From Neocallimastix lanati (nom. inval.) (Eukaryota > Neocallimastigomycota > Neocallimastigomycetes > Neocallimastigales > Neocallimastigaceae): a stretch of DNA of 64,000 bases. Below, piece after piece: positions 1-64,000 of the stretch. The stretch's first letter is position 1. Every line of letters starts with the position of its first letter. Below the pieces are notes generated by a model. It saw only the letters and a list, made by a program, of their open reading frames with translations, made no database searches and had not been told where the DNA came from. The position numbers and the translations under genes were made by a program. The stretch covers positions 327,001-391,000 of the forward strand of contig JACVTC010000012.1 in NCBI GenBank assembly GCA_016946835.1, written 5' to 3'.

Positions 1-809
1 GAAACTGTGTCCATATGAATTAGTTCGAAAGGTTCCTTGCTATTATTAATAACCTTTTTGTATGGTTTGTTTTTCATTTTATATGAACATATATTACAGC
101 CTTCTTTTATTTTAATAGTACTTAGTTTATCCTTAATATTATCTATGTTAGCATGACCTAAACGTTTATGCCATAATTCAAAATTATCTACGTTAAAAGC
201 CTTTATGATATTGTCGCATTTTATTGCATTATTTGTATTGTGATTATATTTTATCTTATTTTTAAATGTCCAAATTTTATATATTCTTGAGCTATTTGAT
301 TTTGTTGTCGTTATTCTTTTTCCTCCTGGATCAAATATGGTTACTAAATTTTTGTTATTATGACTGTAAAATAAAGTTTTGTAGCCTTCATCGCTTAAAT
401 TATCCATTGATAATAGGCTTCTCTTAAATTCTGGTATATACAATACATTCTTTAATTTAATTTCGTTATTATTAATGTATCCTATATACGTACCAATGTA
501 TGTAGCAGCAACTGTATTACCGTCAGCGAATTGGATTATTTCATTGCATTTTCTTTTATTAATCAATGTATCAGAATTATTAGTCATATGATATGTAGCA
601 CCGGAATCTATCGTCCAACTAACTATACTTTTTGGAATTTTCTTTGGTTCTGTTAATTTCGATAGATAGTAGCTACTCTTGATATTCGCTGGAAGTGTTA
701 CTTTGTTTACACTGGTATTTCTTTTATTTTCTTTATTTTCTTTAGTAGTATTTTGGCCTCGGTGCCATGGCACTTGATGATTCTCCTTCGTCATCAGTAT
801 CATAGTCCC
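1..809 (-). CDS. copia-1 pol, N-terminal part (protease, pre-integrase, start of integrase); runs off window start
   Basis: Reverse-strand frame open from the TAA at 810-812 to the window edge. Seen in order: an aspartic protease active site WTIDSGATYHMTN near 600-640, the GAG-pre-integrase signature LWHKRLGHAN near 150-180 followed by CNIC (the HHCC zinc-binding pattern of copia integrase), then ELIHMDTV, the usual start of the integrase core. Ty1/copia pol places protease and integrase before reverse transcriptase; the RT and RNase H would lie to the left of this window. This frame is +1 relative to gag and overlaps the gag 3' end by about 65 bp, so pol would need a +1 ribosomal shift, or a one-base indel has split an originally fused gag-pol. 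No internal stop is seen, so this may be a fairly young copy. Confidence 0.85.
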
Positions 810-1746
810 TTAGATCATTTATGGAATCTGCAAATTCGCAGTAGGTTTCTGATTTTTTGTTGATAGCGTTATTGGCGTGTGTTCTGTTATTGCCTTTATT
901 ATTCTTATTCTTTCTATTGTGCCAGCAATTCTTTGCTATATGGCCTATCTTCCCACATATAAAGCATTTCCTATTTTCTTTATTGTTATTGTTCTTGTTA
1001 TTGCATCTGTTGTATTCTTTACTTTTATGTTGAGTCCTGTTATTTACTTTGGTTGTATTTAAAATGACTGCTGCTTTGTTTCTTTGTTTATTTTTAGATT
1101 CTTCTTTTAAATATTTTATATATGGAATTGTTGTTTTCAAGAGGTTACAACTTTCAGTGTATTTTTTCTTGGTTGAAATAATATTTGTTTCTATGATAGT
1201 TTCATAAGGTAACGAGAAATACAAGATATTGTATTTCTTTTCTTCAGATAGTTCTTCACCAAGTACATAAAGTTCTCCAAAAATTCTATCTAATTCGGCA
1301 ATGAATAATGATATATCTGAATCTTTTTGATATATCAAAGCTTCCAGTTGATTATTTAGTTCGTTTTTCTTTTCTTCGTCAGATTTATTATTCCCTTCCA
1401 TTATGATTTTCCAGATATCATAAGCGGTATTTCTTCTGAAATCTATTTTAGTTTTCATTTCTTCTGAAATGCTATTACTTATCAAATATTTCGCGGTAGC
1501 ATCCTTTCTAATCATTTCCTCGGTAACCTGTTCCTCATAATATAAGATATGAGTATTTCTTACTTTTATATGGTTGTTTCTTTTGTTTTCCGGAATTTCG
1601 TCCTTTTGTAATGTTTTTAATAATCTTTTGTCGATATATTCTATGACACCATTTATCTGCAAGACCATTTCCATGTCAGGTAACCAAATGTTATAATTGT
1701 CTTTCGTCAACATTACTTTTGTTGCCGTTACGTTTGATATGCTCAT
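742..1746 (-). CDS. copia-1 Gag, capsid/nucleocapsid protein with CCHC zinc knuckle
   Basis: 334 residues starting with ATG. The N-terminal third carries the copia Gag pattern (a DNYNIW motif near residue 17-22). The C-terminal part is Lys/Asn-rich and holds one CCHC knuckle, CFICGKIGHIAKNC, at about residues 261-274, which binds RNA in nucleocapsid domains. An acidic segment (DYDTDDEGESSS) precedes the stop. The gene is oriented away from an LTR and a primer-binding site on its 5' side (1832-2094), as expected for a copia element on the minus strand. Pol follows in the +1 frame. The reading frame is intact, unlike the other copia copies in this window. Confidence 0.9.
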   Translation of the reverse strand: MSISNVTATKVMLTKDNYNIWLPDMEMVLQINGVIEYIDKRLLKTLQKDEIPENKRNNHIKVRNTHILYYEEQVTEEMIRKDATAKYLISNSISEEMKTKIDFRRNTAYDIWKIIMEGNNKSDEEKKNELNNQLEALIYQKDSDISLFIAELDRIFGELYVLGEELSEEKKYNILYFSLPYETIIETNIISTKKKYTESCNLLKTTIPYIKYLKEESKNKQRNKAAVILNTTKVNNRTQHKSKEYNRCNNKNNNNKENRKCFICGKIGHIAKNCWHNRKNKNNKGNNRTHANNAINKKSETYCEFADSINDLRDYDTDDEGESSSAMAPRPKYY

Positions 1747-1831
1747 TTTAGACTGAATATTGCTATTATTTCTATATAAAAAAAATTATTTTATTTTTAT
1801 TGTTTACAACACTACAAATATTCTTACATAT

Positions 1832-1852
1832 GAGTCAATGAGACTCTTAATC
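1832..1852 (-). promoter_or_regulatory. copia-1 primer-binding site, matches anticodon arm of tRNA-Lys(CUU)
   Basis: On the plus strand this 21-nt block reads like the 5' half of a tRNA around the anticodon: ATGAGACTCTTAATC, where CTT would be anticodon 34-36. In the element's sense strand it therefore acts as a complement to a tRNA-Lys(CUU) 5' fragment. It directly abuts the LTR edge, on the gag side. The identical block occurs at 55637-55657 in copia-2, in the same place. Drosophila copia and yeast Ty5 are known to use half-tRNA primers cleaved in the anticodon loop; the choice of tRNA-Lys here is inferred from sequence match. Confidence 0.65.
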
Positions 1853-2094
1853 TTTTAAAATTATTTTGTTTTAATTAAACACTTTTTATTTATTTTATTA
1901 AGTTCTTATTTTTTAATTATAAAAAATATTATTATTTTTATATCAATACATTTACATAATACAATTATATTTTTGTACTAACTCATTGTTATAATATATA
2001 TAAGCCTCAAATATTTAGTAAACATATACAATATTTATTTTAAATATATTTTAACTTAATAATTAATAAATTATAATAAACTTTATTTTTAACA
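1853..2094 (-). mobile_element. copia-1 5' LTR
   Basis: About 242 bp. In sense orientation it starts TGTTAAAAATAAAG at 2094 and ends at 1853 next to the primer-binding site; the 3' end reads AAAA rather than the expected CA. The length and a shared central block (GAGGC..TAT followed by an ACAA/AGAGTT-like segment) match the 235-bp copia-G LTR at 25535-25769. The right edge coincides exactly with the start of the 37-bp tandem array of the neighbouring gypsy LTR. Confidence 0.6.
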
Positions 2095-2490
2095 AAATTT
2101 TATTTAGTATTTAATAATTAAAGTTTATATAAAATTTTATTTAGTATTTAATAATTAAAGTTTATATAAAATTTTATTTAGTATTTAATAATTAAAGTTT
2201 ATATAAAATTTTATTTAGTATTTAATAATTAAAGTTTATATAAAATTTTATTTAGTATTTAATAATTAAAGTTTATATAAAATTTTATTTAGTATTTAAT
2301 AATTAAAGTTTATATAAAATTTTATTTAGTATTTAATAATTAAAGTTTATATAAAATTTTATTTAGTATTTAATAATTAAAGTTTATATAAAATTTTATT
2401 TAGTATTTAATAATTAAAGTTTATATAAAATTTTATTTAGTATTTAATAATTAAAGTTTATATAAAATTTTATTTAGTATTTAATAATTA
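2094..2490. repeat. 37-bp minisatellite, about 10.7 perfect copies, inside gypsy A 3' LTR
   Basis: The unit contains TTTTATTTAGTATTTAATAA followed by TTAAAGTTTATATAAAA. Copies start at 2094, 2131, 2168 and so on every 37 bp up to 2464, with no differences noticed. The other LTR of the same element holds under two copies of this unit near 7405-7465, so the array expanded inside one LTR after insertion. Confidence 0.95.
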
Positions 2491-2568
2491 TACTTATCCA
2501 TAATAATAAATATTAATAATATTAATATTTAACTAAGGAATATAGATATTTTATCTAAATTCCTTACA
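2094..2568 (-). mobile_element. gypsy A 3' LTR, truncated
   Basis: Ends at 2568 with the same roughly 80 bp (from CTTATCCATAAT to CCTTACA) as the 5' LTR end at 7541, which defines the LTR boundary. The left part (promoter, R, U5) is missing: the copia-1 LTR begins where the tandem array stops. The terminal hairpin at 2535-2568 has near-perfect arms. Confidence 0.85.
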
Positions 2569-2580
2569 TTGCTCCCTCTA
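2569..2580 (-). promoter_or_regulatory. gypsy A polypurine tract
   Basis: The sense strand reads TAGAGGGAGCAA directly before the LTR start TGTAAGG. A purine run at this place primes plus-strand DNA synthesis in LTR elements. It overlaps the stop codon of the pol reading frame (2578-2580). Confidence 0.75.
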
Positions 2581-3983
2581 AGAAGATAAATGTTTAACTT
2601 CTTTCAATTCTTCTTTTCTTTCCGTATATGGTTCCAATTGAGAAATGTGGAATATAGGATGAAGATGCATAGTTTCTGGTAATTCCAACTTGTAATTCAT
2701 TCTATCTCTTTCTTCAACTATTTTGAAGGGACCTAAATACTGATTTGATAGTTTCTTAGCTGGTTCATTCGTGAAGTAGTAACGTCTAAGCCAAACTTTA
2801 TCATTAACTTTGAATTTTGGTCCAGCAGATTTTCTATTATCCCCAAACTTCTTATATTCTTATTTAGCCTTAGTAAGATGTTTCTTGAGAGTGTTAAAAT
2901 GAGAAGCCCAATCACGAGTTAAAGTAGAAGCATTATCTTTTAACAAAATAGGAAGTGAGTCGATGTTACAGCATGGATTGAAACCAAAGTTAGCGTAGAA
3001 TGGTGATTTTCCTATTTAATTGTGCAGAGAATTATTGTATGCAAGTTCGCAAAGTGGCAGGTAAAAGCACCAGTCAGTTTGGGCAGTAGAACAGTAGCAG
3101 CGGAGGTATTGTTCGATTACTGCATTTGCTCTTTCTACTTGGCCGTTATATTGTTGGTGATGTGCCGTTGCAAGATTCGGTTTAATTCCAAGGGTGGTAC
3201 ATAGAGAAGTCCAGAATTCCGAGGAGAATTGAGAACCGTGGTCTGAAACTATGATCTTCGGGAACCCATGATAACGGAAGATGTTGGCAAGAAGAAGTCT
3301 AGCTGTAAGTTCAGCAGAGGGAACATCTGAGCATGGAATAAAATGGATCATTTTCGTCAAATGATTAGATACAACCATTATGTATGTATAATTTTGGGAA
3401 TTTGGTAGATAGACAATAAAGTCTACTCCAATAATTTCCCACGGTTTGTTTGGAACCGGCAATGGTTGTATGAATCCGTATAGTTTATGCCTACGGATTT
3501 TATTCATCCCACAAATTTTACATGAAGAAATGTAATTTGTTACATCATTCTTCATGTTTGGCCACCAATAGAATGCTTAAGTTTTTCGAGAGTTTCGTCA
3601 ACTCCCTGGTGACCGTTGGGGGTTTATCATAAAATGAATATAAAATTGAAGCCTTGAGTGAAGAAGGGACAATTATTTTCTTCTGAAAATGCAAAACACC
3701 ATCAATTAATGTAAAAATTGAAGATTTAAAATCTTTAGATTTTGCTTTAATTTTTTGAATGGTGTTTCGACAAAAACTATCCCTTCTTTTGTTCTTCAAT
3801 TAATTTAGATATGTCGCTATTAATAACAGCACAAACAAAAAATGTTTTCTGACAAAACAGTTTGTTGAATATTACTAGTGGATGATCCGTGATAGTCAGG
3901 ACGTCTTGATAGAGCGTCTGGCTTACTGCTTTTCGTTCCTGGTCTAAAATTGATCCTAAATCGAATTTTGAGAGAAACAGACT
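2578..3983 (-). pseudogene. gypsy A RNase H end and integrase, broken by frameshifts and stops
   Basis: Continues pol after the stop of the upstream ORF. Pieces: a spacer to the integrase zinc domain (3545-3799), the integrase catalytic core (3016-3555) with all three acidic residues visible (GVDF, SDHGSQF, NGQVERAN) and a preceding CKICG, then the C-terminal domain (about 2580-3015; FKVNDKVWLRRYYFTNEPAKK, SNQYLGPFKIV) to a TAG at 2578-2580. The core is open over 179 codons, but frame changes near 3550 and stops near 3016 and 3800-3980 split the gene. No chromodomain was seen after the C-terminal domain. Similarity to the B1 integrase pieces (9553-10310) is very clear. Confidence 0.85.
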
Positions 3984-5864
3984 TCATCTTATTTGTCTTT
4001 GATTTAAATTTTGAGGTTTTTTAAAGTATAAAAGGTTTTTGTGGTCCGTGACAACCTGAACAGGAAACTTTGAACCTTCCAAGTGGTGTCTCCAGACTTC
4101 AAAAGCTGTAATGACACCTAGGAGTTCTTTATCGTATATTGTATAATTTTTTTCCGTCGTAGTTAAAGACCTTGAGTAAAAAGCGACTGGGTGAAAAAGC
4201 TTATCCTTATCGCAAACTTGGGACAAGACACAACCGAAGGCAAAATCCCTTGCGTCAGTTTCCACCACAAACTCTTTTTCGTGATCAGGGAATATCACTA
4301 GTTCGTTGTTTTTAAAAGATTCTTTTAATTGATTGAATGAGACCTCAGCTTCTTTGTTCCACAAGAATGTTGTATTCTTCTTAAGAAGAAGTCTCATTGG
4401 TTCCATAATAGAAGCAAAATTTTTTATGAATTTTCTATAAAAATTGCAAAGACCTAAAAAACTTTGAAGATCTTTTAAACTTTTTGGGGTAGGCCATTCA
4501 GATATTGATTTCAGTTTATCATACTCCATAAGTAACCCTTCAGCAGATACAGAAAATCCAAGAAATTTAGTTTTTTGAACATGGAAGTCACACTTCTCGA
4601 TTTTAGCATATAGATTATTCTTGATAAGCTTTTTGAGAGTATGTTTAACTTGCTTAATGTGGTCTTCAAGATTATTAGTATAGATGATAATATCATCTAA
4701 GTAGACTTGTAAAAATTTTCCAATATCCGCTGAGAAAATATCTTGTACAAAGCGTTGGAAAACGGAGGGGGCATTCCGAAGTCCGAAAGGCATCACTAGA
4801 TATTCAAAATGACCAATGGGGGTGCGGAAAGCAGTCAAATATTCGTGACCTTCTTTAATTCGAATTAAATTATATGCTGATCGAAGGTCTAATCGAGTGA
4901 AGATTGTAGCACCTTTAAATGATTCTATTAAGTCATTTATGCGAGGAATTGGATAACTGTTCCGAATAGTTATTGCGTTCAACTTTCTATAATCCACACA
5001 TAATCGTAGAGTTCCGTCATGTTTCTTGACAAATATTATTGGGGCACCAGCTGGCGATTTGGACTTTCGTATGAATCCTTTTGAAAGATTTTCCTTGATG
5101 TATACTTTCAATGCCTCCATTTCAGGATCTGTAAGAGAGTAGATTGGACCAAAAAAGAGTTGGCTTCCAGGAGCTATGTCGATTGACATATCATAAGGCC
5201 GGTGAATTGGAAGTTTATCCGCTTCCTTTTTTTCGAAAGCGATTCTTTCCTCCTTATAATATTTTATTAAAATATTTTCTTTTTCTTCAAGAGTTTGTTC
5301 ACTTTCCATTTCAATCATGGGTGCACATAAGTCTGAGTTAGGGTCATCGTAGACGTCTTCAGGAAGCATTGAATTGTAAGTTACTGACTCTAGAGGGATC
5401 ATTGGGGCTGTAACATTTTGATTATGAAAAAGGAACTTATTTCCTTTCGAGGAAGGACAATGTTCCAAACAGTGTTTTTCTAAAAAGTAGATATGATTGT
5501 TTTCGAAGTTGATATATGGCTTATGTAGATTAAGCCAATCTCTTCCCAAGATTCCAGAAACACCATGAAGTTGTAAGTTAGCGATACAAAACTCAAAGTT
5601 TTCTTCATGATCCATGAACTTGAGTTTTAGAATTTTTGTTGTCTGGGTTATATTCATTTTATTTTTATTAGGTAATTGGATATTTATTGTAGATGGAAGA
5701 CTTGAAAATGGAACTTTATTTGAATTTACATAGTTCTTGCAGATAAAACTTCTTACAGAGCCTGAATCGATCATAAGCTTTATCTTTATGCTTTTAGTTC
5801 CAAAGAATGTTGTAAACGTAGTTATCGTATTTTCATTATTTGGAGTATAGTTTGCCTTTAACAT
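3984..5864 (-). CDS. gypsy A protease, reverse transcriptase and RNase H
   Basis: 626-residue open frame. Retropepsin active site IDSG at residues 32-35. RT: KHDGTLRLCVDYRKLN near 281-296, [10 protein letters not shown] near 325-334, the [16 protein letters not shown] block near 357-372, catalytic YLDD at 388-391, then FLGF near 434-437. RNase H acidic residues: D537 in VETDARD, E580 in YDKELLG and D607 in VVTDHKN; the frame stops soon after, so the last part of RNase H is out of frame. The domain order PR-RT-RH-IN marks it as Ty3/gypsy. The protease is in frame with RT. The B2 copy has gag fused in the same frame upstream, so the separate start here reflects decay of gag in this copy. Confidence 0.93.
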   Translation of the reverse strand: MLKANYTPNNENTITTFTTFFGTKSIKIKLMIDSGSVRSFICKNYVNSNKVPFSSLPSTINIQLPNKNKMNITQTTKILKLKFMDHEENFEFCIANLQLHGVSGILGRDWLNLHKPYINFENNHIYFLEKHCLEHCPSSKGNKFLFHNQNVTAPMIPLESVTYNSMLPEDVYDDPNSDLCAPMIEMESEQTLEEKENILIKYYKEERIAFEKKEADKLPIHRPYDMSIDIAPGSQLFFGPIYSLTDPEMEALKVYIKENLSKGFIRKSKSPAGAPIIFVKKHDGTLRLCVDYRKLNAITIRNSYPIPRINDLIESFKGATIFTRLDLRSAYNLIRIKEGHEYLTAFRTPIGHFEYLVMPFGLRNAPSVFQRFVQDIFSADIGKFLQVYLDDIIIYTNNLEDHIKQVKHTLKKLIKNNLYAKIEKCDFHVQKTKFLGFSVSAEGLLMEYDKLKSISEWPTPKSLKDLQSFLGLCNFYRKFIKNFASIMEPMRLLLKKNTTFLWNKEAEVSFNQLKESFKNNELVIFPDHEKEFVVETDARDFAFGCVLSQVCDKDKLFHPVAFYSRSLTTTEKNYTIYDKELLGVITAFEVWRHHLEGSKFPVQVVTDHKNLLYFKKPQNLNQRQIR

Positions 5865-6573
5865 TTGTTTATTCTTTCCTTTAAGTTTAAAGTGTTTTTT
5901 TTCTTTTTCTTCAATAGGTTCATTTTTAAAATGTCTTCTTTTAAATCCTTTTTTATGGTTGTTTTCAATAGGTAAAATGTTCTTCCTGGTGTTGATAGCG
6001 GTGTGACATTTTTTTATCTATACTAATTATTATATTAGTGGCTTCAAACAAGTTTGAAGGCTTTTTAATCTTATCAAATTCTTCTTTAACTTCTTCCATT
6101 AGTCCTCGTCTAATTAAATCAATCAATACATTATCAGACCATCCAATACGCTTTGCCAGACGCCTAAATTCAATTGTATAGAAGGCGGCTTTTCCCAAAT
6201 TATATTGTTTTAGATTCAAATGTTTGTCTATTAGAACGTATTTTTCTTCCTTCGAGTCTCCAAAATTTTCCAATAATAAACTTTTAAATGTTTAGTAGTT
6301 TAGGTTTTCTTTTGTTCCATCATTTTTCAATGAGAGACCCCCCATTTCTTAGCAGGCCCATAAGTTTTGTTTATAACAAACGTATTTTTAAAGTCATCCG
6401 TAGGAAAAGACTTTGGATGTTCTTTAAAAAATAATTCGCATTAGTCTAATATTTCGTTCATTGACCAATTTTCCATTCCGTTTTCTCGTTCTATTACGCC
6501 ATTAGAAGAAAAATAAGTAGGTATAAATTCTGTCAATGAATTAATAAATTCGAAAGTTTTATCTTGTTCCATT
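5865..6573 (-). pseudogene. gypsy A Gag, broken
   Basis: Reading from ATG near 6573, the frame gives EFINSLTEFIPTYFSSNGV and further segments colinear with the intact Gag of B2 (12272-14254), interrupted by stops and at least two frame changes; 5965-6273 is the longest open piece ([23 protein letters not shown] matches the B2 Gag [17 protein letters not shown] region). The lead from the ATG to the primer-binding site is only about 30 bp. Confidence 0.8.
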
Positions 6574-6602
6574 GCTTTTTAAGAAATATTTAAAATTATT
6601 AG

Positions 6603-6614
6603 AAGAGTTATTAT
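6603..6614 (-). promoter_or_regulatory. gypsy A primer-binding site, self-complementary to transcript 5' end
   Basis: The plus strand reads AAGAGTTATTAT and abuts the TG of the LTR at 6615. In the sense strand this is ATAATAACTCTT, a perfect 12-nt complement to the transcript segment encoded at 6831-6842. No tRNA 3'-end complement (TGG...) is present. This is the geometry of Tf1/sushi self-priming. Confidence 0.7.
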
Positions 6615-6830
6615 TGTAAGAAACTATTAAATAAATTATATTTTAAATAGTTTCTTTTATGATTTAAAAATTTAAAAGATTAAAAAATATTTAAAAAAAA
6701 AGTAATTAAAAAATTAACAGAGTTTATTCAAAAATATATTAAAAAAAATTAAAAAAAAAAAATTAAAAAATTAAAAAATTTTTTATTTAAATTGAATTCT
6801 TAAAATTCTTTATTAATATATTTTTTTAAA

Positions 6831-6876
6831 ATAATAACTCTTGATTTCCTAAAAGGAAATCAATCGTTCTTTTATA
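6831..6876 (-). promoter_or_regulatory. gypsy A promoter: TATA box and self-primer segment
   Basis: TATAAA on the minus strand at 6871-6876; its upstream end lies 34 nt from the segment AAGAGTTATTAT (6842 down to 6831), which is where transcription would be expected to begin. The stretch between can fold as a hairpin (GATTTCC/GGAAATC). Confidence 0.65.
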
Positions 6877-7120
6877 CATTTTGATTTATTTAATAATTTC
6901 TTTATTTTAATAATTATTATTTAATTATTTATTAATTTTTATTACTAATAAGTTATTATTTGTTTTATTTTTAATATATTTTGTTTATTAAAATTTAATC
7001 ATTTGTTATCTATTATCATTTATTTTTTATTTAATTATTAATTGAAATTATTTAATTTGTTCATTATTTATTTTGCTTATATTAAATATATATTGTTAAT
7101 TTATTATTTAATAGACTGTA

Positions 7121-7245
7121 CTAGTCTAATTGGTAATTCATCAGGAAAAGACTAGCAGAAAAACCTGATGAAATGATAATGTGATTTATTGATATTAAAT
7201 AATAAAAAATCAAATTGTCATTGGAAAAAAAAATTATTATTTAAT
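7121..7245. other. gypsy A U3 interleaved inverted repeats (pseudoknot-capable)
   Basis: Arms A 7121-7127 (CTAGTCT) with A' 7149-7155 (AGACTAG), and B 7137-7145 (TTCATCAGG) with B' 7164-7172 (CCTGATGAA), in order A-B-A'-B'. A later long stem pairs 7194-7205 with 7234-7245. All listed pairings are perfect. The same layout with different arm sequences is present in three other LTRs of this window. Confidence 0.7.
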
Positions 7246-7541
7246 TTTTGATATTAATAGTAAATTAATTTTTTATTATACTTAATTTTAATTAATATAA
7301 ATATTTATTTATTTTGGCAAAATTATTTATATTATTGGTTTCTTAAAATGGAAATCTAGAATTTAAATTTATAATAAATAGTTATTTTAGTATATGATAT
7401 TTCATTAAAGTTTATTTAGTACTTAATAATTAAAGTTTATATAAAATTTTATTTAGTATTTAATACTTATCCATAATAAGAAATATTAATAATATTAATA
7501 TTTAACTAATGAATATAGATATTTTATCTAAATTCCTTACA

Positions 7542-8770
7542 ATGTGATCAGGAACTAGCTTATTTCAAATAAGCATATATAAAAATGATAAAAAGAAAAA
7601 AATAAAAAATGTTTATAATGAAATTATTTAAAATTAAAATAGTTATAATAAAAAAAATTTATTTATAATAAAATTATTTATAATAAAAATAATTATCTAT
7701 AAATTGTTTTTAATAAAATAAATACAGAAATATTTAATTCTGTATAAAATTAAATCGATTGATAATACTATTATTTTTATTGTTTTCTCTAAAATAGATT
7801 ATTATTTTCTGTATTCTTTTTACAATAATAAACTTTATGAGAATATAATATTAATAATTTACAAGAATATTAAATTATATATTAATTAATAAATTAAAAC
7901 ATTATTAGAATAGATAGTTAAAATTTTAAATATAAATAAATCATTAATAATTATACAACTATATTTTAAAATAGATACTTTAGAATAGGTTAATTTTAAA
8001 ATATATTAATATTAAAATAACATTCATAATAGAATAATATAAATAAATATATATGTTAATGTTCAATTCAAGATTCATGTAAAAAACTATAAAAGGAAGA
8101 AATTTTCTTTCTTTTGAAAAAGGACGACAATAAAATAAAATAAAAATTTATAAAATACTTTTAAACTAATAAAAATTTATTTATAATATTTAATATTGTG
8201 TTTTTAAAATATTGTGTGTGATCTGTGCCCATATCATATGTGATAAAGAATGCCCAAATAATGTTCTTTTGGTTATTCATCCTAAATGATTCATTTAACC
8301 CTTAAACAAATTATTTGATTCTTTATTCCTTTGGAACTTTTTATATTCTAATGAATTAATCTATATTCCTAATTAGTACAAATTAAATTATACTATTTAA
8401 AAAAAAGTATATTTAATATTAATTCCTTATCTATGCTACTTTTATTATTCTTATCTATATTTTATTATTATTAAAATCCTTATCAATATTATATAGTTTA
8501 TTTTATCAATTTTTTTATAGTTTATCAAAATCTATCAATATTTCTTTTATTAATATTAAACTTATCAATATTAATTATTTCTTTGGAAAATTCCAAATTT
8601 AAAAAATTTGTATTAATGATTACTAATAAAAATTAAGCATAAAAGAAAATAGTTATATTATTATTATATTTATTATAAATATTATATTATAAATTTGATG
8701 AAATTATTATAAATTTTATATTAACAATTTAAATAATATTATTTTTCTAAACTTAGTAAAATTAAACTTT
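7542..8770. other. AT-rich spacer, no gene seen
   Basis: No ORF, RNA gene or repeat that I can support. A TATAAAAGGAAG with a short hairpin near 8087-8120 looks promoter-like but has no partner features. Confidence 0.6.
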
Positions 8771-9040
8771 AGATTAAATAAATATTACTAAACCACAGAA
8801 TTAACTTCTGTGAAATAAAAAAGAGAGTTTATTATAAGAAACTATAATAAACTTAGAATACTATATATGTGAAGGTAATAATAAAATATGTTTTATAATA
8901 ACTATTAATATGTTTTATTATTAAATATTTTAGATTTATATTATAAATCTTTTTTAGAAATTATTATAAATTTTTTATTTAAGATTTATATATTTTATAA
9001 AAAATTATAAATATTTATTATTATTATTTCAATTTCTTAA

Positions 9041-9087
9041 ATAATAACTCTTGATTTTTGAAAGGATACTCAAGAGTCCTTTTTATA
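9041..9087 (-). promoter_or_regulatory. gypsy B1 LTR promoter: TATA box and self-primer segment
   Basis: TATAAAA on the minus strand (9087 to 9081), then AAGAGTTATTAT from 9052 to 9041, at the same 35-nt distance as in the B2 LTR and LTR4. The intervening sequence folds as ACTCTTGA/TCAAGAGT. Confidence 0.6.
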
Positions 9088-9113
9088 CTTTATAATAAAG
9101 AAATAAAGAAATT

Positions 9114-9242
9114 TCTAATCTTAACAAAATACTTTCCAGGAAAAGATTAGTAGAAAAACCTGGAAAGATTTCAACCAATAATCTATACTAATTGGTTATC
9201 GTATTATTAAGTAAAACCATTTTTATGGAAAAACCTTAATAA
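9114..9242. other. gypsy B1 U3 interleaved inverted repeats (pseudoknot-capable)
   Basis: A 9114-9122 (TCTAATCTT) with A' 9143-9150; B 9132-9140 (CTTTCCAGG) with B' 9159-9167 (CCTGGAAAG), perfect. Hairpin C 9173-9179/9191-9197 (AACCAAT/ATTGGTT). Stem D 9204-9211/9235-9242 (TTATTAAG/CTTAATAA) encloses hairpin E 9217-9220/9225-9228. Confidence 0.7.
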
Positions 9243-9552
9243 CCGATTTTCTAAATTACGTAAGTTAAACGGTTAAATTAATTCACACTTTAACAATTTA
9301 ACCTAATTAACTTACGAATAAAATAAAATTAAGAAAAAAACAGAAATGAATACAGAAATGAATATAGAAATACATATAAAATAAATACAAAATAAATTTA
9401 GTAAAATTTAATACATAATTTAATAAAATTTGCTACATTATTAATAATTAATTATTTATAAAATTAAGTAAACTTAATAATTATTTTATAATTATTAAGC
9501 ATTAAGAAATATAGACTTATAACAATAAGTCTAATTTCTTACATTGCCGCTT

Positions 9553-10408
9553 CTAATGATCATTTAGTTCAGGCTTCCTTTTGGTGTATGGCTCCAGTTG
9601 AAGATTTTCTGGTAGTTCTAACCGGTAGTTCATTCTTTCCCGCACTTCAATGATCTTGAACGGACCTAAATATTGATTTGATAGTTTTTTAGCGGGTTCA
9701 TTGGTAAAATAGTAACGCTTTAGCCAAACAAGATCACCAACTTTGAAGGAAGGGCCTAAAGCTTTTCTAGAATCAGAATATTTTTTGAAGTCTTCTTTTG
9801 CTTTAGTAAGATGAACTCTAAGTGCATCGAAATAAGCGGACCAATCCCTAGTCAAGACCGAAGCGTTATCTTTAAGCAAAATAGGAGGAGCGTCAATATT
9901 ACAAACCGGGTTAAATCCATAGTTTGCGCGAAAAGGGGACATTCCAATTGATTTATGTAGAGAATTATTATATGCCATCTCACATAAGGGAAGGTAAAAG
10001 TTCCATTCGCTCTGAGAAGTAGAACAATAACAACGAAGATATTGCTCAATTACAGAATTAGCCGTTCCACTTGACCATTGGATTGTTGATGGTGGGCAGT
10101 AGTGAGTCTAGGTTTTGTATTCAAGGCGGAGCAGAGTGAAGTCCAGAACTCGGATGAAAACTGGGAGCCATGATCGGAAATAATTATTCTTGGAAAACCG
10201 TGATACCTAAAAATATTAAATAGAAGCATTTTGGAGGTTAGATCGGCAGTTGGAACATCAGAGCAAGGCACTAAGTGAATCATCTTGGTAAGATGATCGG
10301 CAACAACCATGATGCACGTACAATTTTGTGAACTTGGGAGAGAAACTATAAAATCAACACCGATGATTTCCCACGGCTTGTTGGGAACTGGAAGTGGATG
10401 AATCTTAC
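9553..10408 (-). pseudogene. gypsy B1 integrase, C-terminal two thirds
   Basis: Two open pieces. 10050-10310 has the core with SDHGSQFSSEFW and NGQVER, then a one-base frame change; 9553-9978 continues with AYNNSLH, VWLKRYYFTNEPAKK and the end of the C-terminal domain. About ten residues of the A protein are missing before LEPYTKRK. The upstream part of pol is cut off at about 10408, where an origin-like stem-loop begins. The 100 bp at 10305-10408 correspond to the same integrase segment as 11515-11620 on the far side of the Rep insert, at roughly 78% identity, so B1 and B2 are different elements. Confidence 0.85.
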
Positions 10409-10409
10409 C

Positions 10410-10452
10410 ATAACTTTTTTTATTTATAACATTAACTAATAAAAAAAGTTAT
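10410..10452 (+). other. CRESS-type origin stem-loop (candidate)
   Basis: Perfect 15-bp stem (10410-10424 with 10438-10452) and a 13-nt loop, TATAACATTAACT. The loop contains TAACATTAA, similar to the nonanucleotide TAATATTAC nicked by Rep in geminivirus-like replicons (7 of 9). It lies 22 bp upstream of the Rep reading frame, as in CRESS-DNA genomes, and its base is within a few bases of the junction with gypsy B1. Confidence 0.7.
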
Positions 10453-10474
10453 CTCATTTTTTTAACCCTTTATA

Positions 10475-11514
10475 ATGTTTATTATTAATAATAAAAAGGA
10501 ATTTTTAGTTACTTATGCATCTGATTTTAATGGATGTTTAACTATTGATAAAATTGAAAATTTTTTTTAAATTTAATATGCAAAATGTTTTCGAATACAT
10601 TATTAGTAAAGAGAAAGGTCATGAAGGAGATAAACATGACCATTTTCATCTTTATTTAAAATATATCGGAAAAAATAAAAAAGGCTTTAGTGCTAAAGGT
10701 AACAACGCTGAAACTATTTTTGATATTCCTATTTATAGTATTAAGGATAAAGAAGTCGTTCGTCTTCCTATAAATCTCAAGGGGGATTTGTGTACTCATG
10801 CACATCTCAATATCAAATTCAAAGGGGATAAGGATGACAATAACTGTAAAAATTCTTACTGTATGGTTGACTACGTTACAAAGCAAAGAAAAAATCTACC
10901 TATTGAAGAATGGATAATTGAAAGCAATTTTGACTGGGTTGAATATTTAGAAACTTTAAGTGCGAAATACAACAAGGAAAAAGAAAAATCTATTCGTGTT
11001 AAACTAACTGAAAAAGAAATGGAGTTTTGCGAATGGTTAAGAAATATCATAAACGATCATCCTGAGAAAACAAAAAACGAAATCAAATCTGAAATCTTCC
11101 AAAATAAAGATTATAGTTTTATTTTTATGTCCAAAAACTATAATTATGATGGTCTTCTTAGTCGCTACTTTAAGGAAAAACCTGAAGTCAAACCACCACC
11201 TTAATGGGGTATCTATTATATTCCGATTGAATTAAAAGAGGCTTTAGATTACTTGAATGACTTTATTCAAAAATGGTTTGAAAAGAAAATTCCAAGGGGG
11301 TGTAGGCCTAAACCAATATTTCTTTCAGGGGATGGTAATTGTGGTAAAACGTCTTTAGCCTGTATGGGAACCTTCTCGTATTGGTGTACCTCCTGGAATT
11401 TTAATAATTATCGTAATTTTTTCGATGATTATGATGGCAATGAAGATGCCAAAAATAATTCATCTGATAATGCTTGGTCGTATTTAAAACCTTGGATCGG
11501 TGGTCAGGATGTGG
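10475..11514 (+). pseudogene. rep: CRESS-DNA virus-like replication initiator (Rep), broken and 3'-truncated
   Basis: Rep of circular single-strand DNA replicons nicks the origin (HUH endonuclease) and unwinds DNA (SF3 helicase). Seen: ATG at 10475; motif I FLVTYA near 10502-10519; motif II HFHLYL starting 10641; motif III YVTK at 10872-10883; then Walker A GDGNCGKTS at 11328-11354 and a Walker-B-like FFDDYD near 11417-11434, followed by KPWIGGQD, which parallels the conserved K-x-x-IG-x-Q stretch. Breaks: an eight-T run at 10561-10568 puts the two halves of the nuclease domain in different frames, a TAA interrupts at 11202-11204 (same frame continues), and the gene is cut near 11514 before the last helicase motif, where antisense gypsy sequence starts. 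Nearest family appears geminivirus/genomovirus-like; the host of the source replicon is unknown. No capsid gene is seen. Confidence 0.85.
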
Positions 11515-12271
11515 TATCTATATACATGTGCAATCTTGAACTAGGTAACGAAACTAAAAAATCAACCCCAATAATTTCCCATGGTTTATTGGGAACAGGC
11601 AACGGTTGAATTTTTCCCTAGGGTTTATGTCTACGAATTTTACACCTAGCACAAGTTGAACAAGAAAGTACATAATTATGAATATCTTTCTTCATATTAG
11701 GCCACCAGTAGTATCTCTTGATTTTTTCAAGAGTTTTGTCAATACCTTGGTGTCCGTTGGTGGGTGAGTAATGAAAAGATTTCAAAATTCTTGCTCTTAA
11801 AGTGGATGGGACGATGATTCTGTTTTGGAAATGTAAGACCCCTTCATTTAAAGAAAATAAAGAACTTTTAACTGTGTTTGACTTAGTTTTAATCTTTTCT
11901 AAAATAGATTTGCAATATGTGTCATCCGTTTGGGCATCAATCAAACTACTAATATTATCAGTGTCTGCACAACATAAGGCATTATCATCCAATAAAGGAC
12001 GGTCTTTGTTGTGGAGGGAAACCACGGAATTATAATCCGGACGTCTAGACAACGAATCTGGTTTACCACACCTTGATCCAGGTCTGAACGAAATCCTAAA
12101 GTCAAACTTAGAAAGAAAGAGGCTCCATCTTATCTGGCGTTGTTTAAATGTTGAGGCTTTTTAAAATATAATAAATTCCTGTGATCGGTAATGATTTGAA
12201 CAGGAAACTTAGCCCCTTCAAGGTGGTGACGCCATGTTTCAAAAGTGGTGATAATAGCGAGTAGTTCCTTG
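11515..12271 (-). pseudogene. gypsy B2 RNase H end to integrase start
   Basis: Colinear with gypsy A pol. Reading minus from 12271: RNase H end ([13 protein letters not shown], then LSKFDFRISFRPG), SRRPDYNS, spacer, and the integrase zinc domain at 11618-12052 (GHQGIDKTLEKIKRYYWWPN and CSTCARC). A stop follows near 11618; the start of the core, IIGVDF-like, runs to about 11515, where the Rep insert begins. Separated from the upstream ORF by a deletion of about 520 bp relative to A. Confidence 0.8.
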
Positions 12272-14254
12272 TCATATATTGTATAATTTAATATGTTCAG
12301 TAAGGTTTTTCGAATATATTATAATGTCATCTAAGTAGACAAAGAGAAACAAGCCAATATCATCAGAAAAAATGTCTTGGATAAAGCGTTGAAAAACCGA
12401 AGGTGCATTACGTAAACCAAAAGGCATTACACGGTATTCAAAATGACCAAAAGGAGTACGAAAAGCAGTAAGGTATTCATGGCCTTTCTTGACACGAACT
12501 AAGTTATAGGCAGATCTTAAGTCAAGCCGAGAGAAAATAATAGCACCTTTAAATGATTCTATCAAATCAGATATCCTAGAAATTGGATAACTGTTTCTAA
12601 TGGTGATAGAATTGAGCTTTCTATAGTCAACATAAAGTCTAAGAGAACCGTCACGTTTTCTAACAAATAGCACCGGGGCACCAGCAGGAGATTTTGATTT
12701 TCTAATGAATCCTTTAGCAAGGTTTTCCTTAATGTATTCACGAAGTGCCTTCTTTTCTTCAACAGTCAACGAATAAATTGGTCCAAAATAAAGTTGAGCA
12801 CCGGGAACTAAATCAATGGATATATCATAAACACGGTGTGGAGGGAGTTTATCAGCTTCTTTCTTTTCAAATACAATACAAAGGTCATAATAAAATTTTT
12901 TAATTATTTTTTTATTTCTTTTGGTATTCTTGATTTCACTATTGTGAACTAAAGCAGCACAAATGTTCATATCGCTAAGTTCGTCTTCAGGTATGGAATC
13001 TGGAATTATTGAGTCAAGAGGAATTTCTTCCTTCTGTTCATTATTGGGTAAGAGAGAAGCAGTAATATTCGGTGAACGGAAAACAAACCTATTACCCTTA
13101 GCAGAAGGGCAATGGTTTTTACAGTAGCTTTCCAAGAAGTAAATTTTATTATTTTTGTAATCAATGTAAGGTGAATGAAGGCTTAACCAATCTCTTCCAA
13201 GGATTGCAGATACGTCTTGAAGTTGTAAATTGGATATAAAGAATTCAAATGTTTCCATATGGTCCATGAAAGTAAGCTTAAGACGTTTTGTAACTTGTTT
13301 TATAGCCATATTCTTTTCATTAGGAAGTTTTACATTGATCGTATTTGAGAGGTTTGAATAAGGAATTTTGTTTGCTGTTACGAAGCTTTTGCAGAGATAA
13401 CTTCTAGCAGAGCCCGAGTCAATAAGGATTCTGGTTTTAATCTTTTTGTTATTAACGGTTAACAAGAAAGTTGTAGTCATTTTATTATTATGACTTGGGG
13501 TGTAATTTGCTGATAAAATACTTCCATTGTCTCGTCCCTTATGGTGCTTATTGCGTTTAAATTTGTTTTCGGTCATGTTAGTTTCGTTTCTTTTTCGTTT
13601 GAAAGATTTACTACTCTTTGGCTTGTAGTCATTGGTCTTTACTTTTTGCTTAAGTAAACATTTTCTATCAATATTGATAATGGAATTTGTTTCCTCAAAT
13701 AAACTTTTAGGTTTGTCTAATTTATTGAACTTTGTTTTAACATCCTCAAGAAGACCTCTTTTGATTAGGTCAATGAATACATCGTCCGGCCATCCAATAC
13801 GTCCAGCTAACCTTCGAAATTCAATAGTATATAGTGCGGCTCTTCCTAAATGAAGTTGTTTTAAGTTTAGAAGTTGTTCAATAAGAACATCCTTCTGTTC
13901 TTTAGTATCCCCAAAATTGCTTATCAAAATATCTTTAAAGGTGTCATAGCTTAACGAATTTAAAGTCCTATCAGCCTTCAATGAAAGTCCCCATTTCTTT
14001 GGAGGTCCATGCAACATGCTGATAACATAAGAAATTTTTAAGTCGTCCGTGGAAAAAGAGTTGGGATGTTTTTTAAAAAACAATTCACTCTGTTCCAGGA
14101 GCTCATTAACGTTAAGTTTGTTGTTATCAGCTAAGTCCTTGGATAACACTCCGTTGGCGGAAAAGAAGGTAGGAATAAATTCTGTTAAAGCTGTTATAAG
14201 CTTTGAGTATTCAACTTCACTTGGAATTTGGGCGTTATTACTATTGGATTCCAT
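12272..14254 (-). CDS. gypsy B2 Gag-protease-reverse transcriptase (RT truncated)
   Basis: 660-residue open frame from ATG at 14254. Gag spans about residues 1-240 ([16 protein letters not shown] near 140-155) and ends in a strongly basic stretch ([18 protein letters not shown]) with no CCHC knuckle. Protease IDSGSARS near 278-285. [34 protein letters not shown] and YLDD at 640-643. Shortly after YLDD the frame jumps at about 12290 into the end of RNase H: compared with gypsy A, about 520 bp (RT thumb, connection, start of RNase H) are gone, and the breakpoint is near a short AAATTATACA similarity. Gag and Pol are one ORF here, so no frameshift signal is needed between them. The element cannot make its own full RT. 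Confidence 0.92.
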
Positions 14255-14309
14255 TTTTACCTAAATTATAAATTATATTAACTATGAAATATATATACAT
14301 GTTTATTAT

Positions 14310-14660
14310 GATTATAAGGTCATAGTTAGGAAGTTTTGGCGAAAGAAAACAGTTGAATAAGAAAATACTCAAGCATTTCCAGACGATTTTCCAGAAGCAC
14401 GTAAGCAGTAAACAGTAGTATGTACTTAATGACGGGAGCAGCTTGCCTATTACTGGTGTCATGTTCCCGCGTACACCACGATTGCAACCTACCACACATA
14501 GGCCAGTCCAGAGCTGCCCAGATCGCTGCCTGTGACAGATAAACTTAATCCGGAAACTGTTACCTAGATGCTGACACACTTCTGCTTCTAAGGTCTGTAC
14601 TAAGTCTTGGTTCTTCTATATTGTTTCCTTGGCCTACTTCTTCCAGTTCTATTTTCCTAA
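14310..14660. other. GC-richer segment of unknown origin in gypsy B2 leader
   Basis: Roughly 45-57% G+C over 14401-14580, against about 15% around it. It lies between the B2 primer-binding site and gag. In gypsy A the same interval is only about 30 bp, so this is extra sequence. Both strands have stops; the 112-codon frame on the minus strand shows no recognisable domain. A short stem (CGGGA near 14433 with TCCCG near 14465) is possible. I do not recognise it as rRNA, tRNA, SRP RNA or a spliceosomal RNA. Confidence 0.6.
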
Positions 14661-14756
14661 AATCATGTAAACATATGTTAGTGTATTTATGTGTTCTTAT
14701 TATTGTTATTATTTATTTTATTATTGCTATTTATTGTTGTTTAATTTTTTATTATT

Positions 14757-14840
14757 TATCATTTATCATTTATCATTTATCATTTATCATTTACTATCAT
14801 TATTTATTATTATTTATTATTATTTATTATTATTTATTAC
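14757..14840. repeat. simple repeats: (ATTTATC)n then (TTATTA)n
   Basis: Six near-perfect 7-bp units from about 14757 to 14797, then TTATTATTATT-type repeats to about 14840. The rest of the leader up to 15115 is AT-rich without genes. Confidence 0.85.
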
Positions 14841-15115
14841 TATATATCTATTCTTTTAATTTTTTATGATTTTAATTATTTATCCAACTAATTATTACTA
14901 TTTACTTATTTTTTTAATATTTAATTTATGGTTTATATTAATTTATTCTTATAATTTCTAGATTATTCTATATAATTTATATTATTATATTTATTATTAA
15001 TCATAAAAATTTTTATTGAACCACACTAAATTATTTTGTACTACTTGATTCTAGAAATTAATTATATTATTAAATTAATTAACTATTCTATTAAACTATA
15101 CTAAGAAGAGTTATT

Positions 15116-15127
15116 ATTGTAATAATT
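15116..15127 (-). promoter_or_regulatory. gypsy B2 primer-binding site, self-complementary to transcript 5' end
   Basis: The plus strand reads AAGAGTTATTAT directly before the LTR TG at 15128. It is the exact 12-nt complement of the transcript segment at 15395-15406 and has the same sequence and position as in gypsy A. Confidence 0.7.
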
Positions 15128-15394
15128 TAATTAAAAAATTATAATTAAATTATTAATCATTAATATTAGCTCTAACTGCTAATATTAAAGGTTTAGAAAA
15201 GAATCATACTTACCTATGGTTCTTTCTAATTATCGAGTTTATTATAACGAATTATAATAGACGAAACACTAAAATTGATAAAGAAAAGTTTTAATTATAA
15301 AATTTGTTTTATTAAAACAATTTGTTTTATTATTTATTAGAAATTTTAAATGTTAAAACTATTGTTATTATTATTATATTATAATTGTTATATA

Positions 15395-15441
15395 ATAATA
15401 ACTCTTGATTTCTCAAAGAGAACTCAAGAGCCTTATTTATA
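15395..15441 (-). promoter_or_regulatory. gypsy B2 promoter: TATA box and self-primer segment
   Basis: TATAAATA on the minus strand (15441 to 15434) and AAGAGTTATTAT from 15406 to 15395, 35 nt from the TATA start. The intervening sequence forms CTCTTGA/TCAAGAG. Confidence 0.65.
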
Positions 15442-15477
15442 CTTTTTTGTCAAAATAAGGTTAAAATCAAAAGCGGT

Positions 15478-15624
15478 TCTAATCTTAACAAATCTCTTAT
15501 CTAGGAAAAGACTAGAAGAAAAACCTAGATAAGTTTTTGATCGATATTCTATCCATATCGATCATCGCGTTGATTAAGTAAAACCGATTACTTTTAAGAA
15601 GTAATTGGAAAAACCTTAATTAAC
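15478..15624. other. gypsy B2 U3 interleaved inverted repeats (pseudoknot-capable)
   Basis: A 15478-15486 with A' 15508-15516 (8 of 9 pairs); B 15496-15505 (CTTATCTAGG) with B' 15524-15533 (CCTAGATAAG), perfect; hairpin C 15538-15547/15555-15564, perfect 10 bp; stem D 15569-15578/15615-15624 with one G-T; hairpin E 15584-15593/15599-15608, 10 bp with one G-T. Confidence 0.75.
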
Positions 15625-16073
15625 CGATTACTTAATCTAATATAATGATCGAAAATAAAAGAATAAAATAATGAAAATTATTTCGATCATAAAATTTAAA
15701 ATTTAATCTATTTAGTTCTATTTTATAGAACTTTAAATACAAATATATAAAACAATACATTAATAATAAAATACATGATTAATACAATACAGAATACATG
15801 ATAGAATACAGAATACATGATAAAATACAGAATAGTGTTTTAGTTTATGATTTAATAAGTGAGAGAAAACTAAAACTAATAAATTTAATAATTAAGTGAA
15901 TAATTAAATAAATTTAATATTATTTTAAATGTATAAAAATTATTTAATTAAATAAATTTTTAATATTAAACTAAATAAAATTTTAATATATAATTAAATA
16001 AATTATTAATTATAATTAAGTGTATAAATGAAATATGAGTTAAATAAAAGTTATATTAATTATAACCTAACTA

Positions 16074-16136
16074 TGTTAAGATAATAACTGAATTTCAATT
16101 TCAATTTCAATTTCAATAATTCAGTTATTTGAATTT
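16074..16136 (+). repeat. left arm of 63-bp perfect inverted repeat
   Basis: TGTTAAGATAATAACTG... with four TCAATT-type units. It is the exact reverse complement of 16551-16613. By analogy with the other LTRs it is one arm of the terminal hairpin of the B2 LTR. Confidence 0.9.
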
Positions 16137-16550
16137 TTATTACATTATTATTTTATATAATTATTACTACAATTTAAATTACAATAATCCTACAAAGGAT
16201 TAATCAAAAGATTTAAACATGTATTTATATAAAATAATTAATTATTAAAATATTAATTATTAATATGAATATGTAATAGGTATTAATATAAGTTTGATAT
16301 TGATAATATAAACTAAGATAATAATATAAATATTTAATATAAATAAAATATAAGAATCTAATATAGCTAAATATTATATTTTATAATTAAAATATAATAT
16401 GTAGAAATTAATTTAATATGACAATCACGTGTTTACATTATTTAATATATATTAATTTCAATATGTAAATAATATTTAGTCAATTAGTTGGCCTAGACTA
16501 TTTCCTAAATATTTTAATAATAATTATTATACTATTAATTATTAATATTG
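16137..16550 (-). repeat. repeat X, copy 1 (inside the hairpin of the B2 LTR)
   Basis: From about TATTACATTATTATTTTAT to CTATTTCCTAAATATTT this matches 19267-19640 almost base for base (about 380 bp) and, more distantly and inverted, 25900-26280. No ORF. It lacks the outer parts of copy 2, so it may be a truncated solo LTR of family X. Confidence 0.85.
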
Positions 16551-16613
16551 AAATTCAAATAACTGAATTATTGAAATTGAAATTGAAATTGAAATTCAGT
16601 TATTATCTTAACA
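16551..16613 (-). repeat. right arm of 63-bp perfect inverted repeat
   Basis: Exact reverse complement of 16074-16136; its last base is the end of the B2 LTR (CTTAACA). Confidence 0.9.
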
Positions 16614-18286
16614 ATGCCCTTCCACAAAAATCGGATTCCAGACGATTTGTGTAACATTGTTAAAAAAAATTTTTTAATTTATTACAGAAAAATTTTTAAT
16701 TTTTTAAAGTAAATAAGGAATTAAAAGGTCACTTGAATCCTTTGGAGAAGACCATTTAAGTGACAATTTCGTGAAATTTGAAATTTGTCAAAAATTGTTA
16801 AAATTAAAATTTTATTATAAAATTCAATATTTTTAAGTGTATTGGTACCATTTTTAAAATATATTCCCATGTAAATTTTTGAAATTGAAATTTTGAAATT
16901 TAATTGAAATTAACATTTCAATTTTTACCATTAACTATGAAATTTTTGAAAATTTTAAAAATATAGTAAATAATAAATATATTAAAATTTAAAATTACTA
17001 TTAAAAAGTTGAATATATAATTTTTATTAAATTTTGAAATTTCGTAATGTGAAATTTTAAATGTCGAAATTTAAAATTTTAAAATTTATAATTTCTAATT
17101 TTCTAAATTTTGAAATTGTAATTGAAAATTTATCAATTTAACTATTGAATATATTATAATATTCAATTTAGTATATTATTAATCTTGATAATTATGAAAG
17201 CGTCCTTATCATAATTATCATTTTATCATCGAAGAATATTATAGAGAAAAGCGTCCTTTTCAATATAATATTAAACAAATTTTAATCTATTAAATTTCAA
17301 ATATTGAATCAATTTAGAATGCTCCTCCTTCCTTCTTTCATATTATTATTTTTCTATGATTAATTCAGAAATTTAAAATTAATAAAGTTTAATGTAATTT
17401 TGTTATTTATATATTTATAATTGATGTTTAAAAGTAAATTATTATTATTGCAATTCAGTCGAAGAGAATATTTATTTATTTAAAATATAGAATTGATTGA
17501 TTTTATGTAATAGAAATATATATATATATATTTTTTAATATTTAAATTTTAAATTATAAAATTGTATATATTTATTTGTATATAACGTTTTTGGAATTTT
17601 AACGATTGTTTTAAGAAATATAATTTTGTTTATTTTTTGAATAATTTGTAATTATTACTTTTGTAAATACAATATTTAAAGTGAATAAAATTTACTTAAA
17701 CTTCTAATATAGGAATTGAAAATTGACTTTAATAAATAGATATAATGTTCCATTATATTGTGAAAATATTGTAATTAAAATTGAGACATGAGTATTATAA
17801 GTATAAGAGTAGTACAGTTCAGTATAAGTAATTTAATTAATAAATTAATTATTATTTATTGAAATTCATATTTTATATAGTTCTTATTCACATGATAGGG
17901 AGGATGATATACGGGACTTTTATGTGCAATAATTTATAAGCAGTGGGTTTTAAATAATTGTAGTTTAGTAAATTTTATTAATAAAATTATAATATTCGTA
18001 CAATTAAATAGTAATTCTAATTCCTAAAAATTTACAAGAGAGTTCCCTATTTCAAATATAAATAATTTAATCTATTTATAAGAAATAGGTAATATATTAA
18101 TTATATATTCTAATATATAGAAATATATAAATTTTATAAGAAATAAAGTATTATAATTATTATAATTATAATAATACATATTGAAATAAAATAAAATAAA
18201 ATAATTATTATCAAAAAGATATAAATTTAATATTTAATAATTATTATTAAATATACAAATATGTTACTACACATATTTGTTTTATA
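16614..18286. other. AT-rich region with several hairpins, no gene
   Basis: Holds a stem GTCACTT/AAGTGAC near 16728-16762 and two adjacent hairpins at 17187-17219 (11-bp arms) and 17235-17272 (8-bp arms) whose loops share AGCGTCCTT. No ORF of interest. A short hairpin (ACAAATATGT/ACATATTTGT) lies just past the stop of the next ORF. Confidence 0.6.
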
Positions 18287-19066
18287 TCAAGGAGAGAAGT
18301 CTGATTCATGTGAATTTACCTTTATCTTTGTTCCTTTGAACTTTCGAATAACTTTTTGTATAACTGGGGTGTTAGTTACTGTAACTGATACTCTTTTATG
18401 AATTTTACATTTGTTGTTTGAAGTGCAGAATGTAGGGTTTGGTTTGGTTCTTCGTTTAGGCTTTCTTCTCAAGGTTAATTTAGTTTCTTCTTTTGCTTTC
18501 ATGTTAGTTATCCTTTTATTGTTATTATCGTTATTGTTATTATCATTATTGTTATTATCGTTATTGTTATTATCGTTATTGTTATTATCATACTGATATG
18601 GGTTTTCAATATTTTCTTTCTTGTTATGGCTAACTTCAGCTTTTTTGTATAGGTTTATATCGTGAATTTTATCATCAGCATTATTCTTCATTTCATTAAT
18701 ACCTTCTTTTTGTTTCGTACTTGATTTTGGTTCTATATAATTTAAGGACCTATTAACTTGGACAAGGAATAAGAAACTTCTTCTACGTAATTGTTCTAAT
18801 AAATTAATTTGATTTATAATGTCCTGACAAGTTTTACTTTCTAAAGAGTTTTCTTCCTCTAACTTTTTTACTTTTGATTTAAGGACGTGAATAAGTTTTT
18901 GAATTCTTATTAATTCGTCCAATCGATCATGAAGTTCTTTCTCAGCCTTACCAATAAACCTGTTATATTCACTAATGGGAATCATATCTTCTTTATTCTT
19001 CATTGGGATAAATATATCATTTCTTTTAAATGATATATCTGAAGTAATTTTTATTAGTTTAGGCAT
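18287..19066 (-). CDS. hypothetical coiled-coil, basic-tail protein; possible Gag of family X element
   Basis: 259 residues, ATG start, intact. I do not recognise a domain. Residues about 35-100 are heptad-like and charged (ELHDRLDELIRIQKLIHVL, KSKVKKLEEEN), suggesting a coiled coil. About residues 157-182 are a (NNNND) repeat encoded by 15-18 bp units. The C-terminus is strongly basic (LRRKPKRRTKPNP) with two isolated Cys, but no CCHC knuckle. The ATG lies about 80 bp downstream of a TGG-starting, PBS-like block (19129-19149) and of repeat X copy 2, so the layout LTR-PBS-ORF would fit a non-autonomous LTR element whose ORF supplies a Gag-like protein. No protease or RT is nearby. A host gene cannot be excluded. 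Confidence 0.5.
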   Translation of the reverse strand: MPKLIKITSDISFKRNDIFIPMKNKEDMIPISEYNRFIGKAEKELHDRLDELIRIQKLIHVLKSKVKKLEEENSLESKTCQDIINQINLLEQLRRRSFLFLVQVNRSLNYIEPKSSTKQKEGINEMKNNADDKIHDINLYKKAEVSHNKKENIENPYQYDNNNNDNNNNDNNNNDNNNNDNNNKRITNMKAKEETKLTLRRKPKRRTKPNPTFCTSNNKCKIHKRVSVTVTNTPVIQKVIRKFKGTKIKVNSHESDFSP

Positions 19067-19128
19067 CTTAAGGTAATCGATATATTGTTGGTAGGATTAT
19101 TGTTAAAGTTTTGTGACAATTTGGTCTT

Positions 19129-19149
19129 AACGATTAGGTCAAGATGCCA
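19129..19149 (-). promoter_or_regulatory. PBS-like block next to repeat X copy 2 (candidate)
   Basis: The sense (minus) strand reads TGGCATCTTGACCTAATCG; its complement ends in CCA like a tRNA 3' end. The same block, TGGCATCTTAACCTAACCG, follows repeat X copy 3 at 26281. I could not assign it to a specific tRNA. Confidence 0.35.
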
Positions 19150-19658
19150 AATTATAGTAATTAATTAATAATTTGAATTTACTCTTATTTAAAACATATT
19201 GTTATTAGTAAATTTTATAATTAAGTTTTTATTTAAAATATAAATTTTATTTAATTTTAATAATATTTTATTACATTATTATTTTATATAATTATTACTA
19301 CAATTTAAATTACAATAATCCTACAAAGGATTAATCAAAAGATTTAAACATGTATTTATATAAAATAATAAATTATTAAAATATTAATTATTAATATGAA
19401 TATGTATTAATATAAGTTTGATATTGATAATATAAAATAAGATAATAATATAAATATTTAATATAAATAAAATATAAGAATCTAATATAGCTAAATATTA
19501 TATTTTATAATTAAAATATAATATGTAGAAATTAATTTAATATGACAATCACGTGTTTACATTATTTAATATATATTAATTTCAATATGTAAATAATATT
19601 TAGTCAATTAGTTGGCCTAGACTATTTCTTAAATATTTAATTATATTAATAATTAATT
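19150..19658 (-). repeat. repeat X, copy 2 (possible LTR)
   Basis: In sense it would start TGTAGAAAGAATT at 19658 and end at 19150 next to the PBS-like block. The core 19267-19640 matches copy 1. No ORF. LTR status is inferred from the TG start, the PBS-like neighbour and the three dispersed copies. Confidence 0.6.
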
Positions 19659-19883
19659 CTTTCTACAATTAATAATAAAAAATATTATTAATTGAGATAA
19701 AATTAAAAAATATAATATAAAAATTTGAAAACGAAAATTTAAAAACTTAGAGTTTATTATAAGATTATAATAAACAACACTAAAAGTCAAAGGTTAATAG
19801 TATTTTAGAAAATATTTTATTATAAAATTTTTTTATTAAAAGTAATTTTAAAATATTTGTGTGAATTATTATAATTTCTTATA

Positions 19884-19930
19884 ATAATAACTCTTGATTA
19901 TTTTTAGAAGAATCAAGAGTCCTATTTATA
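19884..19930 (-). promoter_or_regulatory. LTR4 promoter: TATA box and self-primer segment
   Basis: TATAAATA on the minus strand (19930 to 19923) and AAGAGTTATTAT from 19895 to 19884; spacing 35 nt. Confidence 0.6.
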
Positions 19931-19941
19931 TTAATTTGATT

Positions 19942-20073
19942 TCTAATCTTGGAAAATTATTTCTATCTAGAAAAAGATTAGAAGAAAAAACTAGATAGAT
20001 TTCGATTGGTGTTTAATTACATCAATCTTTAGTTAATAAGAAAACCCGAATAAGGGAGAAAACTTATTAACTA
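19942..20073. other. LTR4 U3 interleaved inverted repeats (pseudoknot-capable)
   Basis: A 19942-19950 with A' 19974-19982, perfect 9 bp; B 19962-19970 (TCTATCTAG) with B' 19991-19999 (CTAGATAGA), perfect; hairpin C 20004-20011/20020-20027; stem D 20030-20040/20063-20073, perfect 11 bp, enclosing CCC/GGG (20045-20047/20054-20056). Confidence 0.75.
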
Positions 20074-20459
20074 ATTATATATTAATTTTATTAATATTTA
20101 ATCACAAGTATAATTAAATAATTAATTCTTTTAATTTTCTTAATTAAAAGTCCAAGAAATAATAAAATTTAATTATTTCTTGATTAAATAAAATTATCAC
20201 TTTAATATAATTTAATTTTCTTTAATTAAATAGAATTTATCATTATTTTAATACAATAATACATTATGATAATTTAATATATTAATTATTGATAATTTAA
20301 TTTAATGTAAATAAATTTTAAAACAATAACATTCATTAATAATTACTATGTGACATAATTAATAAAATTATTCATAAAATTTTATAAAATAATAAACTTT
20401 AAATATTAATTTTTTAATAAAGAATAATAATTATTTTGAAATAATTATAATTCTTTACA

Positions 20460-21119
20460 AATGATACGGGCTGGGGTTGAAACACTAAGATATTCAAAGC
20501 AAAAAAAATAAATATTAACACATAACTATAAAAATAAATTTGGAAACAAGAAAAAAAATTAAATTTTAAAATATTCTTTATTTAAATTTAAAATTAAAAT
20601 TATTTGTTCCAAGTATTAAAAAGAAAGAAATTTATTCTTCTTTTTATACTTTTATTTTAATACATTTTATTTATTATTAATATATTCTTTATAAAAAAAC
20701 TATTAACTATTTTATTTTAATTTTTAACTATTATTTTAAATTATTTTTTAAAAAAAAAAAATAACATTTATTAAATTAAAATATAAAAAATTAATTTAGA
20801 GATTGTATCACGAAGGGCATTCCGGGCGGTAGCTTCTTCTTGATATTGTTTTTCAGAGAGAGAATTATACAGAATTGATATTTTCTGTATTTTAGATCAT
20901 TTTTTATTATTGAAATTCTGTATTTTAGTTCATTTTTATTTTTAATAAAGATTTAATTTATTTTTGATTTTTGTTTTATTTTTAGTTTATTTCAAAGGTT
21001 TAGAAAATATTATACAGAAACTTATAATTCTGTATTTTATATCAAATATTTATTGAAATAGGTTTTTATTATTCTTAATATAAAAAAATTAATAATGATT
21101 TAAATATTATATATATATA
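20460..21119. other. AT-rich spacer with short GC-richer islands
   Basis: GATACGGGCTGGGG at 20463 and GTATCACGAAGGGCATTCCG near 20805 stand out from the AT background. An inverted relative of the first (ACACCCCGTATCAC) lies at 21856-21869. No ORF. Confidence 0.5.
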
Positions 21120-21830
21120 ATTTTTAATAAGAATATTTAGTAATAATTTTTATTATATTTAATATTAATAAAAGATTTTTATTAGAATATTTAATAATAA
21201 TTTTTATTATATTTGATATTAATAAAAGATTTTAATAAGAATATTTAATAATAATTTTTATTATTTAATATTAATAAAAGAATTTATAAGAATATTTAAT
21301 AATAATTTTTATTATATTTGATATTAATAAATGATTTTAATAAGAATATTTAATAAGAATATTTAATAATAATTTTTATTATATTTAATATTAATAAAAG
21401 ATTTTTTATTAGAATATTTAATAATAATTTTTATTATATTTAATATTAATAAAAGAATTTTATAAGAATATTTAATAATAATTTTTAATATTTTTGATAT
21501 TAATAAAAGAAATTTATAAGAATATTTAATAATAATTTATATTATATTTAATATTAATAAAAGAAATTTATTAGAATATTTAATAATAATTTTTATTATA
21601 TTTGATATTAATAAAAGATTTTTATAAGAATATTTAATAATAATTTTTATTATATTTAATATTAATAAAAGAATTTTATAAGAATATTTAATAATATTTA
21701 TTATATTTAATATTAATAAAAGAATTTTATAAGAATATTTAATAATAATTTTTATTATATTTGATATTAATAAAAGATTTTAATAAGAATATTTAATAAT
21801 AATTTTATTTTATTATTATTAAGAGTATTT
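21120..21830. repeat. degenerate tandem array, about 13 units of roughly 54 bp
   Basis: The unit is like AAGAATATTTAATAATAATT followed by TTTATTATATTTGATATTAATAAAAGATTT. Copies differ by substitutions (GATATT or AATATT) and by small indels (for example a doubled AAGAATATTT near 21340-21362). Confidence 0.9.
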
Positions 21831-21890
21831 AATAGGAAATACAAGGTATTTAGTGACACCCCGTATCACAAATTTTAGAAAAAGAAATAT

Positions 21891-21943
21891 TGGCATAGTG
21901 ACTAGAGCTATGACCATGAATCGAATTATTCGGGTTCGATTCA
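21891..21943 (+). other. tRNA-like sequence with Pol III A and B boxes (possible SINE head)
   Basis: A-box-like TGGCATAGTGAC at 21891-21902 and B-box GGTTCGATTCA at 21933-21943. Acceptor and T-stem pairing is poor, so it is not a functional tRNA gene. A related B box (GGGTTCGATTTACAC) occurs on the minus strand at 56131-56145. Confidence 0.35.
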
Positions 21944-22480
21944 CACTCAAAGCAAATTTTAATAATTTTAATTTTCATTTTCTAGATGTTTCTTTCTGTA
22001 ATTTCTTTAAGAATTTTATAGAAATTCTTAATAGTTAAAATTATATTTTATTCAATTTTATTCTTTCTTTTTATTAGTTTCTATTTTTGTGGCTAAAATC
22101 GGTTTTAAACGAATTTTCCACAATTCTATAATTTTTCAAAATCATGAAAACTGTTTTTCCGAAAAAAGTATAAATAGGTATGAATTTTCACTTGAAAATA
22201 TTTCTCTTCGTGCTTTTATCGTATTTTAACGTAGTTTATTATTATTAGTAATAAAACATATTTCTAATAAAACAATTTTTAAATAAATAATTAAATAAAT
22301 AAAATAATAAATAAAACCAATATTACTAATATTTCTGCACCGACCTTCCTAATCAACAAAGGAATCAAGTGCTCCAATATTAATATTTTGTGTTTACCAA
22401 TTCTTGTGTTTAGTTTACTTATTCTAAGTGTCCTTTTAGTATTGGAACACTCAGGTTTCCGTTACAGATCCTAAATTTTA

Positions 22481-22525
22481 TATTATTTTCTTTTTCTTCT
22501 TTTAAAGAAGAAAAAGAAAATAATA
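22481..22525. repeat. near-perfect palindrome, 22-bp arms
   Basis: 22481-22502 pairs with 22504-22525 around a single T. It supplies the stop and the last residues (FFFFFKRRKRK) of the ORF that ends here. Confidence 0.9.
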
Positions 22526-22995
22526 ATATCATATATTAAAGTTTTATTCTTCACTTTGTTATAAATTTCCTCTTCTAATGTCATCAATACACCTTCTCTA
22601 ATTAACTTGTATTCTTCATCTAAGTTATATTCATAAGATGTATCTGTTTTATATTTACTGTAATCCCTTAAATTCAATTTAGTACTAGTTAACCAGTAAT
22701 CTAAATTTTCTAAATTATTTTTTAATTTAAAAGTGTTCTTTAGGTCATTAATAATATTTTTTAATTCATTGTTTTCTTTTTTAATGTTGTTATTTATTGT
22801 TTCCATTAATGAATTCATGATATTCATCATTTGTTCATTTTTAGTATTCATCATATTCATCATTTGAGTCATATTAGTGAACATTCCTTTGAACATATCA
22901 TTATAATTGATATTTTCATTATTGGCTTGTTTATCACTTGAAGTACCTGTACTGTTGATACTTTCATTGTTTTCTTTATCTTCGGTCTTAATCAT
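22483..22995 (-). pseudogene. copia-H Gag, N-terminal half, cut by a palindrome
   Basis: 170 residues from ATG. Ser/Asn-rich start, then Met-rich MMNMMNTKNEQMMNIMNSLM and a long charged helix, then NLENLDYWLTSTKLNL, which resembles the conserved W-containing copia Gag region (compare DNYNIW in copia-1). The protein ends in low-complexity residues encoded by the palindrome at 22481-22525, so the rest of Gag is lost. An LTR-like stretch lies upstream (about 23297-23601). Assignment to copia Gag is moderate. Confidence 0.5.
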
Positions 22996-23188
22996 TATTA
23001 TTCTTTTTATTTTTTATTTAATAAAAAACCAAGTTTTTTTTTTTTTTTTATAAAAATTCAAAATTTTTAAATTTTAAATTTCAAATAATTAATAAAAATT
23101 AAATTCAAAATTTTTTTAAATTAAATAATTTAAATTTCACAATTAAAGATCAATTAAAATTTCAATTTCAAAATTTTAAGATTTCAAA

Positions 23189-23219
<31 letters not shown>

Positions 23220-23296
23220 CACAAAAAAAAATATATTGATTATTAGTTATCACTTCTGTCTGACACACTATTGAGATTTCGAAGTATAACACTAAT

Positions 23297-23601
23297 AATT
23301 AATATATATAATTAACAAAAAAACTCATAAAAATTTCTCTTTTATAAATAATCTCTCCTTAATAGATTATTTTTTATATATTTTTTATCTCTTGATATTA
23401 CGTTATTCATTTTTCATTACTACGTATACATTCATATAAATTACATTGTATATTTCATTAATTAATCTTTAGATTCTATTTAATAATATATCATATAAAT
23501 ATATTATACTTAAATTTAATATATTAATAAGGTATAATATAAATTAATAATAATTTTACTTTAAAAATAATAATAAATTATGATATCACGTATTTCCAAC
23601 A
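23297..23601 (-). mobile_element. copia-H 5' LTR (candidate)
   Basis: In sense it starts TGTTGGAAATACGTG at 23601, a typical copia LTR start, and runs to about 23297. A hairpin (TTAGT...ACTAA) lies at 23246-23296 between it and the gag leader. No second copy to fix the ends. Confidence 0.4.
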
Positions 23602-25534
23602 AGAAGTATTCTCTAAGAAGTGAGTATAGCTATAATAATAATGAATTTGCTAATTATAATTATCAAAATAATGTAAATTACATGGATAAAATAAATTATA
23701 TAAATAAAAGAATAAATAATAATTTAAAAACGTTATTTTAAATAAAAATAATGATAGCAGTGATAATGATAAAATTGATAATATCAATACAATTAATGAT
23801 ATGAAACAAGCAAATTCAATTAAGAAGAGAAAATAAGATAAAATGAAAGATTCTCATTTTTATTAAATAAATTGAAAGAACTTACTCAAAAATCAAGTGA
23901 ACAAATGAAAAATTAAAAAACTAATGTTAATAATAATAACGTTAATAATATTGACAATGCTAATGAAATAAATCAAATTGAAAGTAAAAATAATATTAAT
24001 AATAGAAGTATAAAGATAATAAATAACATTCAAATATAAATAAAAATTAAAACAATAAAACTAGACATAAAAGCAAATATCATTATCATGATGAATATAA
24101 AATTACTAGTCATCCATCAAAACGTTCTTTTATAATAAAAGATATTCTAGATACAGTTTCACTCTTATCAATAAATGAAAATGATTTCATTGAACCATGT
24201 AGTTATTTTGATATTTTTAATATGAAAGATAAAGATAAGTGGTTAAAAGCTGTTGATGAAAAGTTAAGTAATATGAGAAGGATGATGTTTTCATAATAGT
24301 AGATAATGTACCTAAGAACGCTAACGTTGTGTCAACACGATGGGTACTAAAATATAAAAGAGATGCTAACGGTAAAATTGTAAAGTATAAAGCTAGATTA
24401 GTAGCTAAAGGCTATATAAAAGTTTACGGTATAGATTACAAAAATACATTTTCACCAACACTCAAACAGGATACACTTAAAACAATAATAGTAATTGCAG
24501 TATAAAATAAAATTAATATTCATCAAATGGATATCAAGGCTACATAATTGAACGCAAGATTAGAAGAAGACATATATATGAATTTACCAGAAGGAATGAA
24601 TCAAAAAGGGTATTGTAAATTGAACAAAGTATTATACAGACTTAAGCAATCAGGCTGAATGTGGAACGAAACATTAAATAAGGTATTGTTAAAATTGAAC
24701 TTTAAAAGATTCTTAAGTGATCTTTGTGTATATATTAAGAAAATGAAAGTAATAATATTAAGGGCTTATAGCAGTTTATGTAGATTATATAGTTGTAGCT
24801 GGTACTTCAGAAGAAGTAAATAAAATAAAATCTTTAATAAAAGAAAATTTTAAAGCAACTGATGTAGGTGAAATTGATTATATTATAGGTATAAATTTTG
24901 TTAAATGCAAACATGGTTATTTTATACATCAAAAGAAATATTTAGAAGATATATTAAATAAATTTGAAATAAACAAACATAAACCTACTTCAAATACGAT
25001 TCCAATCAAAAATAATATATTAAAATCAAAGAAATTTAATCCAACAAAATTAAAACAAGCTATTGGTTCCTTATTATAATTAGCTATAAGTACGAGATCT
25101 AACATCCTATTTTCAGTAAGTAGAGCTTCAAGAAAATCTAAAGATCCCACTTATGAAGATTGGTACAATGTAATAAAAATATTTAGATATCTAAAAGGTA
25201 AGCCTGATTATGGAATTAAATATACATAATAATAAACTTGAATTTAAAGTCTACGTAGATGCAGATTTAGGTGGTGTTAAAGATACTAGAAGATCTATTA
25301 CAGGATTCTTGAAGTTAATGAATTCAGCTCCAACAAGTTGGTATTCTAAACTCCAACACTGTTTTTCCGTTTCAACTGCAGAAAGCGAATATTATGGTAT
25401 ACATGAAAACTTAAAATATGTTAAATCCTAATAATTTATCAGACGGATTTACAAAATATTTAAATACCACTCTGATGAATAAATTCAGAGAAAACATCCT
25501 CACTAGCTTTAAGGATCTTAAACTTTAGGGGGAA
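23602..25534 (+). pseudogene. copia-G pol relic: RT and RNase H
   Basis: Plus strand. Asn-rich connection (23602-24120), then RT from about 24130: KDKWLKAVDEKL, STRWVLKYKRDANGKIVKYK, ARLVAKGY, DIYMNLPEG, LYRLKQSG. RNase H is open at 25210-25431 (VYVDADLGGVKDTRRSITG, STAESEYYG). Several stops (for example near 24505, 24547 and 24657) and frame changes. Ends at a polypurine tract (TTTAGGGGGAA) just before the LTR. Confidence 0.85.
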
Positions 25535-25769
25535 TGTTAGAAATAAATTTATCTTAAATAATGAATAATAATTTAGTATGTTTAACTTAGATTAGTATAT
25601 TTATTTATATTTAATATAAATTAGATATGTATGTTATGTAAATGTATGAGGCGTATGCCTGATATACAACAGAGTTTTATATTTACAAATAAATATAATT
25701 AAATTTTTAAGTAATGTAAATGATTATAATCATAAATAAAATAATTAAAATTAATAATAACTTTTAACA
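25535..25769 (+). mobile_element. copia-G 3' LTR
   Basis: 235 bp, TGTTAGAAATAAATT ... TTTTAACA, directly after the polypurine tract. Shares length and a central GAGGC..TAT block with the copia-1 LTR. Confidence 0.65.
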
Positions 25770-25899
25770 AAAAATAATAATAATTATATATAATTAATAA
25801 AGAAATCACACATTCCAAAAATAAAACATAAATTCTTAATAATATATGATTAAACAATTATATATTAATTGATTAATTAATTATCCTATTAAGTAAAAT

Positions 25900-26280
25900 T
25901 TACATTAGCTAATATAATATTAACCCTTTATTTTATATATTAAATTTTTATATTTTTTATCATAAAATTTATATTATCAATATCAAACCTTTATTAATAT
26001 TTTATATTATATTAATGTTAGAAATTAATTATTAATTAATTATTTTATATAAATACAAATTTAAATCTTTTATTTTAATCCTCAGTAGGATTATTAACTT
26101 AAAATTATTGAAATTACTTGTATTAAAATAATTATATAATAATAATTATATTATTAATAAAAAATAATAAATAAATATTTATAATAAATTTAAAACACAA
26201 TAATAATTTTTATTATAAAATGTATTGTTTAATATTAATAAATTTAATTCAAATAATAAAATTTAAATATTACTATAATT
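25900..26280 (+). repeat. repeat X, copy 3 (diverged, opposite orientation)
   Basis: TTATATTATCAATATCAAAC, then ATAAATACAAATTTAAATC and AATCCT..AGGATTATT match copies 1 and 2 in reverse complement. It ends with ATTACTATAATT followed by the same TGGCATCTT block as copy 2. Confidence 0.65.
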
Positions 26281-26306
26281 TGGCATCTTAACCTAACCGT
26301 TAAGGC

Positions 26307-28383
26307 TAAAATAACTCATTATCTTAATGAAATAAATAATCAATTTAATTAAGAATGTATTATTTAGCAAATTCTTATCACACAAATTTGTAACAGATAC
26401 ATGGTAACATTATGAACAGTAACGCACTAGCGTTACTATTAACGTAAATTTTTATATCAAATTATATAATATTAAATAAATGAAAGAAATTAACTAATTC
26501 ATAATTATTTAACCTTTAATAAATTTTGGTTATATAATTATATATTATTTTTCATATACTAAAACTAAAGTATTTAATATATACTATAAGAAATAAACAA
26601 AATTTAAAAAGATTTTACAGAAAAAATTATGTTATTTTAATCAAGAAAATTAATATAATATTCTTATATTTTATATAAAATAAATTTAAAAGCTATAATA
26701 TATTGAATATTTATTATTAATCAAATCAGATTTGATTTTGTTTGTGGGGAATTGAATAATAATTTTTATAAAATAAATAATCAATTTTAAAAATATAATA
26801 ATACATTAAAAAGAATACAATTTTAAATAAAAGAGTAGTAAATAAATAGGTAAAAAGTAATTAGTAAGTAAAAAAATAATTAAGTAAAAAAGTATTTAAT
26901 AAATAAAAAATAAATTAATAAATAAAAAATAAAACATAGTTGTTATAGGTTAAAAAATATATATATATATAATATTTGTTAATTTTTTATTAATAATATA
27001 TATGTCTTCAAAACAATAAAAGAAAATAAAATGTAACGATATCAGTATTGTTACATTTTATTTTTTTTTATAATTATAATTTGGCTGAAGTTATTCAATG
27101 GTACCTACCTTGAGTTACCATAGTGGATGACACCTTTTTGATAATATAATTTAATTAATTCTTAATTAATTCATTCATTTAATTATATTTATATAAAATA
27201 TTAATAATCATTCATTTAATTAAAATTATTTAATTATTTAATATTTATTCATTTATAATCAATCAATCATGTAATAGATTAATTTTTATCTTTGAATATA
27301 AATATCATGTATTATTATTTTATTTTGATTCTTCGAGTCAATATTGTTTAACGTGAATAATAAATAAATAAAACATAATATTAAAACCATAAAATTTATA
27401 ATTTTATTATCTTTTCAATTTATTTATTTATTTCATCTTTACCGACCTAGTGAGCAACATTACCAAAATTTAAAAAATGAAAAAATTATTTATGTAAATT
27501 GACACTTTAATGTTTATTATTAATCTTTATTCACCACTTATTTTAAAATTTTTTTTATATTTCATTTTATTTATTTATTTATTTACTTATTTAATAATTT
27601 TTTTTATTTATTTTCTAAAAAGTATTTATATTATTTCAATTTTTATCATCTAAATTTATTCATTTATTTTTTATTTTATTTTTTTACATTTTAATATTTT
27701 TATAATTTTATTATTGTGATACGTTATTTTATTTATATATCTAAATTAATATTTATTTATGTGCAAAGACAATAAGGAATTAAGACAAAATATTATATTT
27801 TAGTATTAAATATAAATAACACATACAATAATACAAAATAAAGTAATAAATATATCTTTTTAATGTTCTCTTTATTTATTATTAATTATTAATTATTATA
27901 TCAATTATTATTATTACTATTTTATATAAATATTATAGTTAATTATTTCCAATATATAAAATATCTCTTTTTAACTAAAATAAAATATAAAAATAGCTAT
28001 CTATGTGACTTAATTTATCATAAGTATAAATTTATAAATAAAAGAATTCTCCGTTTAAAATTATTATAAAATTATATATATTATTATTATAAAATTACTA
28101 CTGACCAATAATATTTAAGTACTTCTTTAACCTAAAGAATCTACCTAATATCATTTTACAGTGGTCACGTATCAATTGTTTCATTTTAACATTATTTTAT
28201 TTTTACATTATTTTATTTCTACTTTATTATTTTTATACTTCAATATTTTGTTTTGTTTTTACTTTATTTTTCTTTTAACATTATTTTTTATTACTTTATC
28301 ATTATTTAAAAATTTTTTGTAATTTTTTGTTTAATAATTTAACTTGTGAGACCAAAGTTTCTATTAACATAATGGTTTCTCAT
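26307..28383. other. AT-rich spacer with hairpins, no gene
   Basis: Notable stems: AGTAACGC/GCGTTACT at 26418-26437 and a perfect 15-bp stem at 27023-27037/27050-27064 (AAAATAAAATGTAAC). Nothing else supported. Confidence 0.6.
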
Positions 28384-28452
28384 GTCTGAAGTACATTTGC
28401 AATTATTTTCCCATTTCTGGTCTGAACTATATCCTGATTTAGCAAAATTTCC
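28384..28452 (-). pseudogene. 69-bp coding-like fragment, copy 1
   Basis: Identical to 30928-30996. In the minus frame it encodes GNFAKSGYSSDQKWENN then CKCTSD, and continues to a TAA near 28335. Looks like a last exon or exon remnant of a secreted Cys-containing protein; no further exons found. A partial third piece lies near 28497-28535. Confidence 0.5.
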
Positions 28453-28766
28453 AACTTCAGTATTATTTTAATACTTTTTTGTAATTTTTTATTTTATAAT
28501 TTAACTTGTGAGACCAATTATTTTCCCATTTCTGTCATTGACTACATAAAAATTTAATTTTAAATAAAATTCAACGTCAAAAACCAAACCCATAATATTT
28601 AATTATTTAATAAATAGAAATAACTTATTTTTTAATACAAAACTTTTAGTTGTATGAATATTTTTTATTTATATATTAATTTTAAATATTTTATTTTTAT
28701 TTTTATTTTAATTTTAATTTTAATTTGTTTTTATTTTGTATATTTTATTTTTAATATTTTATGAAT

Positions 28767-29241
28767 TTACCAGCAATCGTTGAAACAAGCTAAAGCATGA
28801 CCACCTAAAGCAGAGACACATGCAGTAGCAGCAACACCTGTGATTGGTCCTAATGAGTAAGCAGCTAAACAACCAGCTATACCGGCAGAATAAGCTATAC
28901 ATTGAATAGCTCGCTTGCCGTTGCATTCACCACGTCTTTCAAGAGAATTTTGAGAATTATTATAATTTATTTCATCTAAATTTTCACCTAATGCATCATA
29001 AATATCATCTCTTATGGAAGAAATTTCTTCTACAGTAGTACAGTTATTTCTGATAATAGATGTATCGATAATATAATTTACTCAATTGGTAAGCCAGTCA
29101 ATTATTTGCTTTTCGGTCATAGTTGATTCGTTTTGTAATTGAGAAAGTTGATTGAAATCAATTACATTATTAACTAAATCATTAACTGTAGAACTTAATA
29201 CTAATAAAGCATTAACTAAAATTAATACGAAATTTAATAAT
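28767..29241 (-). pseudogene. secreted, dibasic-processed, six-cysteine peptide precursor (bacteriocin-like), broken
   Basis: Minus frame of about 158 codons ending TAA at 28767-28769. Hydrophobic N-terminus after Lys-Lys (FVLILVNALLVLS) fits a signal peptide. A polar propeptide follows to LERR, a Kex2-type site, then a 54-residue Gly/Ala-rich mature part with six Cys (CIAYSAGIAGCLAAYS near its start, CFNDCW at the very end). Size, Gly/Ala hydrophobic core and Cys spacing recall halocin-C8-like bacteriocins, but this is resemblance only. Breaks: in-frame TGA at 29082-29084 and no ATG before the signal peptide (an A9 run and a stop are there instead). An undetected intron is an alternative explanation of the TGA. 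Confidence 0.6.
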
Positions 29242-30927
29242 TTTTTTTTATTTAATTAGAATTTGATATATAAAAAATACAATAATTTATATATTATTTA
29301 AAAATTATTTAAAATAATTATATTTTGTATTTAATTACATATAAAATTATATATAAATTAAATATTATTTAAATATAATGGTAAATATATTAAAAGGTAT
29401 ACTATTATATTATAAAATTATTAATAATTATGGTATTATATTTTTATTATATATTTTCTAATATTATCAGAATAATTTAATATTTAAATTATTACTAATC
29501 TAAAATTTATTTAATATAAAATCTTTTTAAAATTTTCATTTTATATAATATATTTTAATGAAATCAAAGTAGAATGTAAAATTTAAATAATATTTTTATT
29601 TAAATTTATATATTAAATTTATATTTTATTAATATTAAATAAATATGAAGGAAATAATACATTTGTCTTCATAAAATATAATATATATAATTATTTCATA
29701 AGTTATATTCAAATGTATTAATAGGACATATTTATTTTTATAATAAAGTATATTTAATTATATTAATATCTTCTATCTATGATAATTTTACACAATTATC
29801 TAATTTATATATATATAATTAAAGTTTAATGATTTAAAAAAAAAAAGAAAATCAATATTCTATTAAATTGTTCGTTCATTATTAATATATAAATTTTAGT
29901 TTTAATTTAGAACTATAATTACAAAATTAAAAATAAATATGTTTATATATATATAAAATTTACTGTTACATATATAAGTGGATTATTATATTAAATATAA
30001 TATTTTCATTAATATTATAATTAATATTTATATTATAATTAATATTTATATGATTGTATTTGTGTTTATAGTATATATTTAATTTATCTTAAAATAATAT
30101 ATATGTTTTAAACTATATTATATAATAAATTTATATACTAATATAAAATTATATATTCTTGAAAATTTAATAACATTTTATCAAATTGGATCTCCACTTT
30201 TATATATATTTATATAATTAAAACATTTCTTCATTTTATATATATTAAAAAAAATAAAGAAAAACTTTAATATTAAATTTATTAATATATATATAAATAT
30301 AATAGTAGAATAGATTTAAATTACAAAAGAAATATAAATTAATATATTAATTGAAAAAATTTTGATAAAATTGAAACAATCTATATAATAATATTTACTA
30401 ATATAATAAGTAATAAAAATTGTTCATTTTAAAATTTATATATATACATGAAAAATAATTATTCTGCAAAATTTAAAAAAAAAATTAAAGAAATTTAAAA
30501 AGAATTAAAAAAAAATTAAAAAATAATAAAAATTAAAAAAATTAAAAAATAAATAAAAATTGAAAAATAAATAAAAAATATTAAAAAATAATAATATATA
30601 TATAATAAAATTAATACAAACTGATATGAATTTTTTAAGAGTTTTTTTAATAATATTATTTGAAATATTTATTAAAATCGTTAACCCTAAAAATATAAAA
30701 AGAAACAGAAATTTTAAATAGAAATAAATTTCAATTTAATTATTTTTGTTTAAATGATTACAAAAATATCTGTGAAATTATAAAAACGGAACTTGATGAC
30801 GTATTTGAATTGTTTTCAGATATAGGTTTTAAATAATATATAAATAATTATATTTATGATATTTTTAAAATTAATATACAAAATTAAAAATAATTTTTTT
30901 TTTTTTATATTAACAAAATTGTTTCTC
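29242..30927. other. AT-rich spacer, no supported gene
   Basis: Poly(A/T)-rich with few non-AT bases. A 45-codon plus-strand frame near 30700-30836 (CLNDYKNICEIIKTELDD) is the only coding-like signal and is too short to call. Confidence 0.5.
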
Positions 30928-30996
30928 GTCTGAAGTACATTTGCAATTATTTTCCCATTTCTGGTCTGAACTATATCCTGATTTAGCAAAATTTCC
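30928..30996 (-). pseudogene. 69-bp coding-like fragment, copy 2
   Basis: Same 69 bp as 28384-28452; the minus frame continues CKCTSDEKQFC then stop, giving a cleaner C-terminus with a third Cys than copy 1. Confidence 0.5.
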
Positions 30997-32395
30997 GTTT
31001 ATTTAAATATATTATTTTACAAATATTTATATATTTTTCTTTTATATAATTTATTTTTAAGAAATTAATAAAACAAACTAATTGATAATTAAAATAACTT
31101 TTTATATACATATTCTATCAAATTCATTAATAATTTATTTTTATCCTCAATGTTATTAAAAATATTCCTCAAACTATTTTTTTTTATATAATTTTTTTTG
31201 TTTGTTTATTTGTTTATTTAAAAAAAATAATTTAAAACCAAATAAATAAAAAAAAATAACCTTTACATTTAATTTAATAACATATTATATAATCTAATTT
31301 TTTAATAGTGTTAAAAATATATTTTAATATAAAATTTAATCTATGATTATCCAATAAATTACAAATGAATAAATACTCAAAATACTATAAAACGTGATTA
31401 AGTAATAATTCTAAATTTTTTTCTTTCTTTTTAATAATAAAAAAAAGACCTTAATATTTATACGGTCATACATACTTAATTATATATATTTAAATAATAA
31501 ATATTAATATATAATAAAGGAATATAAAACATCTTTACTTAACCATAATTATAATATTATCTTAATATTGTGTGTCTCTTAATTGTGTATTTATTAACAA
31601 AAAGAATATAATTTTTCTTTTTTATTTTTAGTTATAATTTAGAATTAATAATTTTTATATTAAATATTTAATTTAGTAAAAAATATTTATTTAATTTATT
31701 TTTTTTAATTAAAATTTTAGCTTTTCTTGTATTTTTTGTGATATAAAATGAAATATTCAAACCTTAATTAATATAAAATAGATTTTATTATTCAAACATA
31801 AATTAATGTCATAAATCAAATTTATATCTAATGATTTTATAACAAATTCAATATGTGACTTAATTTATATATATAAATTATATTTATTATTAATAAAAAT
31901 TTTATAGCATAAATCAATGTTTTAATTATATTCTATTCTTATTATTTTATATTTATATTTATATAGTTATTAAATATTTCCTTAAATAATAATTATTAAT
32001 AGTTTATTTTAATCACAAGAACAACTAATTAAATAGTTAATTATAACTAAATAACATAAAAATAAAACATTTCTCTGAATTAAGAGAAGTGTTAAGTTTT
32101 GTTTTGTTGAGTAATGTTAAATTAGTATGTAATTAAAAGTATAAAAAAGTTGTTAGATAGCTTTTTTTTTAAATATATGTAGTTTTTAAATAAAATTAAA
32201 TAAGTAAATATATAATAAACTCAAAACTTTAATAAATAAATCCCAACAAAATTACATCGAACTTTTGAGTTGTATATCACTTGTATTTAGTGTGTTCTCG
32301 TATCAAGATGCCTCCATTTTAGTTATGACTTTGTCCCTTGAAGTCAATAGCTTCAGTTAACTTTCTTTTTTTTGTTTTTTTATTTAAATTGAGAA
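30997..32395. other. AT-rich spacer; should contain the gypsy C 3' LTR
   Basis: No ORF. A 3' LTR of gypsy C is expected within about 31300-32330 but I could not fix its ends. Confidence 0.4.
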
Positions 32396-33500
32396 AACTA
32401 CTTATAAGGAATAATATTTTTTAGATGTATATTTCTATCAACAACTTCATTATTATTCGGATCGTATACAGTTATAGTATTATTTTGTTATTTTATGATC
32501 TTGAAAGGACCAATATAATAAGATCCAACTTTCTGCGATTAAAATTTCCTATTAATACTAAATCTCCTGGTTTAAACTCACTTCTTAATCTTTAATTTGT
32601 CTTCTTCTATCCTTCCACAGTCCATTTGCTGTTTCGATATTATGAATAGCTTCTTTAATCCAATTGTGATGATTAATAAATTTTCTTATTGAGTGTTCTC
32701 CTATCGATATTGATGATAAGTTCAAAAGTTTGAAGATCTCTTCTTCCGTAAAGTAATTCAAAGATATTGAATTTTTATAACTTCATTTTTTGAGGTCCTT
32801 AAAGCCCAAAGTGTACTATGTAAAATGTCATCCCATTTTTTATGTTGATTACTCAATTCATTAAATTGAATATTTAATTTTCTTAAATACTTTGCAATAT
32901 CCCTATTTCTATTCTCAACTTTTCCATTGGATGCTGGATGACATGTGCTAATATAATGAACATAAGCATCATTTAAATCCAGAAATGCTTATGTTTTATC
33001 AGATATAAATTTGGGTCCATTATCTGTTACCAAAATTTCAAGAATTCCATGTCTTGAAAATACACTATTTAGAAATCGTATCACATCATCTGATTCAGTT
33101 TTTGTAAGAGCCTCTGCCTCTACCCATTTCGTTAGGTAATCCACTAATATAATTATATACTTATTTCCTCTTATTGTTGTATATAAAGGTCCTACCAGAT
33201 TGAGTCCTATACTCTTGTAAAGGGTAATCCTGGGGTGTAGCTAGGTCTTCGGTATAATTGTTTTATGGTTGAGGTTTACCAAGTTGACATACATGGCAAC
33301 ACTTTATAAATAATCTAATGTCCTTATTCATTCCTTTTCAGAAATAGTCTCTTCTTAACCTGTGATAAGTCTTATATACCCCTTCATGACCTACACAGTG
33401 AGTAGCACTTATAAGTTTCCATTTTTCTTCATCATTAGAAATCACTTTTCTTAACTCTTTATAATATTGTATTCCATTGATAATTACAAATCTTTTGCTA
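32396..33500 (-). pseudogene. gypsy C integrase relic
   Basis: C-terminal domain recognisable at 32396-32600 (NFNRRKL, ITVYDPNNNEVVDRN), core and zinc domain (CCHVCQLGKPQP near 33280) in several frames with stops. Confidence 0.7.
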
Positions 33501-33715
33501 ATAAAATTTTCAATGATATTATTTAATATTTTCCATTGATATTAATATCACTACCTTCATTAATATTTGTTAGTAAATAATTTGTATTAAGATTAGCAAT
33601 ATCCTTATTACCCGAAGAATCCGAATTAACCCTATTTTCATCACTATTTTTTTGTGTCTTATTACTTAGTATGTTTTTATTTCCTTCATTTTTAGATTCA
33701 AAAATTGTAAACAAT

Positions 33716-35290
33716 TTATTTGTTTTTTTCTTCATTTGAGTTAATTTTATTTTTATTAATTTTTTTATCGTTTTTAGGAGAGGTATCATTTATTTCACCA
33801 TCTCTTTTTGAATGTAATCTTGATAATGCGTCAGCTACCGCATTTCTCTTTCCTTCTTCATATAACACTTTAACCTTTAAAATACTGAATTCAGTAATCC
33901 ATTTAATGTGTCTATTTGATGACGGTTCCTTATTTTTAAATATATAAGCTAATGGCTTATGGTCTGTGTATAAAATTGTTTCAAATGTATTACCAGTAAT
34001 GAAAGGTTTAAATTTCATTACACAATAAAATACAGCCAAACCTTCCAGCTAATATTATAGTTACCTTCTGTCTTAGTGAAGGTTCTACTCTCAAAGTACA
34101 ATTATTTTTCAAATTATTGTCATCAAGTTATATCAGAACACCACCAATATTTGTTCTTGTTGCATCTGTACGTATAATAAATGGTTTTTCAAAATTCAGA
34201 GGGGATAAAATCGGAGCACAATTTAATTTCTCTTTAAGAACTTCAAAAGCTAAATTCGCCTCTTCGTTCTATTTGAAAGGAACATCCTTCGTTGTCAGTT
34301 CATACAAAGGTTTAACAATCTGAGCGAAGTTACTAATAAATTTTCGATAATATCCAATAGTACCTAAAAAGGAACGTAATTGTTTAAGATTAGTTGAAGG
34401 TAATCAATTAATAATAACCTTACTTTAGAATCAATGGGGGAAATACCTTTAACAGAAAGCGTATGTCCAAGAAGTTTTACTTCCTTTTTAAAACAATGAT
34501 ATTTTTCAAAGTTTACCTTGAGACCGTTTTCTTTTAATATAGCAAAAGCTTCTTCAAGATAATTTATGTACCTTTTCAGTGAGTTAGAAAATATAACAAG
34601 GTCATCAATAAAAACAAATACGTACATACCAATAAGTTTAAAGAAAATACTATTCATCTCCCTGGTATTAAATTTACCCTATGCGGCAATAATTTAGAAT
34701 TTCCCAAATCGTCAGTTTTTAAAGCTAAAACAGAAAAATATTTTATGAACAATGTATACACGTTTTCCTGAAATTCATCAGGTATAGTATTATAATATCT
34801 TGAATTTTTCTTATTTTAAATTTTGGTCACTCATTTAATTATGGGGTTCTCAGTAGTTTTAGGAAGTATTGTCATTAAAATAGTTAAATAAGAAGTGAAA
34901 TCATTAAATAGAAAAATATTAATACAATTCTTATCTGTGATTGTCTTATGTTCATGTACAGTACTTTTATTGAAATTAACGTCTTTTTCTATCCTAAATT
35001 CTTCCTTTGATAATAAATCACTTTGGAAATCATTAATATTAATATTTGGGTACGGATTATAAGTGTATTAAAAGCAAACAATGCTTGGATTTTCTCTGGA
35101 ATTCTCCTCATTATTATTACTGATTATGGTAATATCACCATTCCAAATTCAGTATCTGTAAACATTTGGTCCTCATTACTTAGGATTGAAAGATTATTAT
35201 TAAATATATCCGTTGTTTTCTTTAAGTTAACATCATAGTATAAGGACGCTAATTCAAGGCTATTATTATTTTCATCTATGTGATATAACA
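33716..35290 (-). pseudogene. gypsy C reverse transcriptase and RNase H relic
   Basis: RNase H end at 33716-34039 (ILYTDHKPLAYIFKN, RHIKWITEF, NAVADALSRL). RT palm/thumb at 34364-34657 (YVFVFIDDLVIFSNSL; the catalytic box is FIDD; then LLGHTLS). The upstream RT part to 35290 is fragmentary. The family is different from gypsy A/B (VFIDD rather than VYLDD). Confidence 0.8.
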
Positions 35291-35296
35291 TATCTT

Positions 35297-35746
35297 TTAC
35301 CAGGCCGAGAAGAATCTATTTTTTTTCAAAATATCTAAACAGAATAATATATCAAAAATATTGTCTTTATCAATTTTTCTAAAATAGTACTTAAAAGTAA
35401 AACCACCTATTGAAATATTTAACTCATAGAAATTAGAACTAATAGAATTATTAGAATAGACTTGGAAAATCTTTTCCGTGATTTTTCCAATTGGTTCTTT
35501 TGTAATGTTAAATTTTCTTAATACTGTTTCAATAATTATATTAACACTGGCACAGGAATCAAGGATAATTTCAGCAGGAGTATTTTCTACCTTGCAATTG
35601 ACCTTAATTACCTTATGTGTACTAATAATAGTCATCAAATCGAGCAAGGATTTCTTGTTGGTAGGTATCAACTTCAAAGCCTTCAGAAAATCAGTCCTAA
35701 ACTTTGGAGCTAAATAAAGTAAATCGGCAAGCTTTAATAGAAGCAT
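35297..35746 (-). pseudogene. gypsy C protease region
   Basis: 149-residue open piece with IILDSCASVNII, where the retropepsin DSG/DTG triad is DSC, so the active-site Gly is lost. DILFCLDIL near the end parallels the ILG-like flap end of retropepsins. Confidence 0.65.
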
Positions 35747-37212
35747 CCTCTCTAATTAAATCTTCTTTATTATAATTATCTAAATATTCTACTAACTTAA
35801 TGCGTTTTTCAATTTTTTATTTTTAGATTGTTGGTTTTCAGTTCCATCATTGACTCAACTGAATTTATTACTTCATTTAACTTTTCTTTCTTATTTTTAT
35901 TCTTAACATAACTTATTAAGTTTTGTTAGAATTGATGGATCTAAATACGTAAATTTCTCAATGCTACTATAATGATAAAATTTTCAAGAGTAGATTGAAT
36001 TTCATCCATTTTATTATCTTATTCACCCATGATTACTCCTGGTATAATATTTTCTTCTATTCCTGTTTCATTAATTATTTTATCTGCATCTTTAATTATA
36101 TTTTTCTCATTTTCATAGCTTCCTTAATTTATGTTGCTTTTAATTAATTCATTGTTTATATTTTTATTAATTAATACATTATTGTTATATATTTCCTGGC
36201 TATTTGTCGATAATTTCATGTTATTTATGTTGATATAATTGTTTCTCTAATTTATATTTCTTCTATTATTCATATTTGTATTTGTTTTGTTATAATATCC
36301 TGTGGCAGGTGTTTGAATACTAACTGGGTTATCTTTTAAAGTGAATTTTTCATGTTTATATGAAGGTACCATTCTTACATCATTTATTGTTTCTTTTCTC
36401 TCGGAAACTGCTACAATCTCATTTGTATAAGATTTTCTTCTTGATTGTTATTATTATTAGTATATTGTATATGTAATTCGTTACTGTTTATAACATTTTC
36501 CCAATATTTGAACTGTTATTTATATAGTTGTCATAAAAATATGTATTATTTCTACCAAAATAATTATTATTATTTGCATTATTTACATCCTTTATTGTAT
36601 ATCATCTACTACATTTATATCATTTACTTCATTCATATTTGTTAGGTCATATAAATTATTTTGAATATTTACATCACTTATTTTGTTATTTTCATATGTT
36701 TGATTATTACCATTGGAGAGATAATAATTATAAATTAAACATAAATTTTCATTGTTTCTATAATTCTCTTTTTTGTATAATTACTTTGGTTAGTTTGATT
36801 ACTAGAAGTTGTTCTTCTAGATACTAGTATAAATTTTCGTTTTCTTCTAATTTCCTTACTTATAACTATATTATTATTTTGTTCCTGATATTTATTAGGA
36901 TAATTATTCCTTATCTTGTTAATATTAATTTAGTTATTCATGTTGTTGTCCGTAATACCTCTTACCGTTTCTATTAGAGTGATTGTCATTAATTACGCTA
37001 GTAACTAAAATTTTTATTTCCATTAGAATAGTTGCCATTACTTGAATTTCGGTTACTACTATTATTTTAAAATTATTATTTTGATTATCAGAATTAATAT
37101 TATTGATTCCATTATTATTATAGAATCCATTATTACTTTTATGATAATTATTAGGAAAGTACAAACTATTAACATTATTTCTATTATAATTAGTAATGAT
37201 ACCACTCATCCA

Positions 37213-37247
<35 letters not shown>

Positions 37248-37917
37248 AGTTATTATTATTATAACCACTATTATTAGTATTATTATTATTATAGTTATTA
37301 TTATTATAACCACTATTATAATAATGTTTTTCATTATTAAAGGATCATTATAAGCACGATTGTTAGGAAGATAATTATTAGTGTAATTGTTATTGTGATT
37401 ATTACTATTATTTCCAGTAAGCCTAAAAGGACATTGAAATAATTTATGTCAAATCTGATTACAATTGAAGCAGGTAATGACTTTCCTGGAAACTTGTCCT
37501 CCGTTCATTCCATTAAATCTTGGACCCGAATAACCTTCATTCGGCATAGAAGTTCCATAAGATTATTTTGGGTTATTAACAATTCTTTTGTTAACAATTC
37601 TTTCAAGAAAGAATTTTTCACTATTCATTTGATCTTCATTAATATACCCAATACATAAGAATTCTGATTATAATTAAAATTTTTATTTCGTGGTTGTAGA
37701 GTCCTATAAATTGGATGATCTAGTTATACATTTCTTTCTGATATATCATAATATTCTGATGACTTGTGTTATCATTGATAGTTCTTTCTTCTGCCTTAGC
37801 TGTATGTTCTGCACTATTAAAAGTTTCACTTTAGGTCTTACAATAATCTGATATAATTTGAAAATGAACATAAGATCTGTCATAGATTGCATTCAAATAA
37901 TCATCAACATTAATAAA
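35747..37917 (-). pseudogene. gypsy C Gag relic with damaged CCHC knuckle
   Basis: Asn-rich sequence including a 45-bp unit repeated twice near 37210-37320. A CCHC knuckle at 37431-37472 reads CFNCNQI-stop-HKLFQC, the conserved Gly codon being TGA. Upstream Gag (SETFNSAEHTAKAEERT) runs to 37917, where it is joined directly to an RT fragment of gypsy D. Confidence 0.75.
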
Positions 37918-39809
37918 TTTTGTGGTGAAAGTAGTAATTTCTACACTTTCCTCATCCATCAAAATTTGATGATAACCAGAGTAAAGATCCATTGTTGTAA
38001 AGATATATGCTTCATATAAACTATCAAATATCTCATCTATGTAAAGTAATGAATAAGAATCTTTAACCGTTAAATCATTAACCTTATGATAGCCAATACA
38101 TAATCACTATTTACTGTTCTTCTTCGGTACTAACACTACTGGCGATGACCATTTGGAATAAGAAGGTACAATTAATTTTCTTATTAATTAATTAATCTAT
38201 AACACCTTTGTTTAAATGGTTTCGCACCAGGAATTATGTGGAAGAAGATCAGAAGGAGTTAATTATTCTAAAGAAATAGCAACTATTTCTAAGTTCTCTT
38301 CCAGAATTTTAATTATTTCATTTTTATATTTTTCATTTAAAGTATTTCGAAAAATTTCATTATGAATAAATTGCTTTGGGGATAATCCTTCAATTTTATT
38401 TAAATCTTTCTTTTTAGGATCCTCATCCAAAGCCTTAATCATAAACAACAACTTTTCTTCATTTTCATAATCATTATTAATAGGTGCAATAATATCAATC
38501 CTTCAGGAGTAATTTGACAAAAAATATATAAAATGGGGGTGGATAAATTTATAATTAATGAGTTTTTAAGTTAATAAGAATCATAAAAAGGATCCTACTT
38601 TTCTACTATTCTACAATCAACCATTAGCATAAGATTATTAATTTTTACTGGCGCTAGAATGATAAAACTTTCCGAGTAATCATCATTTTGAGTCGCCAAC
38701 CTAATTCTGCCACTACATAATATCAATAGGTTCATATTCAGACTAAAGTTTATCTAAAAATTGTTGAGTAATTATAATTAAATTACTACATTAATCAATT
38801 AAAGCATTCCCCGAAACACCTTCAACTATAATATCAACTATGGCAATATCCTCTTCACATGGTTCGTTACATTTACTTTTATAAGTATTGTCTATATTAT
38901 TAACGACCACAGCACATTCGTAGCTGATACATTATCCAACATCCCAGTGAAATTAGATTGGTTCCTTTCCAATTTAATACCCTGTTACACCTTATACCTT
39001 AATATTGGAGCAGCATCCATTAACTGCCCAAAAGTATATTGCCACAAGAGGAATTTAAATCATTATGAATATCATATTCTTCTTCCCCCGATTGAATTTT
39101 AATTGTCTTAGATACTCTAGAAATTTTATTTTCTTTTTGAGTATCCTTATCTTTACTATTTAACACTTTTATTAATTCAATTACTTTATTATTTTCTTTT
39201 ATTGGATTTTTATTATTATCATTATTTTCTATCATTACATTTTTATTCTTTTCTTTATCAATATATTATTTTTAATAACTTCATCATTTATTAATTAATT
39301 ATTATTAGTATTATCATCAATATTATCATTACTATTAATATTACTATCACTAACTCTTTCATTATCACGAATTTGTCTTTCAATCTCTTTTTCATTTTCA
39401 ATTCGTAGTTGGACTAGAATAGATGGTTTAATTTGTCTTAAAATTTTATTACTTATATTATTTTCCTTCATTCCTCGTTCTTTCTGTTTCCGTAATGCAG
39501 TAGTTATTTTGGGCTTAGGATTATCCTTTGATGATTTATGAATTCTTTTCTCCGCATTACCTTCATCATTACTATTAACATCGTAAATATTTCGTTTAGA
39601 TGCTCCAACTAAATAGTCAACTTTTTGTTAATTGCCATTTTATTAAAAGGAGTTTCTTTAACATTATAAAGACGAGGTTCTTTAATTTCTTTTTAATGTT
39701 TAATTGAAGCTGCTTTATTAAGTATGGGGAGAGCTTCTTATCCCATAATTCAATTTAAACGTTTATTGTTTCTTATTTCCTTTCTATTTTTATCAACCAT
39801 CGCTCTCAA
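37918..39809 (-). pseudogene. gypsy D protease and RT start, truncated
   Basis: RT start at 37918-38220 (KWSSPVVLVPKKN, DLTVKDSYSLLYIDEIFDSL, FTTMDLYSGYHQI). Linker ORF 38263-38451. Protease remnant near 38760-38850 (GNALID, then IIITQQFLDKL). Asn-rich spacers between. Stops in every part. Confidence 0.7.
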
Positions 39810-40313
39810 CTATGGGCAATTGTTTTGAAAATGACCAGGTTCTTTACAGAAATAACAAGCTTTAATTGTCAAATTTCTCATTTTTCTTGTTAATTCCTCT
39901 ATGTCGTTGTCTTCCTTAGAAGACAACGACATAATATTAACTTTATATTCTAATTTAATTTTTATAGGAGGATGGAAATTAAGTTTATTATTAAAAGAAG
40001 TATTTGTAGAAGGTGAAGGGGTAGAAGAATGTTTTCTTTGATTACTGCCCATATAATTTAACCAATCTGCTTTTTCAGCAATTTTAAAGGCTTTTGATAG
40101 AGGAATGTTATCAAATAAGGTTTGACGCTTCCAGGCTTCAACATTGCTTTCAATGGAGTCTGTGTAGTCTAAAATACTTATTTTGCTTCTTTTCTTTTTA
40201 TTTAACTTTAAATATAAAATTTTATATTTAATATTAAAATCCTTAATTATTTCATTCCTCTTAATTCTTAGAGTACGTAGCTCTCTTAATAAATTAACAC
40301 AACGGAGCAACAA
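39810..40313 (-). CDS. gypsy D Gag, C-terminal part with CCHC knuckle
   Basis: 167-residue open piece. KAFKIAEKADWLNYMGS near residues 75-92 and CYFCKEPGHFQNNC near the end, a complete CCHC knuckle. The N-terminal Gag is missing or out of frame. The plus-strand relic E (43930-44250) is the same family: it repeats SKAFKIAEK and IKACYF. Confidence 0.65.
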   Translation of the reverse strand: MLLRCVNLLRELRTLRIKRNEIIKDFNIKYKILYLKLNKKKRSKISILDYTDSIESNVEAWKRQTLFDNIPLSKAFKIAEKADWLNYMGSNQRKHSSTPSPSTNTSFNNKLNFHPPIKIKLEYKVNIMSLSSKEDNDIEELTRKMRNLTIKACYFCKEPGHFQNNCP

Positions 40314-40679
40314 TTATAATCTTAATTAAAGGTTAGATAAATTAGATAAATAAATAAAAAATGAGGTTGGAAGATAAATGACTATTTTATTGAATTAATA
40401 TTGTTGAAATGAAGCGTTTATAATAAAAGTGATTTCAAGTGATTTCAAAATGAATTGATATCACTAATTAGACAATAATCTACAACAAAAAGGTAGGGAT
40501 GAATGGAACTCTAATATCTGCTACAAAATTTATTTTAATGATTCAAAATTATATCACTCATTTTGAGAGGACGTAATATCCACTTCAAACTATATTTATA
40601 ACCATTTTCCCCATCCAGTAAATATAAAATAATTCAATTGAAAATTATTTCCAACAAACCTATCAATTATGATAAATAA

Positions 40680-41170
40680 AAGTTTTTGGATACAAGGTAT
40701 TTTTCTTTATTTCTAAAAATTTTCGAAATAAATGTGATAATGCTTTTCCAGATATCTTTTTAGGATATACAGACAATCCATCGGGTTACAAAATTTTAGA
40801 CATAGCAAAAATAAAATCATTCTCTCTTTATTTGTGTTTAATTTTTGAATTTGTTCTGGGGAATATTTTTTAAACTCTAATATAAAATCTATTTCAATTT
40901 TTTTACCGCATTACGAAATAGAAAACGTATGATTCTTTTCCAAACATTATTCAAAAATATAACAATAACAATAACATTATACATATATTGACTACGCTGA
41001 TGGCAAGACTACTTGATAGTCCACTTCAGGATTCGTAATATAAGTTGGTGACTCACAAACAAGCTGGTTTTCTAAACTTAATCAATGTATTTCAACTTCC
41101 ACCGCTTAAGCTTAATACCATAATCTTAATAAATGTGAGAAGTATATACTCTGTGTTATGAAAACCTATT
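40680..41170 (+). pseudogene. copia relic: pol connection and RNase H
   Basis: Plus-strand pieces FLGYTDNPSGYKIL (40770-40800) and, after a gap, YADGKTT, SWFSKLNQCISTSTA (40995-41105), which is the copia RNase H. RT between them is deleted. Confidence 0.6.
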
Positions 41171-42159
41171 GAATGTACTAAAAAATAACATAAATTTTAA
41201 GTTTTTGGATGCCAAGTATTGTTCTTGTTACAAAACAATTTTAAGAAGTTATCCTCTACTTCTCTTCCAGGAATATTTATTAGATATGAAAATAATTAAT
41301 CTGCTTTTAAGATTTATTATGTTGCTAATAATTATTTCTTGTTCTATCGTTTTCTTTGAAGATACATCAGGTAATACACTTGTTATTTATTAATAAAATT
41401 TAAACGGTATTATAAAATCGAGATAAGTATTGACACGGATTTTATGGATTTTAATCAAAATTATAATATTAATAATACTAACAATAATAATTGTAATGTA
41501 AGTAATAAAAGTTTCAACGTATGTATCGAAGAAGGCAATAACAAAGATAATTATAATATTTATTATCCATTTTACGGTAATCCTCGTATACATGTAAATT
41601 ATTTAAATTATTCAAAAAATGAATCTTATGTACCTTATCAATATCATTATTTACCTTCATATAATTTAAACCTCAATAAAAATACGTTATTCAAAATTAC
41701 AATAACCATTCAAAACAAAATTTTTCTATTCCAAATTTTAACTTTCATAAGTAATTAAATAAGTATTAATAAGTATTACTTGTATATTAGATTTTTGTTT
41801 TAAAAAATGAAAAAAATATGTTAAAGCGAAAAATTATATATATTAATATTATATTTCTTTTCGAGAGTATGTATTCATATTTATATTTTTTTATCTAATT
41901 AATCACAATTTTAAAATTTATTTTTTATTTTTCAATTTTTAATTTATATTTTAATATTTATTTTTTTTTTACGTATATTTTATTAGTTAAAAAATATTTT
42001 AATTAGCAATATAAAATTTATTTTTATAGTCCTTTTATAATCTTCCATTTGGAAATCTTTCATTATTTATTTTAATTAATAATATTTATTTAATATTTCT
42101 TTATTCAATAATCTATGTAATCATTTTATTAATAATTAGCGATTTTTAATTTTTCTTTT
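41171..42159. other. AT-rich, one Asn-rich 104-codon frame, not assignable
   Basis: A plus-strand frame at 41444-41758 (Asn/Tyr-rich) resembles the Asn-rich Gag or connection segments of nearby elements but has no motif. Otherwise AT-rich spacer. Confidence 0.35.
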
Positions 42160-42640
42160 CATTATTTAAATTTTGGGCATAATCTATCCTTCCCATTACT
42201 CTGTTAATTTCTTCAAATTCAATAAATCATTTTTATCTTCAAACAAATTGACGGTTGTACTTACTTTTAAGAAATACAAGGTCTTGTCCTCTATTTTGTC
42301 TAATATTTTCTATAAATATTTCAACAAAAATACCTATTTGTCTTGCATATTCTTCTACTATTTTCATTTAATATAATATCCTTTATTGGTTTGTTTTACA
42401 TCATAACAAATCATGTATTTTTCAAAAGTCTGTTCAAAATGCATTGGATTATTAAGAGATAATGGTTTTCTTTTTTCTATTATACTCATTGGTATTGCTA
42501 AACTAATAAAATCAGGTCCAAAGGGCCTACCATTTTGTTCAATCAAATCTTTAATTTCCCAGGGTTGGATATTTTATATAAATTTCTTGTCTTCTTTGTT
42601 CTTCAAGGTATTGATTTATTACAACAATTAATATAATTAT
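42160..42640 (-). pseudogene. unidentified coding remnant, possibly gypsy Gag
   Basis: Minus strand: LEEQRRQEIYIKYPT, a frame change, then WEIKDLIEQNGRPFGPDFI and a 60-codon piece to a stop at 42364. Amino-acid use is protein-like, but no family is recognised with confidence. Confidence 0.35.
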
Positions 42641-43079
42641 AGAAATTCAAACAGTTTAAATCACAATGAAAATTTAATTATTGAAAATGATATTAATCAT
42701 AACAATAAACAATAATTCAAACTAGAATATCTCAGATAGTTCTGATTATAATGTTAAATTTATAAATAAAATTATTCAAATAAAGAAATATTACGAAAAA
42801 TGTGAATAAAAAAATATAACAAAAAATTTTTAATTCGGAAAATTTATTTGGAAATGAAATTGCTTCAATTACTAAATTAATAAATAATGAACAGAATGCT
42901 AAAAAAATAATTCAAAAAACAAGGTAAATTTAAATAACGTTGATTATGAAAACAATATTTCTAAAAACAAAAATATAGAAGATGATATTTATATATCCAT
43001 TAAAAATAATAAAAAAAAAAAGGAAGGAAACTCTTAGTTTCATTATATAATATATACATTATACATATAAGGAGATTTT

Positions 43080-43870
43080 TGTTAGAAAAGATAAAGATAA
43101 ATGGCCAAAGACTATTAAAATTGAACTGATCAAAATGAGGGAAAACATGTCAACACAATTGTAAAGAAAATTCCAAATTGTAAAAAAGTAATCTCAGCAA
43201 AATGGTTGTTTAACTATAAAAGGAATGATATTGGAAAAATAACATAATTAAACCATGGTTAATAGCATGCTACTTTATTCAAATTTAGGGAATAGATTAC
43301 ATCGAAATGCTCTCCACTACATTTAAACAGAACTTGCTCAGGATACTAATTTCTATTTTTATATATTAATGTTTTAACCTTTATTAAATAAATATGAAAG
43401 CTGCTTATTTGAGTACTGATTTAGATGAAAAACTTTTTTGTAGAAATTGAAAATGGTAATGATACTATGGTAAAGGATTCTGAAAATTAGTAAAAACTTT
43501 TATTATTTATATATATATAAACAGGTCACATATAAAATAACAATTTGGAAAATGTGCTTATTAAACTAGAATTTAAAAGATTAAATAATGAACCATATGT
43601 TTATATTAAGAAAGACAAGTATAATAACATCCATGTTTTATGACAATATACGTAGAAGATGTAAAATAACATGAAATAGTAAAAATTAGCAAAATAAAAA
43701 GTGAAATAAAGAATCAGTTTGAATTGAGTGATTTAGATATGTTAGATATCATAATTGGAATAAAATTTTTTAAGATGCTTATATTATACACCAATTATAA
43801 TACTTGAATGATATATTAGGAAGATTGATATCGAACAATATAATGAAGTCTCTAATATATAGAAGATAGA
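43080..43870 (+). pseudogene. copia RT relic
   Basis: KDKWPKTIKIELIKM, VISAKWLFNYKRNDIGK, MKAAYLSTDLDEKLFVEIENG are the copia RT blocks found in copia-G, here with many stops. Confidence 0.6.
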
Positions 43871-43929
43871 GAATTAAAATAGAAAAGATTCAGGGATTAT
43901 TTGAAAATAATGTTGAAACTTGAAAATAT

Positions 43930-46487
43930 ATATCTTTATTCAATGACATTTTTCTATCAAAAGCATTTAAAATTGCTGAAAAGCAGAATAACTAAATTAT
44001 ATAGATAATTTATATAGATAATATAACCAACGAAGATACGTGTTTATCTATTAATCTCTTGTAGGTTCTTCTTCTTTTAATACTAATAACAAAAATAAAT
44101 AAATATATATTTAAACAAAAGGCATAATTTAAATATATGGAAACTAACGATATAAAGGAATTTACATGAAAAATTAGAAATATAATAATAAAGGCTTGTT
44201 ATTTCTTTAAAGAAGAATAATAAATATTTAAATTATAGAATAATAATCTCTCTTATTGTCAATAAAGCAGCTTCAATAATCAAAAAGATAATAAAGAATT
44301 TCGTTATTCTATTTCTTTTAATGTTAAAGAAACTACTACTAAAGAATTTATTTTTAACAAAAAGGATATTGACTATTTAGTTCGATGAATATGTAAATTC
44401 AATAAAATTGATTATAATGACAATAGTAATGCCGAGAAAGAATTCTTAAATCATAAGAAGATAATCTTAAATCCATAATAACTCCTGAATTAAAAAAACC
44501 GAGAGAATGAGAAATGGAAAATAATATTAGTATTAAAATTTTAAAAAAAAAATAAACCATATATCCTAGCTCATTAATGAATTGAAAAAGAAAAAATTAT
44601 TGAAAGACAAATGCGTGATAAAGAAAAGCTAGTAATAATTATTATTATTAATATTATTTTCTTATTAAATGATAAGATTATTGTAATTAAAAATAATAAA
44701 AATATTAATAAAGAATAAATATGCAACTAAAGAAATTGTAAAATTATTAAGAGAGAAAAAATAAATTAATAAAGTTAACAAAGGTGTTAAATAGTTAAAA
44801 TAAGGATACAAAAAAAGAAAAGAAAATTTCTAAAATTCTTAGAAAAATTAAAATACTATTTTGGAAAGAGGAATATGATATTTTTAAGATTTAAATTCTT
44901 CAAATTTCAATATTACTTTTGGACAGTTAATGAATTATTTTCCAAAATTAAAATGTCAATTGATATTAAATTAACTATAATTTAATATTTCAGGAGTATT
45001 TGATTATTATGTTAGCCATGACTTTGGTAATATTATTATCTACCACACAAAAGTAACTAACCATGTATATAGGATATTGCCATGATAGTTGATTCAGTAA
45101 TGGGTATTTCTAGGAAGGCCTTAATCGATTCATGTTGCAATTTTAGTATTATTACACAACAATTTTTTGAAAAACTTCCGTCAGAATATGCACCTATTGA
45201 TATGAATTGTAGTAGAATTTGGTTGGCAACTCAAAATGATGATTATTTAGAAAGTTACATTATTTGAATGCCAGTAAAAATTAATAAACTTATTTAATGG
45301 TTAATTGTAGAATTGAAGACAAAGGATGTTCCTTTTTACAATAATTAAAGAATAAGTCGTTATAATATATTTATCCGACCTATATTGTATAGTTTGAGTC
45401 ATTATACTTCTGAGATTATTATTCCAATTAATAATAATTATAATATCAGAAGCAATATATTCACAATGAACACTTCCAAAATAATTTACACAAAAAATAT
45501 ACAAATAATTAATTAAAATTTTGGAAGAGAACTTAGAAATAATTGTTACATCTTTAGAAGAATTAACATTTTCAGATCTTTTCTTGGAAATTTTATTGAT
45601 AAATATGCCTAAATCTCTGTTTCTTTATGCAAATTGTTAAGAAAAATGGTAAATATATATGGAATTCTGAACATCAACAAAATATAAAGTTACATTAAGA
45701 AAAAGTTAATAAATGCTCCCATTTAAAAATCCATATTTTAATTATAACGGACCATAAACATATCATAGTTTTTTTAAGAATTAGGAATCAAATAATTCAA
45801 GGCAAGCATTATTTGGTGGTATTTAATTTTTAGTATCTTAGATATATTAAACCAATATTAAATAGGAGAAAAAAATGCGCTAGTCAAAGTATTATCGAGA
45901 ATGAGAAAAGGAAATGATTCAGTAGTATTAATAATTAAATTAACTTTAAAGGAATAAGAAGATTTACTTTTGATAAATATACAGGAAATTGAAAATTAAA
46001 TATTTGATTAGATAAATGGTGAAGATTACTTTATTATTAATGGTAATAACTATTGTAAATAAATTACTGATAATATGGAAAAAGTAAAATTTATTTCAGA
46101 AGCTTATCAGAAAAGTCGTAATAGTTACTACAAAGCCTATCAAAGGCTTAGAAAAAGTTATTAATTGCATAAAATGATAATGAATATAAAAGAGTAGTAC
46201 AAAATTGTAACAATTGTCAATTTATGCATTTGTGTTTATATTTTATTGGACCTTTAATTAAAACTAAATATAATAATAAATATATTATGGTAACAGTAGA
46301 TTACTTCACCAAATGGGTTGAGGCAGAACCTACTGAAAATATAACATCAAAGGATTTAATAAAAGTTTTAATTAATGTTTTTGATTTACATGAGGGTACC
46401 CCAGGTAACTATATAGATACCTTGAAGGTAATATATGAATCCCTTATGTTGGCAATACAAAGTTCAATTATTTCAGTGTTTCAGTGA
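43930..46487 (+). pseudogene. gypsy E relic (Gag, protease, RNase H, integrase)
   Basis: Gag pieces SKAFKIAEK and IKACYF at 43950-44210; protease ALIDSCCNFSIITQQFFEKL at 45115-45180; RNase H LIITDHKHI near 45735; integrase core IGPLIKTKYNNKYIMVTVDY then FTKWVEAEP at 46240-46330. RT is mostly missing. Same family as gypsy D. Confidence 0.65.
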
Positions 46488-47379
46488 TCCATGAAGCTTA
46501 ATTTTTTATTCTTTTAGTAATTTATTTTGTACTCATGTTCATATTGTTATTTTTTAAAATGATTATGTAAGCTTTCTTATTTTTAAAAATTTCCTTTTTA
46601 TGGTTTAGAATATTGAAAGATTTACTTTTATTTAAATTTTTATTTTCAGTATATCTATATACATAAGAATTTTTTTTAGATGAAAAATTAATATTATATT
46701 TTTTGTTAATAATAATTTGATCTTTTTCTCTACAATTTTAATGTTATATTTCTTCTCATTGATAATATTTTTAATTAAAAATTTAAATAATAATATTTAA
46801 TTAAATATATGATTTTACATATTTTAAATAAATATTTTATTTTGTAATTTTTAAAATATATCAAATATTTTCTTTATTATTTGTTATTAATATTAAGTTA
46901 TTAATTATTTTTTCAATTGTTTATAATATATGAAAAAATTAGTTTTACTTATTTGATTTTATTTAATTATATTTAAAGTATTATATAAGAAAATGTTTTA
47001 TTTTTAAATAAAACATTTCATGGATATATTAATTATAACTAAACAGTAAAGTAATGTTTGTGACAGAACCAAATTAAAAAATATTTCATTCAAATCAAAT
47101 AGTAATAGGGCAAATAAACCTTTTTGTCTTTTATACAAAGACCTTACGTTTATGTAAGAAAATTTTTAACATTTTTATACAAATAAAAATATATTTGTAC
47201 TTATAACCGTACTAAATTCACTAATAGTATTTTTGAAGAATTTTGAAATCACAGTTGCATTATTATTAAAATCTCAATTCCAAATTCACATTAACAAAAC
47301 AGCTGTATCGAATAATTACACGATATTATTATTCCTAATTCTTGTACTATTATAGAAAATATTAAGTTTAGAAATGTAG
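46488..47379. other. AT-rich spacer, no gene seen
   Basis: No ORF or motif supported. Confidence 0.6.
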
Positions 47380-48690
47380 GAAGATGCTGTTAATACTATT
47401 AATTTTGTCCATAAACGTATTTTTCATAGTGGAATTAATATTAATATTCCATTTGAATTATTGTACAATACAAAAGTAGATTTTTCTGAATTTCGCATTT
47501 TTGATTGCAAAGTATTCTATGCTCCAAAGCAATTTCATAAAGGACTTTTTAATTCTACTCTCTTTTTGATTCAAATGCCCTCTGCTTACTGTTTCAATGA
47601 GTCTATTAAATATGAATTCTTTCTTTCTCGTTCTGTTATTTTTTGAAAGTATTCTTGGTAATCTTCTCCTCTTGATTTTACTACATATTATGAAATCGAA
47701 AATGATCTATATAATAATGAAATTCAGTACTTTAATCATTTTAATAATAATAGCAAATTTTTTAATAATTTCCAACTTAATGATGATAATAACAATTTAT
47801 AATATCAGAAATAGTCAAAATAATGTTAATAATAAAAAGTAAACAATTTTATAAATAACTATGAGGATAATAAAATAAAAATTCATTTAAATTATAAATG
47901 CAAACCGTAAATCAATTAAATAAATTAATAAATTATAATAATAATAATGAAATTATTAAATTCGAATAAAAATAATCATTCAATTATGAGAAAATTTAAA
48001 GATGAAACAGAAAAATGTATTTTTATACATTCATAATAATAAATTATTAAAATTTAACAAATTTGAGGAAGTTCAGGAATAGATCAATCACTATATTTTA
48101 ATGATATTTTAGTGAATATAATGAAAAGGAATGATTAAAATCTATTGAAAAATAATTAAATAATATGAAAATAAAAAACGTTTACACCACTTTAAAAAAA
48201 TTCTAAAGGGAATATAATTAAATATAAGGTTAGTGGTTTTTCACAAATATGTAGTATTGATTATGAGAAAACTTTTTCGAGGAATTTAATACAAGATTCC
48301 TTCATAATTATTACAAATTTATCAAGGTATTATTATTTCGATATGTATCAGCCAGAAATTAAAGCAGCATATTTAAATGATGAAGAAAATGAAGAATTAT
48401 ATATCGAAATTCCTTATGATATTGCATATTTAACAGGATTTTGGAAATTAAATAAATCAATTTATTGTTTAAAACAATCCGAATAAAATAAATAATGCAC
48501 TTTTAAAATTGAATTACACCATAGCGAAAAGTGTATCTACCATAAAAAAAAGTAAATGTAATATTTTATGTATAATCACAATATATGTTGATAATATTAT
48601 ATTATCAGGAAAAATGAAACAAATAAATTATGTTATAAGAATTATAAAAATATTTGACGGTAATGATATTTGTCCGGTGTATTTAAAATA
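47380..48690 (+). pseudogene. copia relic: integrase end and RT
   Basis: Integrase end EDAVNTINFVHKRIFHSG, then IPFELLYNTKVDFSEFRIF and VFYAPKQFHKG (47375-47545). RT pieces near 48330-48480 (MYQPEIKAAYLND, SIYCLKQS) and IYVDNIILSGKM near 48580, the YVDD box as YVDN. Confidence 0.7.
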
Positions 48691-48899
48691 AGAATAATAT
48701 TTATTAAAATTATATTAATAAATTTATATATCTTCGAATTTTTCTTTTACACTAAACAAATTTTCATGAAAAAGTGTAATGGAAAAAAATGATAAATTTT
48801 ATTATTAATTTATCTATTTTAGTTTATCTTTCTTCCCTCCCAAAATGGCTAATTCTCTAAAAAGTATATTTAAAGTTTTCCAATTATTGTAAAATTTGA

Positions 48900-49500
48900 A
48901 ATAATTTTTTATAATTAAGGAAAGAACAAATTTCTGAAAGATTACTAGATTAAGATCAATTTTTACAGTAATCGCTTTTATTGTTTATATTAGAAAAATC
49001 ATATTTTGAAATAATATGACTTGAATTTAATAAAAAAATGTTTGAAGAAACATAGAATATTATCTAAATAATCTAAATATTCTTTTTTACTACTAATGAA
49101 TTAAGAATATTATCAATAAAGACATAATTCAATAAACTAAAATGAATACGGTTTAATTTCCTTTTATATCCTTTTAAATAGTAGTTTGAGCTTCGATTAT
49201 TTTCAAACAAGTAAATTATCAAATATTTTATTGATATTTGGAAGACATCAGAAGCAAATACTGTATATACCTTTTTTTAATAATTATAAAGGTAATTATA
49301 TTTACTGTTCTTGATAACTAAAATAATAGAAAATGATCATGAAGAAATGGCATATTTAATTATGTCTTTATATATAAAAGTTTTAGATTTCTTATTTAAA
49401 TATACCAAATTTGAATTCATTTTAGTTTAAAAAATTTACTTTTAATAGATTTTTATAAGTTATCGATTGTAGTTTATGAGGTTATAAATTAGAGAGAGTA
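48900..49500 (-). pseudogene. gypsy RT relic (very decayed)
   Basis: Minus-strand fragments YVFIDNIL near 49110-49135 and SIILVIKNSKY near 49300-49330 are in the order of gypsy RT blocks. Weak. Confidence 0.3.
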
Positions 49501-51485
49501 AAATCTCTTTACTTGAAATTGCAATAACTACGATTAAAGATTCCACAATCTTAATTTTATCCTTTTTAAATTCTTCATTTACTGAAAGTTGAAAATTAAT
49601 TCTTATATTAGAATGTATTGGAAGGTATAATTATTAGATTATCTTGTTGAACAACAATTTACGATTAAAATATTATTTAATATAGTTTAGGTAAATAATC
49701 TTCTTTAATTTTTTTTTAACTATTATAAATTATATAAAATCCTTTACATTATTTAATAATTTCTAATTAATAACAGTTAAACCTAAAATTCCTGAATCAA
49801 CTTAAAAATTTTAGAATATTTATTTTAATTTTATTATAGATTCATAATTTAAATTCATATTTTTTTAATCAATATAATTTATTATATAATTTTTAATTTC
49901 ATTATTAATTATTTTGTAGTAGAAAAAATAATAATTTTATTAAAAATCGAATATATATTATTTCGTATTATTGCTCAAAAGATTAATTTACTATAACTTA
50001 GATTTAACATTATTAATCGAAATTATATACAATATATTCTTCAAAATATCATATGAAATGATATTACAAATTAATAAATTATGATTAATCAATATAATTA
50101 TGAGAATATAAATATTTTAATTATATACTTATTAATATAATATTTCAATATTTATAAACAAAATATATCTAATAAATGACATACAAAAGTTCAAATTCAT
50201 GGGCAATTAAATATACATTACATTGAATCATAAATACTTTATTTTTGTATTTAAAATATTCTTTTTGTTTAACTTTCAATAACTTTAATAATTAGCAAAG
50301 AATTATCTAAAATTTTTCTTTTTTGATGTTTATTTTGATTTGATTATATTTTGATATATTATTTCTTATTTTTCTAATATATATAAGTTATTCTTCAAGA
50401 TTTAAAGAATTTCAATTTTATCTTTAAAATTATATTTTATTTAAGAAAATTTTCTATCATATAATTAGATAAAAGTCTTTTAATAAATAAAACAATCATA
50501 ATAAATTAGAAAATATTAATTTTACAACTCTTTCAGATTAGAGTCTCAGTACAGTAGCTTTTTATTATTTTTAGCTATGAATAATTATATACTAAAGTAT
50601 TTTAGATAATTTAGAAATTACTTAGTATTGATAAAATTAATAATTATATAAAATAATCAAATATTTTATTTTTTTAATTTTAAATAGAAACATTAAAATA
50701 ACAATGTCCGAATCATTCGCAAAATTGATTACGTAGTACTGAGATAAATTAGGAAGACTGACAAAGATTTTAAATTTGAATTAGATAATTATAGAGACTA
50801 TATCATTAGTACCTTAAAAGAAATTACCTTCAAGTAACAATATGGTGAATCAAAATTGACTGAAAAGGGAGGAATAAAAAAAGAAATTGCAAATGAACAA
50901 CATAAAAGAAACTAGTATTATAAGAAATTAAGTAAGAAAAGATATTAAAATCTTTATTAAAGGTAAAGGAAAAAAAATATTGTAATAAAATTAATTATTC
51001 TACTTAAGGAGAAATATCATAAAAAGTAACTAAATATAACAAATTAAATGTGATAATATCTAACTACATCAAAAAATTTTGAAATATATAAAATAACAAT
51101 AAATCATCAAATATGATAAAGTCTCATAAATCTCCAAAAATAACAATAGAAAATAATATTACACTTGCATTAACAATTGCAAGATAAATTACAAATGCCA
51201 TACTAGATATGAAAGGCATTCTTTCAGACATTATAAAATAGGAATATAATAGAAAAGGCTATAACCAATACAATATTATTATAAAAGCAACTTCATTAAT
51301 AATATAACTGAAAGACTGCCAAGAATAATAAATATTGATTTAAATTGAATAATAAAAATCATTTGAACTACATATTATTTATTTATTTTTAATATTACAT
51401 GTATTTATTATATCTCATATTTAACTTAATTATTAATTTTTATTTATATTTGAAAAATAAACTATTTCTAAAATTTTATATTTTA
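49501..51485. other. AT-rich region, one short Gag-like start at about 50704
   Basis: A plus frame MSESFAKLIT ends at TAG after ten codons; nearby sequence is less AT-biased to about 51310 and could be a copia Gag remnant. No gene supported. Confidence 0.3.
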
Positions 51486-54400
51486 TATTTATTAAAAATT
51501 TTGTCAGACCATCTACTTTATTATTTTTTGATTCTATGTATTTAAGTACTTTTCTTTCTCTTATAAATTCTCTATTTATATGATATCTAATATAGATGTA
51601 TTTTGTCTTGGGTTTATTGTATTATTTTCAGCGTTATATGCTGCTTGATCGTCTATATAGATTTTTACACATTCTCTTTGGTCCTTTATTTCTCCTAAAA
51701 TGTTTCTATACCATAAAGCTTGTTTCGGGTATTCACATAGTCCATAATATTTAGCTTCGGCGGTGGAGGTAGCTACATATTTTTGGAACTTTGAGTACAA
51801 CTAGTTGGACCTAAACTCATAAAATAGATAAAACCTATTGTAAACCTTCTTGTTTCTGTAACATTAGCATAATCTGAATCGACATACGTTTTTAGACATT
51901 TTTTTTCATTAAATAAAATACAGTAATATTTTATTTCTTATAAATATCTGAATATTTGTATTACGTTTTTCAAATCTTTTACTTGAAATATTGAGCTACT
52001 TTGTTTTTCAAATCTTTTACTTGAAATATTGAGCTACTTTGTTTAAGGAAAACATAATATCTATCTTGTACAAATAGCCAGATATATTAAACTTCCTACA
52101 GCGGACCTATACGATTTTAGATCAAATAATTCTTTATCATTTTTATCAGGTAAACTTGGTTCGGTAGTTCATATTTCTTTTAAATCTTTCAAATTTTTTA
52201 AATATATCTTCCAAATATCTTTTTTGATGTAAAATGCAACCATTCTGAATCTTTTATATTTTTATACCTATAATAAAATTTGCTTTACCAATATTAGTTA
52301 TAGAATATTTTTCTTTAATTATTCTTACTGTTTTATTAATTTCATCATCTTTACCTGTAATTAATAAATCATCTACGTATAATCCTATAACAATTACAAA
52401 TTTATTATCTTTTTTCTTAATAAATATACACGGTTCACTGACTAGTTCATAGAATCCAAAATGTTTTAAAGTAGTACTAATATAATTTATTCTATTCTCT
52501 TGTAGCCTGTTTTAATCCATATAGAGTCTTCTGTGACTTAAAATATCTTTTTCCAAAATTTGGATCACCTTCATTTATCTTCATAAAAATATCTTCCTTC
52601 AAATCGGTATATAGTTAAGCTAACTATATACCTATTTAATTAATATTATAATTATTTTCTGTAGCAATAGATATTAACAATAGATATTATTATTGTTAAT
52701 GAATCCTGTTTTTTTAGTGTTGGTGAAAAAATTCCTTTATAATCTTCTCCATACTCCTGAGTATAGCCACTTGCTACTAGCCTTGTTTTATACATATCGA
52801 TTTTTCCTACACGATCTCTTTTAATTTTGAAAACCCACCTGGAATCAATTATATTAGCTCCTTCAGGAACCTTTTCAATCTTTTTGAATACTTTCCTTTC
52901 TCTCATATTGTTTAATTCATTTTTCACAGCATTTATCCATTTATCTTTGTCTTTTCTTTTAAAAATTTCCCCATATGAATTTGGTTCTCTGATTTGATTA
53001 ATTGTTATTAAACATTCCTTTTTTCTTTAATTGATATTCTCTTGAATTTATTCTCTTCAATATTCATTTATGTTAAATCCTTTTCCTCTACATTTGTATT
53101 TACATTTACATTTTTATTTAAATCTTTAATTTTTCTTTTTTCTTTATGCGTTATTGTTTTAAATTCTCTACTTTAAATTTTTATCTTATAAAAATTTTTT
53201 ATTACTATTATTTTTAAAAGTTGAGTGTAAATTAATTTTAGGGTATTTTCTAAATTATTATTTTTTATATTAATTTTATTTATGATTTTTTCAGGATTTT
53301 TATCAGGATTATTATAAAAATTTTCAGGAGTTTTGTAAGAATTATCAGTATTTTCACAATTTTTGTTTTAAATATTATTGTTTTCATGATATATTTGATT
53401 AATTATGTTAGTATTTCTTCTCGTATTATTTGTTTTTATATTTATTTCCTTTTAGTTCTTATTTTTTAATTTTGAATTGCTTGAATGATTTTCAATCATT
53501 ATTTTTATTTGATTTATTTCCTAAATAAATTCTATGATCAATTTCTTTATTATTATTTTTATAATCGTTATTATTACCACTTGGAATGATATTTTCCACG
53601 TTTTGCTTATTGATATCTTCATATTTTCCTTTGTTTACATTTAAATAATTTTCATTTGTATACTTTTCATTTGAATTATACCCATTTAAATTATTTCTGT
53701 CAAATTATTTTCACCTAAATTACTTATATTAAAATATTCTCAACAAAATCATTATTATTTGAAATATTTCTATTTAGAATAATTCCATTTTTAATACTGG
53801 TATATTTCTGACTTCTTTTTTATGGTAAGAGCCCAACAATATCTAATATCTTTTTTATGGTAAGAGCCCAACAGTATTTAATATAATTATTTAAAATATT
53901 TACAAAATAGCAGTTACCGTAAATTGATGGTGGTGCCTGTCCAACAAGATCTATATGTACTAATTCAAGAATTTTTCTTGAATTATTCTGCACTTTATCG
54001 TATGGTTCATTTTTCTTCTTTGCCTTTATACAGATTTCAGACTTATCCACTTTGTTCCCATAAGTTAAGTGCCAAGAGCCATTGAATATCATTTTCTTTG
54101 GTGTTGACATTATTTACATAATATATTATTATTCTTAATGCATATCTCGAAAACAACTTTGTCACTAGCTTTAATTTTTGAAATTGTATTAAAATACTTG
54201 TCTATGATAAATGCATATACATAATCATATTCATTTATAAATACTATTACATATTCATCCGTTGCAAGTTTAATAATCTAAATTAAATTTCTTTTGATAT
54301 CTGGAATATATAATATTTCCTTTTGCTTTGATAATTATTTGTTCATTTTTCCTTGTATCTCTCCAATGTATGTTGAGTTGGTTGTATTCCCATATTCATA

Positions 54401-54660
54401 ATTTATCTCTTCCACGTGTTCCTCTTCATTTGGATACTTTTGTTTAGGGTCATATGATTAGATACTCTTGAATCTAGCGTCTACCAATAACATTCTACAT
54501 AATTTTTGGTTAAATTATTATTAAATACATTATTGCATTATTTTGTATTGTTACTACATGGATTTTCAAAAGAAGTGTTGTAATATAGAATAAATAAATC
54601 ACTAAGATTTAATTTATTATTATCTGTTTCTGTTTCTGATATTGTAATATTGGTTTGATT
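51486..54660 (-). pseudogene. copia-2 pol relic: integrase, RT, RNase H
   Basis: Order on the minus strand: pre-integrase WHLTYGNKVDKSEICIK and integrase LELVHIDLVG at 53820-54110; RT DSRWVFKIKRDRVGKIDMYK and RLVASGYTQEYGEDYKGI at 52652-52927; RNase H KYVATSTAEAKYYGL and IYIDDQAAYNAE at 51576-51800. Frame changes and stops between. Two local tandem duplications (about 51966-52041 and 53813-53880) and a palindrome (52606-52632) lie inside. Confidence 0.85.
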
Positions 54661-55560
54661 TTATTAACCTTGCCTCCCTTGTTTCTTGGGACATCTTCTT
54701 TTTAATCTTGTAATCCCTTTCAAAATGACCGAATCTGTGGTAAAAGAAACATTCAATATTCGAATTAGTTTTTCTACCTTCACATTACCTTTTTTAAAAT
54801 TTCTTTTTGGATATCTTCTAAAGTCTTGTTTTCCTACTTTTCTTTTTCCTCAGCTTTGGGTTGTAGAGCTGAATACATGTTGTATTCCTATCGTCTTTCC
54901 TTTTTTTCTTTCTTCGACTTTCTTGAGTCGTTCTACAAATCCTAATGTATATTTACAACTTATCCAGTTTTTTGAACATTCATATATTCTATCATATTAA
55001 TATTCTTGCTTAATTTTATTAAAAATCTAGAAAAGTTTGTTTTGGAGTTGAATCTTAAGGCATTAGTTTCATCGATTAGTTGGTTTCTCCTAGTCACATC
55101 ATCTCCAATATGAATTTGTTGTAATGCTTGCCAAATTTGATAGCCTGTGAGAGATGAATCCTGAATATTTTGTTGCGTTTTTGGTCCTAACTTGCTTCTT
55201 ATTAAACTTTTTAAACAGGCATCTGTTTTTAATCCTCTATTGTTACTGATTCTCTATATCTCATTTTGTATTCATATGAATCAATTAAATCATTTGTACT
55301 TTCTGTTCAACAAGCTATGGAAACATTTAGAGTATGATCTGTTTCGACCCAATCTCCGAGATCATAATATTTCAAGATGCATTTTATGAATAATTGCCTA
55401 GTTATAATATTATTACTATCTAATTCAAATACAACCTTTCCTATTAGAACAGATTTTTTGGGAAAAAATTATTCATAGTATTAATAGTACTAATAGTAGC
55501 AGTTTCTGTTGATTGTTTTAAAATATTTTCACTATTTTTGAATTTTAAATATTTTAATTT
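54661..55560 (-). pseudogene. copia-2 Gag relic
   Basis: Minus-strand pieces LGDWVETDHTLNVS near 55330-55375 and, near 54720-54765, a zinc-knuckle remnant CFFYHRFGHFERDY in which two of the three Cys are Tyr. Several frame changes. Confidence 0.65.
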
Positions 55561-55636
55561 TAAATATTTTAATTTTTTCTTTTACTTATTTAAAAATTGA
55601 AATTAAATGATTTTAACAAAGAAATAATACTATAAT

Positions 55637-55657
55637 GAGTCAATGAGACTCTTAATC
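55637..55657 (-). promoter_or_regulatory. copia-2 primer-binding site, matches anticodon arm of tRNA-Lys(CUU)
   Basis: Identical to 1832-1852 in copia-1. Here the LTR next to it ends ...TTTTTTACA in sense, a proper CA end, which fixes the PBS start at GATTAAGAG. Confidence 0.65.
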
Positions 55658-55900
55658 TGTAAAAAATTAATTTCTTAATAAACTAAATCTTAACAGATGC
55701 TTTTATTGTAACGATTTTGTTCACACAATAGGTTTGTAACATTTGTGAAAAAGTAATTTGTTTAATTAGAAATTTTTTATTAATTTTGTTAAAAAAAATA
55801 TGAATTAATTATTATTAATTAGTTATTGTAATATTTTAAATTACTTTTTAGATAATTAATAAAAGCGTGAAGAAAATTATTTTTTATTACGAAATTCACA
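55658..55900 (-). mobile_element. copia-2 5' LTR (right end approximate)
   Basis: Starts at the PBS edge; expected length about 240 bp by comparison with copia-1 and copia-G. The 3' LTR near 51.2-51.4 kb could not be delimited. Confidence 0.45.
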
Positions 55901-56130
55901 CCTATTTATTCTTTTTGAATAAAACAAAATTTAGCTAGATGAAAGTTCAAAAAATCGAGATTTCTTTTTTAAAAATGAATCTAAAAGAAAAAATGATAAA
56001 AATAATGATTAAAATAGAACTTTCTAATTTAGTTCGTTTATGAAATTGCCAACATAAAAAACGTTAGAAGTTTCAACAATAATATTATAACTAATTATTT
56101 TAAACTAAAATTATTATATATTAGGAAAGG

Positions 56131-56168
56131 GTGTAAATCGAACCCAGAGAGTTCAGCTTATTGGCCAT
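56131..56168 (-). other. tRNA-like fragment with A and B boxes (possible SINE head)
   Basis: Minus-strand TGGCCAATAAGC (56168-56157) and GGGTTCGATTTACAC (56145-56131). A-B spacing is short and stems are poor. Related to 21891-21943 by its B box and following CAC. Confidence 0.3.
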
Positions 56169-56199
56169 GGCATGTTATTGATACGAGATATAATAAAAT

Positions 56200-57180
56200 A
56201 TATAAACTACTAGAAATCGTAAATGAAGTCGAAATTAATAATAAAAATATATGATTCATTTATTGTTACATATATAAATATAAATATTTAATAGTAATTA
56301 TAAAATATTATTATTAAAATAATTATAAAATAATATAGTTTTCAATATATAATTTATAAAATAATATTTTTTAAAATAATTTATAAGTAAATTTAATATT
56401 TAAAAATATAATTGTATATAATTTTATTAAATAAATATAATTTTTTATTAATTAATGTAAAAATTTATTATAAATATGTTTAATATAATTAATTATATGG
56501 AAAATTATAATAGTATTAGTATTTAATAAAAATATAAATTTTAATTAATAGGAAAAATTACAAAAGAAATTAATAAATTGAAATTATAGTTATTTAGTTT
56601 ATATAGAAAATATAGTTATTTTAAAAAATAGAAATTAATGATAAATTTTAATATTAAAGTTTTTTTTAAAGAAATAGATTATAACAATTAAAAAAAATAA
56701 ACATTTACAATTCAAAACTATTTTTATAAACTATTTAAACTAATTTTAACTATTTAAAACTACTCCGAAATTAATTTTAAAGTATTTTAAATTAACTATA
56801 TTAAATTAAATAATAAGTTAAATAAAATAACTAAATTAAATAAACTAACTTAAATAAATTATTTAAATTAAATTTATTATCCAAAATTATTTAAATAATA
56901 GTTTTTACTTTTGAAAAGTTTACCTAAATTTATAATAAATTTTCATATTAAGTGAATTATAAATTTATATAATTTTATTATATTAATTAATTATTATATA
57001 ATTAATTATTAAAGATTTTATTAAATCTTTGTAGTTTTTATGGAAAATATAGTTATTTAAAAAAAAGAAGTTAATAATAAATCTTAATATTAATTAATAT
57101 AATTTTAATAGTTTATTATATTAATTAATAATTGTAAAGTAATATTTGAGAATTAAATATATTTTAATAAAAAATGATTA
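56200..57180. other. AT-rich spacer, no gene seen
   Basis: Only A/T-rich low-complexity sequence. Confidence 0.6.
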
Positions 57181-59812
57181 TAATAAAATTAATATATTTA
57201 TCTTTAATTCCATCTTCATCTTCTTCCCGTTTTTTGAGTTTAACTTCGGATCGTTTATTTTTGTTCCAATGATTATTTCTTTTATTCTTTTTTCCTTATG
57301 TAACTTTATCATTTACAGTATTATCTTCTTTATTTTTTGAATTCATATTATCTGTGATTTCTGAATTGTTAGACGTTTCCTTCGTTTCGTTTAGACAATC
57401 ATTATCTGGGTTAGTATGATTTCTATAAATTAACGATTCAAGATTTTTCAAAAAAACGCCTTCTCGATCACTTCTCAATTCAGTCATTTTCTTATTTGGA
57501 GGGAATGCCCATATAAGTTTATCGTCATAACTCTCATCCTTTTTATAAACCCTTTCCATAATTTTAACATAGCCATCAGTGTCAGGTGTAATGTACATAA
57601 AGTAAAGATTTTTTTTAGAGTCTGCGCATACATCATCACCTCTTATACCTGTAGTAAATAATACATTTTTATTACCATCATATATATTAAATACACCTCG
57701 AGTGGTTAATTGCCATATACAATTCTTGAATCTCTGTCAGTGATTGGTTTTAAGTCATAAAAATCTTAATGAATTCTAATGGTTTAGTCGTCTACTACTT
57801 CATATTTCCTAAATAAATTTTGATATTTCAAATGAAAACTTGTAAGAAGTAATCTGGCAGAGCTATAAAAATTATTATTTAAATTATATATGCAATCTTT
57901 TGAATTTAATAAAGCATCAATATCGATATTAATATCCGCATAATCAGTTTCTAAAGGATCATCCTCAATAGTATTATCTTTAAAATAATTATCATCATAA
58001 GGATCTTCAGCAAAAGGATCTTCAGCAAATAAGTCATCTATAAGTTTAGCGGTTGGAATGTCATTATTAAGACATTATTAAAGAGATTGTCTTAATTTTT
58101 AAAAATATCATCATCTTTGAGATCTGCATCTTTATTAACTTTATTTTCGGAAGAATTCTTCTTTTTGTTATCGTTGGACTTTTCTGAATTTTTATTTTTT
58201 ATAGCTTTTTCAAAAATTTTTGATTCTATTATTGATTTCTTTTTGTATTCGATGAATTGTTCTTTAGTAAATCTATTGACCAATTGTTCTCCAACTCTTA
58301 TAATGGAACTTTTTTATCTATGGTTGTAATGACCGGAAGATTTGGATTTCCAGCAGAACTTTCACAGGAGTCGTAAAATTCTTCTTCATAGTAAACATTG
58401 AAATTGTGATACGGAGCGTGACTCCACATATTCCACATTTCCTCGCCATTTTCATTTATAATCCTGAACGTTCCAGCATTTAAAACTTGTAATCTGTAAT
58501 ACCTATATTTATGATCATTTTCTTTATCAGGATTATTATTAGTACTCATCATGATGTAATCAAATTTATTTAATATTCTCATAATTCCATCGTTTCCTAC
58601 GATTAATTTATACGGTCCTACTCCATGCCATAAATTGGCCGTTTTGGATTCCCAAATGGTTACTTTATTATCTTTAAAAACAAGATTTCCATTTTCTTGT
58701 AATATTAAACTAAATCTACCATTAAGAGATTGTAAACCTTGATTAGATAATAAAATGTTATTACAGCCACCATAAATTAAGGTATTTCCTAAAAATTTAA
58801 TGTTCGAAGGTATAGTTAAATACGGATAATTCTTATCGGCGTATATTTTTGGTATTTTAGAAGTAATATCTGGGTTACTGAATGGATATCCATATTTAAC
58901 CTGTAAATAATATCCTTCTTTGTCTAGTTTATCACTTGATGAAGTTCCTTCTGCCCTAAATTCCCAAATAGGTGCTCTTGTTGGATCATATAAAGTTAAA
59001 CCCTCATAATCATCAGAATTATAATTATTGTACTTTTTTAATGTTAGATATAAAGTTTCATATCCTAGATTACTACCATTCCAACTATAAGATTTTGGTG
59101 CTCCGGTCTAACACTAGACCAGACAACAACATCATTTAATTTAAAATGTGAAAGATCATAAATAACTTTTGCGTTTGCTCTCGCCATTAAAGTCCTGCAT
59201 TGCCTACTGCAGTCAAATTCTTTGTTCATTAAAGTACATTCTGTAACAAACATAAATGAACTTAATCCTTGACTACTTGTTTGCATATTAAAACACATAG
59301 TATATTTTTCACAATCACATTTAGCATGAATATCTTCGTTGTCTTTATTAAAAACATCTAATTTGTCCTTATTTTTACTACATATATATACAATTTCTTC
59401 TTCACTGTATGAGTAATTAAAGGTTTCCTTTTCAAAGCAAATATTTTCTATATAAATGTAGTCAAGTAAATCTTCATTGTTTTCTTCTAAATAACCTTCA
59501 AATTCATCAACTTTTTCATCCGACTATTACAAAATTCAAAAAGTAATTTACATTCCTCTTGTCCTCTAGCAACAAAAAGATTATACTTTAATTCATCTTT
59601 ATTAAGATGATCTATATATTTATTTGAATTTCCTTTTTTTATAGTGTCAGTGCTATTTGGCTAAAGAATTGGTTCTGGTATTCCATAATAGTGTAATTAA
59701 AGAAGGGAGCATTAGGATCTTCTTTATACCTTTATTTTTCGAATTCAAATTCCTCTTCATAACCTGCAACAGTTTCAAATAGAGTCTCATCATCTAAAAA
59801 CATTTCAATATG
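57181..59812 (-). pseudogene. bulb-type (B-) lectin repeat protein, broken
   Basis: Reading minus from ATG near 59800: acidic start, a Cys-containing region (CDCEKYTMCFNMQ, CTLMNKEFDCSRQCR at 59065-59300), then lectin-like sequence with ENGNLVFKDNKVTIWE, LWHGVGPYKLIVGNDGIMRI and VLNAGTFRIINENGEEMW, which follows the G-x-L-x-x-x-DGN-x-V-x-Y-x-x-W rhythm of mannose-binding bulb lectins. A low-complexity segment (FAEDPFAEDPYDD) follows, then another lectin-like unit (CIWQLTTRGVFNIYDGNK) ending near 57296. Stops at about 59737 and 59641, frame changes near 59520, 59108, 58300, 58090 and 57740. Probably a secreted or cell-surface carbohydrate-binding protein when intact. Alternative: a multi-exon gene with some introns missed, though most breaks are single-base. 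Confidence 0.65.
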
Positions 59813-59819
59813 ATTTTTA

Positions 59820-61863
59820 ACTTTTAATTTTAATAAACTTTAAAAAATTATTCATAATATATTTAATAAATATATTTTAATATAAAACAATAAAATTAAT
59901 ACATTCACACATTTTATACAAATATATTAAAACTTAATATTAAATACTTTTTTATAATTATTGATTAAAATTTTTTTGTGCAAAATATAAAAATGTAATA
60001 TAAATTGAAGATAACAAATAAAAAATAATTGATATAATAAAAATAATAATATTAATAATTATTAAAATTTAAAAATTAATTCTACATATTTGAATGATTT
60101 TACAATTTCACTCTACTTAAAATATTTGACTTTTCTATTAATATACTAAGTAGCTAAAAAAATATTTTTGTATTAAAATATAATATAACTTTTATAAACT
60201 AAATCGAATTTTTGTCTATGTAAATATATTCAAAAAATAATTTTAAAAAATATTTGTAATTCTGTATTTTATTTATATAAAAATAAAAACCGTATTTTTA
60301 AAGGGGTCCACATACTGAAAATATTCCAATTAAGATTAATTAAATTAACATATTTAATAAGATTTATACTACGTAGATTATTATTATTTTTTTTATGTAA
60401 TTTGTGGTTTTCTTTTTAATTAATTTTTAATTTATATATATTTATTTAAATTTAATATATATATTATATATATTATAATATAGTTGTATAATAAATAATT
60501 AAATATATTTTATAAATTAAAATAATACTATTTATAACAATATTATAACTTTCACTAATTTTTATATATATATATGCTAAAAATTGATAATTTATAATAA
60601 TTTTGTTCTCCTTTTTTTTTAAAAAAAAAAAAAACAAAGAAAATTTACTAAATTTAAAATAAATTTTAAATAAATTTGGTAAATAAAATAAAAGAAATTA
60701 GAAATAAAAGAAAATAAAATAAAAAAAAAAAAGTTCAATTTTTAAATTTTTAATTATATAAAAATACTTAAAAAAAATAAAGATATTTTGTTGAAATAAA
60801 ACAAATTTATATTTAAAAAAAAAGATATAATATGCCTTAACAAAAAAAAATTTAAAATTTAATTTAATTTAATAAATTATAAATAATATTTTGTATCTTT
60901 TATTTATATAAAATTATTTACGTATTTTTTTCTAAAGTCCTAATTATAAAACCAAATATTAGTAAAGTTAAATACATTAATTACAATAATATATATAGTA
61001 TTAGTTTTAAATATATTTAAATATTATTTATAAAAATTTAAAATATAACTTTTTATAAATAATATTATATAACGTTTTTATAATATTATTTTTATTTATT
61101 TTTATTATTTCTTCTTAGATATATATCAGTACTTTTTATAATGTTATTGTATTAAAATAAAATAAAAACGTAGTAAAATGTCGTTGTCTACTTGGACCCA
61201 TCCTACCGTTTCTGTCAGATATTCAACAAAAAAGATTGAAATAATATTTATATTATATAAATTGCGATGTTAATTTTCATAGTTTTCCTATAATAATTAC
61301 CAATTATAGATAAATGCTTTAATTATCATATTACTTTTTTTTCGAATAATATTTATAAAATAATATTAATAAATTATTATTCATTTAATAAAAAAAAAAA
61401 AAAAAAAAAAAAAAAGGAAAATATATAACTTTTATATTACAATCTACATTAATAATTTTATTATTGAGAAATTATTTTTATTAATTATTATTTATTATTT
61501 AGTATTTAGTATTTAATATTTAACTTTTATTATTTTTAATTTACATTTCATTTTGTTAATATTAATTTACTTTTTTTTTTAATATAATAATAAATTATAA
61601 TTATTATTATATTTTATTTTTAATAAAATAAGGATTATAAATTTTAATCTTTTTCTTTAAAAAATAATTTATTTTTATTTTTAATTTTTAAAATTAATTA
61701 TTATAACGATACAACTTATTAAAAATTATTATTAATTTTATTATATCTATATATATTTAATAGATATATTTTATATTTATTTTTATATTTTCATTTTATT
61801 TTTTATAAAATATTTTTTATACTTTAATTTATTTATTTTTTAGTTTTATTTTAATTTTTTTTT
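59820..61863. other. AT-rich spacer, no gene seen
   Basis: Extremely A/T-rich with long homopolymer runs (for example about 24 A at 61392-61415). No ORF or motif supported. Confidence 0.65.
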
Positions 61864-64000
61864 CTATATTATATTATTATTATATTTTTTAATTTTTAAT
61901 TTTTTTTTATTTTTCTTGATAAGTACAGAGTTTTTAACCCATCTAAATCCTGGATATTTACCATCGCTTGGATCTTCACAAGATTCAAATTTAGGACGAT
62001 CTGTATAACGAATACATTTGTTAGTACTTACGTAGGATTCTTTAGAATTCTTACTATAAATATATAATACTGAGGAATATTCTCCTCCTCCATACTTAAA
62101 TTTATACTTAGTATTAGTACATTTAACTATTGAAATATACGGATCATTAATATCTAAACAATAACCTGATTTTTTTCCTAGTTTTCCATCTTTACTATTG
62201 GCTAAATACATAAAAGAGGGTGAACTAGTAGTATCGAAAATCCATGTGTAATAAGGGTTATCACTATTATTTACGATTTCAATCTTAGAAATAGTAGATA
62301 AATTTGGAACGCCCAAGTAGTATTTATTACCAATGACACCTTTAAATGTGTATTCACCATAAGATGCCTTTGGGGTAGGGGTAGGACTTGTTTTTGTTTT
62401 TGTTTTTTCAGGTTTGAGAGGATATAAAAATGAATAATAAACGTACTTTTTATTATTGTACATTTCATAAAATTCTAATTTATCTTCCTCACATGACATA
62501 CGAATATATTTATTTTTAGAGGGATTACCAGATATGTCTTTAAAACTGATAAGATTTAGGGGTTAATATTGATCCTTAAAATATAATTTAATAGTCGAAC
62601 CAAAATAGGATCGATTAATTTGAAATAGACGTTATATTTCTTATTTAGGTTTTTATAGAATAAGAATTGAAGTCAAAAGAAATTTTAAAGTTGTATAAAT
62701 TATTACTTTTCCATAATCTGTTAACTTCATCTACGTTAATTTCCTTTTCTTCTAAATTATTAGTATTTACTAAAAATATTTTCATATCAAATTTTATATA
62801 TGCTTGAGAATAACCTACGTTTGTAATATTAATATTTAATGTATTACGACTAAAAATAGTTTCTTTAATAACATGTCTATATCCTAGATGATTACTTATA
62901 TAATTATGACTATTTTCACAATTCCATATAGGATTAGTGGAATTGTTATAAGTATAATTACTCCAATGAAAGTATATAGGTTTACTATAATCACCGTTTA
63001 AGTAACTTAAATGATTATTCTAATAATCATTACAGGTATAGAAGTTATTATAATTTTTAATATTATAATAAGTATTATCCATACTTATATTGTTGAAATC
63101 CATGGTGTTTTTATTTAAAACACTTTCACCACCACTAGGAACGGTAGTACAAATATTATTTTGAAATTTTATTTCATCTTAGCGGTGTGCTTTAATGATT
63201 CCGTTGTTCTCGTTTATATCATTATTACCATAGGTACTATAATCATTATCGTTATAAAATAAGCCATCATTAAATAAGCCTAGTCTAGATATCAATAATT
63301 TTTTATTGGTAATTTTATTATAATTTGTAATCATTCGATAGTGGCGAGGAGTTCTAACAGCAAGATAGATGGATGGATCAAAATAATTGTTAATGGTATT
63401 GATTAAATCGGGAATACCTTTGTAGTTTTTTGAGTAAGAAGAACTATACATTTCTCCCCAAGTTCCAATAAATACTCCCTGATGAATATAAATAATATCT
63501 TTAAATTCATTAACGATTGTTGATAATTGTTGGATATGCGTTTTTATAGTTTCTATATTATCTGGTTCCAACTCTTCCGTTGAGTAAAGTTCGCAGCTAT
63601 CAATTGTCGTTTTGATAAAACATTGACCAATCTTTCCATTGTAATTAATTGAATTTGTAAAAAGTTTTACTGAATTAACATTAAACATATCTGTTGCTAT
63701 TTGGTTGCTAATTTTTTCTCGTTTGTTAATTTTATTTTTAATAGTTAATGAAGTATTCGAAGAAATAAAGTTCATTTGATTCATATAATCATTTAATTTA
63801 TAATCCGTAAGTGATAATATATTATTTTCATTAAAATCTTCAACACTTAAATAATTATTTTGTTTAAAGAATATACTCTCATCATTATCCAAATCATCTA
63901 TATTTTCAAGGTAATCTTCATCATCATATGCATCAGCTGTTGATGTTTCCTCTATTTCATCATCGTCATTTCCATCATCTTCTTCTTTATTATTATTTAT
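61864..64000 (-). pseudogene. DUF4874-DUF4832 protein with C-terminal lectin-like domain; broken, 5' end beyond window
   Basis: Reading minus from the window edge: an acidic low-complexity stretch (64000 to about 63880), then GVFIGTWGEMYSSSYSKNYK and AVRTPRHYRMIT, LISRLGLFNDGLFYND, DYSTYGNND, the features of the DUF4874 domain. The frame continues as DUF4832-like sequence (PSGGESVLN, NHLSYLNGDYSKP, LGYRHVIKETIF, NVGYSQAY) to about 62650. Interruptions in this part are two in-frame stops (63179-63181 TAA and one TAG near 63021), not frameshifts. After a frame change, 61864-62499 encodes a PTPTP linker and a domain with CLDINDPYISIVKC and CIRYTDRPKFESC that resembles a ricin-type beta-trefoil. 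DUF4874/DUF4832 proteins are thought to be glycoside-hydrolase-like; substrate unknown. Confidence 0.65.

Follow-up and report, generated by a model that had tools for sequence, protein, structure and literature searches.

The window analysed here is a stretch of 64,000 nucleotides from Neocallimastix lanati, an anaerobic gut fungus according to its lineage record (contig JACVTC010000012.1, positions 327,001 to 391,000 of the forward strand). A perfect hairpin followed by a broken Rep gene lies in it between two Ty3/gypsy segments, with the following features (window coordinates):

9553..10413, minus strand: left flank, Ty3/gypsy subfamily A integrase (from copy comparison)
10329..10412, strand not given: left copy of an integrase stretch present on both sides
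10410..11521, plus strand: whole endogenous replicon fragment, origin and truncated Rep (first 4 bases common with the host element)
10410..10424, plus strand: origin stem, 5′ arm
10425..10437, plus strand: origin loop, 13 nt, with the nonanucleotide-like motif TAACATTAAC
10438..10452, plus strand: origin stem, 3′ arm
10475..10567, plus strand: Rep piece 1, start and HUH motif I, stopping at the frame break
10569..11201, plus strand: Rep piece 2, HUH motif II, GRS-like stretch and motif III (YVTK), closed by a TAA
11205..11521, plus strand: Rep piece 3, SF3 helicase start with Walker A (11328-11354) and Walker B-like FFDDYD
11522..14260, minus strand: right flank, Ty3/gypsy subfamily B, gag-pol up to integrase (from copy comparison)
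11537..11620, strand not given: right copy of the integrase stretch

The original prediction placed a perfect 15-bp stem-loop 22 bp upstream of Rep, and this is what we find: the arms pair over 15 bp with no mismatch around a 13-nt loop, and the Rep ATG (10475-10477) stands 22 nt 3′ of the stem. Six perfect stems of at least 15 bp (loop 4-25) are present in the window, four of them not simple sequence, and of these four this hairpin alone carries ATTAAC in its loop. Three open reading frames hold the Rep in gene order (motif I, 10466-10570; motifs II/III, 10542-11204; Walker A, 11205-11609) and, as is characteristic of CRESS-DNA Reps, HUH motifs I, II and III follow one another in order with SF3 Walker A and B downstream of them. 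The gene is dead, as had been proposed: the frame breaks in a T8 run (10561-10568), an in-frame TAA (11202-11204) interrupts it, and its 3′ end is lost at the right junction (11521), before helicase motif C, which is missing from this copy together with the C-terminal helicase end.

Comparison with other gypsy copies sets both limits of the insert. On the left, a subfamily A copy (L067) aligns up to 10413, with 4 bases at the junction (10413/10414) common to the stem and the host element. On the right, a subfamily B copy (L068) aligns from 11522, the position at which all 39 non-self long subfamily B matches among the best 40 of 222 begin, and the right end first given as 11514 is corrected to about 11521. 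The left flank has 5 other copies at 95-97% among the best 40 and the right flank 39 at 95-98% among the best 40 of 222, and both subfamilies have copies that continue without the insert. Because the two flanks differ, copies of the two subfamilies (one A, one B) align without a gap at the insert site (74% identical over 760 bp), and 84 nt or more of integrase sequence recur on both sides (77% identical), the insert is a joint of two different gypsy elements, with no simple target duplication. Elsewhere in the window, two minus-strand open frames appear by eye to be retrotransposon gag-like (742-1746) and pol-like with protease, RT and RNase H (3984-5864).

Rep identity and relatives

We searched all window ORFs of 25 codons or more, 1117 in number, with a profile built from other Reps (P0002-P0007) that contained no window sequence. 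Exactly three scored E < 0.01 and these are the three Rep pieces (3.6e-13, 1.9e-10 and 0.0027), which fall in gene order on consecutive ranges of the profile. The claimed order of HUH motifs and Walker A was thus recovered by an independent Rep profile. Neither Pfam nor PHROGs nor PDB returned a Rep family for the window pieces searched alone, and the matches obtained were weak and unrelated, so that the family search proposed for the reading segments gave nothing significant piece by piece but matched all three once a profile of relatives was used. Rep piece 2 had no match in phage records or among 72,556 plasmid records, and a protein database search with it returned itself alone; the lack of a plasmid match and the SF3 part of the gene speak against a bacterial rolling-circle plasmid Rep lacking SF3. 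No relatives of the lineage were found in IMG/VR scans and no circular exogenous genome of it was seen.

Family affinity comes from relatives, some of them on other contigs of the same N. lanati genome (C35, C468 and similar labels). Six of the eight relatives scanned (P0002-P0007) passed the Pfam threshold for Gemini_AL1 (PF00799), which was not reached by the window pieces, C468, P0008 or P0009, and against the geminivirus Rep central domain P0002 scored 20.8 bits, below the cut-off of 24. The Rep alignment profile matches PDB entries 7vg8 (2.5e-6) and 1l2m (6.1e-5), Rep endonuclease domains that are presumably of geminivirus origin, and the matches include the HPNI stretch, which we take to be part of the GRS. 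The C468 copy is a 493-codon open frame with a near end-to-end Rep profile match (1e-58 as a single-sequence search); alone it passes no Rep family threshold, and in Pfam it reaches 28.2 bits (cut-off 27.6) for DUF5906, by our assumption an SF3-like family. Since neither the window pieces nor C468 match a family alone, it is through profiles that they are tied to Rep families. Motif C and the helicase end are present by eye in C468 and in the metagenome Reps P0004-P0007, which are 463-482 aa long.

In four genome searches (queries: window piece 2, two C468 Rep pieces and the C762 Rep), the best candidates scored, once grouped by hand, fall into about 19 separate Rep places on 17 contigs. Most copies are partial or broken, and those compared with window piece 2 are 32-55% identical to it; related Rep proteins occur in other genera. 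Single-piece trees, excluding the remaining places as too short or broken, support two clades, with most inner branches open or unstarred (2 of 9 starred in the helicase tree of 12 rows, 3 of 10 in the HUH tree of 13 rows). One holds the window, C145, C146, C468 and metagenome P0009; the other holds C762, Anaeromyces P0003, C35, C129, C5 and metagenome P0004-P0007. In P0009, a HUH domain of the window clade is joined to a C-terminus that seems unrelated, in place of the SF3 helicase. Two diverged Rep copies stand in tandem, ~1 kb apart, on C145 (L030), and C65 has Rep pieces on opposite strands (L032), which suggests either that insertion recurred at the same place or that local duplication took place.

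Hairpins, junctions and a capsid-like gene

A hairpin with an ATTAAC loop lies upstream of Rep in six of seven regions (the window and five of six other loci), where it has 10-16 perfect pairs and ends 16-53 nt 5′ of Rep. Dinucleotide shuffles equalled each of these hairpins 0-2 times in 2000, and the six represent five independent stem sequences (C35 and C434 carry near-identical copies). The window and C5 (L028) begin their loops with the same 12 nt, TATAACATTAAC, on stems that are unlike, and a loop kept while stems differ is the pattern expected from a nicking origin; a hairpin origin with a conserved loop near Rep is also a feature of CRESS-DNA replicons. In the stretches scanned there are four TAACATTAAC sites: two are the window and C5 loops, the third is ~40 bp past the 3′ end of the C434 Rep piece and the fourth, in the C762 region, is unrelated.

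The one region with no such hairpin upstream is C468, where the junction falls at the loop motif itself. It reads AACATTA|ACAT where host copies read AACATTATAAC (6 of 6 compared), and a host repeat flanks Rep on both sides (~920 bp, 98.8% identical; L024:3949-4868 and 6531-7453). We considered these repeats as LTRs of a Rep-carrying element and rejected this: the repeat belongs to a dispersed family found in at least 40 places (best 40 of 2033 candidates), other copies continue without Rep, and it is therefore read as duplicated host DNA. By eye, the core of this family starts with TGTAAGAAA and ends with TTTCTTACA. Given the host reading of AACATTATAAC, the doubled repeat and the rarity of AACATTA (0.0003 per base; 110 in 345,822 on both strands of these loci), the C468 sequence suggests joining at the predicted nick, at this locus only. 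The junctions at C762 and C434 are elsewhere upstream, away from the predicted nick. The window insert had been thought joined at its own nick site, and this part of the original prediction did not hold: its left junction is at the stem base, and both arms and the loop are present.

On C35, a gene with a basic start diverges from Rep across the origin and has one in-frame stop; a second copy ~9 kb away is open over 173 codons and is followed by a 125-codon ORF and another ORF still open where the stretch read stops. The protein has 21 database matches, itself and 20 relatives: two in Anaeromyces robustus, one in Piromyces and 17 metagenome proteins at 36-66% identity, with longest contigs of 0.8-5.1 kb. 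One Anaeromyces relative and the Anaeromyces Rep are on contigs that are both 117,802 bp long. Pfam and PDB gave no match, geminivirus coat protein (Pfam) included, and nothing was found in GTDB contigs with one capsid relative as query. From its position, basic N-terminus and kin, we call the gene capsid-like. The two small ORFs that follow it (L069:1377-2300) have no Pfam match, and the first has one weak relative in the genome (C2:1942565). The capsid-like relative P0023 (longest contig 4.4 kb) comes from a bin labelled as a Methanobrevibacter genome, perhaps through misbinning from the same gut community.

Origin of the insert

We observe a Rep with HUH and SF3 motifs, an adjoining hairpin whose loop is kept, a divergent gene beside a relative and repeated insertion into chromosomes. 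Because of the Rep profile, the hairpins, the Gemini_AL1 relatives and the divergent capsid-like gene, a CRESS-type ssDNA virus fossil is the most likely source, and the window insert is very probably a dead fragment of a geminivirus-type CRESS ssDNA virus of anaerobic gut fungi, integrated in N. lanati. The idea of an endogenous CRESS-type fragment with origin and Rep is upheld by the hairpin statistics, the Rep profile and Gemini_AL1 in relatives, and that of a fungal group exposed to a rolling-circle DNA virus is strengthened by the C35 gene and by relatives in Anaeromyces, Piromyces and metagenomes. About 19 pieces, one of them beside a capsid-like gene, point to a little-known virus group infecting gut fungi.

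In the live replicon, Rep would nick the hairpin loop just 5′ of its own gene at TAACATTA|AC, by analogy with the nick at TAATATT|AC. It would then drive rolling-circle replication and unwind the DNA with its own SF3 helicase. A capsid gene on the far side of the origin, as seen beside the C35 relative, may be supposed for the window lineage, and with it encapsidation. Integration of fragments into chromosomes would have happened many times, with end joining the probable route in most cases (4 bases are common at the left junction of the window insert), and at least one integration (C468) appears to fall at the predicted nick. After integration, the window copy would have decayed.

A wider reading is possible, and we offer it tentatively: anaerobic gut fungi may be hosts to a family-level ssDNA virus lineage that still circulates, in which the origin loop is of the TAACATTAAC type, Rep is long, several genes are virion-sense and Rep itself can join viral DNA to loop-like chromosomal sites. 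The C468 junction, where host AACATTA meets viral AC at the predicted nick and the insert stands between two copies of 920 bp of host DNA, recalls the Rep-mediated integration of AAV.

It is unlikely that the insert derives instead from a fungal rolling-circle plasmid that lacked a capsid gene. In favour of a plasmid, the genome has two capsid matches only, both at C35; the capsid profile, run over 19 stretches, matched the C35 stretches only, and no linked capsid gene was seen in the stretches read for the window clade (window, C145, C146, C468). Against this, the other clade, beside whose Rep alone the capsid-like gene is seen, carries it divergent from Rep across the same origin type, and relatives of that gene occur in two more genera and on small metagenome contigs.

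Still less probable is a Rep gene turned mobile element, as in the geminivirus-like transposon of Tuber, or captured and spread by Ty3/gypsy. The ~19 Rep places would fit such a history, as would C762 (L025:4807-6288), where the Rep open frame runs in frame into a Ty3/gypsy integrase, and two gene models that by eye end integrase-like, P0002 (Neocallimastix sp. ‘constans’) and P0003 (Anaeromyces robustus); from these, a Rep-gypsy integrase chimera may be common to two genera. Yet the other copies are merely 32-55% identical to the window piece, and the C762 Rep, with a best match of 47% elsewhere in the genome, has no close copy; the 98% pair of C35 and C434 Reps makes limited duplication possible. 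Gypsy pol lies within 100 nt of the Rep edge at 6 of 18 loci (five by computed distance and C762, whose pol match overlaps the Rep end, by eye) versus ~4.8 expected, a rough figure from a background of 0.144 measured in this one window. Preferential siting of Reps in Ty3/gypsy was accordingly dropped as near chance. Embedding in retrotransposons, as first described, is true at the window but near chance over the 18 loci, and as far as this rough test goes the density of retrotransposons explains it. An assembly or binning artefact, which the exact meeting of two gypsy subfamilies at the insert might bring to mind, is scarcely credible given that the insert sits within a 1.97-Mb contig and has diverged, decayed relatives at many other places and related proteins in other genera.

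Read as virus fossils, the origin, Rep and capsid-like sequences provide gut fungi with a history of DNA viruses, and kin of the capsid-like protein occur in two more genera. They can also serve as probes for living relatives in rumen samples, and the set of junctions is natural material on Rep nicking in chromosomal integration.

Comparison with known systems

A close likeness is to Geminiviridae, in HUH motif order, the GRS-like HPNI stretch, the Rep-adjacent hairpin and the divergent capsid-like gene. The geminivirus nonanucleotide is TAATATTAC, whereas the gut-fungal loops are of the TAACATTAAC type or ATTAAC forms; metagenome Reps of 463-482 aa, a capsid-like protein without a family match and an anaerobic-fungus host are further differences. 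Genomoviridae (SsHADV-1, FgGMTV1) are likewise ssDNA mycoviruses, with ambisense Rep and CP, and their genomes measure 1.3-2.4 kb in the available part of a review (PMC10224137), a point of difference; the capsid-like protein, compared through Pfam and PDB, had no match there. Fungal endogenous Reps have been placed near Genomoviridae and Geminiviridae (PMC6186406, in the text available).

For gut-fungal genera, the accessible text of the same review gives +ssRNA and dsRNA viruses and one ssDNA entry, Pecoramyces, citing Jo et al. 2022 (PMC10224137). There, a ‘gemycircularvirus in Pecoramyces ruminatium’ is named in a list of transcriptome viruses (PMC9501391). It is the sole printed ssDNA virus signal that we found for an anaerobic gut fungus; the available sections of that paper describe no endogenous copies, origin or capsid (PMC9501391). 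Our literature search, whose coverage of subscription journals and bioRxiv was thin, returned no description of such elements in gut fungi.

Geminivirus-like Rep fossils of fungi are already known, and the gut-fungal lineage was not found described among them. In the portions available, Liu et al. 2011 (PMC3198968) report geminivirus-like Rep genes and remnants in the genomes of ascomycetes and one basidiomycete, some within host genes or transposons, and a geminivirus-like transposon in Tuber; none of the words nonanucleotide, stem-loop and nick occurs in those portions. Both sets are geminivirus-like endogenous Reps, and the difference is that the Neocallimastigomycota case adds an origin and a capsid-like gene.
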